From Verrucomicrobiia bacterium (lineage in GTDB: Bacteria; Verrucomicrobiota; Verrucomicrobiia; Palsa-1439): 64,000 nucleotides of DNA. Positions within the stretch are counted from its first letter, which is position 1. Each line of letters opens with the position of its first letter. The stretch is taken from positions 124,001 through 188,000 of the forward strand of contig JAJVHY010000020.1 in the NCBI GenBank assembly GCA_022072455.1. The letters are read 5' to 3'. Below are positions 1-64,000 of this stretch, piece by piece. Position numbers and translations under genes: made by a program. The notes below the pieces were generated by a model, which saw nothing but the letters and a program-made list of their open reading frames with translations, was not told the origin of the DNA and did not search any database.

Positions 1-2
1 TG

Positions 3-332
3 GAGGTCATCGCGGCGGAGACGGAGGTCATTGAGTTGTTGAGCGACCTGTTGGACCAAGCCGGCAAGAGCAGCGGCGGGAATACGGCGGGGCTGGCGGC
101 AATGATGCAGGCGTTGAAACAGCAACAAGGTTCGCAACCTGGCAAGAATGGCGGCGGCAGCGAGGCCGGCGGGGTTTCGGAACGGGAGAATGTGCCGGTC
201 ACGGGCGATCCCGCCGGTAACGCAACGGAGCGGCGGAATGTGAACAAAGGGAGCGGGCCGGATCTGAACAAGGTGCCGGCGGAGTTCCGCGAGGCGTTGC
301 AATATTATTATGAGAAGGTGGAGAAATGGTAA
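3..332 (+). CDS. C-terminal end of an unknown protein (5' end outside window)
   Basis: The reading frame is open from the window edge (base 3) to the TAA at 330-332, so the gene starts upstream. About 109 residues are visible. The first part is an acidic, helical stretch; then comes a Gly/Asn/Ala-rich, low-complexity linker, and the last 20 residues (PAEFREALQYYYEKVEKW) look like a short amphipathic tail. I recognise no catalytic motif. The stop overlaps the ATG of the next gene (ATGGTAA), so the two are probably translationally coupled. The family is unknown to me; a role next to two secreted proteins suggests an envelope-associated cluster, which is inference only. Confidence 0.6.
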   Translation, partial: EVIAAETEVIELLSDLLDQAGKSSGGNTAGLAAMMQALKQQQGSQPGKNGGGSEAGGVSERENVPVTGDPAGNATERRNVNKGSGPDLNKVPAEFREALQYYYEKVEKW

Positions 333-1312
333 GGCGACTCGCAGTCATTTTGTTGTTGGCCACGGCCGGTCAGGCGCCCGCCCAAGAGTTGTTCATGAAC
401 AGCACCAACCTGCCCCCGGAGTTGGAGGGCGTGTATTTGAAGGGGTTGGCGTACCTCGTGAAGACGCAGGAGAAAGACGGTGGCTGGGGCGGGAATCAGA
501 AGCAACCCGCGATTGCCGGACTCGCGATCCTGGCGATGTTGGCGCACGGCGATGATCCGAACTCGGGGCCATATGCGCCAGCCATCAAACGCGGGTTGGG
601 TTATTTGTTGAAGAATCAGGATAGCCGCACGGGCTACCTCGGCATGTCCATGTACAATCATGGGTTCGCGACGTTGGCGTTGGCGGAGGCGTATGGCGCG
701 GTGCAGGATGACCGGCTGGGGCCGGCGTTGGAGAAAGCGGTGGCGTTGAGTTTGAGTTCGCAGGCGCGCAATCCCGAAGGCGCGTGGCGCTACGGCCCGG
801 AATCGCGCGATGCCGACACGACGGTCTCGGGCGCGATCTTTGTGTCGTTGATTGCGGCACGCAATGCCGGGCTGGCGGTGCCGGAGGACGCGATCACGCG
901 GGCCCTCGCGTTTTACAAGAAATGCGCGCTGGCCGGCGGCGGATTTGGCTATACGGGGCCGGACAGTCCGAGCGGGCCGCGGAATGCGATTGGATTGCTG
1001 GTGTACGCGCTGGCCCGACAGAAAGATCGCGCCGAGTTCAGAAATGCATTGCGGGCCGTGACGCGACCGGAGGGAAATGAGATGCAGCGGTCGAGTTATC
1101 CGTTTTACTATGAATACTACGCCGCGCAGGCGTTGTTTCAGTCGGACAGCAAGGCATGGAACGAATGGAATCAGGCGAACTTGAAATGGCTCGCGACGAC
1201 GCAGAGCGCGGAAGGCAGTTGGGAGAGTCAACACGGGCCGGCGTTCGCGACGGCGGCGGGACTGTTGTCGTTGGCATTGAATTACCGGTTTTTGCCGATT
1301 TACGAGCGATGA
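326..1312 (+). CDS. Secreted squalene-cyclase/prenyltransferase-repeat protein
   Basis: A 328-residue protein with an N-terminal signal peptide (basic MVRR, hydrophobic stretch, likely cut near residue 20). The mature part has about five alpha/alpha-barrel repeats recognisable by the pattern xxLxxLxxxQxxxGGWG followed by a helix: near residues 45-80, 90-125, 135-175, 190-225 and 270-320 (for example KTQEKDGGWGGN and TTQSAEGSWESQ). This is the fold of squalene cyclases and prenyltransferase beta subunits, but the DXDD motif of a cyclase is absent, so it is probably not a terpene cyclase. In Verrucomicrobia and Planctomycetes such proteins are common exported proteins of unknown role. It overlaps genes on both sides (ATGGTAA upstream, ATGA downstream), indicating one operon. 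Confidence 0.8.
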   Translation: MVRRLAVILLLATAGQAPAQELFMNSTNLPPELEGVYLKGLAYLVKTQEKDGGWGGNQKQPAIAGLAILAMLAHGDDPNSGPYAPAIKRGLGYLLKNQDSRTGYLGMSMYNHGFATLALAEAYGAVQDDRLGPALEKAVALSLSSQARNPEGAWRYGPESRDADTTVSGAIFVSLIAARNAGLAVPEDAITRALAFYKKCALAGGGFGYTGPDSPSGPRNAIGLLVYALARQKDRAEFRNALRAVTRPEGNEMQRSSYPFYYEYYAAQALFQSDSKAWNEWNQANLKWLATTQSAEGSWESQHGPAFATAAGLLSLALNYRFLPIYER

Positions 1313-2820
1313 GAATTTGGTTGTTATTGTTGGCAATGACTGCGCCGGTGCGGGCGGAACTGGGGTTACCGGATGCGACGAATGTCGATCCGCTCCCGAA
1401 AGCACGGGCGCCCCGGGAAATCATCACCCCGGCCAAACCGGCCCGCGGACCGGTCTACAACTCGATTCCCCGCCCCACCGGCGCGGCCGATGGGTTGCTC
1501 CGTTTTCGCAACGGAGACAGCCTGCACGGCGAGTTGGAAACGATTGACGCCACCGGCCAGGTGGAGTGGCGCCACGCGGAAGCCAGCGATCCCTTGCGCT
1601 TCTCAATCCGCAATGTGATGCAGATTTTGTTGGCGGGTCAGCCGCCGGCGGCAGCCCCCGCAGCGCGCGCCGGGGCAATGCCGGCGACCGTGGTCTTGAC
1701 CAATGGCGATACGCTGCGCGGCGACATCGTATCCCTCGATGCGAAGACGCTGACGCTGGCGACCTGGTTTGCCGGCACACTGCCGATTCAACGGGTGATG
1801 ATTCGCCGGATCACGCCTGTGCTCGGCGGTGAGGCACTGGTGTTGGATGGCATCGGCTCGTTGGCGGACTGGAAACGGGGGGGCACACCGGAAGCATGGC
1901 AGTTGCGCAATGCGGCGTTGGTGGCGGTGGGTTACGGATCAATTGGCCGGGACATCAGGTTGCCGGAGCAGAGCCGGATTGAGTTCGATGTGACGTGGCA
2001 ACAGCCGCCGGTGTTGCTGCAGATCGGACTGTATGGGCAGCGGCCCGACGCGGTGTTGGGCGACGGGGAAGGCAGTGGCTATTGGGTCGTCCTGGCCGGA
2101 GCCACGGCGCAATTGCAGCGCGGCGCGGGCCACCAATTGACGCAGTTGGGACAGGTTGATATCCGGAAATTCCTGCGCGCCGGCAAGCTGCAGGTCACGC
2201 TTCTCGCCGACAAGCTGACGAAGACCATCGCGCTCCGCCTGAACGGTGAGCCGGTCAAAGCGTGGACTGATCCCGGCGCCTGGTCAGGCACGGGTGGTTG
2301 TCTGACATTTTTTTCCCAGTCGAATGGCGAACAGAACATGCGCATCAGCAATCTTCGGGTGCGCGAGTGGTCCGGCGAGATGGAGGTCGCTGCCACGCCG
2401 CTCCCCGGCAAGGAGGATCTGGTGTGTCTGGTCAATCACGACCGGGTGAGCGGGACCGTGAAGACGATCGAAGCCGGCGCAGTCCACGTCGAATCACCGG
2501 TGGCGGCGCTGACGATCCCAGTGGAGCGCGTGGCGGAGATCGTCTTTGCCGGTGAGCAGCACGAACGCGCGCGGCGCATGGCGGCGGACGTCATCGCCGC
2601 GTTTCATGATGGGGGGCGGGTGACGGTGGCGATGGAGAGCGTCGATGCAAAGGTGTTGACCGGCACAAGTGAGAATTTCGGCAAGGTGAGCCTGGCGCGG
2701 GACGCATTCCGCGAATTGCAGTTGCACATTTACGACGAGAACCGCGGCGACGACAACGATCTGGATTCCGGTGCGATCCCGCAATGGCCTCCCGCCGAAT
2801 CGCCCTTCCAGCCCAAATAG
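1309..2820 (+). CDS. Secreted protein with a lectin-like (concanavalin A-type) domain
   Basis: I chose the ATG at 1309, which overlaps the preceding stop (ATGA) and begins with a clear signal peptide (MRIWLLLLAMTAPVRA); longer versions of the frame lack one. The mature protein is about 485 residues. Residues about 65-165 contain two short beta-rich repeats with LRFRNGDSLHGEL and VVLTNGDTLRGDIV, a pattern seen in small SH3-like or Sm-like modules. Residues about 185-365 resemble the laminin-G/3-keto-disaccharide hydrolase-like jelly roll, with LADWKRGG, RIEFDVTWQQ and ISNLRVREW. A third GDxLxG-like copy (NHDRVSGTVKTIEAG) follows. This suggests a carbohydrate- or surface-binding exported protein. 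Substrate is unknown. Confidence 0.7.
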   Translation: MRIWLLLLAMTAPVRAELGLPDATNVDPLPKARAPREIITPAKPARGPVYNSIPRPTGAADGLLRFRNGDSLHGELETIDATGQVEWRHAEASDPLRFSIRNVMQILLAGQPPAAAPAARAGAMPATVVLTNGDTLRGDIVSLDAKTLTLATWFAGTLPIQRVMIRRITPVLGGEALVLDGIGSLADWKRGGTPEAWQLRNAALVAVGYGSIGRDIRLPEQSRIEFDVTWQQPPVLLQIGLYGQRPDAVLGDGEGSGYWVVLAGATAQLQRGAGHQLTQLGQVDIRKFLRAGKLQVTLLADKLTKTIALRLNGEPVKAWTDPGAWSGTGGCLTFFSQSNGEQNMRISNLRVREWSGEMEVAATPLPGKEDLVCLVNHDRVSGTVKTIEAGAVHVESPVAALTIPVERVAEIVFAGEQHERARRMAADVIAAFHDGGRVTVAMESVDAKVLTGTSENFGKVSLARDAFRELQLHIYDENRGDDNDLDSGAIPQWPPAESPFQPK

Positions 2821-2923
2821 CCAATTCTTGCCGCCGCACTCGATCCGGGTCTGCCGGCACGCCAACGCCGAAACGAAGATTGACGCCTCCGCCAGAGAAT
2901 GTTTAGTCTCCCGCCCTACGACT

Positions 2924-4141
2924 ATGGCACTGATTGTTCAAAAATATGGCGGAACTTCGGTCGGCAATCCGGAGCGCATCAAGAACGTCGCGAAACGCGT
3001 CCTCGCAACCCAACAAGCCGGCAACCAGGTTGTTGCTGTCGTTTCGGCGATGAGCGGCGTCACGGACAGCCTCATCAAACTGGCCAAGGAAGTCCACCCC
3101 GAACCCGCCGAACGCGAGATGGACGTGCTCTTGGCCACCGGCGAACAAACCACCATCGCCCTGCTCGCGATGGCGTTGCATGGACTCGGCGCGAAAGCCG
3201 TCAGTCTGACCGGCGCCCAAGCCGGCATTGTGACCGACGGCCTCCACACGAAAGCCAAGATCGCCAACATCACGCCCAAGCGTGTTCACCAATTTCTCGA
3301 CGCCGGCAACATCGTCACCTTGGCCGGTTTCCAAGGCGAAACACCGGACGGCCAGATCACCACGCTGGGGCGCGGCGGCAGCGACTTGAGCGCCATTGCG
3401 ATTGCCGCCGCCATCAAGGCCGACGTCTGCCAGATTTACACCGACGTGGACGGCGTGTACACCGCCGACCCACGCATCGTGCCGGCCGCCACCAAGATTC
3501 AAGAAATCAGTTACGACGAAATGCTCGAAATGGCCGCGCTCGGTTCGAAGGTCATGCAGGCGCGTTCGGTCGAGTTCGCCAAAAAGTTCAAAGTCGTGTT
3601 TGAGGTGCGCAGCAGTTTCAACAACAACCCGGGAACTATCGTGAAAGAAGAAACAGCGAAAATGGAAGACGTCGTCATCCGCGGCGTCGCGGTGGACAAG
3701 AACCAGGCGAAGGTCACCATTGCCGGCGTGCCCGACAAACCCGGCATCGCCGCGCAGGTGTTCAAGACGATTGCCGACGCGAACATCAACATTGATGTCA
3801 TCGTCCAGAACGTCAGCGAAAAAGGTTTTACCGACATTTCCTTCACCGTCGGCTCCACCGAAGCCGGCAAGGCCGCGAAGGTTTTGCAGCCGGTCGTGAA
3901 AAACATCGGCGCCCGCGAAGTCACCGCCACCGAAGGCATCGCGAAGCTCTCCGTCGTCGGCATTGGCATGCGCAGTCATCCCGGCGTGGCGGCGAAGATG
4001 TTCGAGACGTTGGCCGCCACTGGCATCAACATCGGCATGATCTCCACGAGCGAAATCAAAATCAGCGTCATCATCGCCTTGGCGGATGCTGAAAAGGCCG
4101 CGCGTGCCATTCATGATGCGTTCGGTCTGTCCGGCAAGTGA
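2924..4141 (+). CDS. lysC: Aspartate kinase
   Basis: Phosphorylates aspartate in the first step of lysine, threonine, methionine and diaminopimelate synthesis. The 405-residue protein starts at the ATG at 2924, which gives the canonical N-terminus MALIVQKYGGTSV; the frame extends upstream into non-conserved sequence. The amino-acid kinase domain (about 1-250) has KYGGTSV, the TTLGRGGSDLSA nucleotide/substrate loop and the YTDVDGVYTADPR segment. Two ACT domains follow (about 265-330 and 345-400), the usual site of feedback inhibition by lysine/threonine. Length and order match monofunctional bacterial aspartokinases. The stop overlaps the next ATG by one base (TGATG). Confidence 0.95.
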   Translation: MALIVQKYGGTSVGNPERIKNVAKRVLATQQAGNQVVAVVSAMSGVTDSLIKLAKEVHPEPAEREMDVLLATGEQTTIALLAMALHGLGAKAVSLTGAQAGIVTDGLHTKAKIANITPKRVHQFLDAGNIVTLAGFQGETPDGQITTLGRGGSDLSAIAIAAAIKADVCQIYTDVDGVYTADPRIVPAATKIQEISYDEMLEMAALGSKVMQARSVEFAKKFKVVFEVRSSFNNNPGTIVKEETAKMEDVVIRGVAVDKNQAKVTIAGVPDKPGIAAQVFKTIADANINIDVIVQNVSEKGFTDISFTVGSTEAGKAAKVLQPVVKNIGAREVTATEGIAKLSVVGIGMRSHPGVAAKMFETLAATGINIGMISTSEIKISVIIALADAEKAARAIHDAFGLSGK

Positions 4142-4890
4142 TGACGTTGCTGGTTTTGTTGGCGGCCGGTTTTGCCGCCGGCTTCGTCAACGCAATTGCC
4201 GGCGGGGGGACGTTGCTCTCATTCCCGGCGCTGATGTTCGGTGGGTTGACTGCGATTGTGGCCAACGCCACGAATACCCTCGCCCTCGTGCCCGGCGCAA
4301 TCGCCAGCGCCTGGGTTTACCGGCAACGGCTGCGTGAAAACCGGCAATTGATCATCACCTACGGCGTGCCGTCGGTGATCGGCGGTCTGGCCGGCGCCGT
4401 CCTGTTGTTGGCGACAACCGAAAAACTGTTTCGAGCCATCGTTCCCTTTCTCATCTTATTGGCATGTGTGCTGTTGGTGTTGAACGAACCGATTGGGCGC
4501 TGGATGACCCGCCGCGCGAACTTAAATCCGAAACGGCACGCGATCCTGCTGTGGGGCAGCCAACTCGTCATCGGTATCTACGGGGGCTATTTCGGGGCCG
4601 GCATTGGCATCATGATGTTGGCGGCGATGGCGATCTTTTTGCCGGAAGACTTGCAGACGGCCAACGCGCTCAAGGCCATTCTGGCCGTGGTCATCAACGG
4701 GACGGCGCTTGTTTATTTTATCGTTGCCGGAAAGATTGATTACCAACTTGGTGCGATCGTCGCGGTCGCGGCCATTGCCGGCGGCTACGTCGGCGCCCAT
4801 GTCGCCCAAAAATTATCACCGCGCTGGCTGCGGGCCGTCGTCGTGGTCTATGGGGCGGCCATCGCTCTCTACATGCTCGGGCGTGGTTGA
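4141..4890 (+). CDS. TSUP (TauE/SafE) family membrane permease
   Basis: A 249-residue integral membrane protein with about eight hydrophobic segments. The N-terminal signature NAIAGGGTLLSFPAL and its second-half echo (YFGAGIGIMMLAAMA) are the paired motifs of the TauE/SafE/YfcA family, which moves sulfite, sulfonates or other small organic anions across the inner membrane. The substrate cannot be told from sequence. The ATG at 4141 overlaps the lysC stop; a GTG one codon earlier is also in frame. The last 75 bases overlap the 3' end of the convergent glycosyltransferase gene. Confidence 0.85.
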   Translation: MTLLVLLAAGFAAGFVNAIAGGGTLLSFPALMFGGLTAIVANATNTLALVPGAIASAWVYRQRLRENRQLIITYGVPSVIGGLAGAVLLLATTEKLFRAIVPFLILLACVLLVLNEPIGRWMTRRANLNPKRHAILLWGSQLVIGIYGGYFGAGIGIMMLAAMAIFLPEDLQTANALKAILAVVINGTALVYFIVAGKIDYQLGAIVAVAAIAGGYVGAHVAQKLSPRWLRAVVVVYGAAIALYMLGRG

Positions 4891-6474
4891 TCCCTTGGGA
4901 TGCGCCGTGACGACGTAGACCACGCGGCGCCGGTTCGGCCCCGCCGCAACCTCCAATCGTTGCGGTTCACTGACCCGCTCAAAATTGTTGCTCAGAATCT
5001 CATCGGTCTCGGCATCCAGGCGCTTGAAAACCAACACCGCCGGCAGTCGCTGGAACTTCTGCCAATCCGTCCAATACGGATAAGCCAGCCCCTTCTTGCC
5101 GAACATGAACGCGTTGACGGTGTCCTCCTGTTCCTGCATGTAGAACCCCAATTGCGCGGCCAAATTGTATTTATCCACCCCGATCGTGACGACTCGTTCT
5201 CCGGTCACACACTCAAATGCATCTTCGATTTCGTGGACCTGCTTGCCCAACTCCCGCCACCCGCCCGCCTGCCGGTACGCGAGGCTCGCTGGTTTCCCCC
5301 ACGCATAAGTCGTCAAACCAACGAGAAATAACACGCAACAAAAACCTGCCGTCACGGCTCCACCCAACCGCCACCGCCGCACAATTTGCGGCTGTGCGGA
5401 ACCCATCCCTTCGGCAATCACCGCCGCCGCGGCCAAAATCAACGTCAGATAGGCCGGGGCCGTCCAGTTCGCGTGCACCTCCGTCTTGAAACTGGCCCGC
5501 ACAAAAACCACGAACAGGGGAAAAAAGAACGCCGCGACAAAATTCCACCGGTCATCGCGTTGCCACCACCCGCGAATAATCGCGCGCCATGCCGCCACCA
5601 CGCACAACCCAAAAAATACCGGCGTCAATACGCCGACTTGCAACATCCAGAATTTGCCGACATTGAGCGCGACGCTCTCTCCCGCGTCGTCCGTCCGCGA
5701 TGTCTGAAAGCGAAATGACGCCCAATCGTGTTGGGCATTCCACCAGATCACCGGACTAAAAACCAGTAACGCGATCACCACCGCAACCCACGGTTCCGGT
5801 CGTCGCAACCAGTGGCGCTGCCGGCGCGACAACGCCAGAAACAAGGCCAACGACGGCGCCAGCAGTACCGCCGTGTATTTCGAGAGCAAGGCCGCGCCGA
5901 ACGCCACCCCAGCCCCGAGCCACGCCACCGTCGTCGGTGAAAAGCGCCACCGGTTCCCGCTCAGCAAATACCGCGCTTCCCCCACCCCGTTCAACCCCCG
6001 TGTGACCGCATACAGGGTTAATAACCAAAAGAAAATCAAAGGCCCGTCCGGAAAGGCCAACGCGCCTGTTCCGATGAAAATCGGCATCAACGTGAACAAC
6101 AACACGGCCCACCACCCCACTTGCCGGCCAAACCACCGGCGGCCAAGCGCGAAGACCAAAACCGTCGAACCCAACGCCAGCCCCAACATCCCCGCGCGCA
6201 CCCCAAACTCCGTATCCCCAAAAATCGATACTCCCAACCCAATCACCCACGCCACCATCGGAGGATGATCGAAATAGCTCAAAGCCGGGTTTTTCCAATA
6301 AGTCCAGTAGTAAGCCTCCTCCGGCAACAATTCTGCCGTCGCCGCGACAAATAATCGCGCGACAAACACAATCACCACCGTCACCAAAACCCAAAACCGG
6401 AGACGGTCATCTCCTCCTTGTCGACACCAACACACGTTCCTGAGACGCCCAGTTCCCCGTGTCCGTTCAATCAT
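4816..6474 (-). CDS. GT39-family membrane glycosyltransferase (ArnT/PMT-like)
   Basis: A 552-residue polytopic membrane protein. After a basic N-terminus comes a first transmembrane helix (about 25-45), then the periplasmic loop ELLPEEAYYWTYWKN with PALSYFDHPPMVAW. The acidic pair and the YFDHPP motif are the active-site signature of dolichol/undecaprenyl-phosphate sugar glycosyltransferases of family 39 (PMT_2). About ten more membrane helices and a roughly 130-residue soluble C-terminus follow. Such enzymes add sugars from lipid-linked donors to proteins or lipid A; the acceptor here is unknown. The gene converges on the TSUP gene and overlaps its end. It starts 35 bp from the divergent YdcF gene, so both promoters must sit inside or beside the genes. 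Confidence 0.85.
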   Translation of the reverse strand: MIERTRGTGRLRNVCWCRQGGDDRLRFWVLVTVVIVFVARLFVAATAELLPEEAYYWTYWKNPALSYFDHPPMVAWVIGLGVSIFGDTEFGVRAGMLGLALGSTVLVFALGRRWFGRQVGWWAVLLFTLMPIFIGTGALAFPDGPLIFFWLLTLYAVTRGLNGVGEARYLLSGNRWRFSPTTVAWLGAGVAFGAALLSKYTAVLLAPSLALFLALSRRQRHWLRRPEPWVAVVIALLVFSPVIWWNAQHDWASFRFQTSRTDDAGESVALNVGKFWMLQVGVLTPVFFGLCVVAAWRAIIRGWWQRDDRWNFVAAFFFPLFVVFVRASFKTEVHANWTAPAYLTLILAAAAVIAEGMGSAQPQIVRRWRLGGAVTAGFCCVLFLVGLTTYAWGKPASLAYRQAGGWRELGKQVHEIEDAFECVTGERVVTIGVDKYNLAAQLGFYMQEQEDTVNAFMFGKKGLAYPYWTDWQKFQRLPAVLVFKRLDAETDEILSNNFERVSEPQRLEVAAGPNRRRVVYVVTAHPKGSTTPEHVESDGRPIDHDDGPQPAR

Positions 6475-6509
6475 GGAAATCGCGTCAGCCTTCCGGTAAG
6501 CTCACCGGC

Positions 6510-7169
6510 ATGAAGAATTTCTGCCGATATGGCCGCCGGCTCCTGTTGATTGCCGGTTGCCTGTTTCTCCTTCAGCTGGCCGGGGCCGTCCTTGGCCCAC
6601 CCCGCTGGCTGGTGAACTGGCTTAATGCGACCGACCACGCCCCGACCGGCACCCCGCGTTATGTTGTCGTCCTCAGTGGCGGCGGCATCCCGAGCGGTTC
6701 GAGCCTGATTCGCGCCTATTACACCGCCGAGTTCGCCCGCAGTTATACTGGCGCGACAGTCGTCGTCGCCATGCCCACCGATGGCGATCCTGATCAAACC
6801 AGCGTCGGGCGGATGCGTGATGAATTGATTCTCCGCGGCCTCCCGGCGGAGTCAATCAAGCTGGAGACGCGCGGCCTCAACACCAGGCAACAAGCAATGA
6901 ATGTCGCTGCCCTGCTCGGCCCGGCCGCGTTGGCGGAACCGGTCGTGGTGGTGACCTCCGAGTATCACCTGCGCCGGGCGCTGCTGTATTTTCAGAGAGC
7001 CGGGTTTCGCAACGTCACCGGCTTGAACGCCGCGAGCACCGGCGCGGAAGCCGATCCCGGCTCTTGGGCCAGCCTGCGATATGGCGTCTGGAACAATCTG
7101 ATCGCCGAAATCAAAATCGTCCGCGAATTCCTCGGCATCACCGCCGGCAAGCTGACCGGAAAAATGTGA
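6510..7169 (+). CDS. YdcF-like DUF218 membrane-anchored protein
   Basis: A 219-residue protein starting at the ATG at 6510, which precedes a basic/hydrophobic membrane anchor (MKNFCRYGRRLLLIAGCLFLL). The body has the DUF218 (YdcF/ElyC/SanA) core: YVVVLSGGGIPSG near residue 50, then RGLNTRQQAMNVAALL and VVVTSEYHLRRALLYFQRAG. The last segment, in which a conserved His/Arg follows the TS, is the most conserved part of the family. Members are tied to envelope biogenesis, for example ElyC in undecaprenyl-phosphate metabolism, but no reaction is established. It is the last native gene before the tRNA-bounded island. Confidence 0.8.
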   Translation: MKNFCRYGRRLLLIAGCLFLLQLAGAVLGPPRWLVNWLNATDHAPTGTPRYVVVLSGGGIPSGSSLIRAYYTAEFARSYTGATVVVAMPTDGDPDQTSVGRMRDELILRGLPAESIKLETRGLNTRQQAMNVAALLGPAALAEPVVVVTSEYHLRRALLYFQRAGFRNVTGLNAASTGAEADPGSWASLRYGVWNNLIAEIKIVREFLGITAGKLTGKM

Positions 7170-7203
7170 ATCAGCACGGCCGGAGACCCGCATCGTCACT
7201 GAG

Positions 7204-7232
7204 TTGACAGGCTTGGGTGTGGTCAGTAGTAT
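7204..7232 (+). promoter_or_regulatory. Sigma-70-type promoter of the original tRNA-Val gene
   Basis: TTGACA at 7204-7209 and TAGTAT at 7227-7232 are separated by 17 bp, close to the consensus. The tRNA-derived sequence begins 18 bp downstream at 7250, the spacing expected for a tRNA promoter. It now reads into the left end of the island instead of a full tRNA. Confidence 0.6.
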
Positions 7233-7249
7233 GCGCGGCACGTTGGCGC

Positions 7250-7289
7250 GGACGATTAGCTCAGTTGGCTAGAGCGCTTCCCTTGATAA
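7250..7289 (+). pseudogene. 5' half of tRNA-Val gene (attL-like remnant)
   Basis: Bases 7250-7281 equal tRNA-Val nucleotides 1-32: acceptor 5' strand, D arm and 5' strand of the anticodon stem. One extra C then shifts the anticodon loop (CTTGATA in place of TTGACAT), and no 3' half (T arm, acceptor 3' strand, CCA) follows. It cannot make a functional tRNA. It is best read as the left attachment repeat of the island. Confidence 0.75.
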
Positions 7290-7435
7290 CTCTTCCCCAC
7301 AACTCCAGAGCACTCCGCTAACTCTACTCTATAGTAACTATTACTCTATATAGAGTAACTATATAGTAAGCGACTCTCCCCTTACCCGCTTCAGCGGGCG
7401 CGAAGCTCCCTCGGGAAGGGTTATCAAGGGAAGCG
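7275..7435. repeat. 16-bp inverted repeat enclosing AT-rich palindromes
   Basis: The 16 bases at 7275-7290, which include the end of the tRNA remnant, recur as an exact reverse complement at 7420-7435, 129 bp apart. Between them lie an 18-bp perfect palindrome (7341-7358, TTACTCTATATAGAGTAA), repeated AGTAACTA words on either side of it, and a CCCGC-TTCA-GCGGG hairpin (7385-7398). The arrangement resembles a MITE-like insertion, a recombination or resolution site, or the stem of a structured RNA. No coding potential is seen. Confidence 0.6.
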
Positions 7436-7446
7436 ATCTACAAACT

Positions 7447-7472
7447 CCCCGCCGGTCGTCTCGGCGGGGTTT
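7447..7472 (+). terminator. Rho-independent-like terminator
   Basis: An 8-bp G+C stem (CCCCGCCG / CGGCGGGG, 7-nt loop) is followed by TTTGAGTTTG. It could stop transcription coming from the promoter at 7204, bounding a transcript of about 230 nt. Confidence 0.45.
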
Positions 7473-7876
7473 GAGTTTGTCCTCGTCGTCTCCGAAGTTG
7501 CCAACTTTCGGCTCATTCTGTCCAAAGCGGCGACTCATCCGGGTCGTTTCGGATGATCTGCCAGCGGTCGGTGGCGGTGCGGAACGGAAGCGAGTCTGGT
7601 GCGTGGCGTGTCGCAGCAGGCCGCTGGAGTGGAGCCACAGGCCACCGATTGGAGAGAGTGAGCCGAAATTGAAGGCCGTCCCGCGTCGTGTGCGGTCGGC
7701 CTCAATGGGTGGTGCGCCGCCTGACGATCTCGATGACTGCCGTGGGTCATGGAGTCGGCAGGCGGCGCAGGCGAATTTCAGCGCGCAAACGTGACTCTAG
7801 CAAATCAGGTCACGCTGTAAGGGGCTTTAGAGACACTTGTCCAAAGGGCTGCCACGCGCTAGACTCGCCGAGAGCC
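7473..7876. other. Non-coding stretch upstream of the ATPase gene
   Basis: About 400 bases between the terminator-like hairpin and the ATPase start. The plus-strand frame open here (7471-7794, Arg/Ser/Pro-rich) has no family resemblance or ribosome binding site and looks incidental. I see no clear consensus promoter; the ATPase promoter should nevertheless lie in this interval. Confidence 0.4.
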
Positions 7877-9394
7877 ATGAATCTATTTGAAAATCGACCG
7901 TTCAAAACTAGGAACGCGGAAGAGTTCGAACTGAATCAGGTACTTGACCTTTTCGTGGATCCGGCCGAAGGAGCTCGAAACCCCTTTGAGTTTGAGAATG
8001 TCATTGTCAAAGGACGCCAAGGCTCCGGTAAGACAATGTACTTGAGAGCCAATCTTGCATACCATTCTTATTCCATTGTCCCTTCGCTCTTGGGTGGCCA
8101 ACCCCCAACCTTGCCGGTCCTCCTTCGACTGAGCGATTTTCAACACATCAGAAACCCAGAAGAAATTTACCGAGAGGTTGTCATCAGCATTGTTGATGAA
8201 CTGGCCAACAGTTTTCTTCAACTGCTCAATGCTCAACGAGTGGCGCAACTTCACTTGGGCATGCAATCGTTGCCTGCGAACCTATTGGACGTAGGGAAGA
8301 TTGCGGCGGCGAGACGCGCCCTCGTCTTGCTCCGTGCGGATGAGTATGAAGAAACGATCACGCGTGAGTTGGGAACTACGGCGGCGATCAAGTGCAAGCC
8401 GATAGAGTTGGCCGGAAAACTCAAGACCGAAGGCGTTCTGGGTGTCAAGAAAAAGGCTAAACCCGGCGTTGCAGACATCCGCGATGCGTTCAACTTTTTG
8501 CTGGGTAATAGCGGAGGAAGCATATTGCTTCTTATTGATGAAGCCGGTCAGTTGGACGAGTCATTCTTCAGGACAAATGCTGGCAGCTCGCTTTTTGAAA
8601 CCCTGATGAACCAATTGCGGACGCAAGAGTACATTCGCACGAAGATCGCCGTATATCCTCACTCGTATTCTGACACTCTTACGGAAACAAGGTATGGCGA
8701 CCTGCTCCTTCTCACCGACCCTATTCGAAGCGATGTTGGTTACAAACGGTTTCGGGGAAAGACGTTGAACATCATACAAAACTATCTATCAGTCTCGGCC
8801 GGGGAGCCGACTGTCGCTTCACAGATTTTCGATACCGACGGTTCGCCGGACGGAGTTGGGGATTGCTTAGAGCAGATCATCTACGGATCCGATGGCAACA
8901 TTCGGAGATTGATGCTCATCTTGGATCTGGCAATGGAGATTGCACATGCCGAGCACGGGGGCAAAGGCAGGGTAACGATAGCAAACGCATTCGGTGCGCT
9001 AGTCCGCCAATCGGAAGCGATGGAGATTCTATTTTCCGAGGAAGAGTTGGGCTTCTTGGAAGACGTAGTCAAATTGTGTAAGAGTCGCTCTTGCTATAAA
9101 TTCCAATTCCCTAAGATGACACCTTTGCTGACCAAGTACTGTGAGAAATCAAACGAGCACAACATTCTCAAAGTGAATGAGATTGGAACTGGTCGTCGGC
9201 CAACTACGTATGAATTTGATTATGCCTTCTGCATCCATCGTGACATCCCGACGCATTGCATACCGGGGACGGAACGAGTGGATAAGAATCGCTCGTTTCA
9301 AACGGGTGCTTGGATTACAAGGAAGACGAATATTTCCAAAGACCTGGCAGCCAGAGCTAAGCCTGTTGCGAAGCAGGAAGGGGTGAATGTCTGA
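7877..9394 (+). CDS. Orc1/Cdc6-like AAA+ ATPase, putative defence component
   Basis: A 505-residue P-loop ATPase. I chose the ATG at 7877 because conserved-looking sequence starts there; the frame runs further upstream without such sequence. Walker A is GRQGSGKT (46-53), preceded by the NPFEFENVIVKG stretch typical of bacterial Orc/Cdc6-like ATPases. Walker B is LLLIDEAG (217-224). A sensor-2-like GSDGNIRRLM sits at 337-346, and the C-terminal 120 residues could be a winged helix. Related ATPases often serve as the sensing or motor subunit in antiphage systems, though that is family context and not proof. The stop abuts the next ATG with no gap, so the pair is cotranscribed and coupled. Base use is more A+T-rich than in flanking core genes. 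Confidence 0.7.
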   Translation: MNLFENRPFKTRNAEEFELNQVLDLFVDPAEGARNPFEFENVIVKGRQGSGKTMYLRANLAYHSYSIVPSLLGGQPPTLPVLLRLSDFQHIRNPEEIYREVVISIVDELANSFLQLLNAQRVAQLHLGMQSLPANLLDVGKIAAARRALVLLRADEYEETITRELGTTAAIKCKPIELAGKLKTEGVLGVKKKAKPGVADIRDAFNFLLGNSGGSILLLIDEAGQLDESFFRTNAGSSLFETLMNQLRTQEYIRTKIAVYPHSYSDTLTETRYGDLLLLTDPIRSDVGYKRFRGKTLNIIQNYLSVSAGEPTVASQIFDTDGSPDGVGDCLEQIIYGSDGNIRRLMLILDLAMEIAHAEHGGKGRVTIANAFGALVRQSEAMEILFSEEELGFLEDVVKLCKSRSCYKFQFPKMTPLLTKYCEKSNEHNILKVNEIGTGRRPTTYEFDYAFCIHRDIPTHCIPGTERVDKNRSFQTGAWITRKTNISKDLAARAKPVAKQEGVNV

Positions 9395-10399
9395 ATGAAA
9401 GACGGCAGAAAGGAACATGACAGTTCAGAATTTAAGCCTTTGCCACTTCGAATTCCGCAATCAATAACCGATCCAATTCAGACTTACGAGACTGCGATCG
9501 ATTTGGCACGGCTAGACGATACCCTTGGATGGCGCATGCTTGAAAAGCGGGCGCGAGCTTCTGCCACCAGTGCTCTCATAAGCTGGAGAGAAGAGGCATC
9601 GAAGACACCGCCATTGCAATGGGATCAGGTTCCTCAACGTATCGATGAGGCATTTGAGCGTCTAGCACCGCGAATTGCTCTCGCGCTTGTTGGAGTCGAG
9701 TCGAGAAAACCAGTCTTCAGCAATCAGAGGGCTGTATTTGATGAGTTGACAAACATAGGTAAATGGGAACGTTCCGGAGTTGTTTCCCTCGTAGAACTAC
9801 CTAACACGTTTGGCTATATATACCAGGGTCTACACGGTGCGTTGTGTCTTGATACGGAACAACTAGATTTGGCTTTAGCGCTTGCAGATCTCAAAACAAG
9901 TAACTCGTACTCTGAGGGTACCGAAAGCTTGTGGCAGATACATGAGCTCATAGGGTGGCCCCAGGCACTTGGCGGCAACTGCACACATGCTTGGAAGTAT
10001 CTTTCGGCTCGTGCGAAGCAATGGACATGGCTCAGTGAAATATTCGGTGGCGAGCAGCAGTACCGTGTGGGACTTTCTGCATATTACATGGCACTAAGTG
10101 TGCATGAGCTTGCAGCGTTTGTGGCTGGAGGAAACGGCGAAACGCTCAAGAGTGAACAGCAGAATGTAAGAATGGATGTGCCGCTTTCTTTCTTCGAAGA
10201 GGGAGAGGAAATCAATAGAAGGGCAGTTGCTCTGTTACTTAGAAACGACGTCGAACGCCTTTGGGTGCCATTTGGGCTAAAGCGCGATGATATAAGACGT
10301 TATTGGCCACACTGGACGCGGTGGTGTTTGAGTTGGATTAACGGAGTGTATCATTACCCGTACGTAAGAACTTTCCCATTCGGCAAATTGTTTGCCTAA
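9395..10399 (+). CDS. Unknown 334-residue partner of the AAA+ ATPase
   Basis: The ATG follows the ATPase TGA directly (TGAATG), so its translation depends on the upstream gene. The protein is soluble and predicted mostly helical, with many Trp residues (for example SLWQIHELIGWPQ, KQWTWLSEIFGG, YWPHWTRWCLSWING). No signal peptide, membrane helix or known nuclease, protease, NADase or cyclase motif is visible. Short repeated patterns of Leu/Ala-rich helices (residues 150-180 and 225-245) could be TPR- or HEPN-like, but I cannot assign a fold. Its only clue is the fixed partner; an effector or adaptor role in a two-gene defence system is inference. Confidence 0.7.
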   Translation: MKDGRKEHDSSEFKPLPLRIPQSITDPIQTYETAIDLARLDDTLGWRMLEKRARASATSALISWREEASKTPPLQWDQVPQRIDEAFERLAPRIALALVGVESRKPVFSNQRAVFDELTNIGKWERSGVVSLVELPNTFGYIYQGLHGALCLDTEQLDLALALADLKTSNSYSEGTESLWQIHELIGWPQALGGNCTHAWKYLSARAKQWTWLSEIFGGEQQYRVGLSAYYMALSVHELAAFVAGGNGETLKSEQQNVRMDVPLSFFEEGEEINRRAVALLLRNDVERLWVPFGLKRDDIRRYWPHWTRWCLSWINGVYHYPYVRTFPFGKLFA

Positions 10400-10829
10400 G
10401 CCTACCTACCGGCGAATAGCGCTGGCCATCCTTCCACCGCCGAGCCTAACAAAATTCTATCAGACTTCACGGAGCGCCACCGGAATGCCTCGCGTTTTGC
10501 ATTACGAGCGCGCAGCGCCACGAATCCGGGGCCACACTAAAAAGGATACGACTCAGGAAATTGGCAGCCATAGGCCAAAGAAAGCGACAAACGACGAGCG
10601 GTATGCGGGCCGCGCCCCCACCGCCCTATAGGACGGTGGGGGGCGGCTCGCACTGCTCGGAGGTTTCAACTCACCGGCGAATTATCCTCTTACCTGCTCT
10701 GCTTGTGGTGTCAACGTGATGGCGATGGGTGTCAATCCGCAGGTGGGAGACCAGTGCCGTCACGAGTTTGACCCAAGAGAGTAGCGCATCCGCATTGTAT
10801 GCTAAGGTGATAATTTAGCCATGTAATTA
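10400..10829. other. Non-coding stretch after the ATPase operon
   Basis: About 430 bases without a supported gene. A 79-codon frame at 10392-10631 has no recognisable features and overlaps the end of the preceding gene. The segment contains the strong hairpin at 10611-10646 and ends in A+T-rich sequence just before the promoter at 10830. This looks like the junction between two modules of the island. Confidence 0.4.
10611..10646. terminator. Strong G+C hairpin, possible terminator
   Basis: An imperfect inverted repeat pairs CGCGCCCCCACCGCCC with GGACGGTGGGGGGCGG around a short TATA loop, about 14 of 16 positions matched. It lies about 210 bp after the ATPase operon. There is no following T run, so factor-independent termination is uncertain. 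Confidence 0.4.
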
Positions 10830-10858
10830 TTGACAGAATATTGTAAACCTTGTAATAT
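10830..10858 (+). promoter_or_regulatory. Near-consensus sigma-70 promoter
   Basis: TTGACA (10830-10835) and TAATAT (10853-10858) are exactly 17 bp apart in A+T-rich DNA. Transcription should start near 10865, only about three bases before the ATG at 10868, which implies a leaderless or almost leaderless mRNA for the next gene. Confidence 0.65.
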
Positions 10859-10867
10859 ATAGTCACT

Positions 10868-11461
10868 ATGAAAAGTAAAAGTATTACACTGTCGAAAGCA
10901 GGTAATTCATCACCGACTAGTCTCACTCAAGTCGGGGTATCGCTACTGAACTACGCAAAGGAAGCTGAGTTCACAGCCCGCCGTGGGGCGGTGGACGACT
11001 TGTTTCCTTTTATCTACCAGGCGTCGAAGCGAATGAGCGCTCGGGCAATTTGCCGGTGGTTACTCGACGCTCATAAAGTCAAGTTAAGTGCGGCCACCAT
11101 TGCCAAGGCGCTACGGGAGGAAGAGCGTTACTGGCGTGAATTGTATGAAAGCATCCGTCCGGCGGCGCGAATGCTGACGGCGCACCTTGATGCCCCGGAG
11201 TACCTTGGTCAGAAATTCGATCTCCGGACAGTGCTGCTGTGGTCGAAAGCGGATTTCGATTTTTTCAAGCCGAAGGATCCGCAGCTCGAAGGTGACAATA
11301 AAGATGCCTGGATGGAGCAACTCTGGGCATTCGAGGCAGGGATTCGGCTTCTGGGCGAACGCTGGTATGTTTTGGATCGGGAGACGCGCGAGCGATGTCT
11401 TGAGTCCGCGTACCGGGCTTTGACGAACGAGTTGAAGCCGGTAGAAACCAAGAAGAGGTAG
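10868..11461 (+). CDS. Unknown 197-residue protein with a helix-turn-helix-like region
   Basis: The ATG at 10868 lies directly behind a near-consensus promoter with no room for a Shine-Dalgarno site. Residues about 55-85 (MSARAICRWLLDAHKVKLS followed by AATIAKAL) have the spacing of a helix-turn-helix as found in plasmid and recombinase proteins. The rest is helical and rich in Trp, Arg and Glu. It stands just upstream of the Rep gene, so a copy-number or replication-control role for the mobile element is plausible. I do not recognise the family. Confidence 0.6.
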   Translation: MKSKSITLSKAGNSSPTSLTQVGVSLLNYAKEAEFTARRGAVDDLFPFIYQASKRMSARAICRWLLDAHKVKLSAATIAKALREEERYWRELYESIRPAARMLTAHLDAPEYLGQKFDLRTVLLWSKADFDFFKPKDPQLEGDNKDAWMEQLWAFEAGIRLLGERWYVLDRETRERCLESAYRALTNELKPVETKKR

Positions 11462-11504
11462 ATGAAGACGAAGGCCGACGACCTTGCGAACGCGGATTTG
11501 AGAA

Positions 11505-12263
11505 ATGAGCCAACCCTCCCGCAAATCGCTCACCGCGGCGACGTGGAACGTCGAACTTTTGGCGGCGACCGGTCAGGCGTGTTTCTGGACTTTCACGTTC
11601 TGGAGTCAGCAGTGCTACAAAATTTTGTCAAAGCAGTTTGCACGGTTTCAGGAGCAACTGGTGCACAAGCACGGCGCATACGGTTTCCGGGTTTGGGAAG
11701 CGCACGAGGAGGCCGGCTTGCACGTGCATACGGTGATGGTGGCCGATGTCGAGTACATGCCCAACCCGATGGGGCCGGAGTACGGGTCGTATTCGGAGCA
11801 GATCGAGGAGTGCGCGCTTGACACGTTGGTGGGCATCTATCATTGCGCCGGCAAGGTGAGTCCGAATTTTCAGTACCCGGTCAAGCGCATCAAGGCGGAG
11901 TGCGTGAAGCAGTTTCACGACGACCAGTGGACGATCAACGCGCGGCGCTGGGGAACGTTCGGCAATTTTCCTGGGCGGCAACGGGTCCGGGACATCTATG
12001 TAACGGGCCCGGAGTCAGAGTGTTACCAAGCGGCACTGGCGCTGCGGGAGCCCGGCGAAAGCATCGACACGGTCGAGCGCATCGCGACGCATCTGTTTTT
12101 GGATTACTTGAGGTCGACAGAGCCGGCGGAAGTATGTCGCCGGCTTGTAGAAGTGGAAGGAGGTGAAATGGAATATGAGTATGATGACGAATTCTGTCGG
12201 GCGTTTGAGAGTGGAAGTGGAACTCCGCGGAGCCAAACTGATTCAGACGGGCCGGGCTTCTAA
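11505..12263 (+). CDS. rep: HUH-type rolling-circle replication initiator (Rep)
   Basis: A 252-residue protein. FWTFTFW at 27-33 fits Rep motif 1, and GLHVHTVM at 71-78 contains the metal-binding HUH pair (H73, H75), preceded by FRVWEAHEEAG as in plasmid and filamentous-phage initiators, where the text before HUH reads (E)xHxxGxxHxH. ARRWGTFGNFPG at 146-157 matches the RxWG segment common in such Reps. I could not assign the catalytic tyrosine with certainty; the YHCAGK region (112-117) is one candidate. These proteins nick one strand at an origin and prime rolling-circle replication. The gene overlaps the next one by about 90 bases, typical of compact replication modules. Confidence 0.65.
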   Translation: MSQPSRKSLTAATWNVELLAATGQACFWTFTFWSQQCYKILSKQFARFQEQLVHKHGAYGFRVWEAHEEAGLHVHTVMVADVEYMPNPMGPEYGSYSEQIEECALDTLVGIYHCAGKVSPNFQYPVKRIKAECVKQFHDDQWTINARRWGTFGNFPGRQRVRDIYVTGPESECYQAALALREPGESIDTVERIATHLFLDYLRSTEPAEVCRRLVEVEGGEMEYEYDDEFCRAFESGSGTPRSQTDSDGPGF

Positions 12264-12534
12264 GAGCAACGACCGTTTGCGCGAGGAATGGATCCGGGTG
12301 GCCATGAACTGTGAAACACTCGACGGCGAAGGCCGGGCGTTGATTGGCAACCTCCGGTTGGACGGCGAGAGTGATGAGCAGAAGCGGGCCGAGGGCGTCA
12401 AGCACGAGGCGCTGTTGCGCGAGCTCGCGAAGCGTGGCGGTCACGTAGTGTTGTACTGCACATCGGCGGCCTGGAAGGGCGGCATGCAAAAACTAAACGT
12501 CACTGAATATGACGTAATTGAAGACGGGAATTAA
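12175..12534 (+). CDS. Small unknown protein, possible ssDNA-binding protein
   Basis: About 119 residues starting at the ATG at 12175, 11 bases after a strong AAGGAGG at 12157-12163; ATGs at 12181 and 12184 and a GTG at 12163 are alternatives. It overlaps the end of rep in another frame. The sequence is mixed alpha/beta with a Gly/Arg-rich start (RLRVEVELRGAKLI) and a basic centre. In inoviruses and rolling-circle plasmids the gene after rep often encodes a single-strand DNA-binding protein of similar size, so that role is suggested by position only; no OB-fold signature is clear. Confidence 0.55.
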   Translation: MSMMTNSVGRLRVEVELRGAKLIQTGRASKSNDRLREEWIRVAMNCETLDGEGRALIGNLRLDGESDEQKRAEGVKHEALLRELAKRGGHVVLYCTSAAWKGGMQKLNVTEYDVIEDGN

Positions 12535-12571
12535 TTTTCCGCGTTAACGGTGGCTTAGATCCACGAAAAAA

Positions 12572-12603
12572 GCGGGAGGCTGGTAGACATACCAGCCTCC
12601 CGC
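12572..12603. terminator. 14-bp-stem terminator hairpin, copy 1
   Basis: GCGGGAGGCTGGTA and its exact complement TACCAGCCTCCCGC enclose a GACA loop. Six A residues precede it, giving a U-tract for minus-strand transcripts; on the plus strand no T run follows. A nearly identical copy lies at 12920-12951. Confidence 0.6.
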
Positions 12604-12628
12604 TCCAATAACAAAGGAGGTTGAAGTT

Positions 12629-12883
12629 ATGAAAAAGATTTATGACCGCGATCAGATTTTCGACGAGGAGCGGCGCTCGGATTTTCTCTGGTGTCTGCAT
12701 TGCGAGCGCACCTATAACCGTGGGGCGTACCGGCTGGTCGACGGTCTCCAAATGTGTCCCTATCCTGACTGCGACGGAGATACCGTCCTCGATGGCTGGG
12801 ATTGGGAGCAGGTCCGAGAAGCAAACCCCGATTACCCGCTGATTCCGGAAGAAGGAAAGCAGTATCCTCTGTATCCGAAATAG
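12629..12883 (+). CDS. Small zinc-ribbon protein
   Basis: An 84-residue protein behind an excellent ribosome binding site (AAAGGAGG, 12613-12620). It has two cysteine pairs, CLHC (22-25) and CPYPDC (43-48), a likely Zn ribbon, and is acidic with a Tyr/Pro-rich tail (YPLIPEEGKQYPLYPK). The gene is framed by two copies of the same hairpin, so it is transcribed and terminated as a unit. Function is unknown; small zinc-ribbon proteins of mobile elements are often anti-host or regulatory factors. Confidence 0.65.
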   Translation: MKKIYDRDQIFDEERRSDFLWCLHCERTYNRGAYRLVDGLQMCPYPDCDGDTVLDGWDWEQVREANPDYPLIPEEGKQYPLYPK

Positions 12884-12919
12884 ATGCTTTAATGGCGCTC
12901 TGATCCACGGACAAAAAAA

Positions 12920-12951
12920 GCGGGAGGCTGGTAGACGTACCAGCCTCCCGC
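12920..12951. terminator. 14-bp-stem terminator hairpin, copy 2
   Basis: Identical to the hairpin at 12572-12603 except for one loop base (GACG for GACA), with the same preceding GATCCACG and A run. It separates the end of the zinc-ribbon gene from the converging minus-strand nuclease gene. The poly-A on its left makes it a good terminator for that minus-strand gene. Confidence 0.65.
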
Positions 12952-12958
12952 TTGCTGT

Positions 12959-13723
12959 TTAATACCCGAGCGCTTCTTTGAGAATCCGCAGTGTCATACC
13001 CCCGAGAAGCCATTTGGGTTCGCACCAGACACCGCGCCAACCCATGACAGTGGCCGCATTGCGCTTGGCGTGTTCATTGCGGATTTGCCCGCCGTAGTTG
13101 TGACCGCCAAGGATGAGCTTGCGCTCGCCGGTGGTCTTGTTGGTGACGTAGAAGCCGAAGATGCCGCCATCGACTTCGAGATACACCTTCTTGTCGGGGA
13201 ACGCATAGTCGAACCGCCAGCGGCGGACGGGATGAAAGCGGAATTCAGGATAGCAGCGGTCTTTGATTCCGACCTTTTTGAAGTATTCAAGGACGTAGTC
13301 AGTATTCCATTTGATCCGGACGCGGTTCTGCGATTCCGGCGCAGTAGAAGCGGGAGTGACTTCGGTTGACAGTGAGGATGGCAAGGAAGCGTTCCCATTC
13401 GCCTTTGCGGTCGTGGAAGTGGTCGTGGTGGGTGCGACAGAGGGTGACGCCGTTGGACAAGACGCGCCGGAGATCGGGGCGCTGGCGGCGGCTTTGGATG
13501 TGGTGCGCGTCGAGGTTCGTTTGCGCGCCGCAGTGCGGGACTTGGCAGGTGTAGTCGTCGCGGCGGAGGACGGCTTGTTTCCATTTTTCGTCGGTTGTGA
13601 ATTGCATGCTGGATTCTCCTTGAATTGCGGGTTGAGGGTGTCGGGATACTCGTCGAGATGCTCGTCACGGTAGAACAAGCGCCCTGTGGGTTCTTCAACA
13701 CTGATTTGATGATGATGGTTCAT
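12959..13723 (-). CDS. PD-(D/E)XK-type phage-like endonuclease (start uncertain)
   Basis: The frame is open for 254 codons, but only the last ~120 residues look like a conserved domain. FRFHPVRRWRFDYAFPDKK and VYLEVDGGIFG give the FD...(E)xDGG core of a nuclease family common in phages, followed by GHNYGG and the GWRGVWCEP strand. There is no ATG between the first codon and this domain; the middle of the frame is Thr/Ser/Ala-rich and overlaps the HNH gene out of phase. Translation may begin at a TTG near 13384, or the first ~43 residues (MNHHHQISVEEPTGRLFYRD...) may be a separate small gene. The domain is well supported; the extent is not. Confidence 0.5.
   Translation of the reverse strand: MNHHHQISVEEPTGRLFYRDEHLDEYPDTLNPQFKENPACNSQPTKNGNKPSSAATTTPAKSRTAARKRTSTRTTSKAAASAPISGASCPTASPSVAPTTTTSTTAKANGNASLPSSLSTEVTPASTAPESQNRVRIKWNTDYVLEYFKKVGIKDRCYPEFRFHPVRRWRFDYAFPDKKVYLEVDGGIFGFYVTNKTTGERKLILGGHNYGGQIRNEHAKRNAATVMGWRGVWCEPKWLLGGMTLRILKEALGY
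13299..13607 (-). CDS. HNH endonuclease
   Basis: A 102-residue protein. Start ATG at 13607 follows an AAGGAG eight bases upstream. The HNH core is complete: a CQVPHC pair (21-26), the catalytic AHHI (34-37), then the Asn and LCRTHHDHFHD (57-67), a zinc-stabilised ββα-metal nuclease as found in phages, mobile elements and McrA-type enzymes. The gene lies inside a longer open frame used by the downstream nuclease, and its C-terminus overlaps that domain's first codons. Likely role: DNA processing or self-spread of the element. Confidence 0.75.
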   Translation of the reverse strand: MQFTTDEKWKQAVLRRDDYTCQVPHCGAQTNLDAHHIQSRRQRPDLRRVLSNGVTLCRTHHDHFHDRKGEWERFLAILTVNRSHSRFYCAGIAEPRPDQMEY

Positions 13724-14232
13724 GTCGTTCTTTCTATCCGTTGTTCAATGGGTGTTAATTCACCTGACGGACGCCTGAGTCCGTCACGCAGGGTCGCGGT
13801 AGGAAGCGGGTCGTCTCGATTCCGTTAAGCCGCGAGGTCAAGGAGGAACGAAAGTCACGCAGTGACCGCGCGGCGGCGAACCCTTCAGGGTCGCTTTCGT
13901 AGTGTCCTTGACACCCTTGCCCCGAAGGGGTCGAGCACCACCGGAAATTGGTCGTGTCAATTTCTGAGGAGCGCAGAGGCCTCTGCGTATGCTGGGGCGT
14001 CCGTGAGAGCCCATCCGGCTCTGGAGGATTCCATTGAGCGACGCAGCGGTCGTGTCGCGAGTCGAGCGTGGGCCGTAAGGTCGTTAAGGTGGAGGGCGGA
14101 AGAGAAAGGTGCGGAGTGCTCGGACAGAAACATGGTACGTCGGGGCGGAGAATGGTCGTTGATTACCCCAGAGCATGTTTAGTTGATTCCTGGAGATGTA
14201 ATGTGGTAGTTCTTTACCCCGTGGCGTGGGAG
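13724..14232. other. Hairpin-rich non-coding right end of the island
   Basis: About 500 bases with no supported gene; the 106-codon plus frame at 13862-14182 is Arg/Ser-rich and has no family features. Five hairpins lie within 225 bp: TGACGGAC/GTCCGTCA (13765-13786), GTCAC/GTGAC (13854-13866), GCGA-CCCT/AGGG-TCGC (13876-13894), CCCTT/AAGGG (13913-13929) and a 16-bp perfect palindrome CGCAGAGGCCTCTGCG (13972-13987). Such clusters are found at rolling-circle origins and in structured RNAs. A replacement promoter for the tRNA may be TTGATT (14183-14188) with TAGTTC (14207-14212). Confidence 0.5.
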
Positions 14233-14309
14233 GGACGATTAGCTCAGTTGGCTAGAGCGCTTCCTTGACATGGAAGAGGTCACAGGTTCGAGTCCTGTAT
14301 CGTCCACCA
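14233..14309 (+). tRNA. tRNA-Val (anticodon GAC)
   Basis: A complete 77-nt cloverleaf: acceptor GGACGAT/ATCGTCC, D arm GCTC/GAGC, anticodon stem CTTCC/GGAAG with loop TTGACAT, T arm ACAGG-TTCGAGT-CCTGT, discriminator A and an encoded CCA. The anticodon GAC reads GUC/GUU valine codons. Its first 32 bases are duplicated at 7250, which marks it as the island's insertion site. Confidence 0.95.
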
Positions 14310-14398
14310 TTTTTCGCCGCAGGCGATAAATGCGCGCCGAAGCCTGTCATCTGGCGGAGGCGGGCTTTGACCCCAAACAATCAAAGGAATAAATCATC

Positions 14399-14893
14399 AT
14401 GGCACTCAAAGTTGGCGATAAAGCTCCAGACTTCACCCTGCCCTCGAAACAGGCAGACGGAATCAAGCTGATCAAACTCAGCGACAATTTCGGCAAACAA
14501 AACACCCTGATTCTCTTCGTCCCGATGGCGTTCACGGGCGTCTGCACGAAAGAATTCTGCGAAGTCAGCGCCGGTCTCGGCCAGTACACCTCGCTCAACG
14601 CCGCCGTCCTCGGCATCAGCGGCGACAATCCGTTCGCCCAAGAACAATGGGCGCAGAAGGAAAAGATCACCCTGCCCTTGCTGTCCGACTACGACCACAA
14701 GGTCACGTCTGCTTACGGTTGCGCCTACGACAGCTTCCTGCCGGCAAAAAACCTCACGATGGGTGGGGTGCCGAAGCGCAGCGCGTTCGTTGTAGACAAG
14801 ACCGGCGTGATCCGTTACGCGCAGGTCAACGAAAGCCCCGGCGACTTGCCGAACTTCGACGCGATCAAGGCCTGTCTCGCGCAGTTGAAGTAA
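14399..14893 (+). CDS. Peroxiredoxin (AhpC/TSA family)
   Basis: A 164-residue thiol peroxidase that reduces hydrogen peroxide and organic hydroperoxides in the cytoplasm. The peroxidatic cysteine is C49 in [15 protein letters not shown], the PxxxTxxC motif; the nearby C54 might act as a resolving cysteine. Length, the [10 protein letters not shown] start and the [15 protein letters not shown] strand match the AhpE/Bcp-type subgroup. It is a single-gene unit, ended by a strong terminator, and is the first native gene to the right of the island. Confidence 0.9.
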
Positions 14894-14919
14894 CGCCGCA
14901 GCCGATTTCCCGAAACAGC

Positions 14920-14949
14920 AAAGGCGTCCCGGTTGCCCGGGACGCCTTT
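14920..14949. terminator. Bidirectional rho-independent terminator
   Basis: A perfect 13-bp stem (AAAGGCGTCCCGG / CCGGGACGCCTTT) with a TTGC loop, followed by CTGTTT. It ends the peroxiredoxin gene and, read on the other strand, the RRM gene. Confidence 0.85.
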
Positions 14950-14987
14950 CTGTTTGGAATCCCGCTTGGAGCGGGACTCGTCAAGTC

Positions 14988-15323
14988 TTAGTAACGATTG
15001 CCGGAATATTGCCGGCCGCCGCCACGTTCGCTGCGGCCGCCGCCGAAGCCGCCGCCGCCAGTGCGGGGGCGATCTTCACGGGGTTTGGCTTCGTTGACGG
15101 TGAGGGCACGGCCATCGAGTTCCTTGCCGTTGAATTCGGCAATGGCCTTGGTGGCTTCTTCCTGCGTGCCCATCGTCACGAACGCGAATCCGCGCGATTT
15201 GCTGGTGAATTTGTCCATGATCAGTTCACAACTGGAGACATTGCCTGCGCCTTTGAAGAGGTCGAGCACGTCGCCTTCGGTTGTGTTGAAGGACAGGTTT
15301 CCTACGAATAGCTTGGTAGCCAT
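14988..15323 (-). CDS. RRM-type RNA-binding protein with glycine-rich tail
   Basis: A 111-residue protein with a single RNA-recognition motif: RNP2 KLFVGNLSF (4-12) and RNP1 SRGFAFVTM (43-51), the latter carrying the two aromatic residues that stack on RNA. A Gly/Arg-rich tail (about 88-111, with GGGGFGGGRSERGGGRQ) follows. This layout is shared by bacterial cold-responsive RNA-binding proteins (Rbp) of cyanobacteria and Verrucomicrobia, thought to act as RNA chaperones. The gene converges on the peroxiredoxin gene and stands alone. Confidence 0.9.
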   Translation of the reverse strand: MATKLFVGNLSFNTTEGDVLDLFKGAGNVSSCELIMDKFTSKSRGFAFVTMGTQEEATKAIAEFNGKELDGRALTVNEAKPREDRPRTGGGGFGGGRSERGGGRQYSGNRY

Positions 15324-15553
15324 GATGTTAATGCTTTCTGCTGCGGTTAGGAGGTCTCAGTGACTGTTCTCGAACGATTCGAGTTTAGGATCATCACCGA
15401 GCTGCGAGGCCTGACTGAAGATCTACCAATCTCACTGCAACTGCTACTATCTGCGAGCGGCGCGACCATACGGCATCCCGCCTAAATAGCAACAACTATC
15501 TTTTGCCATGGAATTTGGTGACGCCGATGGGCCGGACCGGCTACAATCACGAA

Positions 15554-16708
15554 ATGCCGCAGACCAGCCAACGTCTCCATCACTTCACCGAGTCCGTCAT
15601 CCGCCACATGACACGCGTCGCGAACTCCTGTGGTGCCATCAATCTTTCCCAAGGCTTCCCGGACTTCGATCCGCCGGCCATTCTGAAGGACGCGTTGGAA
15701 AAGACTGCCCAAACTGGCCCGCACCAATATGCCATCACCTGGGGCGCACCGCGGTTCCGCGAAGCCCTCGCCCGCAAACAATCGCGGTTCATGGGCCTCC
15801 CGCTCGACCCGGAGAAAAACTTCGTCGTCACCTGCGGCAGCACCGAAGCGATGATGGTCGCGATGATGACGGCCTGCGATCCCGGCGACAAAGTCATCAT
15901 CTTCTCCCCGTTCTACGAAAACTACGTCGCCGACACGATACTCTCCGGCGCCGAGCCCATCTACGTCCCGTTGCATCCGCCCGATTTCAGTTTCGACGAA
16001 CAGGAGCTTCGCCGCGCCTTCGCCCAAAAACCGAAAGCGCTCGTCCTCTGCAACCCCGCCAATCCCTCCGGCAAAGTCTTTACCCGCGACGAACTCCTCT
16101 TCATCGCGAAACTCGCCGAGGAACACGACACCTTCGTCATCACCGACGAAGTCTACGAACACATCATCTACGCCCCTGCCGAACACGTCTACTTCGCCGC
16201 GCTCCCCGGCATGTTCGACCGCACCATCTCGTGCAGCTCCCTCTCCAAAACCTACTCCATCACCGGCTGGCGACTCGGTTACGTCATCGCCCCGCCCGCC
16301 ATCATCAACCAAGCCCGCAAAGTCCACGACTTCCTCACCGTCGGCGCCGCCGCCCCACTCCAGGAAGCCGCCGTCGCCGCGCTCGAATTGCCCGACAGTT
16401 ATTACCAAGAACTCCAAACCATCTACACCGACAAACGCACCCGGTTCCTCAACCACCTCGACGCTGCCGGCCTCAAGTACACCAAACCCAACGGCGCGTA
16501 CTATGTGATGATCGACATCAGCGACTTCAACGCCAAAGACGACGTCGCGTTCTGCGAATGGCTCGCCAAAGACATCGGTGTCGCCGCCGTCCCCGGCTCC
16601 AGTTTCTTCCGCGAGCCGGTCAAACACCTCATCCGCCTCCACTTCGCCAAAAAGACCGAAACCCTCGACGCCGCCGGCGAACGCCTGTTAAAGCTCCGGC
16701 ACAAATGA
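15554..16708 (+). CDS. PLP-dependent aminotransferase, class I/II
   Basis: A 384-residue fold-type I aminotransferase. The ATG at 15554 gives the usual N-terminus before INLSQGFPDFD; 17 further upstream codons are not conserved-looking. The substrate-binding NPANPSGK is at 167-174, ITDEVYEHI at 196-204 (the Asp binds the PLP ring nitrogen), and the Schiff-base lysine is K232 in SSLSKTYSITGWRLGY. The QGFPDFDPP start and the ITDEVYEH region resemble kynurenine/glutamine-type or aspartate-type (subgroup I) aminotransferases, but the amino donor cannot be settled by eye. The next gene, a restriction enzyme, is not functionally related. Confidence 0.88.
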   Translation: MPQTSQRLHHFTESVIRHMTRVANSCGAINLSQGFPDFDPPAILKDALEKTAQTGPHQYAITWGAPRFREALARKQSRFMGLPLDPEKNFVVTCGSTEAMMVAMMTACDPGDKVIIFSPFYENYVADTILSGAEPIYVPLHPPDFSFDEQELRRAFAQKPKALVLCNPANPSGKVFTRDELLFIAKLAEEHDTFVITDEVYEHIIYAPAEHVYFAALPGMFDRTISCSSLSKTYSITGWRLGYVIAPPAIINQARKVHDFLTVGAAAPLQEAAVAALELPDSYYQELQTIYTDKRTRFLNHLDAAGLKYTKPNGAYYVMIDISDFNAKDDVAFCEWLAKDIGVAAVPGSSFFREPVKHLIRLHFAKKTETLDAAGERLLKLRHK

Positions 16709-16775
16709 GTCAGGGAGTTACCGGCAGAAAAAATCGCGAAGCTTGCCCCAAACGAATGCAACCGGCATACTGCGC

Positions 16776-17450
16776 ATGAAACTGAGGCTGCGTGATGATA
16801 AACAACGATTGACCGTAGATTCCTTGAAGTCAGAAGCGCGGGCTTTCGCGAAGCGTGAATCAGCCCACCGGGAGAAAAGCCTTTTCGGAGTGACCGACGG
16901 CAAGGCGGTCGGAACGTACTTGGAACACAAGTTTCAGGAGTCATTGCAGGCTCGATACGACTACGCGCGCGGCAATTCTGCTAAAGGGATCGACTTCCCG
17001 AAGCTCGGAGTGGACATCAAGGTCACGAGCATTCGCCAACCGCAGTCGTCTTGTCCGTTCAAGTCCGCTCGGCAGAAAGTTTTCGGCCTCGGCTATTCGT
17101 TGCTGGTTTTCGTGTACGACAAAAAGGACGACCGCAAGACGAAATCGGCCACGCTGATTATCAAACACGTGATCTTCGTCGAAGCCGGACGCACTTCAGA
17201 TTTCCAGACGACATCCGGCATTCGCAAGATTCTAGATAACGCCGGCAACCAAGATGATTTGGTGGCATTCATGATGGAGCGATTCTTGCCGGTGGACGAT
17301 ATTCAGGCGGGAGACTTGGCGAAGGAGATTCTCCAGAAGCGACCGGACGTTGGCTATCTCACGATCTCGAACGCGCTCCAGTGGCGACTGCAGTACACCC
17401 GTGTTATTGAAAAAGCCGGCAACGTGGTCGGCGTTGAACGTGTTGCATGA
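16776..17450 (+). CDS. Type II restriction endonuclease, PD-(D/E)XK fold
   Basis: A 224-residue protein starting at the ATG at 16776 (a TTG further upstream is also in frame). It has the PD-(D/E)XK core: E50 in GTYLEHKFQ, G-I-D73 in KGIDFPKLG and D80-I-K82 in VDIKVTSI, followed by a predicted beta strand GYSLLVFVYDKK. Placement directly before a DNA methyltransferase, with a 4-base ATGA overlap, makes it the cognate endonuclease of a two-gene restriction-modification system. The recognition sequence is unknown. The pair interrupts what would otherwise be a run of housekeeping genes. Confidence 0.75.
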   Translation: MKLRLRDDKQRLTVDSLKSEARAFAKRESAHREKSLFGVTDGKAVGTYLEHKFQESLQARYDYARGNSAKGIDFPKLGVDIKVTSIRQPQSSCPFKSARQKVFGLGYSLLVFVYDKKDDRKTKSATLIIKHVIFVEAGRTSDFQTTSGIRKILDNAGNQDDLVAFMMERFLPVDDIQAGDLAKEILQKRPDVGYLTISNALQWRLQYTRVIEKAGNVVGVERVA

Positions 17451-19000
17451 TTCAGGAAGCTCAACGCGTTGAATTTGGAGATTATCAAACGCCGGCTGTG
17501 TTGGCGCGTGAGGTTGCCGGTTTTCTGAAGTCCGTTGGTCTGTCTCCACGCGTGATCGTCGAGCCAACGTGCGGCCTCGGCGCGTTTGTGGAAGCGGCGA
17601 CCGAAGTCTTTCCGTCGGCACAGTGTTTCGCATTCGACATCAACCACGGGTACGTTGACGGCTTCGCTGTGGCCGGGGAGAGAGTTTCCGTAGAACAACA
17701 GGACTTTTTTTCGAAGGATTGGAAAACGTTTTTCGCTGGTCTTGCCGGGGAGATTCTTGTCATTGGTAATCCGCCGTGGGTTACGAATTCAGGGCTTGGC
17801 GCGATTCGCGGCAGCAACCTCCCGGAAAAAAACAATTTCCAGAACCACCGGGGTTTCGCCGCCAAGACCGGCAAGGCGAACTTCGACATTTCCGAATGGA
17901 TGTTGATCAAGCTGCTCGAATCGCTGGGACAACATCAGGCGTGTCTGGCGATGCTCTGCAAGACGGCCACGGCACGGAAACTCCTCAAGCACGCTTGGCT
18001 TCACGAGTTCCCGGTTGGCCGCGCCTCGTTACACTTGATTGACGCTCAAGCGCACTTTCAAGTGGCGGTCGATGCGTGCCTGCTCGTCGTACACACAGGA
18101 ATCACCGGCGCAGCGAAGACCGCGACGGTCTATCGCAGTTTATCCTTCGCTGAAAAGGCCAACACGTTAGGCTTGTACGGAAAAGAACTGATAGCCAACA
18201 TTGAAGACTTTCACCGGCTGATTGATTTGGACGGGATTGGCTACTACACATGGCGCTCTGGCGTGAAACACGATGCCGCGAAAGTCATGGAGTTCACGAA
18301 GACGGGCAGCCACTTTTGCAACGGCCTGCAAGATGAAGTCGCTATCGAGGACACCTATCTCTACCCGATGTTGAAGTCATCGGACTTGGCGAATGACGAG
18401 ATCGATCCTACCCGGTTGGTTTTAGTCACGCAAAAGCATCCGAGCGACGATACCGCCGCGATTCGCGAGAAAGCACCGGCCACTTGGAAATACCTGCACA
18501 CCTACGGTGCGCAGTTGGACGCACGGCAAAGCATCATTTACCAGAAACGGGCACGCTTCTCAGTGTTTGGCGTCGGTGCGTACACGTTCGCCCCATGGAA
18601 AGTTGCGATTTCCGGCATGTATAAAACTCTGAAATTTCGCGTTCTCGGTTCTGTTCGAGGCAAGCCTATCGTCGTTGACGACACTTGCTACTTCATTCCG
18701 TGTCACACAAGGCAGGAGGCCGAGTTCATCTGCGGCCTGCTAAACTCGGATTTGTGCCAGCGGTTTCTCCGTGCGCTGGTCTTCCTCGACGCCAAACGCC
18801 CCGTCACCATTGACGTACTGAATCGCATCGATCTGAAACGCCTCGCCGAAAAGTTGGGACTCCAAGCGGAAGCCAAGCGACACTTGGCCGCAGCACGTGA
18901 ATTCGAAAACGGACGACCACAACTCGTGTTCGAGAAGAAGCGACCGAGCGCCAAATCCTACCGAGCCAGTCCGAAGAAGATGCAGCGTAGCGCGAAGTAG
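17447..19000 (+). CDS. Adenine-N6 DNA methyltransferase of a Type II R-M system
   Basis: A 517-residue methyltransferase. The S-adenosylmethionine motif I reads VIVEPTCGLGAF (36-47), and the catalytic motif IV is NPPW (108-111), the form found in N6-adenine methyltransferases of the gamma class such as M.TaqI/Eco57I. The C-terminal ~250 residues, with QARQ-like Tyr/Leu-rich segments and LLNSDLCQRFL plus LKRLAEKLGL, fit a TaqI-type target-recognition domain. It methylates the site cut by the upstream endonuclease, protecting host DNA. The overlap with that gene by 4 bases shows cotranscription. Confidence 0.88.
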   Translation: MIQEAQRVEFGDYQTPAVLAREVAGFLKSVGLSPRVIVEPTCGLGAFVEAATEVFPSAQCFAFDINHGYVDGFAVAGERVSVEQQDFFSKDWKTFFAGLAGEILVIGNPPWVTNSGLGAIRGSNLPEKNNFQNHRGFAAKTGKANFDISEWMLIKLLESLGQHQACLAMLCKTATARKLLKHAWLHEFPVGRASLHLIDAQAHFQVAVDACLLVVHTGITGAAKTATVYRSLSFAEKANTLGLYGKELIANIEDFHRLIDLDGIGYYTWRSGVKHDAAKVMEFTKTGSHFCNGLQDEVAIEDTYLYPMLKSSDLANDEIDPTRLVLVTQKHPSDDTAAIREKAPATWKYLHTYGAQLDARQSIIYQKRARFSVFGVGAYTFAPWKVAISGMYKTLKFRVLGSVRGKPIVVDDTCYFIPCHTRQEAEFICGLLNSDLCQRFLRALVFLDAKRPVTIDVLNRIDLKRLAEKLGLQAEAKRHLAAAREFENGRPQLVFEKKRPSAKSYRASPKKMQRSAK

Positions 19001-19018
19001 TCGTAACGTGACTTCCGA

Positions 19019-20851
19019 ATGAGTTTCCTATCCGTCAACGAACTCGCCCTCGCCTACGGCTGGCAAAAGCTGCTCGACGGCGTCACGCTCTCCGTCTCGC
19101 CCGGCGAAAAAGTCGGCCTCGTCGGCCGCAACGGTTCCGGCAAGACCAGCCTCCTCAAGATTCTGGCCGGCGCCCAACCCGCCGATGCTGGTGACATCTC
19201 CCGGCGCCGCGGCCTCCGCGTCGGCTACCTTCCCCAAGAATTCGAACTGGATGGAACCAAGACCGTCCGGCAAAACATCGAAGCCGGCGCCGCCGACTTG
19301 CTCGACTGGATTGCCCGGTACGAAGCTGGCGAAGAAGACGACGAACTCCTCCACAACATCGACCAAGCCGACGGCTGGAATCTCGAAACTCGCATCAACG
19401 CCAGCACCACCGCCCTCGCCGCCCCGCCGCTCGACACCATCGTCGGCCCACTCTCCGGCGGCGAGAAACGCCGCGTCGCCCTCTGCCGTGCCCTCGTCGC
19501 GCAACCCGACCTCCTTCTCCTCGACGAACCGACCAACCATCTCGACGCCGAATCCATCCGTTGGCTCGAAGAATATCTCCAGAAATTTCCTGGCGCCGTC
19601 ATCTTCGTCACGCACGACCGGTATTTCCTCGACGTCATCGCCACGCGCATCATCGAACTCGCCGAAGGCCGGTGTTACTCGCATCCCGGCAACTACACCG
19701 CCTACCTCGAATCCAAAGCCGCCCGGCAACAAATCGCCGAACAAGCCGAACGCCGCCGTCAACGCTTCCTAAAATTCGAACTGGCCTGGGTCCGCTCCGG
19801 CGCGCGCGCACAACGCACCAAAGCCCAGCACCGGATGCGCAACTACTACCAGTTGGCCGGCCAAGAAGCACCACCGGAGGAACGCGACATGGACCTCCTG
19901 TTGCCACCACCGCCGGAACTCGGCAACACCGTCGTCGAACTCGAACAAGTCGGCGCCCGCTTCGCCGACCGGTGGGTCTTCCAAAACTTTACGCTCTCCC
20001 TCAAACCCGGCCAATGCACCGGCGTAGTCGGCCGCAACGGCGCCGGCAAGACCACGTTACTCCGACTCTGCCTCGGCCAACGCGCCCCCGATACCGGCAC
20101 CGTCACCATCGGCAAAAAAGTCATCTTCAACTACGTCGACCAAACGCGCCTGCAACTCAACGACGCCAACACCGTCCTCACCGAGATTGCCGGCGGCAGC
20201 GACACCGTGCTGTTCGGCACGGAAACGATGAGCGCACGGACATACCTCACGCGCTTCCTCTTCCCCGACGAACGTCTCCGCGAACCGGTCGCCCATCTCT
20301 CCGGCGGCGAACGCGCCCGGCTCCTGCTTGCCAAAGTCCTCAAGACCGGCGGCAACGTTATCGTTCTCGACGAACCGACCAACGACCTCGATCTTTCCAG
20401 CCTCCGCCTGCTCGAAGAAGCGCTCGCCGATTTCGAAGGCAGCGTCCTCGTCGTCAGCCACGACCGGTATTTCCTCGACCGCATCTGCGACCAGATCGTC
20501 GCCTTCGAAGACACCGGCGTCATCGTCCAACCCGGCAACTACTCGTACTACTTGGAAAAACGCAAAGAACGCGAACTCCCCACCCGCCCCGCTCCGCCGG
20601 TCAGCGTACCGGCAACCCCAAAGCCGGCACGCCAACGCAAACTCAGTTTCAAGGAACAACGCGAACTCGACGGCATGGAAGCCGCCATCCTCACCGCCGA
20701 ATCCCACGTATCGGAAATCGAAACCACGCTTAACGATCCGAACTTCTACTCGACACGCGCCAAAGAAGCCGCCAGTCTCGCCCTGGAGTTGGAGAAAGCG
20801 AAAGCCGAGGTCGCTCGTCTCTACGCACGCTGGGCCGAATTAGACAAATGA
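19019..20851 (+). CDS. ABC-F family ATPase (Uup/EttA-like)
   Basis: A 610-residue soluble protein with two ABC ATPase domains and no membrane segments. Walker A sites are GRNGSGKT (36-43) and GRNGAGKT (about 338-345), signature motifs LSGGEKRR and LSGGERAR, and Walker B LLLDEPTNHLD and IVLDEPTNDLD. The linker between them carries the long charged helix typical of ABC-F proteins. A C-terminal coiled coil (about 540-610, SFKEQRELDGMEAAI...) resembles Uup. ABC-F factors act on ribosomes in translation quality control or drug resistance; the Uup subgroup is inferred from the C-terminal domain. The stop overlaps the next ATG (ATGA). Confidence 0.92.
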   Translation: MSFLSVNELALAYGWQKLLDGVTLSVSPGEKVGLVGRNGSGKTSLLKILAGAQPADAGDISRRRGLRVGYLPQEFELDGTKTVRQNIEAGAADLLDWIARYEAGEEDDELLHNIDQADGWNLETRINASTTALAAPPLDTIVGPLSGGEKRRVALCRALVAQPDLLLLDEPTNHLDAESIRWLEEYLQKFPGAVIFVTHDRYFLDVIATRIIELAEGRCYSHPGNYTAYLESKAARQQIAEQAERRRQRFLKFELAWVRSGARAQRTKAQHRMRNYYQLAGQEAPPEERDMDLLLPPPPELGNTVVELEQVGARFADRWVFQNFTLSLKPGQCTGVVGRNGAGKTTLLRLCLGQRAPDTGTVTIGKKVIFNYVDQTRLQLNDANTVLTEIAGGSDTVLFGTETMSARTYLTRFLFPDERLREPVAHLSGGERARLLLAKVLKTGGNVIVLDEPTNDLDLSSLRLLEEALADFEGSVLVVSHDRYFLDRICDQIVAFEDTGVIVQPGNYSYYLEKRKERELPTRPAPPVSVPATPKPARQRKLSFKEQRELDGMEAAILTAESHVSEIETTLNDPNFYSTRAKEAASLALELEKAKAEVARLYARWAELDK

Positions 20852-21852
20852 CCATAGAATTAACAAAGCAACCGCTGCTCGATTGGCTGGTGAGAAAATT
20901 CCCGGAAACGCCGAAGAAGCGCGCGAAGCAATGGATCACGGCTGGCCGGGTCAGTGTTAACGGTGTCATCATCCGCAAACCGCACGAACAGATGACCGAT
21001 CCCGGTGGGTCGCTTCAGCTACTTGGTCAGCATTCCACGACGCTCGAATGCGGGCCGGATGGTTGGCAGATTCATCCCCGGGTCAACTTGCTCTATCTCG
21101 ACTCCGCACTCGCCGTCGTGAACAAGGGGCCGGGCTTGCTCTCGGTCCCGTCGGAACCCAACGAACTCTCGGCACTCAGCATTCTGGCCGACTTTCTTGC
21201 CGGCAAACTCCGCGCCTATGATCGGGGAATCGCCGGGCGTTCTCTGCCGCCAGCGTACCGGTCGCTGGTGCCGTTGCCGGTGCATCGGCTCGACCAATAC
21301 ACGAGTGGCGTTTTTTGCATGGGAATGAATTCCACAGCGCGCCAACATTTGATCGAACAGTTGAAGGCGCACACGATGCGGCGCGAGTACGTGGCGTACG
21401 TCGAGGGCAAGTTGGCGCAGCCCAAAGGGACGTGGACAAATTGGTTGAAGTTGAGCGAGGACGAGTTACGTCAGTTCATCATCTCTCCGGCCGAAGCCAA
21501 AGACCCGAAAGTCGAAGCGCAGGAAGCGATCACCCACTACGAAGTCATCACGGAATTTCCAAAGGCCGGTGTGACCAAGCTCCGTTTACGATTGGAGACC
21601 GGCCGCAAACATCAGATTCGCGCGCAAGCCGCGTTTGCCGGTGTGCCGTTGGTTGGCGATCGGACGTATCACCCGAAATATCACGCCGACGCCGAGCGCA
21701 AGCCGCGCATCGAGTTTGAACGTCAGGCGTTGCACGCCGAGGTTCTGACTCTCGAACATCCGCTCAAGCCCGGGCTGCAGATGTCGTGGACGGCTGCGTT
21801 GCCAAAAGATTTGGCGAAGCTGGAAAACATGCTGCACGCCGGGCAGGTGTGA
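20848..21852 (+). CDS. RNA pseudouridine synthase, RluA family
   Basis: A 334-residue enzyme that isomerises specific uridines in rRNA or tRNA. An N-terminal S4-like RNA-binding region (about 8-62, KRAKQWITAGRVSVNGVII) is followed by the catalytic domain with HRLDQYTSGV at 146-155, in which D149 is the catalytic aspartate, and RLETGRKHQIRAQAA near 250. This is the RluA/RluC/RluD arrangement. Target position is not predictable from sequence. The ATG overlaps the ABC-F stop by four bases, linking two ribosome-related genes in one operon. Confidence 0.9.
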   Translation: MTIELTKQPLLDWLVRKFPETPKKRAKQWITAGRVSVNGVIIRKPHEQMTDPGGSLQLLGQHSTTLECGPDGWQIHPRVNLLYLDSALAVVNKGPGLLSVPSEPNELSALSILADFLAGKLRAYDRGIAGRSLPPAYRSLVPLPVHRLDQYTSGVFCMGMNSTARQHLIEQLKAHTMRREYVAYVEGKLAQPKGTWTNWLKLSEDELRQFIISPAEAKDPKVEAQEAITHYEVITEFPKAGVTKLRLRLETGRKHQIRAQAAFAGVPLVGDRTYHPKYHADAERKPRIEFERQALHAEVLTLEHPLKPGLQMSWTAALPKDLAKLENMLHAGQV

Positions 21853-21858
21853 TGCCAG

Positions 21859-23469
21859 TTACACGGCGACGGGATTGACTTCGCGGGCGGGTGGGAGTTT
21901 TTCGAGCGGGATCTTTGGATTGATCTCGCAGAAATAATTCACTGACCATTCGTTGACGAAGAGCACGACTGGATTCTCGTCAGAATCGTACGCGAGCTTC
22001 GCGCCGGTGGGCAGACCGCGCCCCCAATCTTCATCCTTCACGTTTTTCGGCAACCACCGGATCGTCATCCACGGCGTCGGTTCGAGTTTCGACTCCGCGC
22101 CGTACTCGCTCTGCAACCGGTACTGCACCACCTCGAATTGCAGGGGGCCGACGGCGGCCAGCAACGGCGTGTTTGCCGACGCGTCCTTCAGGCGCAGGAG
22201 TTGGATGACGCCCTCCTGCAAGAGTTGGTCGAGACCTTTCCGGAACTGTTTGTATTTGGCCGTGCTCGGATTGCGGAGGTAGGAAAAACTCTCGGGCGGG
22301 AAACGCGGGATTTCCCGGTAAACGATGCGTGGATCCGTCGTCAACGTGTCGCCAATGCCAAACTCGTCGTGCCCGACCAACCCGATGATGTCACCGGGGA
22401 ACGCGGCATTGACCGTCTCGCGTTCATTGGCGAAAAGTTTGTGCGAACTCGACAACCGCACTTTCTTGCCGGTACGCGTGTGCGTCGCGGTCATGTCGCG
22501 TTCGAACTTACCGGAGACGATTCGCAGGAATGCGATCCGATCCCGGTGGCGAGGGTCCATGTTGGCCTGAATCTTGAAAATGAAAGCCGAAAACTCCTCG
22601 TACGTCGGTTCGATGAGCCGGTCACCAACCTTGCGCGCCGTCGGCGGCGTCGAGTGTTTGAGAAAACCATCGAGCAGAAGTTGGACGCCGAAATTATTCG
22701 ACGCGCTGCCGAAGAATACCGGCGTCGTGTAGCCGGCCAGAACGGCGTGCGGATCGAATGTCTCACCGGCCGCGTCGAGCATGGCGAGTTCTTCGGTAAT
22801 GCGCTCGTACGTCGCGTCGTCGATGCGCTCGCGAATCACAGGGTCGGACAAACCGCCGATCTCGACCGGCGCGCGATACTGCCCACCTTCCGTCCGCTCG
22901 AACAAATGCACCTGCTTCGTCAGCCGGTCGAAGATGCCCTTGAAATCCACCCCCGTCCCGATCGGCCAGTTGACCGGGAACGCGCCGAGTTGCAGCACGC
23001 TCTCCAGTTCATCGATCAACGCCAACGGATCGCGCGTCGGCCGGTCGCACTTGTTCATGAACGTGAAAATCGGCACGCCGCGCTGGTGGCACACCTCGAA
23101 GAGCTTCCGGGTCTGACTCTCGATGCCTTTGGCGGCATCAATCACCATCACGACCGCGTCCACCGCCGTCAGCACCCGGTAGGTGTCCTCGGAGAAATCT
23201 TTATGACCGGGCGTGTCGAGCAGATTGATTTTGAAACCGTCGTAGTCAAACTGCAGCGCCGTCGAACTGATCGAGATCCCGCGTTGGCGTTCCAACTCCA
23301 TCCAATCGGAAGTCGAAGCGCGTTGATTCTTCCGCGCCGTGACTGAGCCGGCCAGCTGCACGGCACCGCCATACAGCAACAACTTCTCCGTCATCGTCGT
23401 CTTCCCGGCATCCGGATGCGAGATGATGGCGAACGTGCGGCGCTTGGCGATTTCAGACTGGAGCGACAT
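21859..23469 (-). CDS. prfC: Peptide chain release factor 3
   Basis: A 536-residue translational GTPase that recycles release factors 1 and 2 after termination. I use the ATG at 23469 because it gives the canonical MSLQSEIAKRRTFAIISHPD start; the longer open frame to 23781 is a shadow of the divergent region. G1 is HPDAGKTT (18-25), G3 is DTPGHKDF and G4 is NKCDRPT. The later regions match EF-G-like domain II and the RF3-specific C-terminus, including PRFPPESFSYLRNPSTAK. Length is typical (about 530). It converges on the pseudouridine synthase gene. Confidence 0.93.
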   Translation of the reverse strand: MSLQSEIAKRRTFAIISHPDAGKTTMTEKLLLYGGAVQLAGSVTARKNQRASTSDWMELERQRGISISSTALQFDYDGFKINLLDTPGHKDFSEDTYRVLTAVDAVVMVIDAAKGIESQTRKLFEVCHQRGVPIFTFMNKCDRPTRDPLALIDELESVLQLGAFPVNWPIGTGVDFKGIFDRLTKQVHLFERTEGGQYRAPVEIGGLSDPVIRERIDDATYERITEELAMLDAAGETFDPHAVLAGYTTPVFFGSASNNFGVQLLLDGFLKHSTPPTARKVGDRLIEPTYEEFSAFIFKIQANMDPRHRDRIAFLRIVSGKFERDMTATHTRTGKKVRLSSSHKLFANERETVNAAFPGDIIGLVGHDEFGIGDTLTTDPRIVYREIPRFPPESFSYLRNPSTAKYKQFRKGLDQLLQEGVIQLLRLKDASANTPLLAAVGPLQFEVVQYRLQSEYGAESKLEPTPWMTIRWLPKNVKDEDWGRGLPTGAKLAYDSDENPVVLFVNEWSVNYFCEINPKIPLEKLPPAREVNPVAV

Positions 23470-23569
23470 AAGAGCGGTGACTCTAACAGAATCTTTCCGG
23501 CGCGCAACGGCAGAGCCTGATGCCTCCATTCTTGAATCCCACCCGTCAACCGGCGATGATTTAGTGTCC

Positions 23570-24646
23570 ATGAAAATCATCGTCGCCTTCGACAAATTCA
23601 AAGGCAGTCTCACCGCCCCGCAAGCTTGTGCGATCGTGGCGCGCGAATTGTCGCGCCACGAAGTCATCCAGAAACCCATGGCTGACGGCGGCGACGGCAC
23701 GGTCAACGCGCTCCACGCCGCCCTCGGCGGTGAGTGGATTTCAAAACCGGTTACCGGACCATTGCCGGGGATGAAAGTCACCGCGCGCTATCTTTGTAGC
23801 GGCCACAACGCGTTCATCGAAATGGCGCAAGCCAGCGGGCTCGTGCTCCTGCAGCCCGAGGAACGCAATCCCCTCCTCACGACCACCTACGGCACGGGCG
23901 AGCTGATCGCCGATGCCCTCCACCGCGGCGCCCAACACATTTGGCTGGCCGTCGGCGGCAGTGCCACGAATGACGGCGGCGTCGGTGCCGCGATGGCATT
24001 GGGCTGGCGGTTTCTCGACGCGCGTGGTGAATCGGTCGGCCTCGGCGGCGGCGGACTCGAACGCATCGCGTCCATCCTCCCGCCGGCGACATCGTTCCCG
24101 CCAGTGGAAGTGCTCTGCGACGTAAGCAATCCGCTTTGCGGCGAACGCGGTGCCGCTGCCATTTTCGGACCGCAAAAAGGCGCCACGCCGGCGCTGGTCG
24201 AGCGTCTCGACAACGGGCTCCGACATCTCGCCAGTCTGGTCCAAGCCGATATCCTCGACGTGCCCGGCAGTGGCGCGGCTGGCGGGCTGGCGGGCGGCGC
24301 GATCGCGTTTCTGAATGCCCGACTCGTGCCCGGCATCGAAACCATCATGCGAGTGAGCCAGTTACCGGCGGCGTTGCTGGGAGCGGACTGGGTGATTACC
24401 GGTGAAGGCCAGTTCGATGAGCAATCGCTCCACGGCAAGGTTGTCGCCGGTGTGACGGCGGAGGCGCGCCGCAACCAGGTGAAAGTCGCCGTCGTTGCCG
24501 GGCGGGTGCGGTTGCCGGAATCCGCATGGCGGCATGCCGGTATCAGCGCCGCTTTCAGCATTGCCCCCGCCGAGATGCCGGCGCAAGAAGCAATGCGGCG
24601 TGCACCGGAACTCCTGACGGCAACCATCCGGCAACTGCAATGGTAG
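23570..24646 (+). CDS. glxK: Glycerate 2-kinase (GlxK/GarK type)
   Basis: A 358-residue enzyme phosphorylating glycerate to phosphoglycerate in glyoxylate/serine-type pathways. The ATG at 23570 gives the family start MKIIVAFDKFKGSLTAPQA. Conserved signatures follow: MADGGDGTVNAL (the nucleotide/substrate loop), TYGTGELIADAL, GGSATNDGG and, near the C-terminus, DWVITGEGQFDEQSLHGK. All are typical of the type II glycerate kinase family (PF02595). It starts 100 bp from the divergent prfC start. Nothing in the neighbours shows the pathway, although pyruvate phosphate dikinase 3 kb downstream draws on the same C3 pool. Confidence 0.9.
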   Translation: MKIIVAFDKFKGSLTAPQACAIVARELSRHEVIQKPMADGGDGTVNALHAALGGEWISKPVTGPLPGMKVTARYLCSGHNAFIEMAQASGLVLLQPEERNPLLTTTYGTGELIADALHRGAQHIWLAVGGSATNDGGVGAAMALGWRFLDARGESVGLGGGGLERIASILPPATSFPPVEVLCDVSNPLCGERGAAAIFGPQKGATPALVERLDNGLRHLASLVQADILDVPGSGAAGGLAGGAIAFLNARLVPGIETIMRVSQLPAALLGADWVITGEGQFDEQSLHGKVVAGVTAEARRNQVKVAVVAGRVRLPESAWRHAGISAAFSIAPAEMPAQEAMRRAPELLTATIRQLQW

Positions 24647-24756
24647 CGCCCCCGAGTGCCGCCGGCCAGATCGGGTTCAACCCCACCACTTCGGCGCGGT
24701 GGAGCACATCTTGACGGTTCCGATTCCACGGACTAACCTCACCGCCGGTACGAACC

Positions 24757-25896
24757 ATGGGTAACAACTCCAAAGCCGCCGTTTTCTGGACGGCCGATAT
24801 GCCGGCAACGTTCAAGAAGGACGCGAAGATCAACTGGTACCGCAGCCAAGTGGACCCGCAGGCCATGCGCGAGTTGATGCAGTGCCGGGATTGGCCCGGG
24901 TACCGGCAGGCGCTGGGGCATCTAGGATTGTGGACTGTGACCGGGTCGCTCGCCTATATCGCGTTTCGCCAGATCCACGCGCACACTTGGTGGTGGGCGG
25001 TGCCGCTGTTGCTTGTGACGCTGTTCGCACACGGAACGGTCGGGACGTTTCTAGGCGGAACGGCGTGTCATGAATTGAGCCACAAGACGCCGTTCAAGAC
25101 GAAGACGGTCAACGAAATCTTCCTCAAGGTGTTTGCGTTTCTCGGGTGGTGGGATCCGGTCTGGTTCCGGCCGAGTCACATCCGGCATCATCAGGTCACC
25201 GTCCACCATGACTACGATGGCGAGGTGCGGCTGCCGCAACGGTTCACGTTCAAGGACTGGCAATTTTGGCTGGGGCTGTTCGCGTGGAATCCGCTGACTA
25301 CGTGGAACACACTCAAACTGTATTGCCGGCGCGCCGCGGGCAAGCTCGACAATCAATGGTGGGAGTTCGTGCTCCCGGCCGAAAACGCAACGCTCCGCCG
25401 GCAAGATCGTCAGTGGGCGCTGTTCACCTTGCTCGGGCACGCGGTGCTGGCGGCGGTGTTCATCGCGACCGGCCATTGGTTTCTGATCTTCATTTTCTCG
25501 TTCAGTGGGCACTACGCCGGGTGGCTCGGATTCCTCTGCGGCACGCCGCAACATTACGGTCTGTCGCCGGATGTGCCGGACCACCGATTGTGCTGCCGGA
25601 CGTACACCTGCTCGTGGTTGCCGGCGTTTTTGTATTGGAACATGCAGTATCACATCGAACATCACATGTTCCCCGCTGTCCCGTTTTTCAACCTGCCGAA
25701 GCTGCACCAGCTGATTGAACACGACCTGCCCCCCACTCCGCACGGATTGCGCGCGACGTGGCAGGGCCTGCTCGACGTTCACCGGCGGCAGCAAAATGAT
25801 CCGCAATATTGCTACGTCCCCCCATTGCCGACCGCGACCGGCACGCTGGCCGCCGACACGGTCCTCGAACGCGAAGCGGCCTTGGCGAGTTCGTAA
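24757..25896 (+). CDS. Membrane fatty acid desaturase
   Basis: A 379-residue di-iron desaturase with the three histidine boxes: HELSH (105-109), HIRHH (141-145) and HIEHH near residue 305. Four membrane helices sit around residues 58-100 and 235-270. The family introduces double bonds into acyl chains or, in related members, oxidises carotenoid or alkane-like substrates; the HxxxH/HxxHH/HxxHH spacing fits acyl-lipid desaturases, with substrate unknown. It begins 110 bp after glxK and its stop is 11 bp before the next gene, whose esterase may share the operon. Confidence 0.85.
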   Translation: MGNNSKAAVFWTADMPATFKKDAKINWYRSQVDPQAMRELMQCRDWPGYRQALGHLGLWTVTGSLAYIAFRQIHAHTWWWAVPLLLVTLFAHGTVGTFLGGTACHELSHKTPFKTKTVNEIFLKVFAFLGWWDPVWFRPSHIRHHQVTVHHDYDGEVRLPQRFTFKDWQFWLGLFAWNPLTTWNTLKLYCRRAAGKLDNQWWEFVLPAENATLRRQDRQWALFTLLGHAVLAAVFIATGHWFLIFIFSFSGHYAGWLGFLCGTPQHYGLSPDVPDHRLCCRTYTCSWLPAFLYWNMQYHIEHHMFPAVPFFNLPKLHQLIEHDLPPTPHGLRATWQGLLDVHRRQQNDPQYCYVPPLPTATGTLAADTVLEREAALASS

Positions 25897-25906
25897 CGCA
25901 TCCGGT

Positions 25907-26854
25907 ATGTCCTTCCACCACAATTTCCCGTTCGATCCGACCTACGGCTACCACGAGCAAAAACTGCGGATCATCAAGGCCCCGGTCGGGCCGGCGGACT
26001 TCATCCGTTTTTGGGAGTTCACCTACGCGGCGGCGCGGCGGGTGCCACTGCGCCTCGCCCGCCGGCAAATTGCCAGCCCGAATCCGCAGTTTGCTCTCTA
26101 CGAAATCGAATTCGATTCCCTTGATTGCGTGCGGATCGGCGGTTGGATCACCGTGCCGGCCGATGGAAAATTTCGGCGCGGCGTGGTGGTGGGGCATGGT
26201 TATGGCGGCCGGGAAGCACCGGACTTTGATTTGCCGCCACCGGCCGCGGTCGCGATTTTTCCGTGTGCGCGCGGGTTTCACCGCTCGGCGCGGGGCGACA
26301 TCCCGGCGGACGCAAGCCGGCATGTGCTGCATGGGATTGAAGACAAGGACACCTACGTGCATCGGGGGTGCGTGGCGGATGTGTGGGGCGCGGCGTCGGC
26401 ATTGCTCGAATTGTATCCGGGCGCCGCACGGCATCTGCATTATCACGGCGGCAGCTTTGGCGGTGGCATTGGCGCGCTGGCGTTGCCGTGGGACAATCGG
26501 TTTCATAAGGCGTTTTTGGATGTGCCAAGTTTCGGGCAACACCCGTTGCGGCTGATTTTTCAATGCACTGGCAGCGGCGAGGCGGTTCGCCTGTACGCCA
26601 AGGAACATCCCGAAGTCATTGACGTATTGCAGTACTTCGACGCGGCGACGGCCGCCCGGCATATCAAGATCCCCGTGTTGGTGGCGGCGGCGTTGTTTGA
26701 CCCGGCTGTGCCGCCCCCCGGTCAATTTGCGGTTTTCAATGCGTTGCCGGTCCAGAAGGAATTGTTCGTCCGCCGCGCCGCGCATTTTGAGTGGGCCGGT
26801 CAAGCCCACGAAAACGACGATTTGAGCACGCGGCTCTGGCAGTGGTTTAGTTAG
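25907..26854 (+). CDS. Acetylxylan-esterase-like alpha/beta hydrolase
   Basis: A 315-residue hydrolase starting at the ATG at 25907. The nucleophile is S183 in HGGSFGGG, following VVVGHGYGG (oxyanion strand, about 94-101). A later Asp in ALFDPAVPP (near 265) and a His in RAAHFEWAG (near 297) complete a catalytic triad. The overall pattern and size match the acetyl xylan esterase (AXE1/cephalosporin C deacetylase) family, which removes acetyl groups from oligosaccharides. No signal peptide is visible, so it acts in the cytoplasm. Its last four bases overlap the convergent DNA glycosylase gene. Confidence 0.8.
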   Translation: MSFHHNFPFDPTYGYHEQKLRIIKAPVGPADFIRFWEFTYAAARRVPLRLARRQIASPNPQFALYEIEFDSLDCVRIGGWITVPADGKFRRGVVVGHGYGGREAPDFDLPPPAAVAIFPCARGFHRSARGDIPADASRHVLHGIEDKDTYVHRGCVADVWGAASALLELYPGAARHLHYHGGSFGGGIGALALPWDNRFHKAFLDVPSFGQHPLRLIFQCTGSGEAVRLYAKEHPEVIDVLQYFDAATAARHIKIPVLVAAALFDPAVPPPGQFAVFNALPVQKELFVRRAAHFEWAGQAHENDDLSTRLWQWFS

Positions 26855-27387
26855 AGCCGGGACACGAACTGATTGCCGGCGATGTAGAAACGCAGGTGCC
26901 GGCGCGCCCAGTGGCCGGCGTAGTCCACGCCAATGCGCGGACGCTTGACCACGCGAAACGCCTGTGGTTTGCCGGCGGCGATCGAGAAATCCGGCCGCAA
27001 CAAATCGCGGCCGTTCAGTCGTTTGTCAATGCCCAGGGCCTTGCACAACAAGCCCGGTCCATTTGTTTTGCCGGTGAGATTCGCGACCGGCTCCAGCGCG
27101 CGAATCAAGACCGCCGCCGCGTGCCCTTCCCTTTCGGTGACGACGTTCATGCAAAAGTACAGGCCGTAGATCATGTAGACGTAGGCGTAGCCGGGCGGAC
27201 CGAACATGACTTCGTTGCGTTGGGTCCGCCCACGGGCGGAATGCGCCGCCAAATCGTGCGGGCCGAGGTAGGCTTCAGTTTCGACAATGCGCCCAATTTG
27301 CCGTCCATGGATGAGGTATTTGCCGAGCAATTCCCGGGCAACCAGTGTCGTGTCGCGATCGTAGAAGGTGCGCGGCAGGGGTTGCAT
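26851..27387 (-). CDS. 3-methyladenine DNA glycosylase (AAG/MPG family)
   Basis: A 178-residue base-excision-repair enzyme that removes alkylated purines. The ATG at 27387 gives the family start (MQPLPRTFYDRDTTLVARELLGK). Key motifs: GRIVETEAYLGPHDLAAHS with the catalytic Glu, GRTQRNEVMFGPPGYAYVY (the flipped-base pocket), and LTGKTNGPGLLCKALGID. Length fits the short bacterial members. The gene is transcribed away from ppdK, with the start 135 bp from the ppdK ATG. Confidence 0.9.
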   Translation of the reverse strand: MQPLPRTFYDRDTTLVARELLGKYLIHGRQIGRIVETEAYLGPHDLAAHSARGRTQRNEVMFGPPGYAYVYMIYGLYFCMNVVTEREGHAAAVLIRALEPVANLTGKTNGPGLLCKALGIDKRLNGRDLLRPDFSIAAGKPQAFRVVKRPRIGVDYAGHWARRHLRFYIAGNQFVSRL

Positions 27388-27522
27388 GCCGACAGTATAG
27401 CGGTTGTGCTGGAGCGTTGACAGTGGAGACGTGTCTGGTAAAGTGCCGCCGTTGTCCCCCCGTTTTGAACAGTTCTGCCGCGCTAACCGCGACAGGATCA
27501 TCCAATGAGGTAAACAAGTTAT

Positions 27523-30264
27523 ATGGCTAAGGCTAAAAAAGTCGCAAAAAAATCCGGCAAGTCGGCGAAGTATGTATATTTATTCGGCGGCGGTAAGGCC
27601 GACGGTAATGGACAGATGAAACCGTTGCTCGGCGGCAAGGGCGCGAATCTCGCGGAAATGTCCCGCATCGGCTTGCCGGTGCCGCCCGGGTTCACCATCA
27701 CCACCGAAGTCTGCACCTATTATTATCAGAACAAGCGGACGTATCCCGCCGTTCTCAACGCGCAAGCCACGGCCGGCATGGCGGCGATTGAGAAGATCAT
27801 GGGGACGAAGTTCGGCGACACAACGGCGTTGCCGTTGCTGGTGTCGGTCCGCTCCGGCGCACGCGATTCAATGCCCGGTATGATGGACACGATTCTGAAC
27901 CTCGGCTTGAATGACCAGACCGTGCTCGCGCTCGTCGCGGCGACGCAGAACGAAAGGTTCGCGTGGGATTGCTATCGCCGCTTCATCCAGATGTATGGCG
28001 ACGTGGTCATGGGCGTGCAGAAGTCCAAGGACGAAGACCACGAACCGTTCGAAGTCGTCATCCACAAGCTCAAGCACGAGCGCCACGAGGACGACGTCGA
28101 GGACACGAAGCTTTCCGTGGACGATTTGAAGGAGCTGGTGAACCGGTTTAAGGCGTTGATCAAGGAACGCACCGGCAAGGAATTCCCGCAAGACCCGTGG
28201 AAACAACTCTGGGGCGCGACCGGCGCGGTGTTTGGCTCATGGATGAATGATCGCGCGATCGTTTACCGGCGCAAATACGGCATCCCGTCGGAATGGGGTA
28301 CCGCCGTCAATGTGCAGGCGATGGTGTACGGCAATACCGGCCCGACCTCGGGCTCGGGCGTGGCGTTTACACGCAACCCGGCCAATGGTGTCAAAGAGTT
28401 CTACGGCGAATTCCTCATCAACGCACAGGGCGAAGACGTGGTGGCCGGCGTGAGGACGCCGGAACCGGTCGCGCAGTTGGCGAACGAGATGCCGGCCGCG
28501 TACAAGGAACTCGACAAGATTCGCACCACCCTCGAGAAGCACTTCAAGGACGTGCAAGACTTTGAATTCACGATCCAAGACGGCAAGGTGTTCATGCTCC
28601 AGACGCGGAACGGCAAGCGCACGGCGTTTGCAGCGTTGAAGTTCTCGATGGACATGGTGAAGGAAGGCTTGATTGACTGGAAGACCGCGATCAAGCGCAA
28701 CCCGGCCGATCAACTCGATCAGTTGCTCGCCCCGATCTTCGACGCGAAAGCGGAGAAAGCGGCGCGCGTGATTGCCCGCGGCTTGCCGGCTGGACCGGGG
28801 GCAGCTTCTGGCAAGATGTATTTGAACGCCGACCGTGCGGATGCGGCGGCCGCTCGTGGCGAGAAGGTGTTGCTCGTGCGGAACGAAACCACGCCCGAAG
28901 ATTTGCGCGGCATGATCGCCTCCGAAGGCATTCTTACCGCGAAGGGCGGCGTCAGTTCGCACGCGGCGCTTGTGGCCCGGCAAATGGGCAAGGTCTGCGT
29001 GTGCGGCGCCGGTGCGTTGCAGATCGATTACGCGGCCAAGACGCTCACCGTGGACGGCCAGACCTTCAAGGAAGGCGACGCGTTGTCCATCAACGGCACC
29101 CTCGGCAATGTGTACGCCGGTCAACTCCCGACGGCGGCGTCGGAAATCGTCCAGGTGCTCGTCGAGAAGTCGCTCGATCCGAAAAAGAGCGAGACATACC
29201 AGATGTTCAAGAAACTCATGGATTGGTGCAACAAGGTCACGAAGCTCCAAGTCCGCACCAATGCCGACACGCCCGACCAGACCGAAAACGCCCTCGCATT
29301 CGGCGCGACCGGTATCGGTTTGACCCGGACAGAGCACATGTTCTTCGAAGGCAACCGGATTGACGCGATGCGCGAGATGATCCTCGCCGGCAACGTGGTC
29401 GACCGGAAGAAAGCGCTCGCGAAGCTGTTGCCGTATCAGAAGGCCGACTTCGCCGGCATCTTCAAAGCGTTGAAGGGCTATCCGGCCACGATCCGCTTCC
29501 TCGACCCACCGTTGCACGAATTCCTCCCGCACGAAGAAGCCGCGCAAAAGGATTTGGCGGACAAGATGGGCGTGCCGGTCGACCTCATCAAGCAGCGCGT
29601 GAAGGAGCTGCACGAGTTCAACCCGATGCTCGGTTTCCGTGGTTGCCGGTTGGGGATTGTTTATCCTGAAATCTCCGAGATGCAGGCCCGCGCGGTGTTC
29701 GAAGCGGCGGCGGAAGTCCAGAAAGCCGGCATCAAGGTCAAACCGGAAGTCATGATCCCGCTCGTCGGCTTCAAACGCGAACTCGACCTCCAGGTCGAAG
29801 TTGTTCACCGCGTCGCCAAGGAAGTCATGGCCGAGAAGAAGGTCAAACTCAACTACCTCGTCGGCACGATGATCGAAGTTCCGCGCGGTGCGCTCACCGC
29901 GAATGAGATTGCCGAGTCGGCCGAGTTCTTCAGCTTCGGCACCAACGATCTGACGCAGACCTGTCTCGGCATGAGCCGGGACGACTCCGGCAGTTTCCTC
30001 CCGCCCTACGCGGAAATGGAAATCTGCAAGACCAACCCGTTTGCGTCCATTGACCAGACGGGCGTCGGGGAGCTGATGAAGATCGCGGTTGCCAAAGGCA
30101 ACGCCACGCGTCCCGGCATCAAGCTCGGCATCTGCGGCGAACATGGCGGCGACCCGAACTCGGTGAAGTTCTGCCATCGCCTCGGTTTGACCTACGTGAG
30201 TTGCAGTCCGTACCGCGTCCCGGTCGCGCGGTTGGCAGCGGCGCAGGCAGCGCTCGAAGGGTAA
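27523..30264 (+). CDS. ppdK: Pyruvate phosphate dikinase
   Basis: A 913-residue enzyme interconverting pyruvate, ATP and phosphate with phosphoenolpyruvate, AMP and pyrophosphate. The N-terminal ATP-grasp domain begins after a Lys-rich leader and contains [22 protein letters not shown] and [21 protein letters not shown]. The phospho-histidine lies in [18 protein letters not shown] (near residue 480). The PEP/pyruvate TIM barrel carries [32 protein letters not shown] and the catalytic cysteine in [10 protein letters not shown]. Length is standard for bacterial PPDK. The gene is monocistronic and ends in a good terminator. Confidence 0.95.
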
Positions 30265-30286
30265 TTCGCAGAAACATCTAACCCGG

Positions 30287-30312
30287 CAGGGGCACGGTTC
30301 GCCGTGCCCCTG
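30287..30312 (+). terminator. Rho-independent terminator after ppdK
   Basis: An 11-bp stem (CAGGGGCACGG / CCGTGCCCCTG) with a TTCG tetraloop, followed by TTCGTTTTCG, lies 23 bp after the ppdK stop. Confidence 0.75.
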
Positions 30313-30385
30313 TTCGTTTTCGTCGCATTGAACCAAAACTTGGCTTCATGCATCTAAGCCACAGGCTGAATGCGATGCAAAGAGC

Positions 30386-30414
30386 TTGCGTCGAATGAAA
30401 CAAACGCATATATC
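30386..30414 (+). promoter_or_regulatory. Probable promoter of the sigma-factor gene
   Basis: TTGCGT (30386-30391) and TATATC (30409-30414) are 17 bp apart, about 45 bp upstream of the ATG. A match is suggestive only. Confidence 0.4.
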
Positions 30415-30458
30415 CGTCCCACCAACGTGGGGGGCGTGCATTTGCCAGTGAGGTAGTC

Positions 30459-31316
30459 ATGGTGATTGAGCGTAATCGAGACAGCGAAAACGGAATCAAG
30501 ATCTACCTCCGGGAGATCGGCCAGATTCCGTTGTTGACCGTCAAAGAAGAAATCGAATTGGCCGCGAAAATTAAACGCGGCGACAAAGCCGCCCGCGCCA
30601 AGATGATCAAGGCCAATCTCCGCCTCGTCGTCAAAATCGCCCACGACTACTCCAATCTTGGCCTCCCGCTGCTCGACCTCATCAGCGAAGGAAATATTGG
30701 CTTGATGAAAGCTGTCGAGCGTTTCGATCCCGCCAAAGGGGGTAAACTTTCGACCTACGGCGCGTGGTGGATCAAACAATCCATCAAGCGCGCCCTCGCC
30801 AACCAAGCCAAGACCATCCGCTTGCCGGTTCATCTCGTGGATAAGATCAGCAAGATGAAACGCGTCGCCATGCGGATGAGCGAACAACTCGGCCGCGACC
30901 CCACCGACCAGGAACTGGCCGACAAACTCGGCATGCAACGCGCCAAAGTCGCCCAGTTACGCGAGATCAGCGTCCGCCCCGCCAGCCTCGATGCTCCCAT
31001 CGGCGACGATGACAGCACTGAATTCAGCGAAATTGTCGGCGACGACAACGCCGCGAATCCCTTCGAACTTCTCCGCGACCGCAACATGCGCGAAGACGTG
31101 CGCGCCCTGCTCGAAGAGCTCGACCCACGCGAAGCCGAAATCCTGACCGCCCGGTTCGGTCTCGATGGCAACAAGGAGCGTACGCTCGAAGAAGTTGGCA
31201 AAAAATTCAAAGTCACCCGGGAACGCGTCCGCCAAATCCAGAACATTGCCCTCCACAAGATGCGCCGCCTGATGGAAAAGCAGGACAAACCCATTCCTGC
31301 TCTGAAGAAAAAATAG
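30459..31316 (+). CDS. Sigma-70 family RNA polymerase sigma factor (group 2, RpoD/RpoS-like)
   Basis: A 285-residue sigma factor lacking the long region 1.1 of the primary sigma. Region 1.2 begins at [15 protein letters not shown] (13-27), region 2 has [31 protein letters not shown] and [12 protein letters not shown] (the -10 and melting elements), region 3 spans about 125-185, and region 4 has the helix-turn-helix [20 protein letters not shown] near 240-262 for -35 recognition. An alternative or growth-phase sigma is more likely than the housekeeping one because of its length. It may be autoregulated; the promoter match upstream is weak. Confidence 0.88.
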
Positions 31317-31405
31317 CCAATTGCGACTGACAGTTTGGCGAGTGCGCGACAAGTTGACGCCAAATGGCGACCTCATTCGGTCTGATTAAAAAGTCGTAAT
31401 TGGCT

Positions 31406-31456
31406 TATAATCATACACATCCACACCATCCAGACCCACTTGGTATTCGCGCTGCT
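31406..31456 (+). promoter_or_regulatory. Candidate promoters of the porin-symporter operon
   Basis: TATAAT at 31406-31411 is a perfect -10 box but has no good -35. Downstream, TTGG at 31440-31443 and TGCT at 31453-31456 have the GG-N10-GC spacing of a sigma-54 -24/-12 element, 75 bp before the porin ATG. Sigma-54 use is unproven. Confidence 0.3.
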
Positions 31457-31530
31457 AGAGACAATTAAACTTTCGCGGTGAGGCATCAGGGTTGCCTCGC
31501 AATTCCCACAACAAAATTGAGAAAGCCAAT

Positions 31531-32868
31531 ATGAAACATCGTTTGCGGTGTGTCTTATCATCAATCGGAATCTACTTGGCATCCGTCCTCCTGCTGACAG
31601 CAGACGATTTACAATCATTGAAAAACGAGAATGCTGAACTCCGTCAGCTCCTCAACAAGCTCAATAACGAAATTGAGCACATCAAAGGAGTCCTGACTGA
31701 AAAAGGACTCCCCATCCCCGCCACCCCGACCACCACGAAGAACGTAACCGCGCAGTCCTTTGACCTTCAACTCTACGGCTTGATCAAACTTGACGCCGCG
31801 CATGACGATTCCCGCGTCTCGGCCGGCAACTTCGCCCGCTGGGTCGAATCCGAAGGCGTCCTCAACAACGATGCTCAGTTCAATATGACCGCGAATCAGA
31901 CGCGGCTTGGACTCCGAATCAACGGCCCCAACCTGAATGGCATCAAAACCGCCGGACAAGTCGAGATTGACTTCTATGGAGCCGGTGCGGCGGAGAACAA
32001 GCCGGACCCCATGTTGCGGCATGCTTTCGTGAAAGCGGACTGGTCCGCATGGAACTTCAGCCTGCTCGCCGGCCAAACGGCGGATATCATTTCCCCACTT
32101 GCGGCCCCGACGGTGAATTACTCTGTGTGTTGGTGGCAGGGCAACATCGGCTACCGGCGCGCGCAACTTCGCTTGACCAAAGCGTTCAAGCCGGCCGATG
32201 ACATTGAGTTGAAACTGGAGGCTGGACCGACCCGCACGATTACTGACCGTAAATTCGTTTACACTGGCTCGACCGATCCTGACAGTGGGGCGGATTCGGA
32301 GTTTCCGAGTGTCCAGGGCCGGGTGAGTCTGAGCTTTCCGTCATTTAACCGTCAGCCGGCCACGGTCGGCCTGTCCGGCCATTGGGGGCAGGAAGACCAA
32401 CACCAGACCAACGCCCTCGGTGTGATCGACAGCCACCTCCATTTCGACTCATGGTCGGCCAACGTGGACGTGCGTCTGCCCGTGACGGACTGGCTCCTCC
32501 TCCAGGGCGAGGGATTTATCGGCGAAAATCTGAGCGCTTATCTCGGCGGAATTGGCCAGGGATTCGATCCGGTCACGCAAGACACAATCGCCGCTCTGGG
32601 CGGCTGGACGGCGGTCAGCCTTGGTCCTTGGGGTAAATGGCAGTTCAATCTCGGCGCCGGGATTGACACCGTGAACTCGGACGACGTTGGCGTGAATGCC
32701 AAGGCGCCGCCACGACTCTCGAATTATGTTTATTTTGGCAACTGTAACTATACACTGACGACCAACTTGCAACTGGCGTTTGAAATTGCCTATTTGCGCA
32801 CAGCCTACAAGCAGGCTGTTGCCGGCGACGCCTGGCGTGAACAACTCGCTGTGATCTACAAATTTTAA
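31531..32868 (+). CDS. Outer-membrane porin, DcaP-like
   Basis: A 445-residue exported protein. The signal peptide (MKHRLRCVLSSIGIYLASVLLLTA) is followed by a short coiled coil (DDLQSLKNENAELRQLLNKL, about 25-60), a layout seen in trimeric porins with a periplasmic stalk. The remainder is a beta barrel: alternating hydrophobic strands such as LQLYGLIKLDAAHDD, NQTRLGLRIN and the terminal strand ending in ...AVIYKF, whose last residue is the Phe expected for an outer-membrane barrel. It resembles DcaP-family porins for small anions. Twenty bases separate it from the DUF485 gene, making it the outer-membrane part of the uptake operon. Confidence 0.8.
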   Translation: MKHRLRCVLSSIGIYLASVLLLTADDLQSLKNENAELRQLLNKLNNEIEHIKGVLTEKGLPIPATPTTTKNVTAQSFDLQLYGLIKLDAAHDDSRVSAGNFARWVESEGVLNNDAQFNMTANQTRLGLRINGPNLNGIKTAGQVEIDFYGAGAAENKPDPMLRHAFVKADWSAWNFSLLAGQTADIISPLAAPTVNYSVCWWQGNIGYRRAQLRLTKAFKPADDIELKLEAGPTRTITDRKFVYTGSTDPDSGADSEFPSVQGRVSLSFPSFNRQPATVGLSGHWGQEDQHQTNALGVIDSHLHFDSWSANVDVRLPVTDWLLLQGEGFIGENLSAYLGGIGQGFDPVTQDTIAALGGWTAVSLGPWGKWQFNLGAGIDTVNSDDVGVNAKAPPRLSNYVYFGNCNYTLTTNLQLAFEIAYLRTAYKQAVAGDAWREQLAVIYKF

Positions 32869-32888
32869 GCCAACAAGGAGAACACACC

Positions 32889-33161
32889 ATGGCTGATCTG
32901 AATTTCAAGGAAGTGGCTCCCAAAGAGCAGGAAGATGCCGGGGTGGTGGCGCACAACACCCGCATGGGTGTCATCCTTTTTATCGTCTACGTTGCGTTCT
33001 ATGCCGGCTTCATGGCTTTGAGCGCCTTTGCACCCGACAAAATGAGTCAACCATTTATCGGCGGCGCCAACTTGGCGGTCGTCTACGGCTTTGCCCTGAT
33101 TGTCGTCGCGCTGCTGCTGGCGCTGGTTTACATGAAAGTCTGCCGCAAAGCCGGCAAGTAG
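32889..33161 (+). CDS. DUF485 small membrane protein
   Basis: A 90-residue inner-membrane protein with two hydrophobic helices (about 26-47 and 62-84) and a charged tail; an AAGGAG lies upstream of the ATG. It belongs to the DUF485 (YjcH) family, almost always encoded next to the ActP-type cation/acetate symporter, as here. It is presumed an accessory or stability subunit of the transporter; no biochemical function is established. Confidence 0.85.
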   Translation: MADLNFKEVAPKEQEDAGVVAHNTRMGVILFIVYVAFYAGFMALSAFAPDKMSQPFIGGANLAVVYGFALIVVALLLALVYMKVCRKAGK

Positions 33162-33173
33162 GAGATTCCGACC

Positions 33174-35075
33174 ATGATCCACGAAACCTCTTTGATGGCC
33201 GTTCTGATCTTTCTCTTTTTTGCCGGCACCGTCATCGGCATCAGTTTCTATCTCGGGCGCCGCGCGAAATCCGCCTCCGGCTACTTCGCCGCCGGCGGCG
33301 GCATCCACTGGGCCGTCAACGGCGTCGCATTCGCCGGCGACTACCTCTCCGCCGCTTCGTTCCTTGGCATCTGTGGAATGATCGCCTTCTACGGCTACGA
33401 CGGTTTTCTCTACTCCATCGGCTACCTTGCCGGCTGGATCGTTGCCCTGTTCATCATCGCCGAACCACTCAAACGCCTCGGCCGCTTCACTTTTGCTGAT
33501 GCGCTCGACAATAAATTCAACTCCCGCGGCATCAAACTCGCCGCCGCCATCAGCACCTTGGTGGTCAGTTGCTTTTATCTCATCCCGCAAATGGTCGGCG
33601 CCGGTGCACTTGTCCAGCCATTGCTTGGATTTCCCCATTACGTTGGCGTCATCGTTGTCGGTGCCATCGTCACCCTGATTGTCACCACCGCCGGCATGGT
33701 TTCGACCACTTGGGTCCAATTCATCAAAGGAAGTTTGCTCGTCGTGCTCTGTGCGATCATCACCGTAATGCTGCTCATGCGGGGCGTGACAACCAAGCCC
33801 ACCGATTCAGCCGGCAATCCCCGTCATATCGCCGCCCGCAACGTCACTGCACTCCCTGGGACCGTTCTCCCCGAATCGAGCGCCTGGGCCGGCAAGCCCT
33901 ATGTTCGCATCCAAGATGCGGATGGGGTCGTCACCGTCTGGCGCAAAGAAGCAAATGGCACGTTTTCCGAGACGCAAACCCTCGCGGTGAAAAAGGACGG
34001 CAAGAAACTCGTCAACGGCAAGCCGCGCGGCAAAAATACCGGTGAGGCTGATCTCAACCCGGTGGGTTACGCCTCCCAACTGCCCGGCGGCGTCGAGAAA
34101 ACCGGGCGTGTCGGCCCGTTCGGGTTTATTCAAACCATGCAGGACAGTGAAGTCATCCTCTGGGCCAACGATAAGATCACGGACACCGATGGCACTGTCA
34201 CAACCATCTATTTTCAGAAACCGACCTCCGGTAAAGACTTCATGGCCCCCGGCTCCAGTCCGACGTTCAAGAAGGTGCGCAGCGAGAAGTTCCTGGACAA
34301 ACTGGATTTCCTGTCGCTGATGCTGGCGTTGTTCTGCGGCACAGCGTCACTCCCGCATATCCTGATCCGGTACTACACCGTCAAGGACCAGATCAGCGCC
34401 CGCAAGAGCACGGTCGTCGGCATCGCCGCCATCGGCTTCTTCTACGTGCTGACGCTGTTCCTCGGTCTCGGGGCCATGACCAGCGGCGCACTCGACGTGA
34501 CTGACTCCAACATGAGCGCCCCGCTCCTCGCCCGCAGCATCAGCGAATTTCTGTTCGCCGTGATTTCAGCGGTGGCGTTCACCACCGTGCTCGGCACCGT
34601 CAGCGGTCTCATTATGGCCGCCAGTGGTGCCGTGGCGCACGACCTGATGACCAACTTCTTTAAGATGAAGTTGGACGATTTCGCCAAGGTACGCGCGGCC
34701 AAGATCGCGGCCCTGTGCGTTGGCGTCATCGCCATCATCCTCGGCATCCTGTTCGCCAAGATGAACGTCAACTTCCTTGTCGGCTGGGCCTTCAACATCG
34801 CCGCCTCGGCAAACCTGCCGGCTCTGCTGATGTTGCTTTTCTGGAAGCGCACCACCAAGCAAGGCATTACCGCCGCCATCATCGTCGGCATGGTCGCCTC
34901 GCTCGGCTGGATATTGCTCAGCGCCCAAGCCTACAAAGACGTGTACGGCCTCGACCCTGCGAAAGCGATCGTCCCCTTCAGCCAACCGGCCATTGTGACG
35001 ATTCCGCTCGGGTTCATTGTCCTGATCTTCGTCTCCTTGTTGACGCAACCGAAGGCAGAGAAGCCGACAGCCTGA
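33174..35075 (+). CDS. Sodium:solute symporter, ActP-like
   Basis: A 633-residue transporter of the SSS family. The N-terminal helices carry ISFYLGRRAKSASGYFAAGG and the following AFAGDYLSAASFLGICGMI, and the region around 390-410 has FCGTASLPHILIRYYTVKD, matching ActP and the VC_2705-type acetate/monocarboxylate symporters. About 13 membrane helices are seen. A polar insertion of about 160 residues (roughly 205-375, with VRIQDADGVVTVWRKEA) interrupts the helix pattern, so the protein is some 85 residues longer than E. coli ActP. The DUF485 gene ends 12 bp upstream. The substrate is likely acetate or a related monocarboxylate. Confidence 0.85.
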   Translation: MIHETSLMAVLIFLFFAGTVIGISFYLGRRAKSASGYFAAGGGIHWAVNGVAFAGDYLSAASFLGICGMIAFYGYDGFLYSIGYLAGWIVALFIIAEPLKRLGRFTFADALDNKFNSRGIKLAAAISTLVVSCFYLIPQMVGAGALVQPLLGFPHYVGVIVVGAIVTLIVTTAGMVSTTWVQFIKGSLLVVLCAIITVMLLMRGVTTKPTDSAGNPRHIAARNVTALPGTVLPESSAWAGKPYVRIQDADGVVTVWRKEANGTFSETQTLAVKKDGKKLVNGKPRGKNTGEADLNPVGYASQLPGGVEKTGRVGPFGFIQTMQDSEVILWANDKITDTDGTVTTIYFQKPTSGKDFMAPGSSPTFKKVRSEKFLDKLDFLSLMLALFCGTASLPHILIRYYTVKDQISARKSTVVGIAAIGFFYVLTLFLGLGAMTSGALDVTDSNMSAPLLARSISEFLFAVISAVAFTTVLGTVSGLIMAASGAVAHDLMTNFFKMKLDDFAKVRAAKIAALCVGVIAIILGILFAKMNVNFLVGWAFNIAASANLPALLMLLFWKRTTKQGITAAIIVGMVASLGWILLSAQAYKDVYGLDPAKAIVPFSQPAIVTIPLGFIVLIFVSLLTQPKAEKPTA

Positions 35076-35102
35076 ACCATAAACGCGGCGGATAATCCGA
35101 CT

Positions 35103-35864
35103 TCACAATCGGACCTTGAGCAGTTTTCGCTCATCCGTATCCCACAACCACAGCGGCTGTGGCTGACCGGCGCGCTCTTCACCAAGACAGACAAACCGCG
35201 TGCCTTCCACAAGCGCTTCATGTGTTCGATGGAAATGTCCAAATACCCACCCGCGCGGCCGGTAGTTCAATGCCCGCCACAACTCACGGAGTTCCAACTC
35301 ACCACAATCGTCCGGCGGTCCTGGATCGAACCCGGCCTTCACGACATGCTCAACCACACCGGCTTCCAACTCAGGGGAACAGCGCATTCCGATTCCCACC
35401 CCCGCCGGACAGGAGTGGGTGATGATCAGTTCCGGCTGCTCACAATTAAACAACTTGGCCGCCTGTTCCCGATGCTGCCGTAAAATGTAATTCGGAAACC
35501 GCCCCACCAAGTTGTGTTTCTGCGGCCGGTCCACATGCAATGCTCCGCCCAAAAATCCAACCGCAGACGAGCCGAACCGGCCGACCGACGGGCGTGGCTG
35601 GTAGATGAGGTTTGCCGTCGCCTTCCAACCTCGAGCCGCTCCCGTCAGCAAGGCGCGCCGCAACCACCGATGATCTTCGTGGTTGCCGTCGATCACATGC
35701 ACAGGCACCGGGAAGCGCGGGAGTTGGGCCATGTGCTCCTGATCAAAACCAAAGTCGCCCACCTGAATGGCGGCGGCAATCCCGACATCTGTTTGCGCCT
35801 GCCGCAACACCTCCGCCAATTCCTGGTGTTGACCATGGACATCGCCGACAATCAGGACGCGCAT
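35103..35864 (-). CDS. Calcineurin-like metallophosphoesterase
   Basis: A 253-residue phosphoesterase starting at the ATG at 35864. Metal-binding motifs occur in the family order: DVHGQ (8-12), GDFGFD, GNHED (near 65-69), a His before the CPAG segment (THSCPAG) and GHFH near 215. It may cleave phosphodiesters, cyclic nucleotides or dinucleoside polyphosphates. The start lies four bases from the stop of the upstream regulator gene on the same strand, so the two are likely cotranscribed. Confidence 0.8.
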   Translation of the reverse strand: MRVLIVGDVHGQHQELAEVLRQAQTDVGIAAAIQVGDFGFDQEHMAQLPRFPVPVHVIDGNHEDHRWLRRALLTGAARGWKATANLIYQPRPSVGRFGSSAVGFLGGALHVDRPQKHNLVGRFPNYILRQHREQAAKLFNCEQPELIITHSCPAGVGIGMRCSPELEAGVVEHVVKAGFDPGPPDDCGELELRELWRALNYRPRGWVFGHFHRTHEALVEGTRFVCLGEERAGQPQPLWLWDTDERKLLKVRL

Positions 35865-35868
35865 AAGT

Positions 35869-38349
35869 TCAAGTCGTCCGCGCGAAATCGGTTTCGAGGC
35901 GCGCCTGAAAAACGGCGATGTCGGCAAACACCTTCTTCAAGAGCGACCGCTCCAACTGGGTCAACTCCGCCAAGTTGATGTAATTATCCGGCGCCTCACC
36001 CCGGCTAACCTGCGCGCCTTGATGCGTCAGCCGTAGCTGCATGAGCGCGGTATAGGCCTGCGCCAATTCGTCGTGACTCGACGGTACCAGCACGCCTTGA
36101 TCGCGAAGCCGGGCGAGGCGTTCCAAGGTGTTGGTCTCGGCCAGATGATGCCGGAGTGCGTAGAGGCGGACGAAATTAACAAGCGGGATGATGGCGCTCT
36201 TGATGTTGAACGTGGCCGGGTGTTCTCCGCTGCTTTCGAGTTGGATGTTGCCAAAGAATCCGCGCGGCGCTTTGAACTGGAGCGTGCTCTGCGCCAGATG
36301 AAAGAAAAACACTGCCTGCCCGGGTTCGAGCAATTGCTGTAAATGTTGCCGTAATTCGGTCACGTGACCGGCCTCCCCATAAGCACAGCGGAAATCGAAA
36401 AAGATGTTCACGTCCAGCAGATCTTGCGGGTTGGCGGCCGTCACACAGTCGGTGAAATATTGCCGCCACCGGCTCAACGGCTGACACCACTTCGGATTGC
36501 TGGCCATCGTTTCACCTTTACAGCGCCGGTAGCCGACTTGATCCAGCCAACCGCAGACTTTTTCACCCAGTTGAAGAAAGTACGGTTGCGCCTCAACTCC
36601 ATCGGCGTAAATGATGGCATTGTCCTGGTCGGTGGCCAGGGTCTGCTCGCCCCGCGCCACGCTGCCGAACGCCACGAATGTATACGGCACCGGTGGCGGC
36701 CCCAGCTCCGCTTCCGCCAACCCGATCAGCCGCACCGTCACGGCATCCGCCACACTCGACATGATGCGCGTGACGTGCTCCACGCGCGTCCCGGCATCCA
36801 ACAACGAACGGACCAAGTGCGGCAGTTTCACGCCACAGTCTTTGAGCTCCTCGGGTGACTGCGCTTGCTCAATCTCGCCCAGCAATAAACCGACCGCATG
36901 GCGTTGTGCATGGAGAATTTCAGTGCCAGCCAGCACCCCCAAGGTGGCCCCGCTTTCCGCGGTGACGACCAGGTGCTGAAGCCCCCGTTCCTGCATCAGA
37001 CGGGCAGCTTCGAACAGCAACGCATGACCGGCGATCCGAACCAACGGTGCGCTCATGATCGTCGCGACTGACTGCGTCGGTGACCGGCCCACCGCCAACA
37101 CCCGGTCCCGCAGGTCGCGATCAGTGACGATGCCCACCGGCTCACCCGCTGGCGTTGTCACCAGAATCGCACTGACTTTCGCGCGCGCCATCGCCGCCGC
37201 GGCTTTGTGGATCGGCGTTTCCAGTTCACACGCAAGCTGACTGAGCGCCGCCGCCTTGACCGGCCGGGTGGTCAACGGCAATGTCGTCTGCAACTCCGCC
37301 AACAACCGCGCGACGGTTTGCTCCGTTTGTTTGTGAGCCGTGACATCTTTGAGCGAGAGAATCTGACCGGTTTTATCGCCAATCGTCACCGGTGCCGTCG
37401 TCAGCAACACATCACTGACAGTCCCGGTCTTGCTCAGCAATTTCGCGTGATCCGCCGAGACCGGCTGGATGATCCTGTCCAAGGTGAGGTCGTGCAACTC
37501 GGTCTCCGTATACCCCAAGCGCGCCAGCAACGTTTGGTTCGCATACACCGGCCGGTCGTGGAGGGTCATCAACACACCCTCCGTCGTTCCTTCGACCAAG
37601 AGCCGGTATTTTTCCTCCGAAGCGCGCAATGCCATCTCCGCCTGCCACCGCCGTCGTTCCAGTTGCAACCCTTGGTGGGCAATGTACGCCAGCAAACCGG
37701 CAATCCCGATCGAGATCACCACCGCGATCTGAATCACCCGCTGCGTGACCTGCCGCACCTCGGCGTGAACATCATCAAGATAAATGCCGGTGCCGATGAT
37801 CCACCCCCACGGCGCGAAACCTTTCACATAGGAAAGCTTCGGTGCCACCCGCTGCTCGTTGTCATTCCACTGCCAGAGGTAATCCGTGTACCCATCTCCT
37901 TGGGCGCGCACCAACGCGGCAAACTCGACAAAGAGCTTCTTACCGGCGGGGTCGGTGTAGGTGGATAAAGCCTGACCGTTTAACTCCGGCCGGTACGGGT
38001 GCATGATCATGCGCGGCTCGCCATCGGTAATCCAAAAATACCCCTTCCCATCGTCGCCATACCGCAGCCGTTGAACGCGGGTACTGGCGGCTTGTTGGGC
38101 CGCGGCGCGCGTCAGGCTGCCGGCGGTTTCCTGTTCATGCAATGCCGCCAGTTCACTCCACGCCGTCTGCGTCAACTCCCGGATCATCTCCTTCTTCCGC
38201 TCCACGATGTTCCGCCGCATCGTCGGAATGACCACGGCAAAAATCAGTCCGAGGCACAGCGCCAAGGTCAGGAGCACCGGCGAGACAATGTTGACCAGAA
38301 AATGCCGCCAATTCAGGCGCGGTCGCTGCGCGGTATCGGCTTGCAGCAT
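35869..38349 (-). CDS. Cache-PAS-CBS-DUF294 sensor/nucleotidyltransferase
   Basis: An 826-residue membrane regulator. Residues about 15-40 form a first transmembrane helix, followed by a sCache-type periplasmic sensor (about 45-205, with GDDGKGYFWITDGEPRMIMHP) and a second helix (about 208-228). A PAS domain follows (about 240-345), then two CBS domains (about 355-475; AILVTTPAGEPVGIVTDRDL is the first), then the DUF294 putative nucleotidyltransferase (FGSVARGEQTLATDQDNAII, the G-S-x10-DxD pattern of GlnD-like enzymes) with its C-terminal helical domain. DUF294 proteins with CBS domains are often found beside SSS-type symporters and are thought to control them. Activity on a protein or nucleotide is unknown. 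Confidence 0.82.
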   Translation of the reverse strand: MLQADTAQRPRLNWRHFLVNIVSPVLLTLALCLGLIFAVVIPTMRRNIVERKKEMIRELTQTAWSELAALHEQETAGSLTRAAAQQAASTRVQRLRYGDDGKGYFWITDGEPRMIMHPYRPELNGQALSTYTDPAGKKLFVEFAALVRAQGDGYTDYLWQWNDNEQRVAPKLSYVKGFAPWGWIIGTGIYLDDVHAEVRQVTQRVIQIAVVISIGIAGLLAYIAHQGLQLERRRWQAEMALRASEEKYRLLVEGTTEGVLMTLHDRPVYANQTLLARLGYTETELHDLTLDRIIQPVSADHAKLLSKTGTVSDVLLTTAPVTIGDKTGQILSLKDVTAHKQTEQTVARLLAELQTTLPLTTRPVKAAALSQLACELETPIHKAAAAMARAKVSAILVTTPAGEPVGIVTDRDLRDRVLAVGRSPTQSVATIMSAPLVRIAGHALLFEAARLMQERGLQHLVVTAESGATLGVLAGTEILHAQRHAVGLLLGEIEQAQSPEELKDCGVKLPHLVRSLLDAGTRVEHVTRIMSSVADAVTVRLIGLAEAELGPPPVPYTFVAFGSVARGEQTLATDQDNAIIYADGVEAQPYFLQLGEKVCGWLDQVGYRRCKGETMASNPKWCQPLSRWRQYFTDCVTAANPQDLLDVNIFFDFRCAYGEAGHVTELRQHLQQLLEPGQAVFFFHLAQSTLQFKAPRGFFGNIQLESSGEHPATFNIKSAIIPLVNFVRLYALRHHLAETNTLERLARLRDQGVLVPSSHDELAQAYTALMQLRLTHQGAQVSRGEAPDNYINLAELTQLERSLLKKVFADIAVFQARLETDFARTT

Positions 38350-38401
38350 GCCGTGATTATAGGGATTGCCGGAACGAACTCAACGGGATAAAACACGCGC
38401 C

Positions 38402-38920
38402 ATGCAAGACCAACTCAAAGCCGCCGTCCGCGACGTACCCGATTTCCCGATCAAGGGCATCCTCTTCAAGGACATCACGCCCATCTTGCAAGACCCGAAA
38501 CTCTTCCGTCTCGCCGTGGATACCATCGCCGACCGGCAAAAGGGCAAGAACCTCAAAGCCGTCGTCGGCATCGACGCCCGGGGGTTCATCTTTGCCGGCG
38601 CCGTGGCCTACAAACTCGGCATCGGTTTTGTTCCCGTCCGCAAAAAAGGCAAACTCCCCTACAAAACCGTCGTCACCAGCTACACCCTCGAATACGGCAG
38701 CGAAACCAGCGAGATGCACATTGACGCCATCAACAAGGGCGACAACGTCATCATCGTGGACGACCTCCTCGCCACCGGCGGCACCGCGATGGCCGCGGCA
38801 ACGTTGGTGAAAAAACTCGGTGGCAACATTGCCGAGATCGATTTTCTCATCGAACTCGCCTTCCTCAAAGGCCGTGAACGCCTCCGCGACTACCCGATCT
38901 TCTCTGCCATCCAATACTGA
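38402..38920 (+). CDS. apt: Adenine phosphoribosyltransferase
   Basis: A 172-residue purine-salvage enzyme that converts adenine and PRPP to AMP. The ATG at 38402 gives MQDQLKAAVRDVPDFPIKGI. The PRPP-binding loop VIIVDDLLATGGTAMAA lies near 118-134, and the FKDITPIL and IDARGFIFAGAVAYKLG segments are family hallmarks. Length is standard. The divergent regulator gene begins 53 bp away on the other strand. The stop overlaps the next open frame. Confidence 0.95.
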   Translation: MQDQLKAAVRDVPDFPIKGILFKDITPILQDPKLFRLAVDTIADRQKGKNLKAVVGIDARGFIFAGAVAYKLGIGFVPVRKKGKLPYKTVVTSYTLEYGSETSEMHIDAINKGDNVIIVDDLLATGGTAMAAATLVKKLGGNIAEIDFLIELAFLKGRERLRDYPIFSAIQY

Positions 38921-39647
38921 GCTGGCGTCAATCGTCGCCGCCCACCTCGCCCGGCAAGCACGGCACGAGAAGCATCCCGTCATTGATTTCCTCTTCGAGT
39001 ACTACACTCACCGGCCCGCCCAACTGCTCCGCTATAGCCCCGGCAAATCTCCCCTTCCCGCCGAACGCCGCCGCGCCGCCGAGTGGATTGCCAATCTCCT
39101 CGAAGCCACACTCCACCGACCACCCCAATTCGCCTGCCATGGCTTGCACGAATGGGCGATGGTCTACCGCGGTGAAGCCCGCCGGCATGACCTTCCCCTG
39201 CGCCTCTCCCAAGCTGAAATTGACGCCCTCGTTGAATCCTTGCCGGTCAACTGCACGCACTTCGACGCCTACCGGTTCTTCACCCCTTCCGCCCTCCCGC
39301 TGAACCGCGTCCCGGTCACCCGCGAATCCCAACAGGCTTTCGAGCAACCCGGCTGCCTGCACGCCAACATGGATCTCTACAAGTGGGCCTACAAATTCCA
39401 GCCCTGGTTACCGAGCGACCTGATGGTGGACGCGTTCCTCCTCGCCGTGGAAATTCGCGAAGTGGACATGCGCGCCACCCCCTACGACCTCACCCGGTAT
39501 GGCTACGCCCCGATTCCGATTGAGACCCCCGCCGGCCGGCAGGAATACCAACGCTTCCAGCAAGAATTATTCAGCAAGGCTCAGGCGCTCCGCACGCGAC
39601 TGCTGAACGCCTACCGGCGACTGCTTGCGTCGGGGCCGCGCGCCTGA
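38820..39647 (+). CDS. Conserved hypothetical protein (start unclear)
   Basis: Residues from about ELASIVAAHLARQARHEKHP (near 38917) to the end look real and resemble a family sometimes labelled '3-methyladenine DNA glycosylase' by automatic pipelines, although no glycosylase motif is visible. Recurring features: VIDFLFEYYTHRPAQLLRY, FACHGLHEWAMVYRGEARRHDLP, CTHFDAYRFFTP, and EQPGCLHANMDLYKWAYK. The only standard start in frame is the GTG at 38820, giving a 101-bp overlap with apt; otherwise a CTG near 38904 or 38923 would be needed. Function is unknown. Confidence 0.6.
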   Translation: MATLPRSIFSSNSPSSKAVNASATTRSSLPSNTELASIVAAHLARQARHEKHPVIDFLFEYYTHRPAQLLRYSPGKSPLPAERRRAAEWIANLLEATLHRPPQFACHGLHEWAMVYRGEARRHDLPLRLSQAEIDALVESLPVNCTHFDAYRFFTPSALPLNRVPVTRESQQAFEQPGCLHANMDLYKWAYKFQPWLPSDLMVDAFLLAVEIREVDMRATPYDLTRYGYAPIPIETPAGRQEYQRFQQELFSKAQALRTRLLNAYRRLLASGPRA

Positions 39648-39678
39648 AGATTTTCGGAGAAGGCTGTTGGCAATCAGT

Positions 39679-41226
39679 CTATCGAGGGCGGGAGCGGCCT
39701 CTTGGCCGGTCGGGCGTTGGCGTCCAGCGACAGGTTATCACTGTGCCGCGTTTGGCGACCGACCGGATGGAGAGGGTCGCGCCAATCACCTTCGCCCGGT
39801 ATTTCATGATAGACAAGCCCAGGCCCGCGGTGCGGCGCGCCCGGGCCGGCAGCCCGCACCCGTCGTCGTGGACGTGGAGGCTCAGGGTCTTGCCGGTGTG
39901 TTTCAGTTCGATCACAATCTGCCGGGCCCGGGCGTGCTTGACGGCATTGGCAACGGCTTCCTGCGCGATCCGGTAGAGGTGGGCGGCCGCGGTCTCATCG
40001 GTCAGCAGGACCGGCGCGGGACAATGGAAACGGCACGGGATGCGAAACAGTTTCGCAGTCGAATGGGCCAACTCCGTCAGCGCGGCCGTGAGGCCTTCCG
40101 GTTCCTGGCGGACGGGGTGCAAGCCGCGCGCCACACTCCGTAATTGTTCAATCGCGGTGCCGAGTTCGTCGTGAACCCTCATTGCCATGGGGGTCGTGTG
40201 GTGCTTGGTGGCGGCGAGTTGGTGGTGCAGGTTGGCGCTGAGGAAGCGGACTGCCGCGAGTAGTTGGCCGAGGCTGTCATGCAGTTCTTGGCCGATCCGC
40301 CGCTGTTCGCGTTCACTGATCTCGAGGAGCTGCAGCTCCACCCGGTTGCGCTGGGTGACTTCGCGGCGGAGGTCGTTGGCCAGTCGTTGCAGAGTCGCGG
40401 TGCGGTCCTGCACTTGGCGCTCCAAGTCAGCGGCGGATTGGCGGAGGGCGGCCTCGGCGCGTTTCTGATCCTCGACGTCGGCAGCGCAACCCACCCACAT
40501 GATGACTTTGCCGGTGGCATCCCGAACCGGCAGGGCGCGGGCCAAATGCCACCGGTATTGACCATCGTGCCGCCGCAACCGGTACTCGACGTCGTACGGA
40601 TCGCTGGTTTGCGCGGTGCGGACGGTTTCGCGGGCAATCCGTTGTTCGTCATCCGGATGAAGGGCTTTTTGCCACATGTCGCCGAGGGTTTTTTCGGGGC
40701 CAGCGCCGGTGTAGTCGTACCAGCGGTGGTTGCAGTATTCGGCTTCGCCTTTCGCGTTGCATTGCCACGCCAACATCGGGATGGACTCGATCATCAGCCG
40801 GAAGCGGTCTTGCGACAGGCGTAAGGCGTCCTCGACCTTCTTGCTGGCGGCAATGTCGCGCACGAGACCACAGATAAACTCGGCGCCGTCCAGACAAAGA
40901 TAGTGGGCGTGGACTTCCACATCGACTACGTGGCCATCCTTGGTGCGGTGCCGAGCTTCGAAAAGCACGCTGCCCCGCGCTTGGATTTCGTTCCAGCGCC
41001 GGTCAAGGTCCGCCGCTGGGAACTCCAAATCCACTTCGTGCACCGTCATCTGGAGCAGTTCCGCGCGGGTGTAGCCGAGCAGCCGGGACGCGGCAGCGTT
41101 GACCTCGACGAACCGGCCTTGCCGGTCCACCCAGAACGCGCCCGTGTTGAGGTGATCGAAAGTTGACTTCGCAAACTGTTGCGCGCGCTGCCCGGCCTGC
41201 CCTGCTGGTTCGTTCCCGGTCGACAT
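39679..41226 (-). CDS. PAS-domain sensor histidine kinase (HisKA_3 type)
   Basis: A 515-residue soluble kinase; the ATG at 41226 is the first with conserved-looking sequence downstream. Two PAS domains (about 20-135 and 145-275; the second has YCNHRWYDYTGAGPEK and its PAC tail) are followed by a coiled-coil linker and the HisKA_3 dimerisation box QRRIGQELHDSLGQLLAAVR, whose His is the phosphorylation site. The ATPase domain has the N box ...QEAVANAVKHA and the G1 box DDGCGLP. This is the NarX/DegS type, whose partner is normally a LuxR-type response regulator. None lies next to it, so it is an orphan in this window. Confidence 0.88.
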   Translation of the reverse strand: MSTGNEPAGQAGQRAQQFAKSTFDHLNTGAFWVDRQGRFVEVNAAASRLLGYTRAELLQMTVHEVDLEFPAADLDRRWNEIQARGSVLFEARHRTKDGHVVDVEVHAHYLCLDGAEFICGLVRDIAASKKVEDALRLSQDRFRLMIESIPMLAWQCNAKGEAEYCNHRWYDYTGAGPEKTLGDMWQKALHPDDEQRIARETVRTAQTSDPYDVEYRLRRHDGQYRWHLARALPVRDATGKVIMWVGCAADVEDQKRAEAALRQSAADLERQVQDRTATLQRLANDLRREVTQRNRVELQLLEISEREQRRIGQELHDSLGQLLAAVRFLSANLHHQLAATKHHTTPMAMRVHDELGTAIEQLRSVARGLHPVRQEPEGLTAALTELAHSTAKLFRIPCRFHCPAPVLLTDETAAAHLYRIAQEAVANAVKHARARQIVIELKHTGKTLSLHVHDDGCGLPARARRTAGLGLSIMKYRAKVIGATLSIRSVAKRGTVITCRWTPTPDRPRGRSRPR

Positions 41227-41343
41227 AGTCCGTGAAAAGCGAGTCAACTCCGCACCGCCATGCCGGTCAAGACATTTGTGGTCAAGTGGCCAGTCGGTCA
41301 ACCACCACACTGTCGGCAGCGCTGCGTTGGGCCGCCCACACGC

Positions 41344-42240
41344 TCAATGGCTGGCGGGGGTTGGGGCTGGATTCCACCAGCACCTCCCCTTCCCTGCCAT
41401 CGCCGCCACGGCCCGCCGGCGGGTGTCCGCCAGTTGTACCGGCGTCAACGGTTTAAACTCGCGCGCCGCTGCGAATACCGCGTCTTGTTCGTTTGGAAAA
41501 CTCATCCCAAGCAATGTGACATCCGGGTCCAAGGTCAGCGTGTAACGCAGACACTCCGCCACGCTCAGCCGTGGCAAAGTCGCCCCACCGGCATCACTGC
41601 CGCCAGAACTGAGTTTCCCACGTGGACGATTCGACAGTGGCTGGTTGTAGCCTTCGGTGTCGCCGAGCAGCTTGCCGGCGCCGAAGGTTTTGAAGCAGAC
41701 CGTACCGACGTTGTGGTGCCGGGCCAACGGGAGAATCTCCGTCACATACCGGTCATCCACATACGCACCAACCGGGAACATCACGACGTCGCAGTGACCG
41801 CTGGGAATCGCGACGCGCAGCACCTCCGGGTTGTGACACGAGATACCACGGCGGCCGCTTAGCTCATCAAACCGGAGTTTGCGCCATTGCTCCAGTGTGC
41901 AGACCCCGTGGAAGACAAACAAATCGGGAGTGGTGCCGAGACGCTGGAGACTGGCCGCTACTTGGGGCGCGACCGGGTTTTCCAAATCATCAATTTTATC
42001 AATGAGGAAAACGCCCTCGCGGCGCCCTTTCAAAGCCGTCCCGACGATCTCCTCGCTGTAACCGTTTTCGTAACTCGGCGCGGTATCAATCAGATTCAAA
42101 CCGGCTTCCAGCGCGCGGTGGATTGTCTTCACGCAGTCAGCCAGCGGAACATTCCGATCCGCGAGGTCGCCGATCCCGAGTTGTGTGGCGCGGAAACCGG
42201 TTCGTCCCAACTCCCGGCGGGGGTGAAACTGCGGGGTCAT
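41344..42240 (-). CDS. Aldo/keto reductase family protein
   Basis: A 298-residue (beta/alpha)8 protein. LGRTGFRATQLGIG at the N-terminus, ALEAGLNLIDTAPSYENGYSEEIVG (the Asp/Tyr catalytic pair) and the HCDVVMFPVGAY / GTVCFKTFGAG strands are AKR hallmarks. The C-terminal NADPH-binding segment is less typical. It probably reduces a carbonyl in central metabolism. The start overlaps the preceding gene by four bases (ATGA), so it is the last gene of the nine-gene operon. Confidence 0.8.
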   Translation of the reverse strand: MTPQFHPRRELGRTGFRATQLGIGDLADRNVPLADCVKTIHRALEAGLNLIDTAPSYENGYSEEIVGTALKGRREGVFLIDKIDDLENPVAPQVAASLQRLGTTPDLFVFHGVCTLEQWRKLRFDELSGRRGISCHNPEVLRVAIPSGHCDVVMFPVGAYVDDRYVTEILPLARHHNVGTVCFKTFGAGKLLGDTEGYNQPLSNRPRGKLSSGGSDAGGATLPRLSVAECLRYTLTLDPDVTLLGMSFPNEQDAVFAAAREFKPLTPVQLADTRRRAVAAMAGKGRCWWNPAPTPASH

Positions 42241-42638
42241 TGCAGCAGACTTCCCAGCCAGCGCACGTCGTCCTTGTGAAGTTGTTGTATCTGCCCCAAC
42301 TGCGAACGCACGGACTTCAATGCCGGTTCGTCGAGAAGCGTTCCGATGCCATCAATGATATGCCGCTGGGCCGATTGCACCATGTCCGTCGCGTCGGCAA
42401 ACGATTCGGGCGTGAGTTTCAACGTGAATCGCGTGCTCGGGATATCGGTCGGCCGGCCACCCACGACACGGATTGCGTTCGCAAGAGTGACACAATTGAG
42501 GCTGCAATCTTTGCGGACACGTTTGAGGACTTCGAGTTGACCGGGTTCGTCACTCAACGCTTCGGCGCGGCGCAACACGCGGACGCACGCCCACTCATCA
42601 GCGAGCACCTCGTTTAATTTGGCGACAACATCAGCCAC
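42237..42638 (-). CDS. Ferritin-like four-helix protein
   Basis: A 133-residue protein predicted to be almost all helix. VLADEWACVRVLRRAEALSD, KRVRKDCSLNCVTLANAI, and AQRHIIDGIGTLLDEPALK look like the helices of small ferritin-like or DUF2383-type bundles, and several Glu/His positions could bind metal, but the canonical ExxH pairs are incomplete. Function is unknown. It overlaps NUDIX upstream by eight bases and the aldo/keto reductase downstream by four. Confidence 0.55.
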   Translation of the reverse strand: MADVVAKLNEVLADEWACVRVLRRAEALSDEPGQLEVLKRVRKDCSLNCVTLANAIRVVGGRPTDIPSTRFTLKLTPESFADATDMVQSAQRHIIDGIGTLLDEPALKSVRSQLGQIQQLHKDDVRWLGSLLQ

Positions 42639-43173
42639 GGCGATACATATCTAACCAGTAAAACCCGCCAATGACAATCCCGTGCATGATCTTGCCGGTC
42701 CGGATCAATCCGGCCACATCTCGCAACGGCACCAACCGCACGATGATATCCTCGGCGTGATCAAGTTGCATCTCAGCAACTTTGCGGCAGCCAGTTGCCA
42801 GAACGTAATGTTGCCGGTTGTGCTGAATGGCGGGATTTGGAAACACCGTGCCCAACCGCTCGACCTTGGCCGGGGCATAGCCGGTTTCTTCCAGCAACTC
42901 GCGCCGCGCAGCCGCCTCGATTCCCTCGCCCTCGTCCATCAATCCGCCGGGAGTTTCCAATTCGACGGTGCGCGTCCCGTGGCGCCATTGTTCGATCATC
43001 ACGACCTGGTCGTCATCAGTCAGGGGGATGACGTTGACCCAATCCGACTGTTCGAGAACGTACATGTCGTGAGGGTGGCCGGTGCGGGGATTGATCACAG
43101 TATCGCGGCGCACTTTGAAAATGCGTCCGTCCAACGCAGTCTCCGACCGTTGAACTGGCCAGGGTTTGATCAC
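42631..43173 (-). CDS. NUDIX hydrolase (ADP-ribose pyrophosphatase-like)
   Basis: A 180-residue enzyme. I chose the GTG at 43173, which overlaps the ispG stop by four bases (GTGA); it gives the start VIKPWPVQRSETALDGRIFKV. The Nudix box is complete: GGLMDEGEGIEAAARRELLEETGYA, with the REUxEE metal ligands, preceded by the VELETP motif of ADP-ribose pyrophosphatases (NudF-like). It likely hydrolyses ADP-ribose or nucleoside-diphosphate sugars in the cytoplasm. Confidence 0.88.
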   Translation of the reverse strand: MIKPWPVQRSETALDGRIFKVRRDTVINPRTGHPHDMYVLEQSDWVNVIPLTDDDQVVMIEQWRHGTRTVELETPGGLMDEGEGIEAAARRELLEETGYAPAKVERLGTVFPNPAIQHNRQHYVLATGCRKVAEMQLDHAEDIIVRLVPLRDVAGLIRTGKIMHGIVIGGFYWLDMYRRG

Positions 43174-45119
43174 GCGTGAACCGGTTCGGCAGCAGCCGGT
43201 GGCTCGATCCACTTGCCGTGCTCTTTGATCAACGCGATCAACTCGTCCACGGCTTGATCCTCCGGGATGTGTTGTTTGACCTGCGTCTTGCCAATCCACA
43301 ACGAGATCTTGCCGGGCGCGGTGCCGACGTAGCCGAAATCGGCGTCCGCCATTTCGCCGGGACCGTTCACGATGCAGCCCATCACGGCAATCTTCACGCC
43401 CTTGAGATGCGACGTTCGCGATTTGATGCGCGCCGTCACTGTCTGCAGATCGAACAGCGTCCGCCCACAACTCGGGCACGCGACATAATCCGTCTTGAAC
43501 GTCCGCGAGCCGGCCGCTTGCAGAATGTTGTAGGCGAGTTTCACGTTACCGGCGATTTCGACGGCGTCGCCAATCCCGTCGCAGAGCAACGCGCCGATGT
43601 TCGTGCTCGCGGTCAGCAACGAGTTACTCCGGTCGCGCAACAAAATTGGATTATTTTCGTCCGCAGTCGCCGCGAGAATCCGGTAGGCGGCAATGACATC
43701 CAAGCCGGTCGCCCGCCCCACGGCCAGCATGACTCGGTGACCTTTCACGACTTCGGCGAGTTTCCGGCAATTCGCGACGAAAGCCTCCGGTGAGTCGCCT
43801 TCGACATCAAATTGCACCGTGACGCCCAGCGCGAGGAGAGGCGACACGTCTTCCTTGCCGTTGAACGGAACATTGACCTTCTCGGCCACGTCCGTCACCG
43901 GCAATGTGAGTTCGGCGCTTTCGAGTTTCACGGCAATCGGCGTCTCAATATGTCGGGCGCGCAACTTCGGGATGAGGGCCGCGATGCGTCCGATGTCGGC
44001 CATGGTTTTGACCGGGAACTGCAAAATCTCCGCGAACGTGTCCGGCTCGGCGGTCGTGATGCGTTGGACTTCCTCGACCGTTATGGTTGTCGGCACCGGC
44101 ACTTCAACGCGGGGTGGAAATTCATTACCAAGCCGGAGCCGGAGTTTGCCAATGTTGGTTTCCGGCACAGGCCGGCGGAAATAGCTGAATGGGCTGCGCT
44201 TTTCGGTAATGGCCAAAGTCATTGCGGGCGGAGCCGGCGTGTTATACTTGCGCACGAGTTCCTTGCACACCGGTATCTCGTGGACGCTGTCTTCTGTCAG
44301 CGACACGCGTACCGTGTCGCCGATGCCGTCTTCGAGCAACGCGCCGATGCCGATAGCGCTCTTGATGCGACCGTCCTCGCCTTCCCCAGCCTCAGTGACC
44401 CCGAGGTGGAGCGGGTAATTCCAATCCGGCCCTTCCGCATCGAGCCGAGCGACCAACATCCGGTAGGCCTCGATCATGACTTTCGGATTGCTGGCTTTCA
44501 TCGAAAAGATGAAATCGTGGTAGCCGTTCCGCCGGCAAATCCGCGCAAATTCCAATGCGCTTTCGACCATGCCCAACGGAGTGTCGCCATACCGGTTCAT
44601 GATCCGGTCGGAGAGCGAACCGTGATTGGTGCCGATGCGCATGGCGCGCCCAAGCTGTTTGCACTTGAGCACGAGCGGCGTGAACGCCTTCTCCAAGCGC
44701 TCCATTTCCTCGGCGTACTGGTCGTCGCTGTATTCGCGGGTCGCGAACTTTTTGCGGTCGGCGTAGTTACCGGGGTTGATGCGGACTTTTTCCACCCATT
44801 CGGCGGCCTCCAATGCGGCAATCGGCACGAAATGAATGTCGGCCACAATCGGCGTGTTAAGCCCGCATTTGCGCAGTTCAGCGACGATGTTCTTGAGGTT
44901 CTTCGCGTCGTTGATGCTCGGCGCGGTGATCCGGAGGATTTCGCAGCCAGCTTCGATGATCGGGATCGCTTCTTTAACGCACGCCTCCGTGTTCATCGTG
45001 TCCGAGATCAACATCGTCTGGACGCGAATCGGATTATTGCCGCCCACGCCAACGTGCCCGACTTTCACCTCCCGGGTGACCCGCCGCTGCCGGAAGAATG
45101 GATTGGCGCAGTAATTCAT
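43170..45119 (-). CDS. ispG: 4-hydroxy-3-methylbut-2-enyl-diphosphate synthase, long form
   Basis: The penultimate enzyme of the MEP isoprenoid pathway, converting MEcPP to HMBPP with a [4Fe-4S] cluster. The 649-residue protein is of the long type with an inserted middle domain (about 280-540), seen in Chlamydiae, Bacteroidetes and plants, versus about 370 residues in E. coli. N-terminal TIM barrel: VGGNNPIRVQTMLISDTMNT. Cluster ligands: CPSCGRTLFD near 560 and VMGCIVNGPGEM near 605. It shares four bases with rseP upstream and with the NUDIX gene downstream. Confidence 0.95.
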   Translation of the reverse strand: MNYCANPFFRQRRVTREVKVGHVGVGGNNPIRVQTMLISDTMNTEACVKEAIPIIEAGCEILRITAPSINDAKNLKNIVAELRKCGLNTPIVADIHFVPIAALEAAEWVEKVRINPGNYADRKKFATREYSDDQYAEEMERLEKAFTPLVLKCKQLGRAMRIGTNHGSLSDRIMNRYGDTPLGMVESALEFARICRRNGYHDFIFSMKASNPKVMIEAYRMLVARLDAEGPDWNYPLHLGVTEAGEGEDGRIKSAIGIGALLEDGIGDTVRVSLTEDSVHEIPVCKELVRKYNTPAPPAMTLAITEKRSPFSYFRRPVPETNIGKLRLRLGNEFPPRVEVPVPTTITVEEVQRITTAEPDTFAEILQFPVKTMADIGRIAALIPKLRARHIETPIAVKLESAELTLPVTDVAEKVNVPFNGKEDVSPLLALGVTVQFDVEGDSPEAFVANCRKLAEVVKGHRVMLAVGRATGLDVIAAYRILAATADENNPILLRDRSNSLLTASTNIGALLCDGIGDAVEIAGNVKLAYNILQAAGSRTFKTDYVACPSCGRTLFDLQTVTARIKSRTSHLKGVKIAVMGCIVNGPGEMADADFGYVGTAPGKISLWIGKTQVKQHIPEDQAVDELIALIKEHGKWIEPPAAAEPVHA

Positions 45120-46525
45120 GGCTGGTTGGTTTCGCTGACGCTGGCGTCGTCATTCGTGGCGGGTGACCGGTTGGAACGCGTCCAGCGGCCCGCCAGGCGT
45201 TGAATATCGAAGAACGTCACATACAACATGAAACTGATGAGCAACACGGCGAATGCCACGGAAGTCGCGTGGACAAATTTCGCGTTCAGCGGCCGGCGGA
45301 AGATCGCCTCGAAAATCGCAAACACAATGTGACCGCCATCGAGCACCGGTAACGGTAGCAGATTGATGATGGCGAGGTTGATGTTCAGCAAAACCGCGAA
45401 CCACAACCCACGCCGCCAGCCGCCGTTCACAATCTCATGCCACCACCCGCCGGCAATCCCCACGGGACCGCTCAAGCTCTTCGCGCCGATGCCGGTCTGC
45501 TTGTGATGAATGAGCGCGTACACGGTGTCGCCCATCAACCCGAGCACGTCCTTGAATTGCTGCTTCGGTGTCGGCCCTGGCTGCACGACCTCATACTCCA
45601 GTTCGTCATCCAACTTCACGCCCATACGTCCAACTTTCTCCTGGGGATCAACCCGTGGCGTGACGCGCAGCGTGAGCGTCTTGCCATCGCGCATGACGCG
45701 GACTTCGGTTTCCATGTCGGGCCGTTTACCGATCAATTCGCGCAGCTCCTGAGCAGTCGTGACCGGCACACCTTCCACGGAGAGAAATTTATCGCCCACT
45801 TTCATGCCAGCTGCCTCGGCGGGTGAATTTTCCAGAAACCCGCCCGCGACCGGCCGCCCGCGCGGATACAAGCCGATGGTCTTGACCCCAAACGTCTCGT
45901 TCATCTCGGTCTCCAACTCGTACTGTTGCCGGACGCCGTTGCGTTCGAGGACAACCGTCGTCTGCGGTTCACGGCTGATTGCAACAGCACGCTGAACTTC
46001 CATCCAAGTTTTGATCGGCCGGTCATTGATTTGGACGATGCGATCGCCGACTTGAATCCCGAGTTGTTCCTCCCGGCTGCCGGGGTCAATCCAGCCCACC
46101 ACCGACGGATTGACCGGCACCGCCAGCCCAACCTGCCAGAGAATCGTCGCGAGAATCACCGCCAAAAAGATGTTCATGATCGGGCCGGCAAACGCGACCA
46201 TGATCTTCGAGGCGGGTGATGCCGCCGGCAGCTTCTCGGCTTGGTTCTCAGTTTTACCCTCGATGGCTTCCATCGGCGCCATCTGCGGCAAGGCGACATA
46301 CCCGCCAAAAGGAATCCACGCCACACCATATTCGACGCCATCGCGCTTCCAACTAAAGATGCGCGGGCCGAAGCCGATGAAGAACCGCTCGACCACCATC
46401 TTCCGTCGCCGGGCGACGAGGAAGTGCCCGAGTTCATGAATGAAGATGGTCAACCCAAAGAAAAAAACCACCAGCACGGCCGGGTAAATTTTAGTTGCGA
46501 TTATGTTAAGTAAATCAAACTGCAC
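45116..46525 (-). CDS. rseP: Site-2 intramembrane metalloprotease RseP
   Basis: A 469-residue membrane protease that cleaves anti-sigma factors and signal peptides within the membrane. The start used is the GTG at 46525 (VQFDLLNIIATK), which overlaps dxr by 11 bases; a longer frame has no conserved lead. The zinc site is HELGH (near 31-35) and LDGGH near 405, with one or two PDZ domains between (LGIQVGDRIVQINDRP and AAGMKVGDKFLSVEG). Four membrane helices are seen. It lies in the usual cdsA-dxr-rseP neighbourhood. Confidence 0.92.
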   Translation of the reverse strand: MQFDLLNIIATKIYPAVLVVFFFGLTIFIHELGHFLVARRRKMVVERFFIGFGPRIFSWKRDGVEYGVAWIPFGGYVALPQMAPMEAIEGKTENQAEKLPAASPASKIMVAFAGPIMNIFLAVILATILWQVGLAVPVNPSVVGWIDPGSREEQLGIQVGDRIVQINDRPIKTWMEVQRAVAISREPQTTVVLERNGVRQQYELETEMNETFGVKTIGLYPRGRPVAGGFLENSPAEAAGMKVGDKFLSVEGVPVTTAQELRELIGKRPDMETEVRVMRDGKTLTLRVTPRVDPQEKVGRMGVKLDDELEYEVVQPGPTPKQQFKDVLGLMGDTVYALIHHKQTGIGAKSLSGPVGIAGGWWHEIVNGGWRRGLWFAVLLNINLAIINLLPLPVLDGGHIVFAIFEAIFRRPLNAKFVHATSVAFAVLLISFMLYVTFFDIQRLAGRWTRSNRSPATNDDASVSETNQP

Positions 46526-47657
46526 GTTCGGCTTCCTTTCGCGCCCACAGGTCGGCGTCCAGTATAGCATCCAAAGTCGGGTGCGCAACCGGTCGATGGG
46601 CGTTCATTGTCCGTTCTACGGTTTCGAAAATCTGCAAAAACTGGATCTGCCCAGCCACAAACCGCGCGACCGCCACTTCATTCGCGGCATTGAATACCGC
46701 CGGCATCGTGCCCCCCGTGCGCCCCGCCGTGTGCGCCAACCGCAACGACGGAAATTTCACCGGGTCCGGCTCCTCAAACGTCAGCGTCCCGATTTTCGCA
46801 AAATCGGTTGGCGGCATCGAATTCGGCACCCGCCCCGGCCACGTCAACGCGTACTGGATCGGGTACCGCATATCCGGCACGCTCAGTTGCGCCAGAATCG
46901 AGCCATCCACAAATTCCACCATCGAATGCACCACGCTCTGCGGATGCACCACCACGTCCACCCGGTCAATCTCGACGTCGAACAACCACCGCGCCTCGAT
47001 CATCTCCAGCCCCTTATTGAACAACGTGGCTGAATCAATCGTGATCTTCTGTCCCATGTTCCACGATGGATGCTTCAACGCCTGCGCCAGGGTGATCTTT
47101 TTGAACTCTTCCCGGGGCGTCTGCCGGAACGGCCCGCCGGATGCCGTCAAAATCAAGCGCTTCACCGTGGCCGGCTCACGGCCTTCCAGACACTGGAAAA
47201 TCGCCGAGTGCTCCGAGTCCACCGGTAACACCTTCACGCGATGCTTCTTAGCCTCGCTCATCACCAACTCACCGGCCATCACGAGAATCTCTTTCGACGC
47301 CACTGCGATATCCTTGCCGGCGCGAATTGCTGCCAACGCCGGCTCCAACCCCGCCGTCCCGACAATCGCGATCAGTACGATGTCCGCCTCCGGCATCGTC
47401 GCGAGTTCGACCAAGCCCCTTTCGCCCGCCAGAACCGGCTGTTTGATCTTGGCTTCGAGTTCTCGAGCTTTCTCCCGGTTGGTCATCGCGACTTTGAGCG
47501 GCTGGAATTGCCGGACCGCCTTCTCCATCCCATCCACACTTTCGCGCGACGCCATGCCGACAATGCGCACCCGCTCCGGCAAATCCGCCGCCACTTTCTG
47601 CGTCGAGACGCCGATGGATCCAGTCGTACCGAGTAAAACAACGTTCTTAGGCTTCAT
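46515..47657 (-). CDS. dxr: 1-deoxy-D-xylulose 5-phosphate reductoisomerase
   Basis: The first committed MEP-pathway enzyme, reducing and rearranging DXP to MEP with NADPH. The ATG at 47657 (after a TTG) starts MKPKNVVLLGTTGSIGVST, with the GxTGSIG nucleotide loop. The metal/substrate site is in LPVDSEHSAIFQCLEG (near 148-163), followed by LTASGGPFR and HPSWNMGQKITIDSATLFNKG. About 380 residues, as usual. It overlaps rseP and lies 21 bp after the nitrilase gene. Confidence 0.95.
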   Translation of the reverse strand: MKPKNVVLLGTTGSIGVSTQKVAADLPERVRIVGMASRESVDGMEKAVRQFQPLKVAMTNREKARELEAKIKQPVLAGERGLVELATMPEADIVLIAIVGTAGLEPALAAIRAGKDIAVASKEILVMAGELVMSEAKKHRVKVLPVDSEHSAIFQCLEGREPATVKRLILTASGGPFRQTPREEFKKITLAQALKHPSWNMGQKITIDSATLFNKGLEMIEARWLFDVEIDRVDVVVHPQSVVHSMVEFVDGSILAQLSVPDMRYPIQYALTWPGRVPNSMPPTDFAKIGTLTFEEPDPVKFPSLRLAHTAGRTGGTMPAVFNAANEVAVARFVAGQIQFLQIFETVERTMNAHRPVAHPTLDAILDADLWARKEAERAV

Positions 47658-47678
47658 CAAGACGGGCAGAATACTGAC

Positions 47679-48398
47679 CTATCGCAGTTCCTGCAATGCC
47701 GGAAACTCCCGCCGGTAAGCTTCCAAAGCTGCGAGATCCAACTCCGCTTGAATCAGACACTCCGCATCGCCCGCTTCGAGCAGGATTTCCCCGCGCGGGT
47801 TGATGATTTGGCTGCGTCCCGGGTAGTTGTGATTCGGATCGTCGCCACAGCGGTTCGCGCCAATGACATACGCTTGGTTCTCAATGGCCCGCGCTTTCAG
47901 CAACGCCACCCAATGTTCAATCCGTGCTGCCGGCCAACTGGCGATTACCGCAAAGACGGTGGTCCCCAGTTTCACACTGGCGCGAAAATCCTCGGGGAAA
48001 CGCAGGTCGTAACAGATGACCGGCGCGAGTTGAAAACCGGCGAGTGGGATGACGACCGGCGCGGTCCCGGCATCCGTCGCTTCGCCACCCGGCCGGAACG
48101 GATGGAGTTTGGCGTACCGCGCGATTTCCCGGCCGTCGGGGTTGAAAAGCACGGCTTCATTCCGGCGGCTCCGGACGAGACCGGCAAGAAGATTGACCCG
48201 ATATTCTTTCGCGATGGCGGCAACCGCTTCGCCGGTATCTTCGGCCAAATCAAGATTCCCGGTAAAACCGGTCGCGAACATTTCCGGGAGAACGACGAGC
48301 GTGCCGGGCGCGATCCCGGCCAACATGGCGCGAACTTTCCGGTAATTCGCCGCTTTGTCTTCCCAGACGCAGTCGAGTTGGAGAGCGGCGACATTCAT
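47679..48398 (-). CDS. Nitrilase-superfamily C-N hydrolase (omega-amidase-like)
   Basis: A 239-residue protein of the carbon-nitrogen hydrolase family. The Glu-Lys-Cys triad is present: E in VVLPEMFATGF (near 39), K in YAKLHPFRPGGE (near 97), C in VICYDLRFPEDFR (near 129), the last being typical of omega-amidase/NIT2-like (YafV) members that hydrolyse alpha-ketoglutaramate or similar amides. The gene overlaps cdsA by four bases. Its place in the isoprenoid/phospholipid operon is unexplained. Confidence 0.85.
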   Translation of the reverse strand: MNVAALQLDCVWEDKAANYRKVRAMLAGIAPGTLVVLPEMFATGFTGNLDLAEDTGEAVAAIAKEYRVNLLAGLVRSRRNEAVLFNPDGREIARYAKLHPFRPGGEATDAGTAPVVIPLAGFQLAPVICYDLRFPEDFRASVKLGTTVFAVIASWPAARIEHWVALLKARAIENQAYVIGANRCGDDPNHNYPGRSQIINPRGEILLEAGDAECLIQAELDLAALEAYRREFPALQELR

Positions 48399-49297
48399 GA
48401 CTGTAAGACCAGACGGATGTAAACGTAGAGCAACGGCGCGGTGAAAAGCAGACTGTCCACCAGATCAAGCGCGCCACCGTGCCCCGGTAGTATGGTGCTG
48501 GAGTCTTTGATCCCGGCTTCGCGTTTGATGAGCGACTCGGCCAGGTCGCCGATGACGGCTGCAACGCCGAGGAGGAGGCCGAGTACAAGCGCGTGATGGA
48601 GATTCATACCGGCGGCACGCATGCCGGCACTAAGTTGCGGTGGCCAATAGAGACACATGATCGCGCCGCCGACCGCGAACGCGATGCCGCCGAATGTGCC
48701 TTCCCATGTTTTCTTCGGACTGATGCGCGGCGTCATTTTGTGGCGACCGATGGTTGAGCCGGTCAGGTACGCGCCGATGTCGGTGAACTTCGTCACCACC
48801 ACCAAGAGCATCACGAAGAACCGGCCTTGGTCGGAGACAAAATTGACGCGCGTGATGAAATTGCCGAGCCAAGCAACGTACAACAGGCCAAAAATCGTGA
48901 CCGACATCGTTTCGATGCCGATGGGGTTGAGTTTCTGAGGGAATTGCCGGAGGAAAACTCCCAAGATGAAAACAATCAGTATCAAGATGTCGAAGTCGTA
49001 GGACAATTGCAGCCGATCGGTATGCCGGTAGAAAAACCAACTCCCGGATATCAGTGCCACCGTGGCAATCACGCCCCACACCTTGTAAGTTCGCAGTCCC
49101 TTCGCCTCACAGATGACGTAAAACTCCCAAACCGCCCGAGCGATGACGAGATTCAAGAAGATGTACAAACCCGCCGGCGGCAACCAAAAGATCACCGCCA
49201 GCATGATCCCCCACAACACGATGGAACTGATCAAGCGCCAACGGAACCCTGAACGCGATGGCGACAGCGTCGTCGCCACCGTTACCGGCTCGCTCAT
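48395..49297 (-). CDS. cdsA: Phosphatidate cytidylyltransferase
   Basis: A 300-residue polytopic membrane enzyme making CDP-diacylglycerol from phosphatidate and CTP, the precursor of all phospholipids. Seven or eight membrane helices are visible. The signature near the C-terminus reads GDLAESLIKREAGIKDSS followed by LPGHGGALDLVDSLLF. The usual consensus has Asp-Arg-x-Asp after HGGxx; here the Arg is Leu (ALDLVD), a mild variation. It overlaps uppS by four bases. Confidence 0.92.
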   Translation of the reverse strand: MSEPVTVATTLSPSRSGFRWRLISSIVLWGIMLAVIFWLPPAGLYIFLNLVIARAVWEFYVICEAKGLRTYKVWGVIATVALISGSWFFYRHTDRLQLSYDFDILILIVFILGVFLRQFPQKLNPIGIETMSVTIFGLLYVAWLGNFITRVNFVSDQGRFFVMLLVVVTKFTDIGAYLTGSTIGRHKMTPRISPKKTWEGTFGGIAFAVGGAIMCLYWPPQLSAGMRAAGMNLHHALVLGLLLGVAAVIGDLAESLIKREAGIKDSSTILPGHGGALDLVDSLLFTAPLLYVYIRLVLQS

Positions 49298-50022
49298 TTG
49301 TCCTCCTGATTCACCAAGCCAAACCGCCGGTGCCGTTTGCCAAAGGCTTCGCAGGCTTTCACCAACTCCGGCTTCCGAAAATCCGGCCAGAGCACGTCAG
49401 TCACATAAATCTCCGCATACGAAATCTGCCACAACAGAAAATTGCTCACGCGCAACTCACCGCTCGTCCGCACGAGCAAATCCGGGTCCGGGATCCCGCG
49501 CGTGTAGAGATGCTGCGAAATCAACTTGTCATCAATGTCGGCGATATCAATTTGCCCGGCTTTCACCATCCGGGCAATTTCGCGCGTCGCGTCCACCAAC
49601 TCCGCCCGGCCGCCATAACTCAACGCCAGCACGAGCGTCAGTCCGGTGTTCTTGCTCAACGCCTCGATGGACTTCGCGAGCTGTTTCTGCGCGCTCCCGG
49701 GCAATTCATGGATGCGCCCGATAGCGGCCAGCCGAACATTGTTCTTATCGAGTTCCGGTATCTCTTGTTTGAGATAGAACTCTAGCAAATGCATCAGCGC
49801 CGAGACTTCGGCGCGGGGCCGGTTCCAGTTCTCCGAGGAAAATGCATAGAGCGTCAGGTATTCAATGCCGAGTTCGCCGCAGGCGCGCACGATGGCCCGG
49901 ACGCTCTCCGCACCGGCACGATGCCCTTCGAGCCGCGCCTTGCCGCGCTGCTTCGCCCACCGCCCGTTGCCATCCATGATGATGGCGACGTGCCGCGGGA
50001 TTTTTTTTGATGACGCGGTCAT
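49294..50022 (-). CDS. uppS: Isoprenyl transferase (undecaprenyl diphosphate synthase type)
   Basis: A 242-residue cis-prenyltransferase that makes the C55 lipid carrier for peptidoglycan and other glycans. The ATG at 50022 is preferred over a TTG ten codons upstream. IIMDGNGRWAKQRG (13-26) is the pyrophosphate-binding loop with the catalytic Asp, YLTLYAFSSENWNRP follows, and the C-terminal DLLVRTSGELRVSNFLLWQ and WPDFRKPEL are conserved. It is the first gene of the operon to AKR; a REP-like element separates it from purA upstream. Confidence 0.95.
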   Translation of the reverse strand: MTASSKKIPRHVAIIMDGNGRWAKQRGKARLEGHRAGAESVRAIVRACGELGIEYLTLYAFSSENWNRPRAEVSALMHLLEFYLKQEIPELDKNNVRLAAIGRIHELPGSAQKQLAKSIEALSKNTGLTLVLALSYGGRAELVDATREIARMVKAGQIDIADIDDKLISQHLYTRGIPDPDLLVRTSGELRVSNFLLWQISYAEIYVTDVLWPDFRKPELVKACEAFGKRHRRFGLVNQEDK

Positions 50023-50041
50023 ATTCTCTGCTGTCGTCGGC

Positions 50042-51447
<1,406 letters not shown>

Positions 51448-51453
51448 AGAGCG

Positions 51454-52551
51454 ATGAACCGTCTCGAAGAACTCGACCCGAATTTCCAAGCCGCACCGAC
51501 CGCAATCGTGGGCGGCATCGCCTGGTTCACGGTCAACCACCCTCCGTTCGTCGTGGATGGCTTGCCGTGGTTCAAGGAGAACGGCGGCGAGTTCTACCGG
51601 CTCCCGAAACGCGCCAAGGGCATCGTGCGCAAGGCGCTGTGGGATTTGGGGACGATGCCCACCAGTGGCCGGGTGCGTTTCAAAACCGATTCCACGGCAA
51701 TCCATACCCGCGTACAACACAGTCGGCCAGAACTGGGCACGCCGCTCATGTGCAGCGTCGCCACGAGCGGTCTCGACCTCTACGAAGGTCCGCCGCACCG
51801 GATGACCTACTGGAGCTCGAACCACCCCACCGAGCCGAAAGCGCCGTACGTCACGCCGTTTTTCTTCGAACCGCTGACGAAAAAACTGCGCGAGTACACC
51901 ATCTACCTGCCGACGTACAATGACCTTGTGCGTTTCGAGATTGGCCTCGTACCGGGCGCAAAACTGGCCGCGCCATCGGGTTACCGGCGGCAGAAGCCGG
52001 TCGTCTTCTACGGCACCTCGGTCACGCAAGGGGGCTGCTGCTCGCGCGGGGCAAATGGCTTTGTGCCATTGATTGGACGCCGGCTGGGCCTCAACGTCAT
52101 CAACCTCGGCTTCTCCGGCAACGCATTCTGCGACCTCGCACTTGTTCCGCTGCTCGATGAAATTGACATGGCCTGTCTGGTCGTGGACCCGGTTGTCAAC
52201 ATGGGTTGGGAAAGGATGCAGAAAGATTATATCCCCTTCCTCCAAGCCATTCGCGCCCGCCGACCGAAATTGCCGCTGGTGTTGATGACGCAGTTCCGGT
52301 TCGCCCACGAGAGCTACATGAACCCGCACCGCTGGGACAGCGCCAGCGACAGCGCCGTCCAAACCTACCGGCAAATGCGCCGAGCAGGTGACCGGAACGT
52401 GCATCTCATTGAATGCCGGAAATTCATCACGCCCGGCCCGGACCATCCGTCGGTGGACGGCATTCACCTCACCGACCTCGGCTTTGAAAAAATGGCCAAC
52501 GGGATCGCCCCGATCCTGAAGAAAGTCCTGAAACTATCATGCAAAACCTGA
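51454..52551 (+). CDS. SGNH/GDSL-type hydrolase with an N-terminal beta-sandwich
   Basis: A 365-residue protein. The first ~170 residues are beta-rich (LWDLGTMPTSGRVRFKTDST, and ...YTIYLPTYNDL), the usual jelly-roll companion. The SGNH domain begins at VVFYGTSVTQGG, with the nucleophile Ser, then LGFSGNAFCDLAL (Gly), and ends with the Asp/His block PSVDGIHLTDLGFEKMA. Family members are esterases acting on acetylated sugars or lipids. No signal peptide is clear. It overlaps the next gene by 13 bases, so the pair is an operon. Confidence 0.82.
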   Translation: MNRLEELDPNFQAAPTAIVGGIAWFTVNHPPFVVDGLPWFKENGGEFYRLPKRAKGIVRKALWDLGTMPTSGRVRFKTDSTAIHTRVQHSRPELGTPLMCSVATSGLDLYEGPPHRMTYWSSNHPTEPKAPYVTPFFFEPLTKKLREYTIYLPTYNDLVRFEIGLVPGAKLAAPSGYRRQKPVVFYGTSVTQGGCCSRGANGFVPLIGRRLGLNVINLGFSGNAFCDLALVPLLDEIDMACLVVDPVVNMGWERMQKDYIPFLQAIRARRPKLPLVLMTQFRFAHESYMNPHRWDSASDSAVQTYRQMRRAGDRNVHLIECRKFITPGPDHPSVDGIHLTDLGFEKMANGIAPILKKVLKLSCKT

Positions 52552-54365
52552 ATTCAGCCCAACATGAGTTTGATGTCTGTATCGTCGGCGGTGGCATGGC
52601 CGGGATGTGCGCGGCCATCGCGGCCGCCCGGCACGGCGCGAAAACGGCCATCGTCCACGACCGGCCTGTCTTCGGTGGCAACGCGTCGTCTGAAGTCCGC
52701 ATGTGGATTTGCGGCGCGCACGGCCCGCACAACAAGGAGACCGGCATCCTCGAAGAAATCCAACTCGAAAACCAATACCGGAACCCCACCGGCAATTACT
52801 CCATCTGGGACAGCGTTCTCTACGGCAAGATTTTCTTCCAACCGAACCTCACAACCTTCCTGAATTGTTCCTGCACCGAAGCCGAAATGGATGGCACCAA
52901 AATCGTCGCCATCAAAGCCTGGCAAAGCCCCAGCCAGACGTGGCACACGATTCACGCCAAATATTTCATTGATTGCTCCGGCGACAGCATCCTCGCCGCA
53001 ACGACCGGCGCCGAGTTCCGCGTCGGCCGGGAAGCGGCGAGCGAATTCAATGAAGACATCGAACCTGCGCAAGCCGACCGCAAGACGATGGGCAATTCGC
53101 TGTTGATCCAAATTCGGGAGACGGCCACACCGCAGCCGTACATCCCCCCGGCGTGGGCGTACAAGTTCACCAGCCCCAACGATTTCCCCTACCGGCTGCA
53201 CGGCGTGGATGGGCACAACTTCTGGTGGATCGAAGTCGGCGGTCTCCAAGACACGATTGGTGATGCCGAGACGATTCGCGATGAATTGATGCGCATCACC
53301 TATGGCGTCTGGGATTACATCAAAAACCACGCCCCCGAACGTGCCAAAGCCGAGAACTGGGCCATCGAATGGATCGGCGCCGTCCCCGGCAAACGCGAAA
53401 ACCGCCGGTTTATCGGCGACCACACCCTCACGCAAAACGACATCCGCGCCGGCGGCGCTTTCTCCGACATGGTCGGCTACGGCGGTTGGACGATGGACGA
53501 TCATCATCCCGCCGGCATCTACTACCCCGGCAAGCCCACGATCTTCCACCCGGCCCCGTCGCCCTACGGCATCCCGTATCGGAGTCTCTACTCGCGCAAC
53601 ATCGCCAACCTCCTCTTTGCCGGTAGAAATATCTCCGTCACCCACGCCGCGCTCTCCTCAACGCGCGTCATGGGCACCTGCTCAATCCTTGGGCAAGCCG
53701 TCGGCACCGCCGCCGCGCTCTGCCTCAAACACCGCTGTTCGCCCCGCACCGTCCCCCTCGTCGAATTACAGCAAACTTTGCTCGACGACGACTGCTGGCT
53801 GCCCGGCGTGACGCGCCCTCTCTCCGACCTTGCTCACACCGGAAAATTAACCGGCGACGGCCAAGACTTGCCGCTGTTGCTCGATGGCATGGATCGCGAC
53901 CGGCCCGACCGCAAACACGCCTGGTCTGGCCGGCACGCCGAATATCATTGGAACAGTCCACAGAAACTTGCGGGCGTGCGCCTGGTCTTCGACAGCAATC
54001 TCCAACTCCATAAACGCATGCCCTGCACCTTCCCGCACAAGACCACGATGCCGGGCACACTTGTCAAATCCTACCGGCTGGAGACGGAGACCGGGACTGT
54101 GTTCCGCGAAACCAACAATCATCAACGCCTCGTCCGCGTCCCCTTGCGGAGCACAGCGAAAACGTTACGGCTGGTCATCGAAGAAACCTGGGGGCAAACT
54201 GACGCGCGGGTTTTCAGTTTTGAGCCGGTCACCGCGTTGAATCCTCTCCCCCGGTATCCCGACGGCCCGCACTTCAGCGAAGTCTGCGCCAAAATCGCTC
54301 GCGCCGACCTCGCCCCACCCGCCGCCGAAGCCGCCGACACGAAACGCAGCCGATTCAGCGCGTGA
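52539..54365 (+). CDS. FAD-dependent oxidoreductase (PF12831 type)
   Basis: A 608-residue flavoprotein. The Rossmann FAD motif is CIVGGGMAGMCAAIAAARHG (12-31), followed by GNASSEVRMWICGAHG and a distal FAD contact in LFAGRNISVTHAALSSTRVMGTC near 365-387. The C-terminal ~170 residues are beta-rich and look like a carbohydrate-binding or jelly-roll domain. In Verrucomicrobia and Planctomycetes, such proteins usually accompany glycan-degradation genes. The substrate is unknown; the upstream SGNH hydrolase may act on the same polysaccharide. Confidence 0.82.
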   Translation: MQNLNSAQHEFDVCIVGGGMAGMCAAIAAARHGAKTAIVHDRPVFGGNASSEVRMWICGAHGPHNKETGILEEIQLENQYRNPTGNYSIWDSVLYGKIFFQPNLTTFLNCSCTEAEMDGTKIVAIKAWQSPSQTWHTIHAKYFIDCSGDSILAATTGAEFRVGREAASEFNEDIEPAQADRKTMGNSLLIQIRETATPQPYIPPAWAYKFTSPNDFPYRLHGVDGHNFWWIEVGGLQDTIGDAETIRDELMRITYGVWDYIKNHAPERAKAENWAIEWIGAVPGKRENRRFIGDHTLTQNDIRAGGAFSDMVGYGGWTMDDHHPAGIYYPGKPTIFHPAPSPYGIPYRSLYSRNIANLLFAGRNISVTHAALSSTRVMGTCSILGQAVGTAAALCLKHRCSPRTVPLVELQQTLLDDDCWLPGVTRPLSDLAHTGKLTGDGQDLPLLLDGMDRDRPDRKHAWSGRHAEYHWNSPQKLAGVRLVFDSNLQLHKRMPCTFPHKTTMPGTLVKSYRLETETGTVFRETNNHQRLVRVPLRSTAKTLRLVIEETWGQTDARVFSFEPVTALNPLPRYPDGPHFSEVCAKIARADLAPPAAEAADTKRSRFSA

Positions 54366-54855
54366 CGTAATCAATGATTTTTTGATTATCGTCGTGGGCA
54401 GCCCAGACGACGCGGAGGAAATCGGCGGGGTGGACGTTGACCTTCTTGAAAAAAACCCGGTCCCCGCCACAGCCGTACATCAAATCCGCCGGCATCTCCC
54501 CCCGCAACTTGGCGCGTGCTTTTTCAATCACGCGCGGCAGCCATTCGAGCCCGGCCACCGAGGCGTCTTTCGCCGGCAAGTCTTCCATCCGAATGGTGTG
54601 CCCGGTACGCTTTCCTTTCTGGACAACGAGGAAATAATCGCGCCGTGCGGCGGCGATCAGCAATGCCGTGCCAAATGTCGGCTCCTGGTACTTCACCCAG
54701 TCTTCGGCGAAATCGTAAAGCTCCTGCGCGGTGTAGCCGATCTCGTCGAGGAGCGGGTTGTGATAGCTGGCCGGCTGCCGATTGCCAGTGGTGTACTGGG
54801 TGACGGCTTTGTCCCAGAGTTGCCGGAATCTTTCGTCCCAAGTGTAATCGCTCAT
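54355..54855 (-). CDS. DUF5069 domain protein (1)
   Basis: A 166-residue soluble protein with no signal or membrane segment. The ATG at 54855 gives MSDYTWDERFRQLWDKAV. The N-terminal half is helical; the C-terminal half carries EWLPRVIEKARAKLRGEMPA, LMYGCGGDRVFFKKV and HPADFLRVVWAAHDDN, which I match from memory to DUF5069 (LPR...KxR...YGCGxDxxFL...DFL). No biochemical role is known. It converges on the FAD oxidoreductase gene, overlapping it by 11 bases. Confidence 0.6.
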   Translation of the reverse strand: MSDYTWDERFRQLWDKAVTQYTTGNRQPASYHNPLLDEIGYTAQELYDFAEDWVKYQEPTFGTALLIAAARRDYFLVVQKGKRTGHTIRMEDLPAKDASVAGLEWLPRVIEKARAKLRGEMPADLMYGCGGDRVFFKKVNVHPADFLRVVWAAHDDNQKIIDYVTR

Positions 54856-54941
54856 GGCGGCGAGAGTAATCGCGATTAGCCACCCCGGCAACAATGCAGT
54901 TGCGCGGCACTGGCGGTTTCCCGTATAAACACGCCGCTTTT

Positions 54942-55415
54942 ATGAGACATACCATTTCCGTCTTGGTCGAAAACAAATTCGGCGTCCTGACCCGCGTTTC
55001 GGCGCTGTTCAGCGGGCGCGGCTTCAACATTGACACACTCAACGTCGCCCCGACACAAGACCCGACCACGTCGCGGATGACGATCGTCGTCAAAGGCGAC
55101 GACACCGTGCTCGAGCAGGTTACCAAGCAGCTCAACAAGCTCGTGGACGTGATCAAAGTCCAAGACTTCCGCGAGGACGAATACGTGGATCGCGAGCTCG
55201 TGCTCATCAAGGTCAACGTGGACGCCAAGACGCGCTCCGAAGTCATGCAGATCTGCGATATCTTTCGCGCCAAGATCGTGGACGTGGCGCACAAGGCCTT
55301 GACGATCGAAATCACCGGCAACGAATCCAAAGTCGGCAAGTTCATTGATCTCATGGACCCGTTCGGCATTCGCGACATCACCCGGACCGGTAAAGTCGCA
55401 ATGGCGCGGAAATAA
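54942..55415 (+). CDS. ilvH: Acetolactate synthase small (regulatory) subunit
   Basis: The regulatory subunit of acetohydroxyacid synthase in branched-chain amino acid synthesis, 157 residues. The start at 54942 gives MRHTISVLVENKFGVLTRVSALFSGRGFNIDTLNVAPT, the ACT domain that binds valine (1-75), followed by the C-terminal domain (KVNVDAKTRSEVMQICDIF). The catalytic subunit ilvB is not in the window. The gene precedes ilvC by 54 bases; they form a short operon. Confidence 0.93.
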   Translation: MRHTISVLVENKFGVLTRVSALFSGRGFNIDTLNVAPTQDPTTSRMTIVVKGDDTVLEQVTKQLNKLVDVIKVQDFREDEYVDRELVLIKVNVDAKTRSEVMQICDIFRAKIVDVAHKALTIEITGNESKVGKFIDLMDPFGIRDITRTGKVAMARK

Positions 55416-55469
55416 CGTCGTATCGGCCGTCATCCCGGCGGCTTTCACCAACGAAAGGACAACACAACC

Positions 55470-56561
55470 ATGGCTATCATCAATTTCGGCGGCGTCAAAG
55501 AAACCGTCGTCACCCGCAACGAATTCCCGCTGCGCAAAGCCCGGCAGGTGCTCAAGAACGAAGTCATCGCCATCATCGGCTACGGCGTCCAAGGTCCGGC
55601 CCAGGCACTCAATCTCAAAGACAACGGCTTCAAAGTCATCATCGGCCAGCGCCCCGGCAAAAGCTATGACCGGGCGGTCGTTGACGGCTGGCTCCCCGGC
55701 AAGACGCTGTTCTCCTACGCGGAAGCGGTCCGGAAAGCCACCATCGTGCAAATGCTCGTGTCAGATGCCGCAGCGCAGCAAGTCTGGCCGGAAGTGAAAG
55801 CCAACCTCCAAGCCGGAGCCGCGTTGTATTTCTCCCACGGCTTCCCAATCACCTACAATAAGAAGACCGGCATCATCCCGCCGAAGAATGTGGACGTCAT
55901 CATGGTCGCACCGAAAGGGAGCGGCTTGAATGTCCGGCGCAATTTCCTCAGCGGCGCCGGCATCAACTCCAGCTTTGCGGTTTATCAGGACGCGACCGGT
56001 CGCGCCAAGGAACGCTGCCTCGCGCTCGGCATCGGCGTCGGCTCCGGTTACCTGTTCCCAACCACGTTCCCGCACGAAACCAACAGCGATCTCACCGGTG
56101 AACGCGGCATTCTGATGGGGGCGCTGGCTGGCGTGATGGAAGCGCAGTACGACGTCCTGCGCGCGGGCGGCCACAGCCCCAGCGAAGCGTTCAACGAAAC
56201 CGTTGAAGAACTCACCCAGTCGCTCATCCGTCTCGTGGACGAAAAGGGCATGGACTGGATGTACTCCAACTGCTCACAGACCGCCCAACGCGGGGCGCTC
56301 GATTGGAAACCGAAATTCAAGAAGGCGGTCTTGCCGGTATTCAAGGCGCTTTACAAGAACGTCCGCAGTGGCAAGGAAGCTGCGCATGTCATCAAAACCT
56401 GCGGCGCAAAGGGCTACCCGGCGCGGCTGGCGAAAGAACTCGCCGCGATGCGCAACAGCGAGATGTGGCAAGCCGGCGCAGCGGTCCGCGCGTTGCGCCC
56501 CAAGGAAAAGGCCAAAGCCATCACCGCCGGCACGAAAGGCATTGGCGGTCGGAAAGGCTAA
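55470..56561 (+). CDS. ilvC: Ketol-acid reductoisomerase
   Basis: Converts acetolactate and acetohydroxybutyrate to dihydroxy acids with NADPH and Mg2+. The 363-residue protein has the Rossmann motif GYGVQGPAQALNLKDNGF (near 30-47) with a following RPGKSYDRA. The knotted domain has LTGERGILMGALAGVMEAQYD, with Glu/Asp metal ligands, and EAFNETVEEL. An AAAGGA-type ribosome binding site precedes the ATG. The last ~40 residues are Lys/Ala-rich. It is ended by a strong terminator. Confidence 0.93.
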   Translation: MAIINFGGVKETVVTRNEFPLRKARQVLKNEVIAIIGYGVQGPAQALNLKDNGFKVIIGQRPGKSYDRAVVDGWLPGKTLFSYAEAVRKATIVQMLVSDAAAQQVWPEVKANLQAGAALYFSHGFPITYNKKTGIIPPKNVDVIMVAPKGSGLNVRRNFLSGAGINSSFAVYQDATGRAKERCLALGIGVGSGYLFPTTFPHETNSDLTGERGILMGALAGVMEAQYDVLRAGGHSPSEAFNETVEELTQSLIRLVDEKGMDWMYSNCSQTAQRGALDWKPKFKKAVLPVFKALYKNVRSGKEAAHVIKTCGAKGYPARLAKELAAMRNSEMWQAGAAVRALRPKEKAKAITAGTKGIGGRKG

Positions 56562-56576
56562 GAATCAGTTCAAACA

Positions 56577-56608
56577 AAAAGCGGCGACCCAACCGGGTCG
56601 CCGCTTTT
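56577..56608 (+). terminator. Rho-independent terminator after ilvC
   Basis: A 14-bp stem (AAAAGCGGCGACCC / GGGTCGCCGCTTTT) with an AACC loop followed by GTTTTTTT. Confidence 0.9.
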
Positions 56609-56616
56609 GTTTTTTT

Positions 56617-56668
56617 GTAGGAGCGACATTCTTGTCGCAACCGGTCGGAGCAGGAATGCCCCTCCTAC
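56617..56668. repeat. REP-like element at the end of the second DUF5069 gene
   Basis: Begins GTAGGAGCGACATTC on the plus strand and ends GAATGCCCCTCCTAC; outer arms GTAGGAG/CTCCTAC pair, with an inner GCGACA-TTCT-TGTCGC hairpin. On the minus strand it begins GTAGGAGGGGCATTC, whose TAG (56667-56665) is the stop codon of the gene at 56665-57111. A close copy is at 57978-58028. Confidence 0.75.
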
Positions 56669-57111
56669 TTGCCGGTGACCGACGCGTGAAATTCCTTCCA
56701 ATCGTCGAGATTGTTCAAGTTGATCGCGTCGGGGCAAACCGAACCTTCGTCGGTGATGCCGTTCGCGCTCAAGATGGTTTTTCGCACGTCATCCGTGTGA
56801 ATATACCCGGCAATCGCAACGTTCGACTTATGAATCGTCGCCTTGTCGAGTTTGACGCCGGGCTGTTTCTTCACCCACGCCTCGAATTGCGGATAGGTCG
56901 GCTTGGATTCACTGATGAATTTTTTCACCGCGTCGGCATTGAGGCCGAGCGCATTGATGACCATCATGTCATACCCCTTGCCGATGCCGGGGTAGCCGTC
57001 GGCGAGCTGCCCGATGGATTCCAACAAAACCTTCTGCCACAACCGCGGCAGGTGCAACGCGCCGAGCGGGCCGGCGATACCTGAACTGATCAACGGAACG
57101 ATCTTTGCCAT
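56665..57111 (-). CDS. DUF5069 domain protein (2)
   Basis: A 148-residue soluble protein beginning MAKIVPLISSGIAGPLGALHLPRLWQK. The central ...GKGYDMMVINALGLNADAVKKFI and ...TYPQFEAWVKKQPGVKLDK parallel the DUF5069 layout of the gene at 54355, though the two share little direct identity. No function is known. Its TAG stop is the first triplet of a REP-like element. It is 16 bp from the isomerase gene upstream, probably cotranscribed with it. Confidence 0.6.
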   Translation of the reverse strand: MAKIVPLISSGIAGPLGALHLPRLWQKVLLESIGQLADGYPGIGKGYDMMVINALGLNADAVKKFISESKPTYPQFEAWVKKQPGVKLDKATIHKSNVAIAGYIHTDDVRKTILSANGITDEGSVCPDAINLNNLDDWKEFHASVTGK

Positions 57112-57127
57112 AGCTACTTTCCTTTCG

Positions 57128-57958
57128 TTACTTGGTTAACTTCGTCCAAATCCTGTCAATCTCGCCCCGCAACACCTTGGCGTCTTCCCAACTGTTGGGC
57201 AAGGTTGAGAGATTGTACCCGCCCGGCACCGGCCCCATCTCGGGACAAACGAAGATGTCGCGATTCTTGTTGCCCTTTCCTTCGAGCCAGCATTTCAAAA
57301 CCGCCTCGGCGAACGGCAACCAATCCTTCACCTCCGGCGTCAGATTTCCCTTCCCGTCCGTGACCGGCACCTGACAGTGATGGCCATTGAAGGGGCGGAA
57401 ATGAAACTGTTGCGCCCGCTGAATCAGATCAGGGCGCGTGATCAAACGTTCAATATATTTGCTCGGTGCGAGATGTTTCACGACCGCGAGATGCGAGAAA
57501 TCCCACGTCATCGGCAACAACTCGCCGGTCACCTTCTGGTAGGCGTCCGCTAATGCATACGCTTTCTCCGGCGTCTCCGTGCAGGTGTCACGATGGACTT
57601 CGATCGCCGGTTCGACCCCCTGTTTTTTGCCTTCCTCCAACATCAGCATCGTCAAACCGAGCGCCTCCGGCGTGAGCGTGTCTTCGTCGGCAAGCTGGAC
57701 GTTAATGTGATGCGCGCCCATGTCTTTGTTGGCCTTGACCGCTGCCGGGAACTCCGCGGCCTTTCCCGACGCGATGTAACCACAGAGGATCATCCCGTAC
57801 TTCTTCAAGATCGGGGGCAAATCCTTATTCGCGCCCGACGCCATCCCGTCGAAGCCGGCCTTCTTAGCGTCGGCGACTTTCTCGTCGAGCGTCCACTCTT
57901 TCTCCTTCGACGGATAATGAGTCTGCGACCAAAAGCCTGCGATGTGATGAAGTTTCAT
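57128..57958 (-). CDS. Sugar phosphate isomerase/epimerase (xylose isomerase-like TIM barrel)
   Basis: A 276-residue TIM-barrel protein of the AP endonuclease 2/IolE/hydroxypyruvate isomerase superfamily. AKKAGFDGMASGANK, AIEVHRDTC (Glu metal ligand), LPMTWDFSHLAVVKH (Asp/His) and HFRPFNGHHCQVPVTDGKG (His) lie in the usual order of metal ligands. Probably converts a keto-sugar or inosose; the substrate is not deducible. Lies between the DUF5069 gene and a REP-like element, next to a dehydrogenase of the hydroxyacid family, so a sugar-acid pathway is possible. Confidence 0.8.
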   Translation of the reverse strand: MKLHHIAGFWSQTHYPSKEKEWTLDEKVADAKKAGFDGMASGANKDLPPILKKYGMILCGYIASGKAAEFPAAVKANKDMGAHHINVQLADEDTLTPEALGLTMLMLEEGKKQGVEPAIEVHRDTCTETPEKAYALADAYQKVTGELLPMTWDFSHLAVVKHLAPSKYIERLITRPDLIQRAQQFHFRPFNGHHCQVPVTDGKGNLTPEVKDWLPFAEAVLKCWLEGKGNKNRDIFVCPEMGPVPGGYNLSTLPNSWEDAKVLRGEIDRIWTKLTK

Positions 57959-57977
57959 ATTAGTTTAGAGCCGCCCT

Positions 57978-58028
57978 GTAGGAGCGACATTCCTGTCGCG
58001 ACCTTCGGGGCAAGAATGCCCCTCCTAC
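57978..58028. repeat. REP-like element at the end of the dehydrogenase gene
   Basis: GTAGGAGCGACATTCCTGTC at one end and GAATGCCCCTCCTAC at the other, nearly identical to 56617-56668. On the minus strand the TAG at 58027-58025 is the stop of the gene at 58025-58927. The other end lies 20 bp upstream of the isomerase start. Confidence 0.75.
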
Positions 58029-58927
58029 CGTTTCTTTATTGGACCACGTCCCTTAAAGGTCAACTCCGCGATCCCAGACTTATCGAGATCGCCGAGACCG
58101 ACCTGCGTCATTTTCTTGAACTGTTTGTAAGTCGCGGTCGCGAGCGGCAGATTGAGCTTCGCTTTCTTCGCCACACCGAGAGCAATCCCGGAATCCTTCG
58201 CCGCATGCGCCGCCGAAAAGAAGCACGCGTGATCCCGGTTCACCATGTCTTCACCGTCGGTGACGAGAACGCGCGAATTGGCGCCGGTCTGCGAAAATAC
58301 TTCCATCAACATTTTCAGATCCAGCCCAACCGCCGCCCCGAGGCCAAGTCCTTCGGCCAACCCAGCGGTGTTGATGTTCATGACCATGTTGACCAACGCC
58401 TTCACCTGCGCCGCCTTGCCGGCGGGGCCGATGTAACGCATCAACTTGCCGTCGTCGCTGAGTTTCGTGAGGATCGGCCGGAGTTTTTCGAAAGTTGCTT
58501 TCTCACCGGCGCACATCAGATAGAGCGTACCGGCGCGGGCCTGATTGATGGACGAGGCCATGCAACCTTCGAGTGTCCGCGCACCGACCTTCTTTGCCAG
58601 TTTCTCGACTTTGACGTGCGTCTCCGGTGAGACTGTCGCGCAGTTGATGAAAAACTTTCCTTTCGCACCCTGCAGGAGATTGTCTTTCTTGCCAGCAAAG
58701 ATGGCTTCCATGGATTTATCGTCCACAACCACGGTGATGATCACGTCCGACTGCGCTGTCACGTCCGCGAGCCGGGAACACGCCGTCGCTCCCAGTTCCT
58801 TCGCCAACTCCTGCGCCGCCGCCGGCCGCACGTCATACACCGTCGTCACCCGGTAACCGACGTCCACCAACCGCCGCGCCATATTCGCGCCCATCCGTCC
58901 CACGCCTACCACGCCGATTCGTTCCAT
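58025..58927 (-). CDS. NAD(P)-dependent beta-hydroxyacid dehydrogenase
   Basis: A 300-residue member of the 3-hydroxyisobutyrate/6-phosphogluconate-like dehydrogenase family. The start at 58927 gives MERIGVVGVGRMGANMARRL (Rossmann GxGxMG), then the substrate segment EGCMASSINQARAGTLYLM (near 120-138, GSxxxAxxGTL in the family) and the catalytic Lys in AAQVKALVNMVMNINTAGLAE (near 170). Likely reduces a short hydroxy/keto acid or semialdehyde; the upstream isomerase gene is a plausible partner. The C-terminus is Lys-rich and its TAG stop comes from a REP-like element. Confidence 0.88.
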   Translation of the reverse strand: MERIGVVGVGRMGANMARRLVDVGYRVTTVYDVRPAAAQELAKELGATACSRLADVTAQSDVIITVVVDDKSMEAIFAGKKDNLLQGAKGKFFINCATVSPETHVKVEKLAKKVGARTLEGCMASSINQARAGTLYLMCAGEKATFEKLRPILTKLSDDGKLMRYIGPAGKAAQVKALVNMVMNINTAGLAEGLGLGAAVGLDLKMLMEVFSQTGANSRVLVTDGEDMVNRDHACFFSAAHAAKDSGIALGVAKKAKLNLPLATATYKQFKKMTQVGLGDLDKSGIAELTFKGRGPIKKR

Positions 58928-58939
58928 GAATTTCCTCTC

Positions 58940-59004
58940 TGGAGGGCCACGCTCCGTCGTGGCCAAATACTTGTCTTACGGACGCGACGGAGCGCGTCCC
59001 TCCA
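58940..59004. repeat. Larger inverted-repeat element between two genes
   Basis: TGGAGGGCCACGCTCCGTCG and the inverted CGACGGAGCGCGTCCCTCCA flank a 27-base middle; the outer TGGAGG/CCTCCA and inner CGCTCCGTCG/CGACGGAGCG are exact. It fills the gap between the MBL gene end and the dehydrogenase start. Sequence differs from the GTAGGAG elements, so it is a separate family or a diverged relative. Confidence 0.7.
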
Positions 59005-59007
59005 CTG

Positions 59008-59730
59008 TTACTTCGCAAAAAATGGATTATGCAGCTTCTCTTCGCCGACGGTGGTCAACGGCCCATGCCCGGGACAAATCACCGTGTCATCGGGCAACGT
59101 CAGGATGCTTTCCTTGTTCGTCCGCAACGCTTCCGCGTAGCTGACCGCGCCACCGCCCATCGAGCCGGCAAAGACTGCGTCGCCGACAATCGCCAGCCGC
59201 TTGGCCAAGCCGGTCACCACATATGTCACTCCGCCCTTTGCATGTCCGCTCGTGCGCCGTGTCTCGACCTTCAAACTCCCAATTTGGAAAGTCCGTCCAT
59301 CGGCAAACGGCTCGGCGCCATCCAGCGGCTCCCGCTCGCTGACGTACGCCTTCGCGCCGGTCTTCTCCTTGAGGAGATCGAGTTCCATCACGTGGTCGGT
59401 ATGAATATGCGTCAGAAAAATCTGCTGAATCTTCACTCCCAACTGCAGCATTCCGGAACAGTCCGCCCCGGTATCGAATGCCGCCGCCTCTTTGCTCACC
59501 GGGTCGAACACAACGTAGCTGTTGACCGTCATGTCTTGGAATGGCGTATTGAAACAGGCCAAGCCGGCAATCGTCCCGGGATCATTGGGATACCACGCCT
59601 TCGCTTCGAGCGCCTGCAACGCCGCGGCGCTGAGGCCTAGTTTGGCGGGATTGGTTTCGTCCGGCAATTTCAACCCGCGCTGGGCTTTGCCAATAATATC
59701 GTTAGGAAAGTCTTCAAGGGGGATTTTCAC
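59008..59730 (-). CDS. Metallo-beta-lactamase fold hydrolase
   Basis: A 240-residue hydrolase with the binuclear zinc site THIHTDHVMELDLL (HxHxDH, near 107-112), a later His in RTSGHAKGGVTYVV, Asp in AIVGDAVFAGS, and a last His in PGHGPLT. This pattern fits glyoxalase II or related thioesterases, or an RNase-Z-unlike MBL; the substrate is not clear. The start is a GTG at 59730. It is followed downstream by the inverted-repeat element. No obvious operon partner. Confidence 0.85.
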   Translation of the reverse strand: MKIPLEDFPNDIIGKAQRGLKLPDETNPAKLGLSAAALQALEAKAWYPNDPGTIAGLACFNTPFQDMTVNSYVVFDPVSKEAAAFDTGADCSGMLQLGVKIQQIFLTHIHTDHVMELDLLKEKTGAKAYVSEREPLDGAEPFADGRTFQIGSLKVETRRTSGHAKGGVTYVVTGLAKRLAIVGDAVFAGSMGGGAVSYAEALRTNKESILTLPDDTVICPGHGPLTTVGEEKLHNPFFAK

Positions 59731-59829
59731 GCGGGCCGAAGTGTAGCGAACGGCGCGACTGAGTCAATCATTTGGTGAGGCAAAGGATTAACCACGGAGA
59801 CACGGAGGAGACGGAGAGATAGCGACGGA

Positions 59830-60136
59830 TTACTTCCCGAACTTCTTATCCGGCTTCTCGCGCACGGCCGCAGGCTGACCGGCAACGATCTCCACACGGG
59901 CGGAATACCCGAGTTGCCGGAGATACGCTTCACAATCTTCCCAGGTCAGGCCAAACGCCCGCACGTCGGCCAGACCGAGACGCGATACCACCTTACGTGA
60001 GCACGTCCGCATCGGATTCGGAAAGTTCACCGTCGAGCATGATGTTCTCCGCCCAATCCACCAACTGCGCGAGCGAAATCTCGTGCCGGAGATAGCTCGC
60101 GATCTTCTCAACCACCGACTGTTTGGTGACCGTCAT
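59830..60136 (-). pseudogene. Small unknown gene with a +1 frameshift
   Basis: From the ATG at 60136 (MTVTKQSVVEKIASYLRHEI...) a 47-codon frame stops at TAA 59995-59993. A second frame continues without a gap of meaning: VVSRLGLADVRAFGLTWEDC followed by EAYLRQLGYSARVEIVAG, ending at 59830. Removing one A near 59998 would join them into a 101-residue protein (…DADVL-RKVVSRLGLADV…). Either the gene is broken, frameshifted by programme, or the base is an error. The joined protein resembles no enzyme I know; it is helical and acidic. Confidence 0.6.
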
Positions 60137-60152
60137 GGTAGGATCTTCTCAT

Positions 60153-61298
60153 TTACAGTCGTAGTGATGTCACAACCTTGATTAGGATAATCAACACGTC
60201 CGCAAGTGTACCTAAAAGAAGAAACGGCGATGCCGCTTCGGGCTTGCCATCTGTGAGTAATTCCAACAAATGCATCCCGAATCTCTTTAACAAAATTACG
60301 ATTGCCTTTCCGACATAGCACAGAAATAGCAGGCTAAGGTAGAGTACTGTTGGAATTGCAGTTGGCCCTGCGACCAATAGCCAATACCAATCCTTCACCC
60401 CAGTGTTGTAAACGGCACCACCTATTTTCTTGCGGTCATCTTTGGACATGGTCAGAACCACCGGAAAGACCGCATTTTCCACCTCATTATTCATAATGGA
60501 TCGTATAATGTGCTCAAAACCATAGCGAACAGCCAAAGGATAATTCCACGCAACCGCTCCGTCCAACGAACCTCCTTCAAAACCGTTCACGTTTAAGAAT
60601 TCAACAGAACTCGATGTATTTGTTGGAAGTGTAAACACTGCCTCATCAACAATAAGGCGCGGCTGGATACTATTTTTCTCTTCTGGGCTAATCGGGTCGG
60701 TTGGATCCGTCGTGGCGAGCGTTTCTAGAGGAAAATCGAATTTCTGAATTACCACTGCAGACCACGACATCGTAGCCCAACAAAGGGTGTAGAGACAGAG
60801 GGCAATCCCGGCCTCAACCAACAGCACACCAAAGCCTAGAAGCGCATTGCATCGCGTGATTACGCGCAACGACCAGTATGCAGTGAATACGGTAGCCAGA
60901 TCGAAAAGCAGATTAATTCCGTAAAATGTATAGAATGGCAGTCCATTGACAAATTCTGCCTGACGGCCATGAACCATGAGCGCTCCGATGATTGCGCAGA
61001 GGGTTGTCAAAACCCAACTGACAATAAATATGCGGATTGCCAACTTGACGAATTTGAAGCGTCCACGAGCGGTGCATAGTCGTTCGATCCATCTAACCAT
61101 AAGACCGCTAACTACTCTGTGGATGTCTGGAATCTCGGTGTATGCCAGCCGAATCCAAAACTTTTCAGCAAACCTGTAAGTCGAGGTTTTTTGTCGCGTT
61201 AAGAACAACCTATCTAATGCGGCTCCGAGGAGAGGAAGTAGGGCCAGTACACCGATCAACGATACTCCCCATGTCGCCTGAATGTTTTCCGCGAACAC
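60153..61298 (-). CDS. Unknown multi-pass membrane protein
   Basis: A 381-residue protein with about seven membrane helices (for example residues 12-32, 85-110, 125-145, 155-175, 310-340, 355-375). A large extramembrane region (about 180-305) contains the SVEFLNVNGFEGGSLDGAVA segment. No transporter or enzyme signature is seen. Codon use is clearly more A+T-rich than in neighbouring genes, and no flanking operon partner exists, so recent acquisition is plausible. Confidence 0.6.
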   Translation of the reverse strand: MFAENIQATWGVSLIGVLALLPLLGAALDRLFLTRQKTSTYRFAEKFWIRLAYTEIPDIHRVVSGLMVRWIERLCTARGRFKFVKLAIRIFIVSWVLTTLCAIIGALMVHGRQAEFVNGLPFYTFYGINLLFDLATVFTAYWSLRVITRCNALLGFGVLLVEAGIALCLYTLCWATMSWSAVVIQKFDFPLETLATTDPTDPISPEEKNSIQPRLIVDEAVFTLPTNTSSSVEFLNVNGFEGGSLDGAVAWNYPLAVRYGFEHIIRSIMNNEVENAVFPVVLTMSKDDRKKIGGAVYNTGVKDWYWLLVAGPTAIPTVLYLSLLFLCYVGKAIVILLKRFGMHLLELLTDGKPEAASPFLLLGTLADVLIILIKVVTSLRL

Positions 61299-61839
61299 GA
61301 TTGCCTTTATCCTTTCAAGAGTTCCCCAAGACTGTTCTAACCTCAGTAACCGTCAGGGTCAGCAACAAAAACATTACTAGCAATTGACTAATCCTCGCCA
61401 CAGCCATCGGTTATCAGCTTTCCCATACTCTAGAGCTAATAGGAAGATGATCATGAATTTGTGCTCAATGCTATGCCGGCAACTCACAGATTGCATCACG
61501 ACGCGTTTGGTTCTAGGGTCGGGCTGTTTTCTCTTCAGAAATAATGATGAAACGTGTTCCCCGAACGATTGCCGCCGAGAAGACTGTCCGCCGCATCAGC
61601 GAACTGCGTGACTTGGCGCGGCGTTTGGTGCGAGCGGGATTTGAGGCCGGGTTACACCACCACGACCGAACGGCGTACCCAATACGGCTTCATTCCAGTC
61701 CCAACCTCAAAGACTGAACACTGAGACCCTAAGAGCGACGGGTTGATCGAAATTTCGTATGTTTTTGAGGTTTCCTGCCTTGTTTCTGCCATCTTTTCCC
61801 GAAGACAGCCCGGAATGCGGAAAGATTTAGCCGGTAAAT
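61299..61839. other. Largely non-coding stretch before the tandem repeat
   Basis: About 540 bases with no recognised gene. A small frame at 61544-61717 (MMKRVPRTIAAEKTVRRISELRD and on, 57 residues, Arg-rich) could be a degraded gene end but is too short to call. No terminator or promoter stands out. Confidence 0.35.
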
Positions 61840-62091
61840 GGCGAGATTTACCCGGTACTTGGCGCCATTTATTCATTACCTGGCGCCAAGGACTCATTGC
61901 TTGGCGCCATTCATCGGTCCCCTGACGCCAAGTACTCATTCCGTGGCGCCGGGTATCGGTCCCAAGGCGAGATTTACCGGCTCCGTGGCGAGATTTACCG
62001 GGTACTTGGCGCCAAGTACCGGCTGCCCGGCGCCATTTACTGGCTGCTCCGCACCGTTTACCGGCTGCCCGGCGCGAGTTTCCGGATGCTG
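61840..62091. repeat. Degenerate 21-bp tandem repeat, 12 units
   Basis: Twelve head-to-tail 21-bp units run without spacer, with partial units on either side (from 61819 and to about 62110). Most begin GGCGCC or GGCGAG and contain a TTTA(C)CGG core, for example GGCGAGATTTACCGGGTACT and GGCGCCATTTACTGGCTGCT. All three plus-strand frames and one minus frame (61652-62155) stay open across it because 21 is a multiple of 3, giving seven-residue repeats such as LAPFTGC on the plus strand. Protein coding is not established. Confidence 0.75.
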
Positions 62092-62199
62092 GGCGCCGAA
62101 ATGTGATTACCGGTGAGCGCGGACTTCGCACTTCGTTCTTTCTCCGGCCCGGCACCAGATTTACAATCGCGGCAATAGCACCACCAACCGGTATTTATT

Positions 62200-63030
62200 A
62201 TGACTCCACTCACCCCCTACACCTTTGGCAGCATGTCGCTCGGGAAGAAGCCGGCGGACATTACTCAGGACCTCGTCGTCGCCCGGCGGGCCATGGAGGC
62301 TGGGGTCTGGTTTCATTCCAGTCCGACGTACAACAACGGCTTCACCTACATGGTGCTGCGGACGGCGTTCGATGAAAACCGGAGCCGAGTGCCGAAGCTG
62401 ATCATCAAGGTGCGCGATGCGTCGGTGCCGCTCATGCGGTTCGAAGTCGAGGACAGTTGCCGGCGGCTCGGGTTGGACGGCATTGATGTGGCGCAACTTG
62501 TATCCATGGACCCGAATCCCGGCAACTTGGTGGACCAGTTGGGAAAAGGCAGCGGGGCGCTCGTGGATGAACTGGTATCGCTCCGGTCGCGCGGATTGAT
62601 CCGGCAAGCCGTCATCTTTTTGACTCCGCAGAATTCTGATGCCGCAGTCGCGGCGCTGAAGAGTAGTCTAGTCGAAGGCGTGATCTTGTATTGGAACGCC
62701 TGCCAACGCGATTGCAGCGGTACCGCTTGGAACGCGATCCGGGAACAGCGCCTCCCCACCCTCGCCCTCCGCACGTTGGCCGGCGGTCCCGCCGACAAAC
62801 ACAGCCTCGCGAAGGCCAACGACCTCGCGGTTCTCATCAAGGACGCGGGTTGCCGGTCAGCCACAGAATTCAACCTGCGTCTGGCCGCCAGCGAACCCGT
62901 GATTCAGACCACCATCGGCGGCACCGCTTCGCTCGCGCATCTCGAAGAATATCTGAGTGCCGCCTGCAACGCCGTACCTTTGCCCACCGATATTCTCCAG
63001 CGAGTGGAACAGTTGCAGGTTCGGGGGTAG
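62200..63030 (+). CDS. Aldo/keto-reductase-like protein
   Basis: A 276-residue TIM-barrel protein. The start YTFGSMSLGKKPADITQDLV, a WFHSSPTYNNGFTYMVLRTA segment where the AKR Asp/Tyr pair would be, the strand RLGLDGIDVAQLVSMD, and the C-terminal VIQTTIGGTASLAHLEEYLSA match the AKR fold. However the usual catalytic residues (D-x3-Y in the DTAxxYG segment) are replaced: here FHSSPTYNNG lacks the Asp. Redox activity is therefore doubtful and it may have a different role. It sits 90 bp after the tandem repeat. Confidence 0.65.
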   Translation: MTPLTPYTFGSMSLGKKPADITQDLVVARRAMEAGVWFHSSPTYNNGFTYMVLRTAFDENRSRVPKLIIKVRDASVPLMRFEVEDSCRRLGLDGIDVAQLVSMDPNPGNLVDQLGKGSGALVDELVSLRSRGLIRQAVIFLTPQNSDAAVAALKSSLVEGVILYWNACQRDCSGTAWNAIREQRLPTLALRTLAGGPADKHSLAKANDLAVLIKDAGCRSATEFNLRLAASEPVIQTTIGGTASLAHLEEYLSAACNAVPLPTDILQRVEQLQVRG

Positions 63031-63125
63031 GCATGCCGCTGCGCGACGGAAATTCAGGCGGCGGCCTCCGTGGCCGGTGTTTCCAGTTGCCGGTTGCGCC
63101 AGTTTGACGTAGAGAATTCTTCGCT

Positions 63126-63202
63126 GCACCCGTAGCTCAACTGGATAGAGCGTCTGACTTCGGATCAGAAGGCTGGGGGTTCAAATCCCTCCGGGTGTAC
63201 CA
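63126..63202 (+). tRNA. tRNA-Arg (anticodon TCG)
   Basis: A 77-nt cloverleaf: acceptor GCACCCG/CGGGTGT, D arm GCTC...GAGC, anticodon stem TCTGA/TCAGA with loop CTTCGGA (anticodon TCG), T loop TTCAAAT, discriminator A and encoded CCA. It reads CGA/CGN arginine codons. Confidence 0.95.
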
Positions 63203-63235
63203 GCTTGCAGCCCCGCGTCAATCGTCACAACCACC

Positions 63236-64000
63236 ATGACTGCCCGCGAACGAATCCTGGCTGTACTGAACCGGCAACCGGTCGATCGCTTGCCGGTGGA
63301 TTTGTGGCATACACCAGAAATCGGCACGCTACTGCGCCAGCAGTTCGGCGTCGCCGATGATCTGAGCCTGTACCGGGCCATGAAATTGGACAAGATCGTC
63401 TGGAATTTCATGGAATACAAAACCGCGGCCGGCGAGTCCACCGGCGCGCAATCGGGCGCCGGGGCCGAGAACGCCGGGAGTCGCACGATGTGGGGGGTGC
63501 CTTTGCAGGACGTTCAGGCTGGGGCAGCGCATTATGCGGAGTTTGGCGCCGCCCCCCTGCAGTCGTTCGACTCACCCCGCCAACTGGATGAGTACCCGTG
63601 GTGGCCGATACCGGATCGGTTTGACTATGACGGCGCCGTGGCCCGCGCGCGGCAAGCGGCACCGGACTTTGTCGTCATCGGGCCCTGGGTTTCGTTCTTC
63701 GAAATCTATTGTCAAATGCGCGGCCTCGAACAAGCCATGCTCGATCTCGCGCTGGATCCGGATTTTGTGGACGCCACCCTCGACCGGATTGAAGCGATCC
63801 AAACGGACATGATGCGCCGGTTTTTTGCCCAAGCCCGGCAATTCCTGACGTTGACCTTCATCAGCGACGATGTGGGCGGCCAGAACGGGTTGCTGATGTC
63901 GCCCGCCGCGTGGCGCCGGCATCTTGAACCACGGCTGCGCCGGTGGTGCCGGTTGATTCACGATCACGATCTCAAGGTCTTTTTTCATTCCGATGGCGGC
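63236..64000 (+). CDS. Uroporphyrinogen-decarboxylase-family protein (3' end outside window)
   Basis: From the ATG at 63236 the frame is open to the window edge (about 255 residues). MTARERILAVLNRQPVDRLPV is the family opening, including the RxPxxRxP-type substrate contact. Later parts (IPDRFDYDGAV, LTFISDDVGGQNGLLMSP, and the final KVFFHSDGG) match members that are not true HemE enzymes but corrinoid-dependent or unknown demethylases, common in Verrucomicrobia. Function is therefore unassigned. It starts 33 bp after tRNA-Arg and is likely independently transcribed. Confidence 0.75.
   Translation, partial: MTARERILAVLNRQPVDRLPVDLWHTPEIGTLLRQQFGVADDLSLYRAMKLDKIVWNFMEYKTAAGESTGAQSGAGAENAGSRTMWGVPLQDVQAGAAHYAEFGAAPLQSFDSPRQLDEYPWWPIPDRFDYDGAVARARQAAPDFVVIGPWVSFFEIYCQMRGLEQAMLDLALDPDFVDATLDRIEAIQTDMMRRFFAQARQFLTLTFISDDVGGQNGLLMSPAAWRRHLEPRLRRWCRLIHDHDLKVFFHSDGG

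What the first reader, a model, noticed from the sequence alone, without database searches (positions are those of the whole stretch)
13765..13987. Five consecutive hairpins in the island's right-hand non-coding end
Within about 225 bp lie stems at 13765-13786, 13854-13866, 13876-13894, 13910-13932 and a 16-bp perfect palindrome at 13972-13987. No gene covers them. Such density matches a rolling-circle origin, an accumulation of recombination sites, or a structured RNA gene of the element.
Basis: seen in the sequence. Interest (0 to 1): 0.5.

Follow-up and report, generated by a model that had tools for sequence, protein, structure and literature searches.

The report
Dispersed foldback element in tRNA island
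The cluster of hairpins contains one strongly conserved folded stretch of about 76 bases that belongs to a small, apparently undescribed family of hairpin elements scattered through genomes of Verrucomicrobiota; the other nearby hairpins look ordinary.

Summary
The stems exist, but the important feature was missed: two of the five listed hairpins (13854-13866, 13876-13894) are the tips of one larger structure at 13837-13912, best read on the minus strand. It lies in the tRNA-side non-coding end of a ~7-kb island in tRNA-Val(GAC). A related island in another genome of the family keeps this stretch at 95% identity (6 differences over 80 columns with two bases added at each end, all unpaired), while three other stems nearby are poorly conserved. 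Covariance models trace the core to 18 of 165 relatives of a third genome (34 hits, 1-5 per genome), where it is the centre of a ~170-base rod with discrete limits in unrelated contexts. In 23 full-length copies, 14 of 28 pairs show changes on both sides (0 of 500 shuffles). Rfam has no match, and my searches found no paper describing it. Tests against a rolling-circle origin, IS110 bridge RNA, RAYT-associated REPs and canonical attC were negative. Best reading: a new family of foldback elements working as a folded single strand. Whether that strand is DNA (mobility, recombination) or RNA is open. The window copy is core-only, possibly decayed or specialised.

The parts
13837..13912 (-). Conserved core of the foldback element (76 nt): stem, asymmetric internal loop, stem, then two apical hairpins
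   Evidence: 95% identical in a related island; 26 of 26 pairs kept in both; model and pattern matches in other genomes
13905..13912 (-). Basal stem, 5' arm in the minus-strand reading, pairs with 13837-13844
   Evidence: outer pairs covary in other copies
13837..13844 (-). Basal stem, 3' arm
13895..13900 (-). Second stem, 5' arm, pairs with 13848-13853; the conserved CACTA side of the internal loop overlaps its outer end
13848..13853 (-). Second stem, 3' arm; the conserved TTCC side of the internal loop overlaps its outer end
13876..13894 (-). Apical hairpin 1
   Evidence: identity 0.95 in the related island
13854..13866 (-). Apical hairpin 2, an addition seen only in the window and related-island copies among the 32 aligned
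13765..13786 (.). 8-bp stem outside the element, poorly conserved
13917..13933 (.). CCCC-GAA-GGGG hairpin next to the core, kept in the related island, not seen by eye beside the other copies
13972..13987 (.). 16-bp palindrome, not conserved in the related island
13302..13607 (-). HNH endonuclease ORF, conserved beside the element in both islands
   Evidence: PF13391 E 1e-4; 81% identical in the related island
12962..13399 (-). phrog_503-type ORF after the HNH ORF; island homology stops inside it
14233..14309 (+). tRNA-Val(GAC), integration site of the island (island on its 5' side)
7250..7286 (+). Partial copy of the tRNA 5' half, left end of the island
   Evidence: 97% over 37 columns
7287..7371 (+). 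Conserved left end of the island beyond the tRNA half copy
   Evidence: 79% to the related island over 87 columns

Best explanation
The functional thing here is 13837-13912, a copy of the core of a dispersed foldback (rod-like palindromic) element of Verrucomicrobiota. In full-length copies the rod is about 170 bases: long stems of variable but complementary sequence, closed around conserved internal loops, chiefly CACTA or ATACTA on one side and GTTCC on the other. Shown: the family exists, its limits are discrete in unrelated contexts, its stems covary, it occurs 1-5 times per matching genome, and some copies lie near mobile-element genes. Inferred: one strand is used single-stranded and folded, and the conserved loops are the recognition site of a protein supplied in trans. 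I think the most likely use is mobility or recombination of the DNA, because neighbourhoods that are otherwise alike often part at the element's ends; the alternative, an RNA carried by mobile elements, is not far behind. The window copy keeps only the core with an added apical hairpin, and sits in the tRNA-side end of a tRNA-Val island in which I recognised no integrase, so it may be a decayed or specialised member.
For: Core kept at 95% against 76% for the whole shared right-end block and 73% for the neighbouring AhpC-like gene; over 80 columns 6 of 6 differences are unpaired, p 0.0013. Loop pattern with a free apical part: 4 of 146 relatives of G507, reversed control 0. Model R2: 18 of 165 relatives, 34 hits, six families besides f1; 4 of those hits were members of the model. 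Limits of about -45 to +65 around the core in unrelated contexts. Covariation on 23 copies: 14 of 28 pairs with both-side changes against 9.6 in shuffles, 79 cells against 26.4, 0 of 500 for each. Breaks of shared neighbourhood near an end of the element: L087/L088, L101/L110, L090/L104, L102/L104, L095/L098. A copy that reads as a chimera joined inside the loop (L099, by eye).
Against: No transposase or recombinase was tied to it: 0 of 30 Y1-transposase loci, and 1 of 17 IS110 loci, where the IS interrupts the element. No target duplication was established. Some neighbourhoods continue on both sides (L090/L102; G000/G009), and the breaks may be ordinary homologous recombination. The measure 'further pair types' does not exceed shuffles (25 against 23.3; 112 of 500), and in the six-copy alignment covariation was weak (one pair). 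The excess of G-U over A-C (29 to 8) comes mostly from one column (17 of 29), so strand choice is weak. The outer rod is missing from the window copy. In a phylum-wide sample only 1 genome besides G000 matched of 268.
Confidence: 0.5

Rival explanations
1. A structured RNA carried by mobile elements (regulator, guide or protein-binding RNA), transcribed from the window's minus strand.
For: Conserved loops and covarying stems; minus-strand fold of the 76-nt core z -3.8 against -2.7 on the plus strand, and -4.8 against -2.5 for 110 nt of the related island; G-U exceeds A-C on that strand.
Against: For 110 nt of the window the plus strand folds better (z -4.3 against -2.9). The G-U excess is mostly one column. 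No Rfam match. No fixed gene partner: no relative of the window's HNH protein in the 30 loci L082-L111. Promoter and terminator were not looked for.
Confidence: 0.3
2. A rolling-circle replication origin for the Rep-like ORF 11505-12260.
For: A Rep-like ORF (weak PF23343 match, E 0.019) with a GLHVH motif shared with three relatives lies in the same island.
Against: The related island keeps the hairpin, but its contig stretch L010 has no Rep relative. No hairpin match within 1.5 kb of Rep relatives L007-L009 at E up to 10. Copies elsewhere sit beside varied genes.
Confidence: 0.04
3. A cis-acting leader of the HNH ORF in these islands, with the resemblance to the dispersed element being ancestry only.
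For: The core lies on the HNH strand, upstream of the ORF, in both islands and the whole block is conserved.
Against: 230 bases separate core and HNH start. The same core occurs without an HNH relative in L082-L111.
Confidence: 0.1
4. Attachment-site (recombinase arm) DNA of the tRNA-Val island.
For: The basal stem reads TCCTTGAC, as in the tRNA anticodon arm; an island at the same tRNA in G001 has a tyrosine integrase.
Against: In other copies the outer pairs of this stem change while the inner loop stays, so the likeness looks coincidental. The G001 island has no match to the core at E up to 10.
Confidence: 0.06

Closest known systems
ERIC and other bacterial interspersed palindromic elements or MITEs (ERIC recalled; REP and MITE background in PMC3733652, passages seen)
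   Same: Short, non-coding, dispersed, palindromic, discrete limits in unrelated contexts
   Different: Stem sequences vary with compensation while internal loops are kept; low copy number (1-5); target duplications not established
GTAG-tagged REP repeats with RAYT transposases (PMC3733652, passages seen; it reports O. terrae of the Verrucomicrobia as highly enriched in GTAG repeats)
   Same: Palindromic, dispersed; 30 of 32 aligned copies hold CTAC (GTAG on the other strand) beside the loop
   Different: About 170 bases rather than 20-40; the tetranucleotide is internal and partly paired; absent in L090 and L102; 0 of 30 Y1-transposase loci carry the element
Integron attC sites (recalled)
   Same: Foldback site with two stems around an unpaired spacer and a variable tip; breaks of shared neighbourhood at its ends
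   Different: Canonical boxes rare: RYYYAAC 2 of 23, GTTRRRY 2 of 23; no cassette arrays or IntI tied to it
IS110 bridge RNA (recalled)
   Same: Rod with internal loops; one copy lies just upstream of an IS110 transposase
   Different: Only 1 of 17 IS110 loci has it, and that IS is inserted into the element

Membership tests
Interspersed palindromic element / MITE | Dispersed copies with fixed limits in unrelated contexts | tested here: met
Interspersed palindromic element / MITE | Terminal inverted repeats conserved in sequence | tested here: not met
   The end stem pairs but its letters change with compensation (helix 1: 6 of 9 pairs changed on both sides)
Interspersed palindromic element / MITE | Target-site duplication and empty sites | tested here: inconclusive
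   15 locus pairs compared; breaks near the ends seen, no clean empty site or duplication identified
GTAG REP / RAYT | Unpaired GTAG tag at one end of a short palindrome | tested here: not met
   Tetranucleotide internal; present in 30 of 32, absent in L090 and L102 and in G060
GTAG REP / RAYT | Copies flanking RAYT genes | tested here: not met
   0 of 30 Y1 loci (best E 3.9), flanks up to 1.5 kb; only 30 of the 88 listed Y1 matches were held as loci
Integron attC | R'' RYYYAAC and R' GTTRRRY boxes | tested here: not met
   2 of 23 in the left 60 bases, 2 of 23 in the right 70
IS110 bridge RNA | Structure beside IS110 transposases | tested here: not met
   1 of 17 loci; 9 of the 17 are cut short by contig ends
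Rolling-circle origin | Kept together with the Rep gene | tested here: not met
Rolling-circle origin | Nicking by Rep | not testable with these tools
   biochemical
Known structured RNA (Rfam 15) | Match to a covariance model | tested here: not met
   window and 12 other loci
Structured RNA (any) | Covarying base pairs | tested here: met
Structured RNA (any) | Transcript | not testable with these tools
   no RNA-seq held
tRNA-associated genomic island | tRNA gene with a partial direct copy at the other end | tested here: met

The most novel reading that the evidence does not exclude
The rod is the folded single-stranded substrate of an unidentified recombinase: a cassette-joining site, independent of integrons, by which Verrucomicrobial mobile elements swap genes at the end of the hairpin.
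Probability: 0.13. Interest if true: 0.85.

Novelty: new variant of a known kind. Interest (0 to 1): 0.5.

Why it matters
It appears to be an undescribed, covariation-supported structured element found in genomes of eight family labels of one class (f1, f6, f101, f117, f141, f148, f156, f7; f148 rests on one chimeric copy and f7 on a minimal hairpin). Its nearly invariant internal loops point to a specific partner, so finding that partner would reveal either a recombination system or an RNA family not yet known in this phylum. It also shows that a hairpin cluster read by eye can hide a real element whose key pairing is long-range.

Tried and rejected
Rfam on the window and on 12 other loci: nothing relevant. 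Viral contigs, plasmids, phages: no match (one search allowed only a short tip and would have missed the window's own form). Pattern scan of genome contigs: two hits, one on a contig of the same length as G009's and one in an acidobacterial sequence that I judged chance. A pattern search of the own genome could not have matched the window copy, its gap being too short. Model R1 in 384 genomes: 7 matched; three I hold true (G000, G009, G507); L052 lies inside an ORF that reads as a ketoacyl synthase, and L054-L056 I judged chance from their alignments. IS110 link rejected. RAYT link rejected. attC boxes rejected.

Defence-gene link: I first picked neighbours that looked interesting and 8 of 10 proteins hit PADLOC (the window's ORC-CDC6-like protein and one L098 ORF did not). 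An even-handed pick of the nearest ORF of at least 150 aa, related ones removed, gave 6 of 23 tested (of 24) at E up to 1e-10, against 4 of 20 tested (of 29) for control loci around Y1 transposases. No enrichment; the idea is dropped.

Likeness of the basal stem to the tRNA anticodon arm: judged coincidental. Strand choice by G-U: weak.

Rows dropped before the covariation count: 9 of 32 (window and G009, no outer rod; L082 interrupted; L083 one arm missing; L088 near-duplicate of L087; L108 and L111 cut by contig ends; L099 chimera; L109 probable chance). The alignment was made by sequence, but the structure was chosen after looking for helices in it, which favours it. Four of the 34 hits had no locus and were not inspected. 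In some searches only 33 and 20 candidates per genome were scored, so copies may have been missed.

Full report
What was claimed and what is there. The five stems are readable at the given places. Counting perfect stems of 6 bp or more, the 223-bp stretch has 3; 6 of 286 equal tiles of the window and 14 of 500 shuffles have as many. Folding of 13750-14000 is better than shuffles on both strands. The excess is moderate.

Setting. The stretch is the tRNA-side end of an island between tRNA-Val(GAC) at 14233-14309 and a partial copy of the tRNA 5' half at 7250-7286. The island lies on the 5' side of the tRNA. It encodes an ORC-CDC6-like ATPase, a weakly Rep-like protein, an HNH protein and unknowns. 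I recognised no integrase in it, and the G001 integrase has no relative in the window. G009, probably the Verrucomicrobia isolate whose 22,624-base contig was found in genome contigs, has a shorter island at the same tRNA and beside the same AhpC-like gene. Its cargo is an AbiJ-NTD4/PDC-S32-like gene, but it shares the left end and about 1.1 kb around the right end. G001, of the same genus, has a different island there, with a tyrosine integrase.

What is conserved. Across the two islands, 13837-13912 is 95% identical, while the stems outside it range from 0.24 to 0.83. The shared right-end block as a whole is 76% and the AhpC-like gene 73%. All 26 pairs of the minus-strand structure are kept. 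Over 80 columns there are 6 differences, all among the 28 unpaired columns, p = 0.0013.

Family. A covariance model of the two copies searched in 384 genomes of the class gave one further convincing match, in G507, with identical loop sequence and a different tip. A pattern of the two loop sides with a free middle hit 4 of 146 relatives of G507 and its reversed control none. A model from the six copies then hit 18 of 165 relatives, with 34 matches in six families besides f1; four of these matches were used to build the model. A few of the weakest may be chance (L109 reads like coding sequence, by eye). In a phylum-wide sample 2 of 268 matched: G000 itself, with one copy, and G060, where identical minimal hairpins lie upstream of two inverted ISL3-like transposase copies.

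Anatomy. Pairwise comparison of copies in unrelated contexts gives limits near -45 and +65 around the core. The full element folds into a rod in most of the copies folded. On 23 copies, 93.7% of cells pair, 14 of 28 pairs have changes on both sides, and 79 cells carry them; none of 500 shuffles reached these values, and slid controls fall to 35-52% paired. One measure, further pair types, did not exceed the shuffles (112 of 500). In the earlier six-copy alignment covariation was weak, one pair. Invariant or nearly invariant letters sit largely in and next to the internal loops. Window and G009 copies lack the outer rod and have an extra apical hairpin.

How it might work. Covariation implies that a single strand folds; both strands could do so, total folding energies of 23 copies are nearly equal, and the G-U excess that would point to one strand rests mostly on one column. 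In favour of a DNA function: fixed limits, dispersal, and pairs of loci whose likeness stops or jumps near an end of the element: L087/L088 99.5% up to +65, L101/L110 up to +68, L090/L104 up to +60, L102/L104 with about 880 extra bases beginning at the right end, and L095/L098 with about 260. One copy, L099, reads as two half elements joined in the loop, and L083 loses likeness at the core's left border. Against: no recombinase could be tied to it, L090/L102 and G000/G009 continue on both sides, and homologous recombination could give such breaks. Two inverted copies flank an integrase-like ORF in L112, but that ORF matched no Pfam family and this is one case. No relative of the window's HNH protein lies in the 30 loci L082-L111.

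Known systems. I compared it with REP/RAYT, attC, IS110 bridge RNA, rolling-circle origins and Rfam; in each a tested defining feature failed. For REPs I saw passages of PMC3733652. Literature searches in the held library (listings seen), including one for four stretches of the sequence (0 papers), found no description. Only that library was searched.

Corrected idea. I first suspected a link with defence genes. With an even-handed choice of neighbours, 6 of 23 element loci and 4 of 20 control loci gave PADLOC hits, so I do not claim it.

Verdict. A real, conserved, dispersed foldback element; family identity is well supported, mechanism open.

Noticed in passing
window 7270-7297 and 7413-7440: A 28-nt, 93% complementary inverted copy of the tRNA-Val integration core and its continuation, 115 bases apart, with a TTACTCTATATAGAGTAA palindrome between them.
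   Followed up: partly
window 11505-12260: Rep-like ORF (GLHVH motif) related to ORFs in L007-L009; beside the one in L007 a 95-aa ORF looks like a filamentous-phage coat protein (by eye).
   Followed up: partly
window 7688-9394: ORC-CDC6-like ATPase followed by an ORF of unknown family; possible two-gene cargo. PADLOC gave no match.
   Followed up: partly
window 12629-12883 and L113 9767-9973: The small zinc-finger-like ORF of the island has a relative (59% over 69 aa) on a G670 contig that also carries the foldback element.
   Followed up: partly
L041 2014-7251: A different island at the same tRNA-Val in G001, with a tyrosine integrase beside its left end and a resolvase-like ORF (by eye).
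   Followed up: partly
L148 1-1118 and 7398-8513: Two identical inverted ISL3-like copies, inner ends about 6.3 kb apart, around an aspartokinase-like gene and a tRNA-Thr, each with a minimal form of the hairpin upstream of the transposase ORF.
   Followed up: partly
L112 6652-9221: Two inverted copies of the element flank an integrase-like ORF and an HTH-like ORF (names by eye).
   Followed up: partly
window 13302-13723: The HNH ORF is overlapped by a second frame open in both islands, which runs into the phrog_503-type ORF.
   Followed up: no
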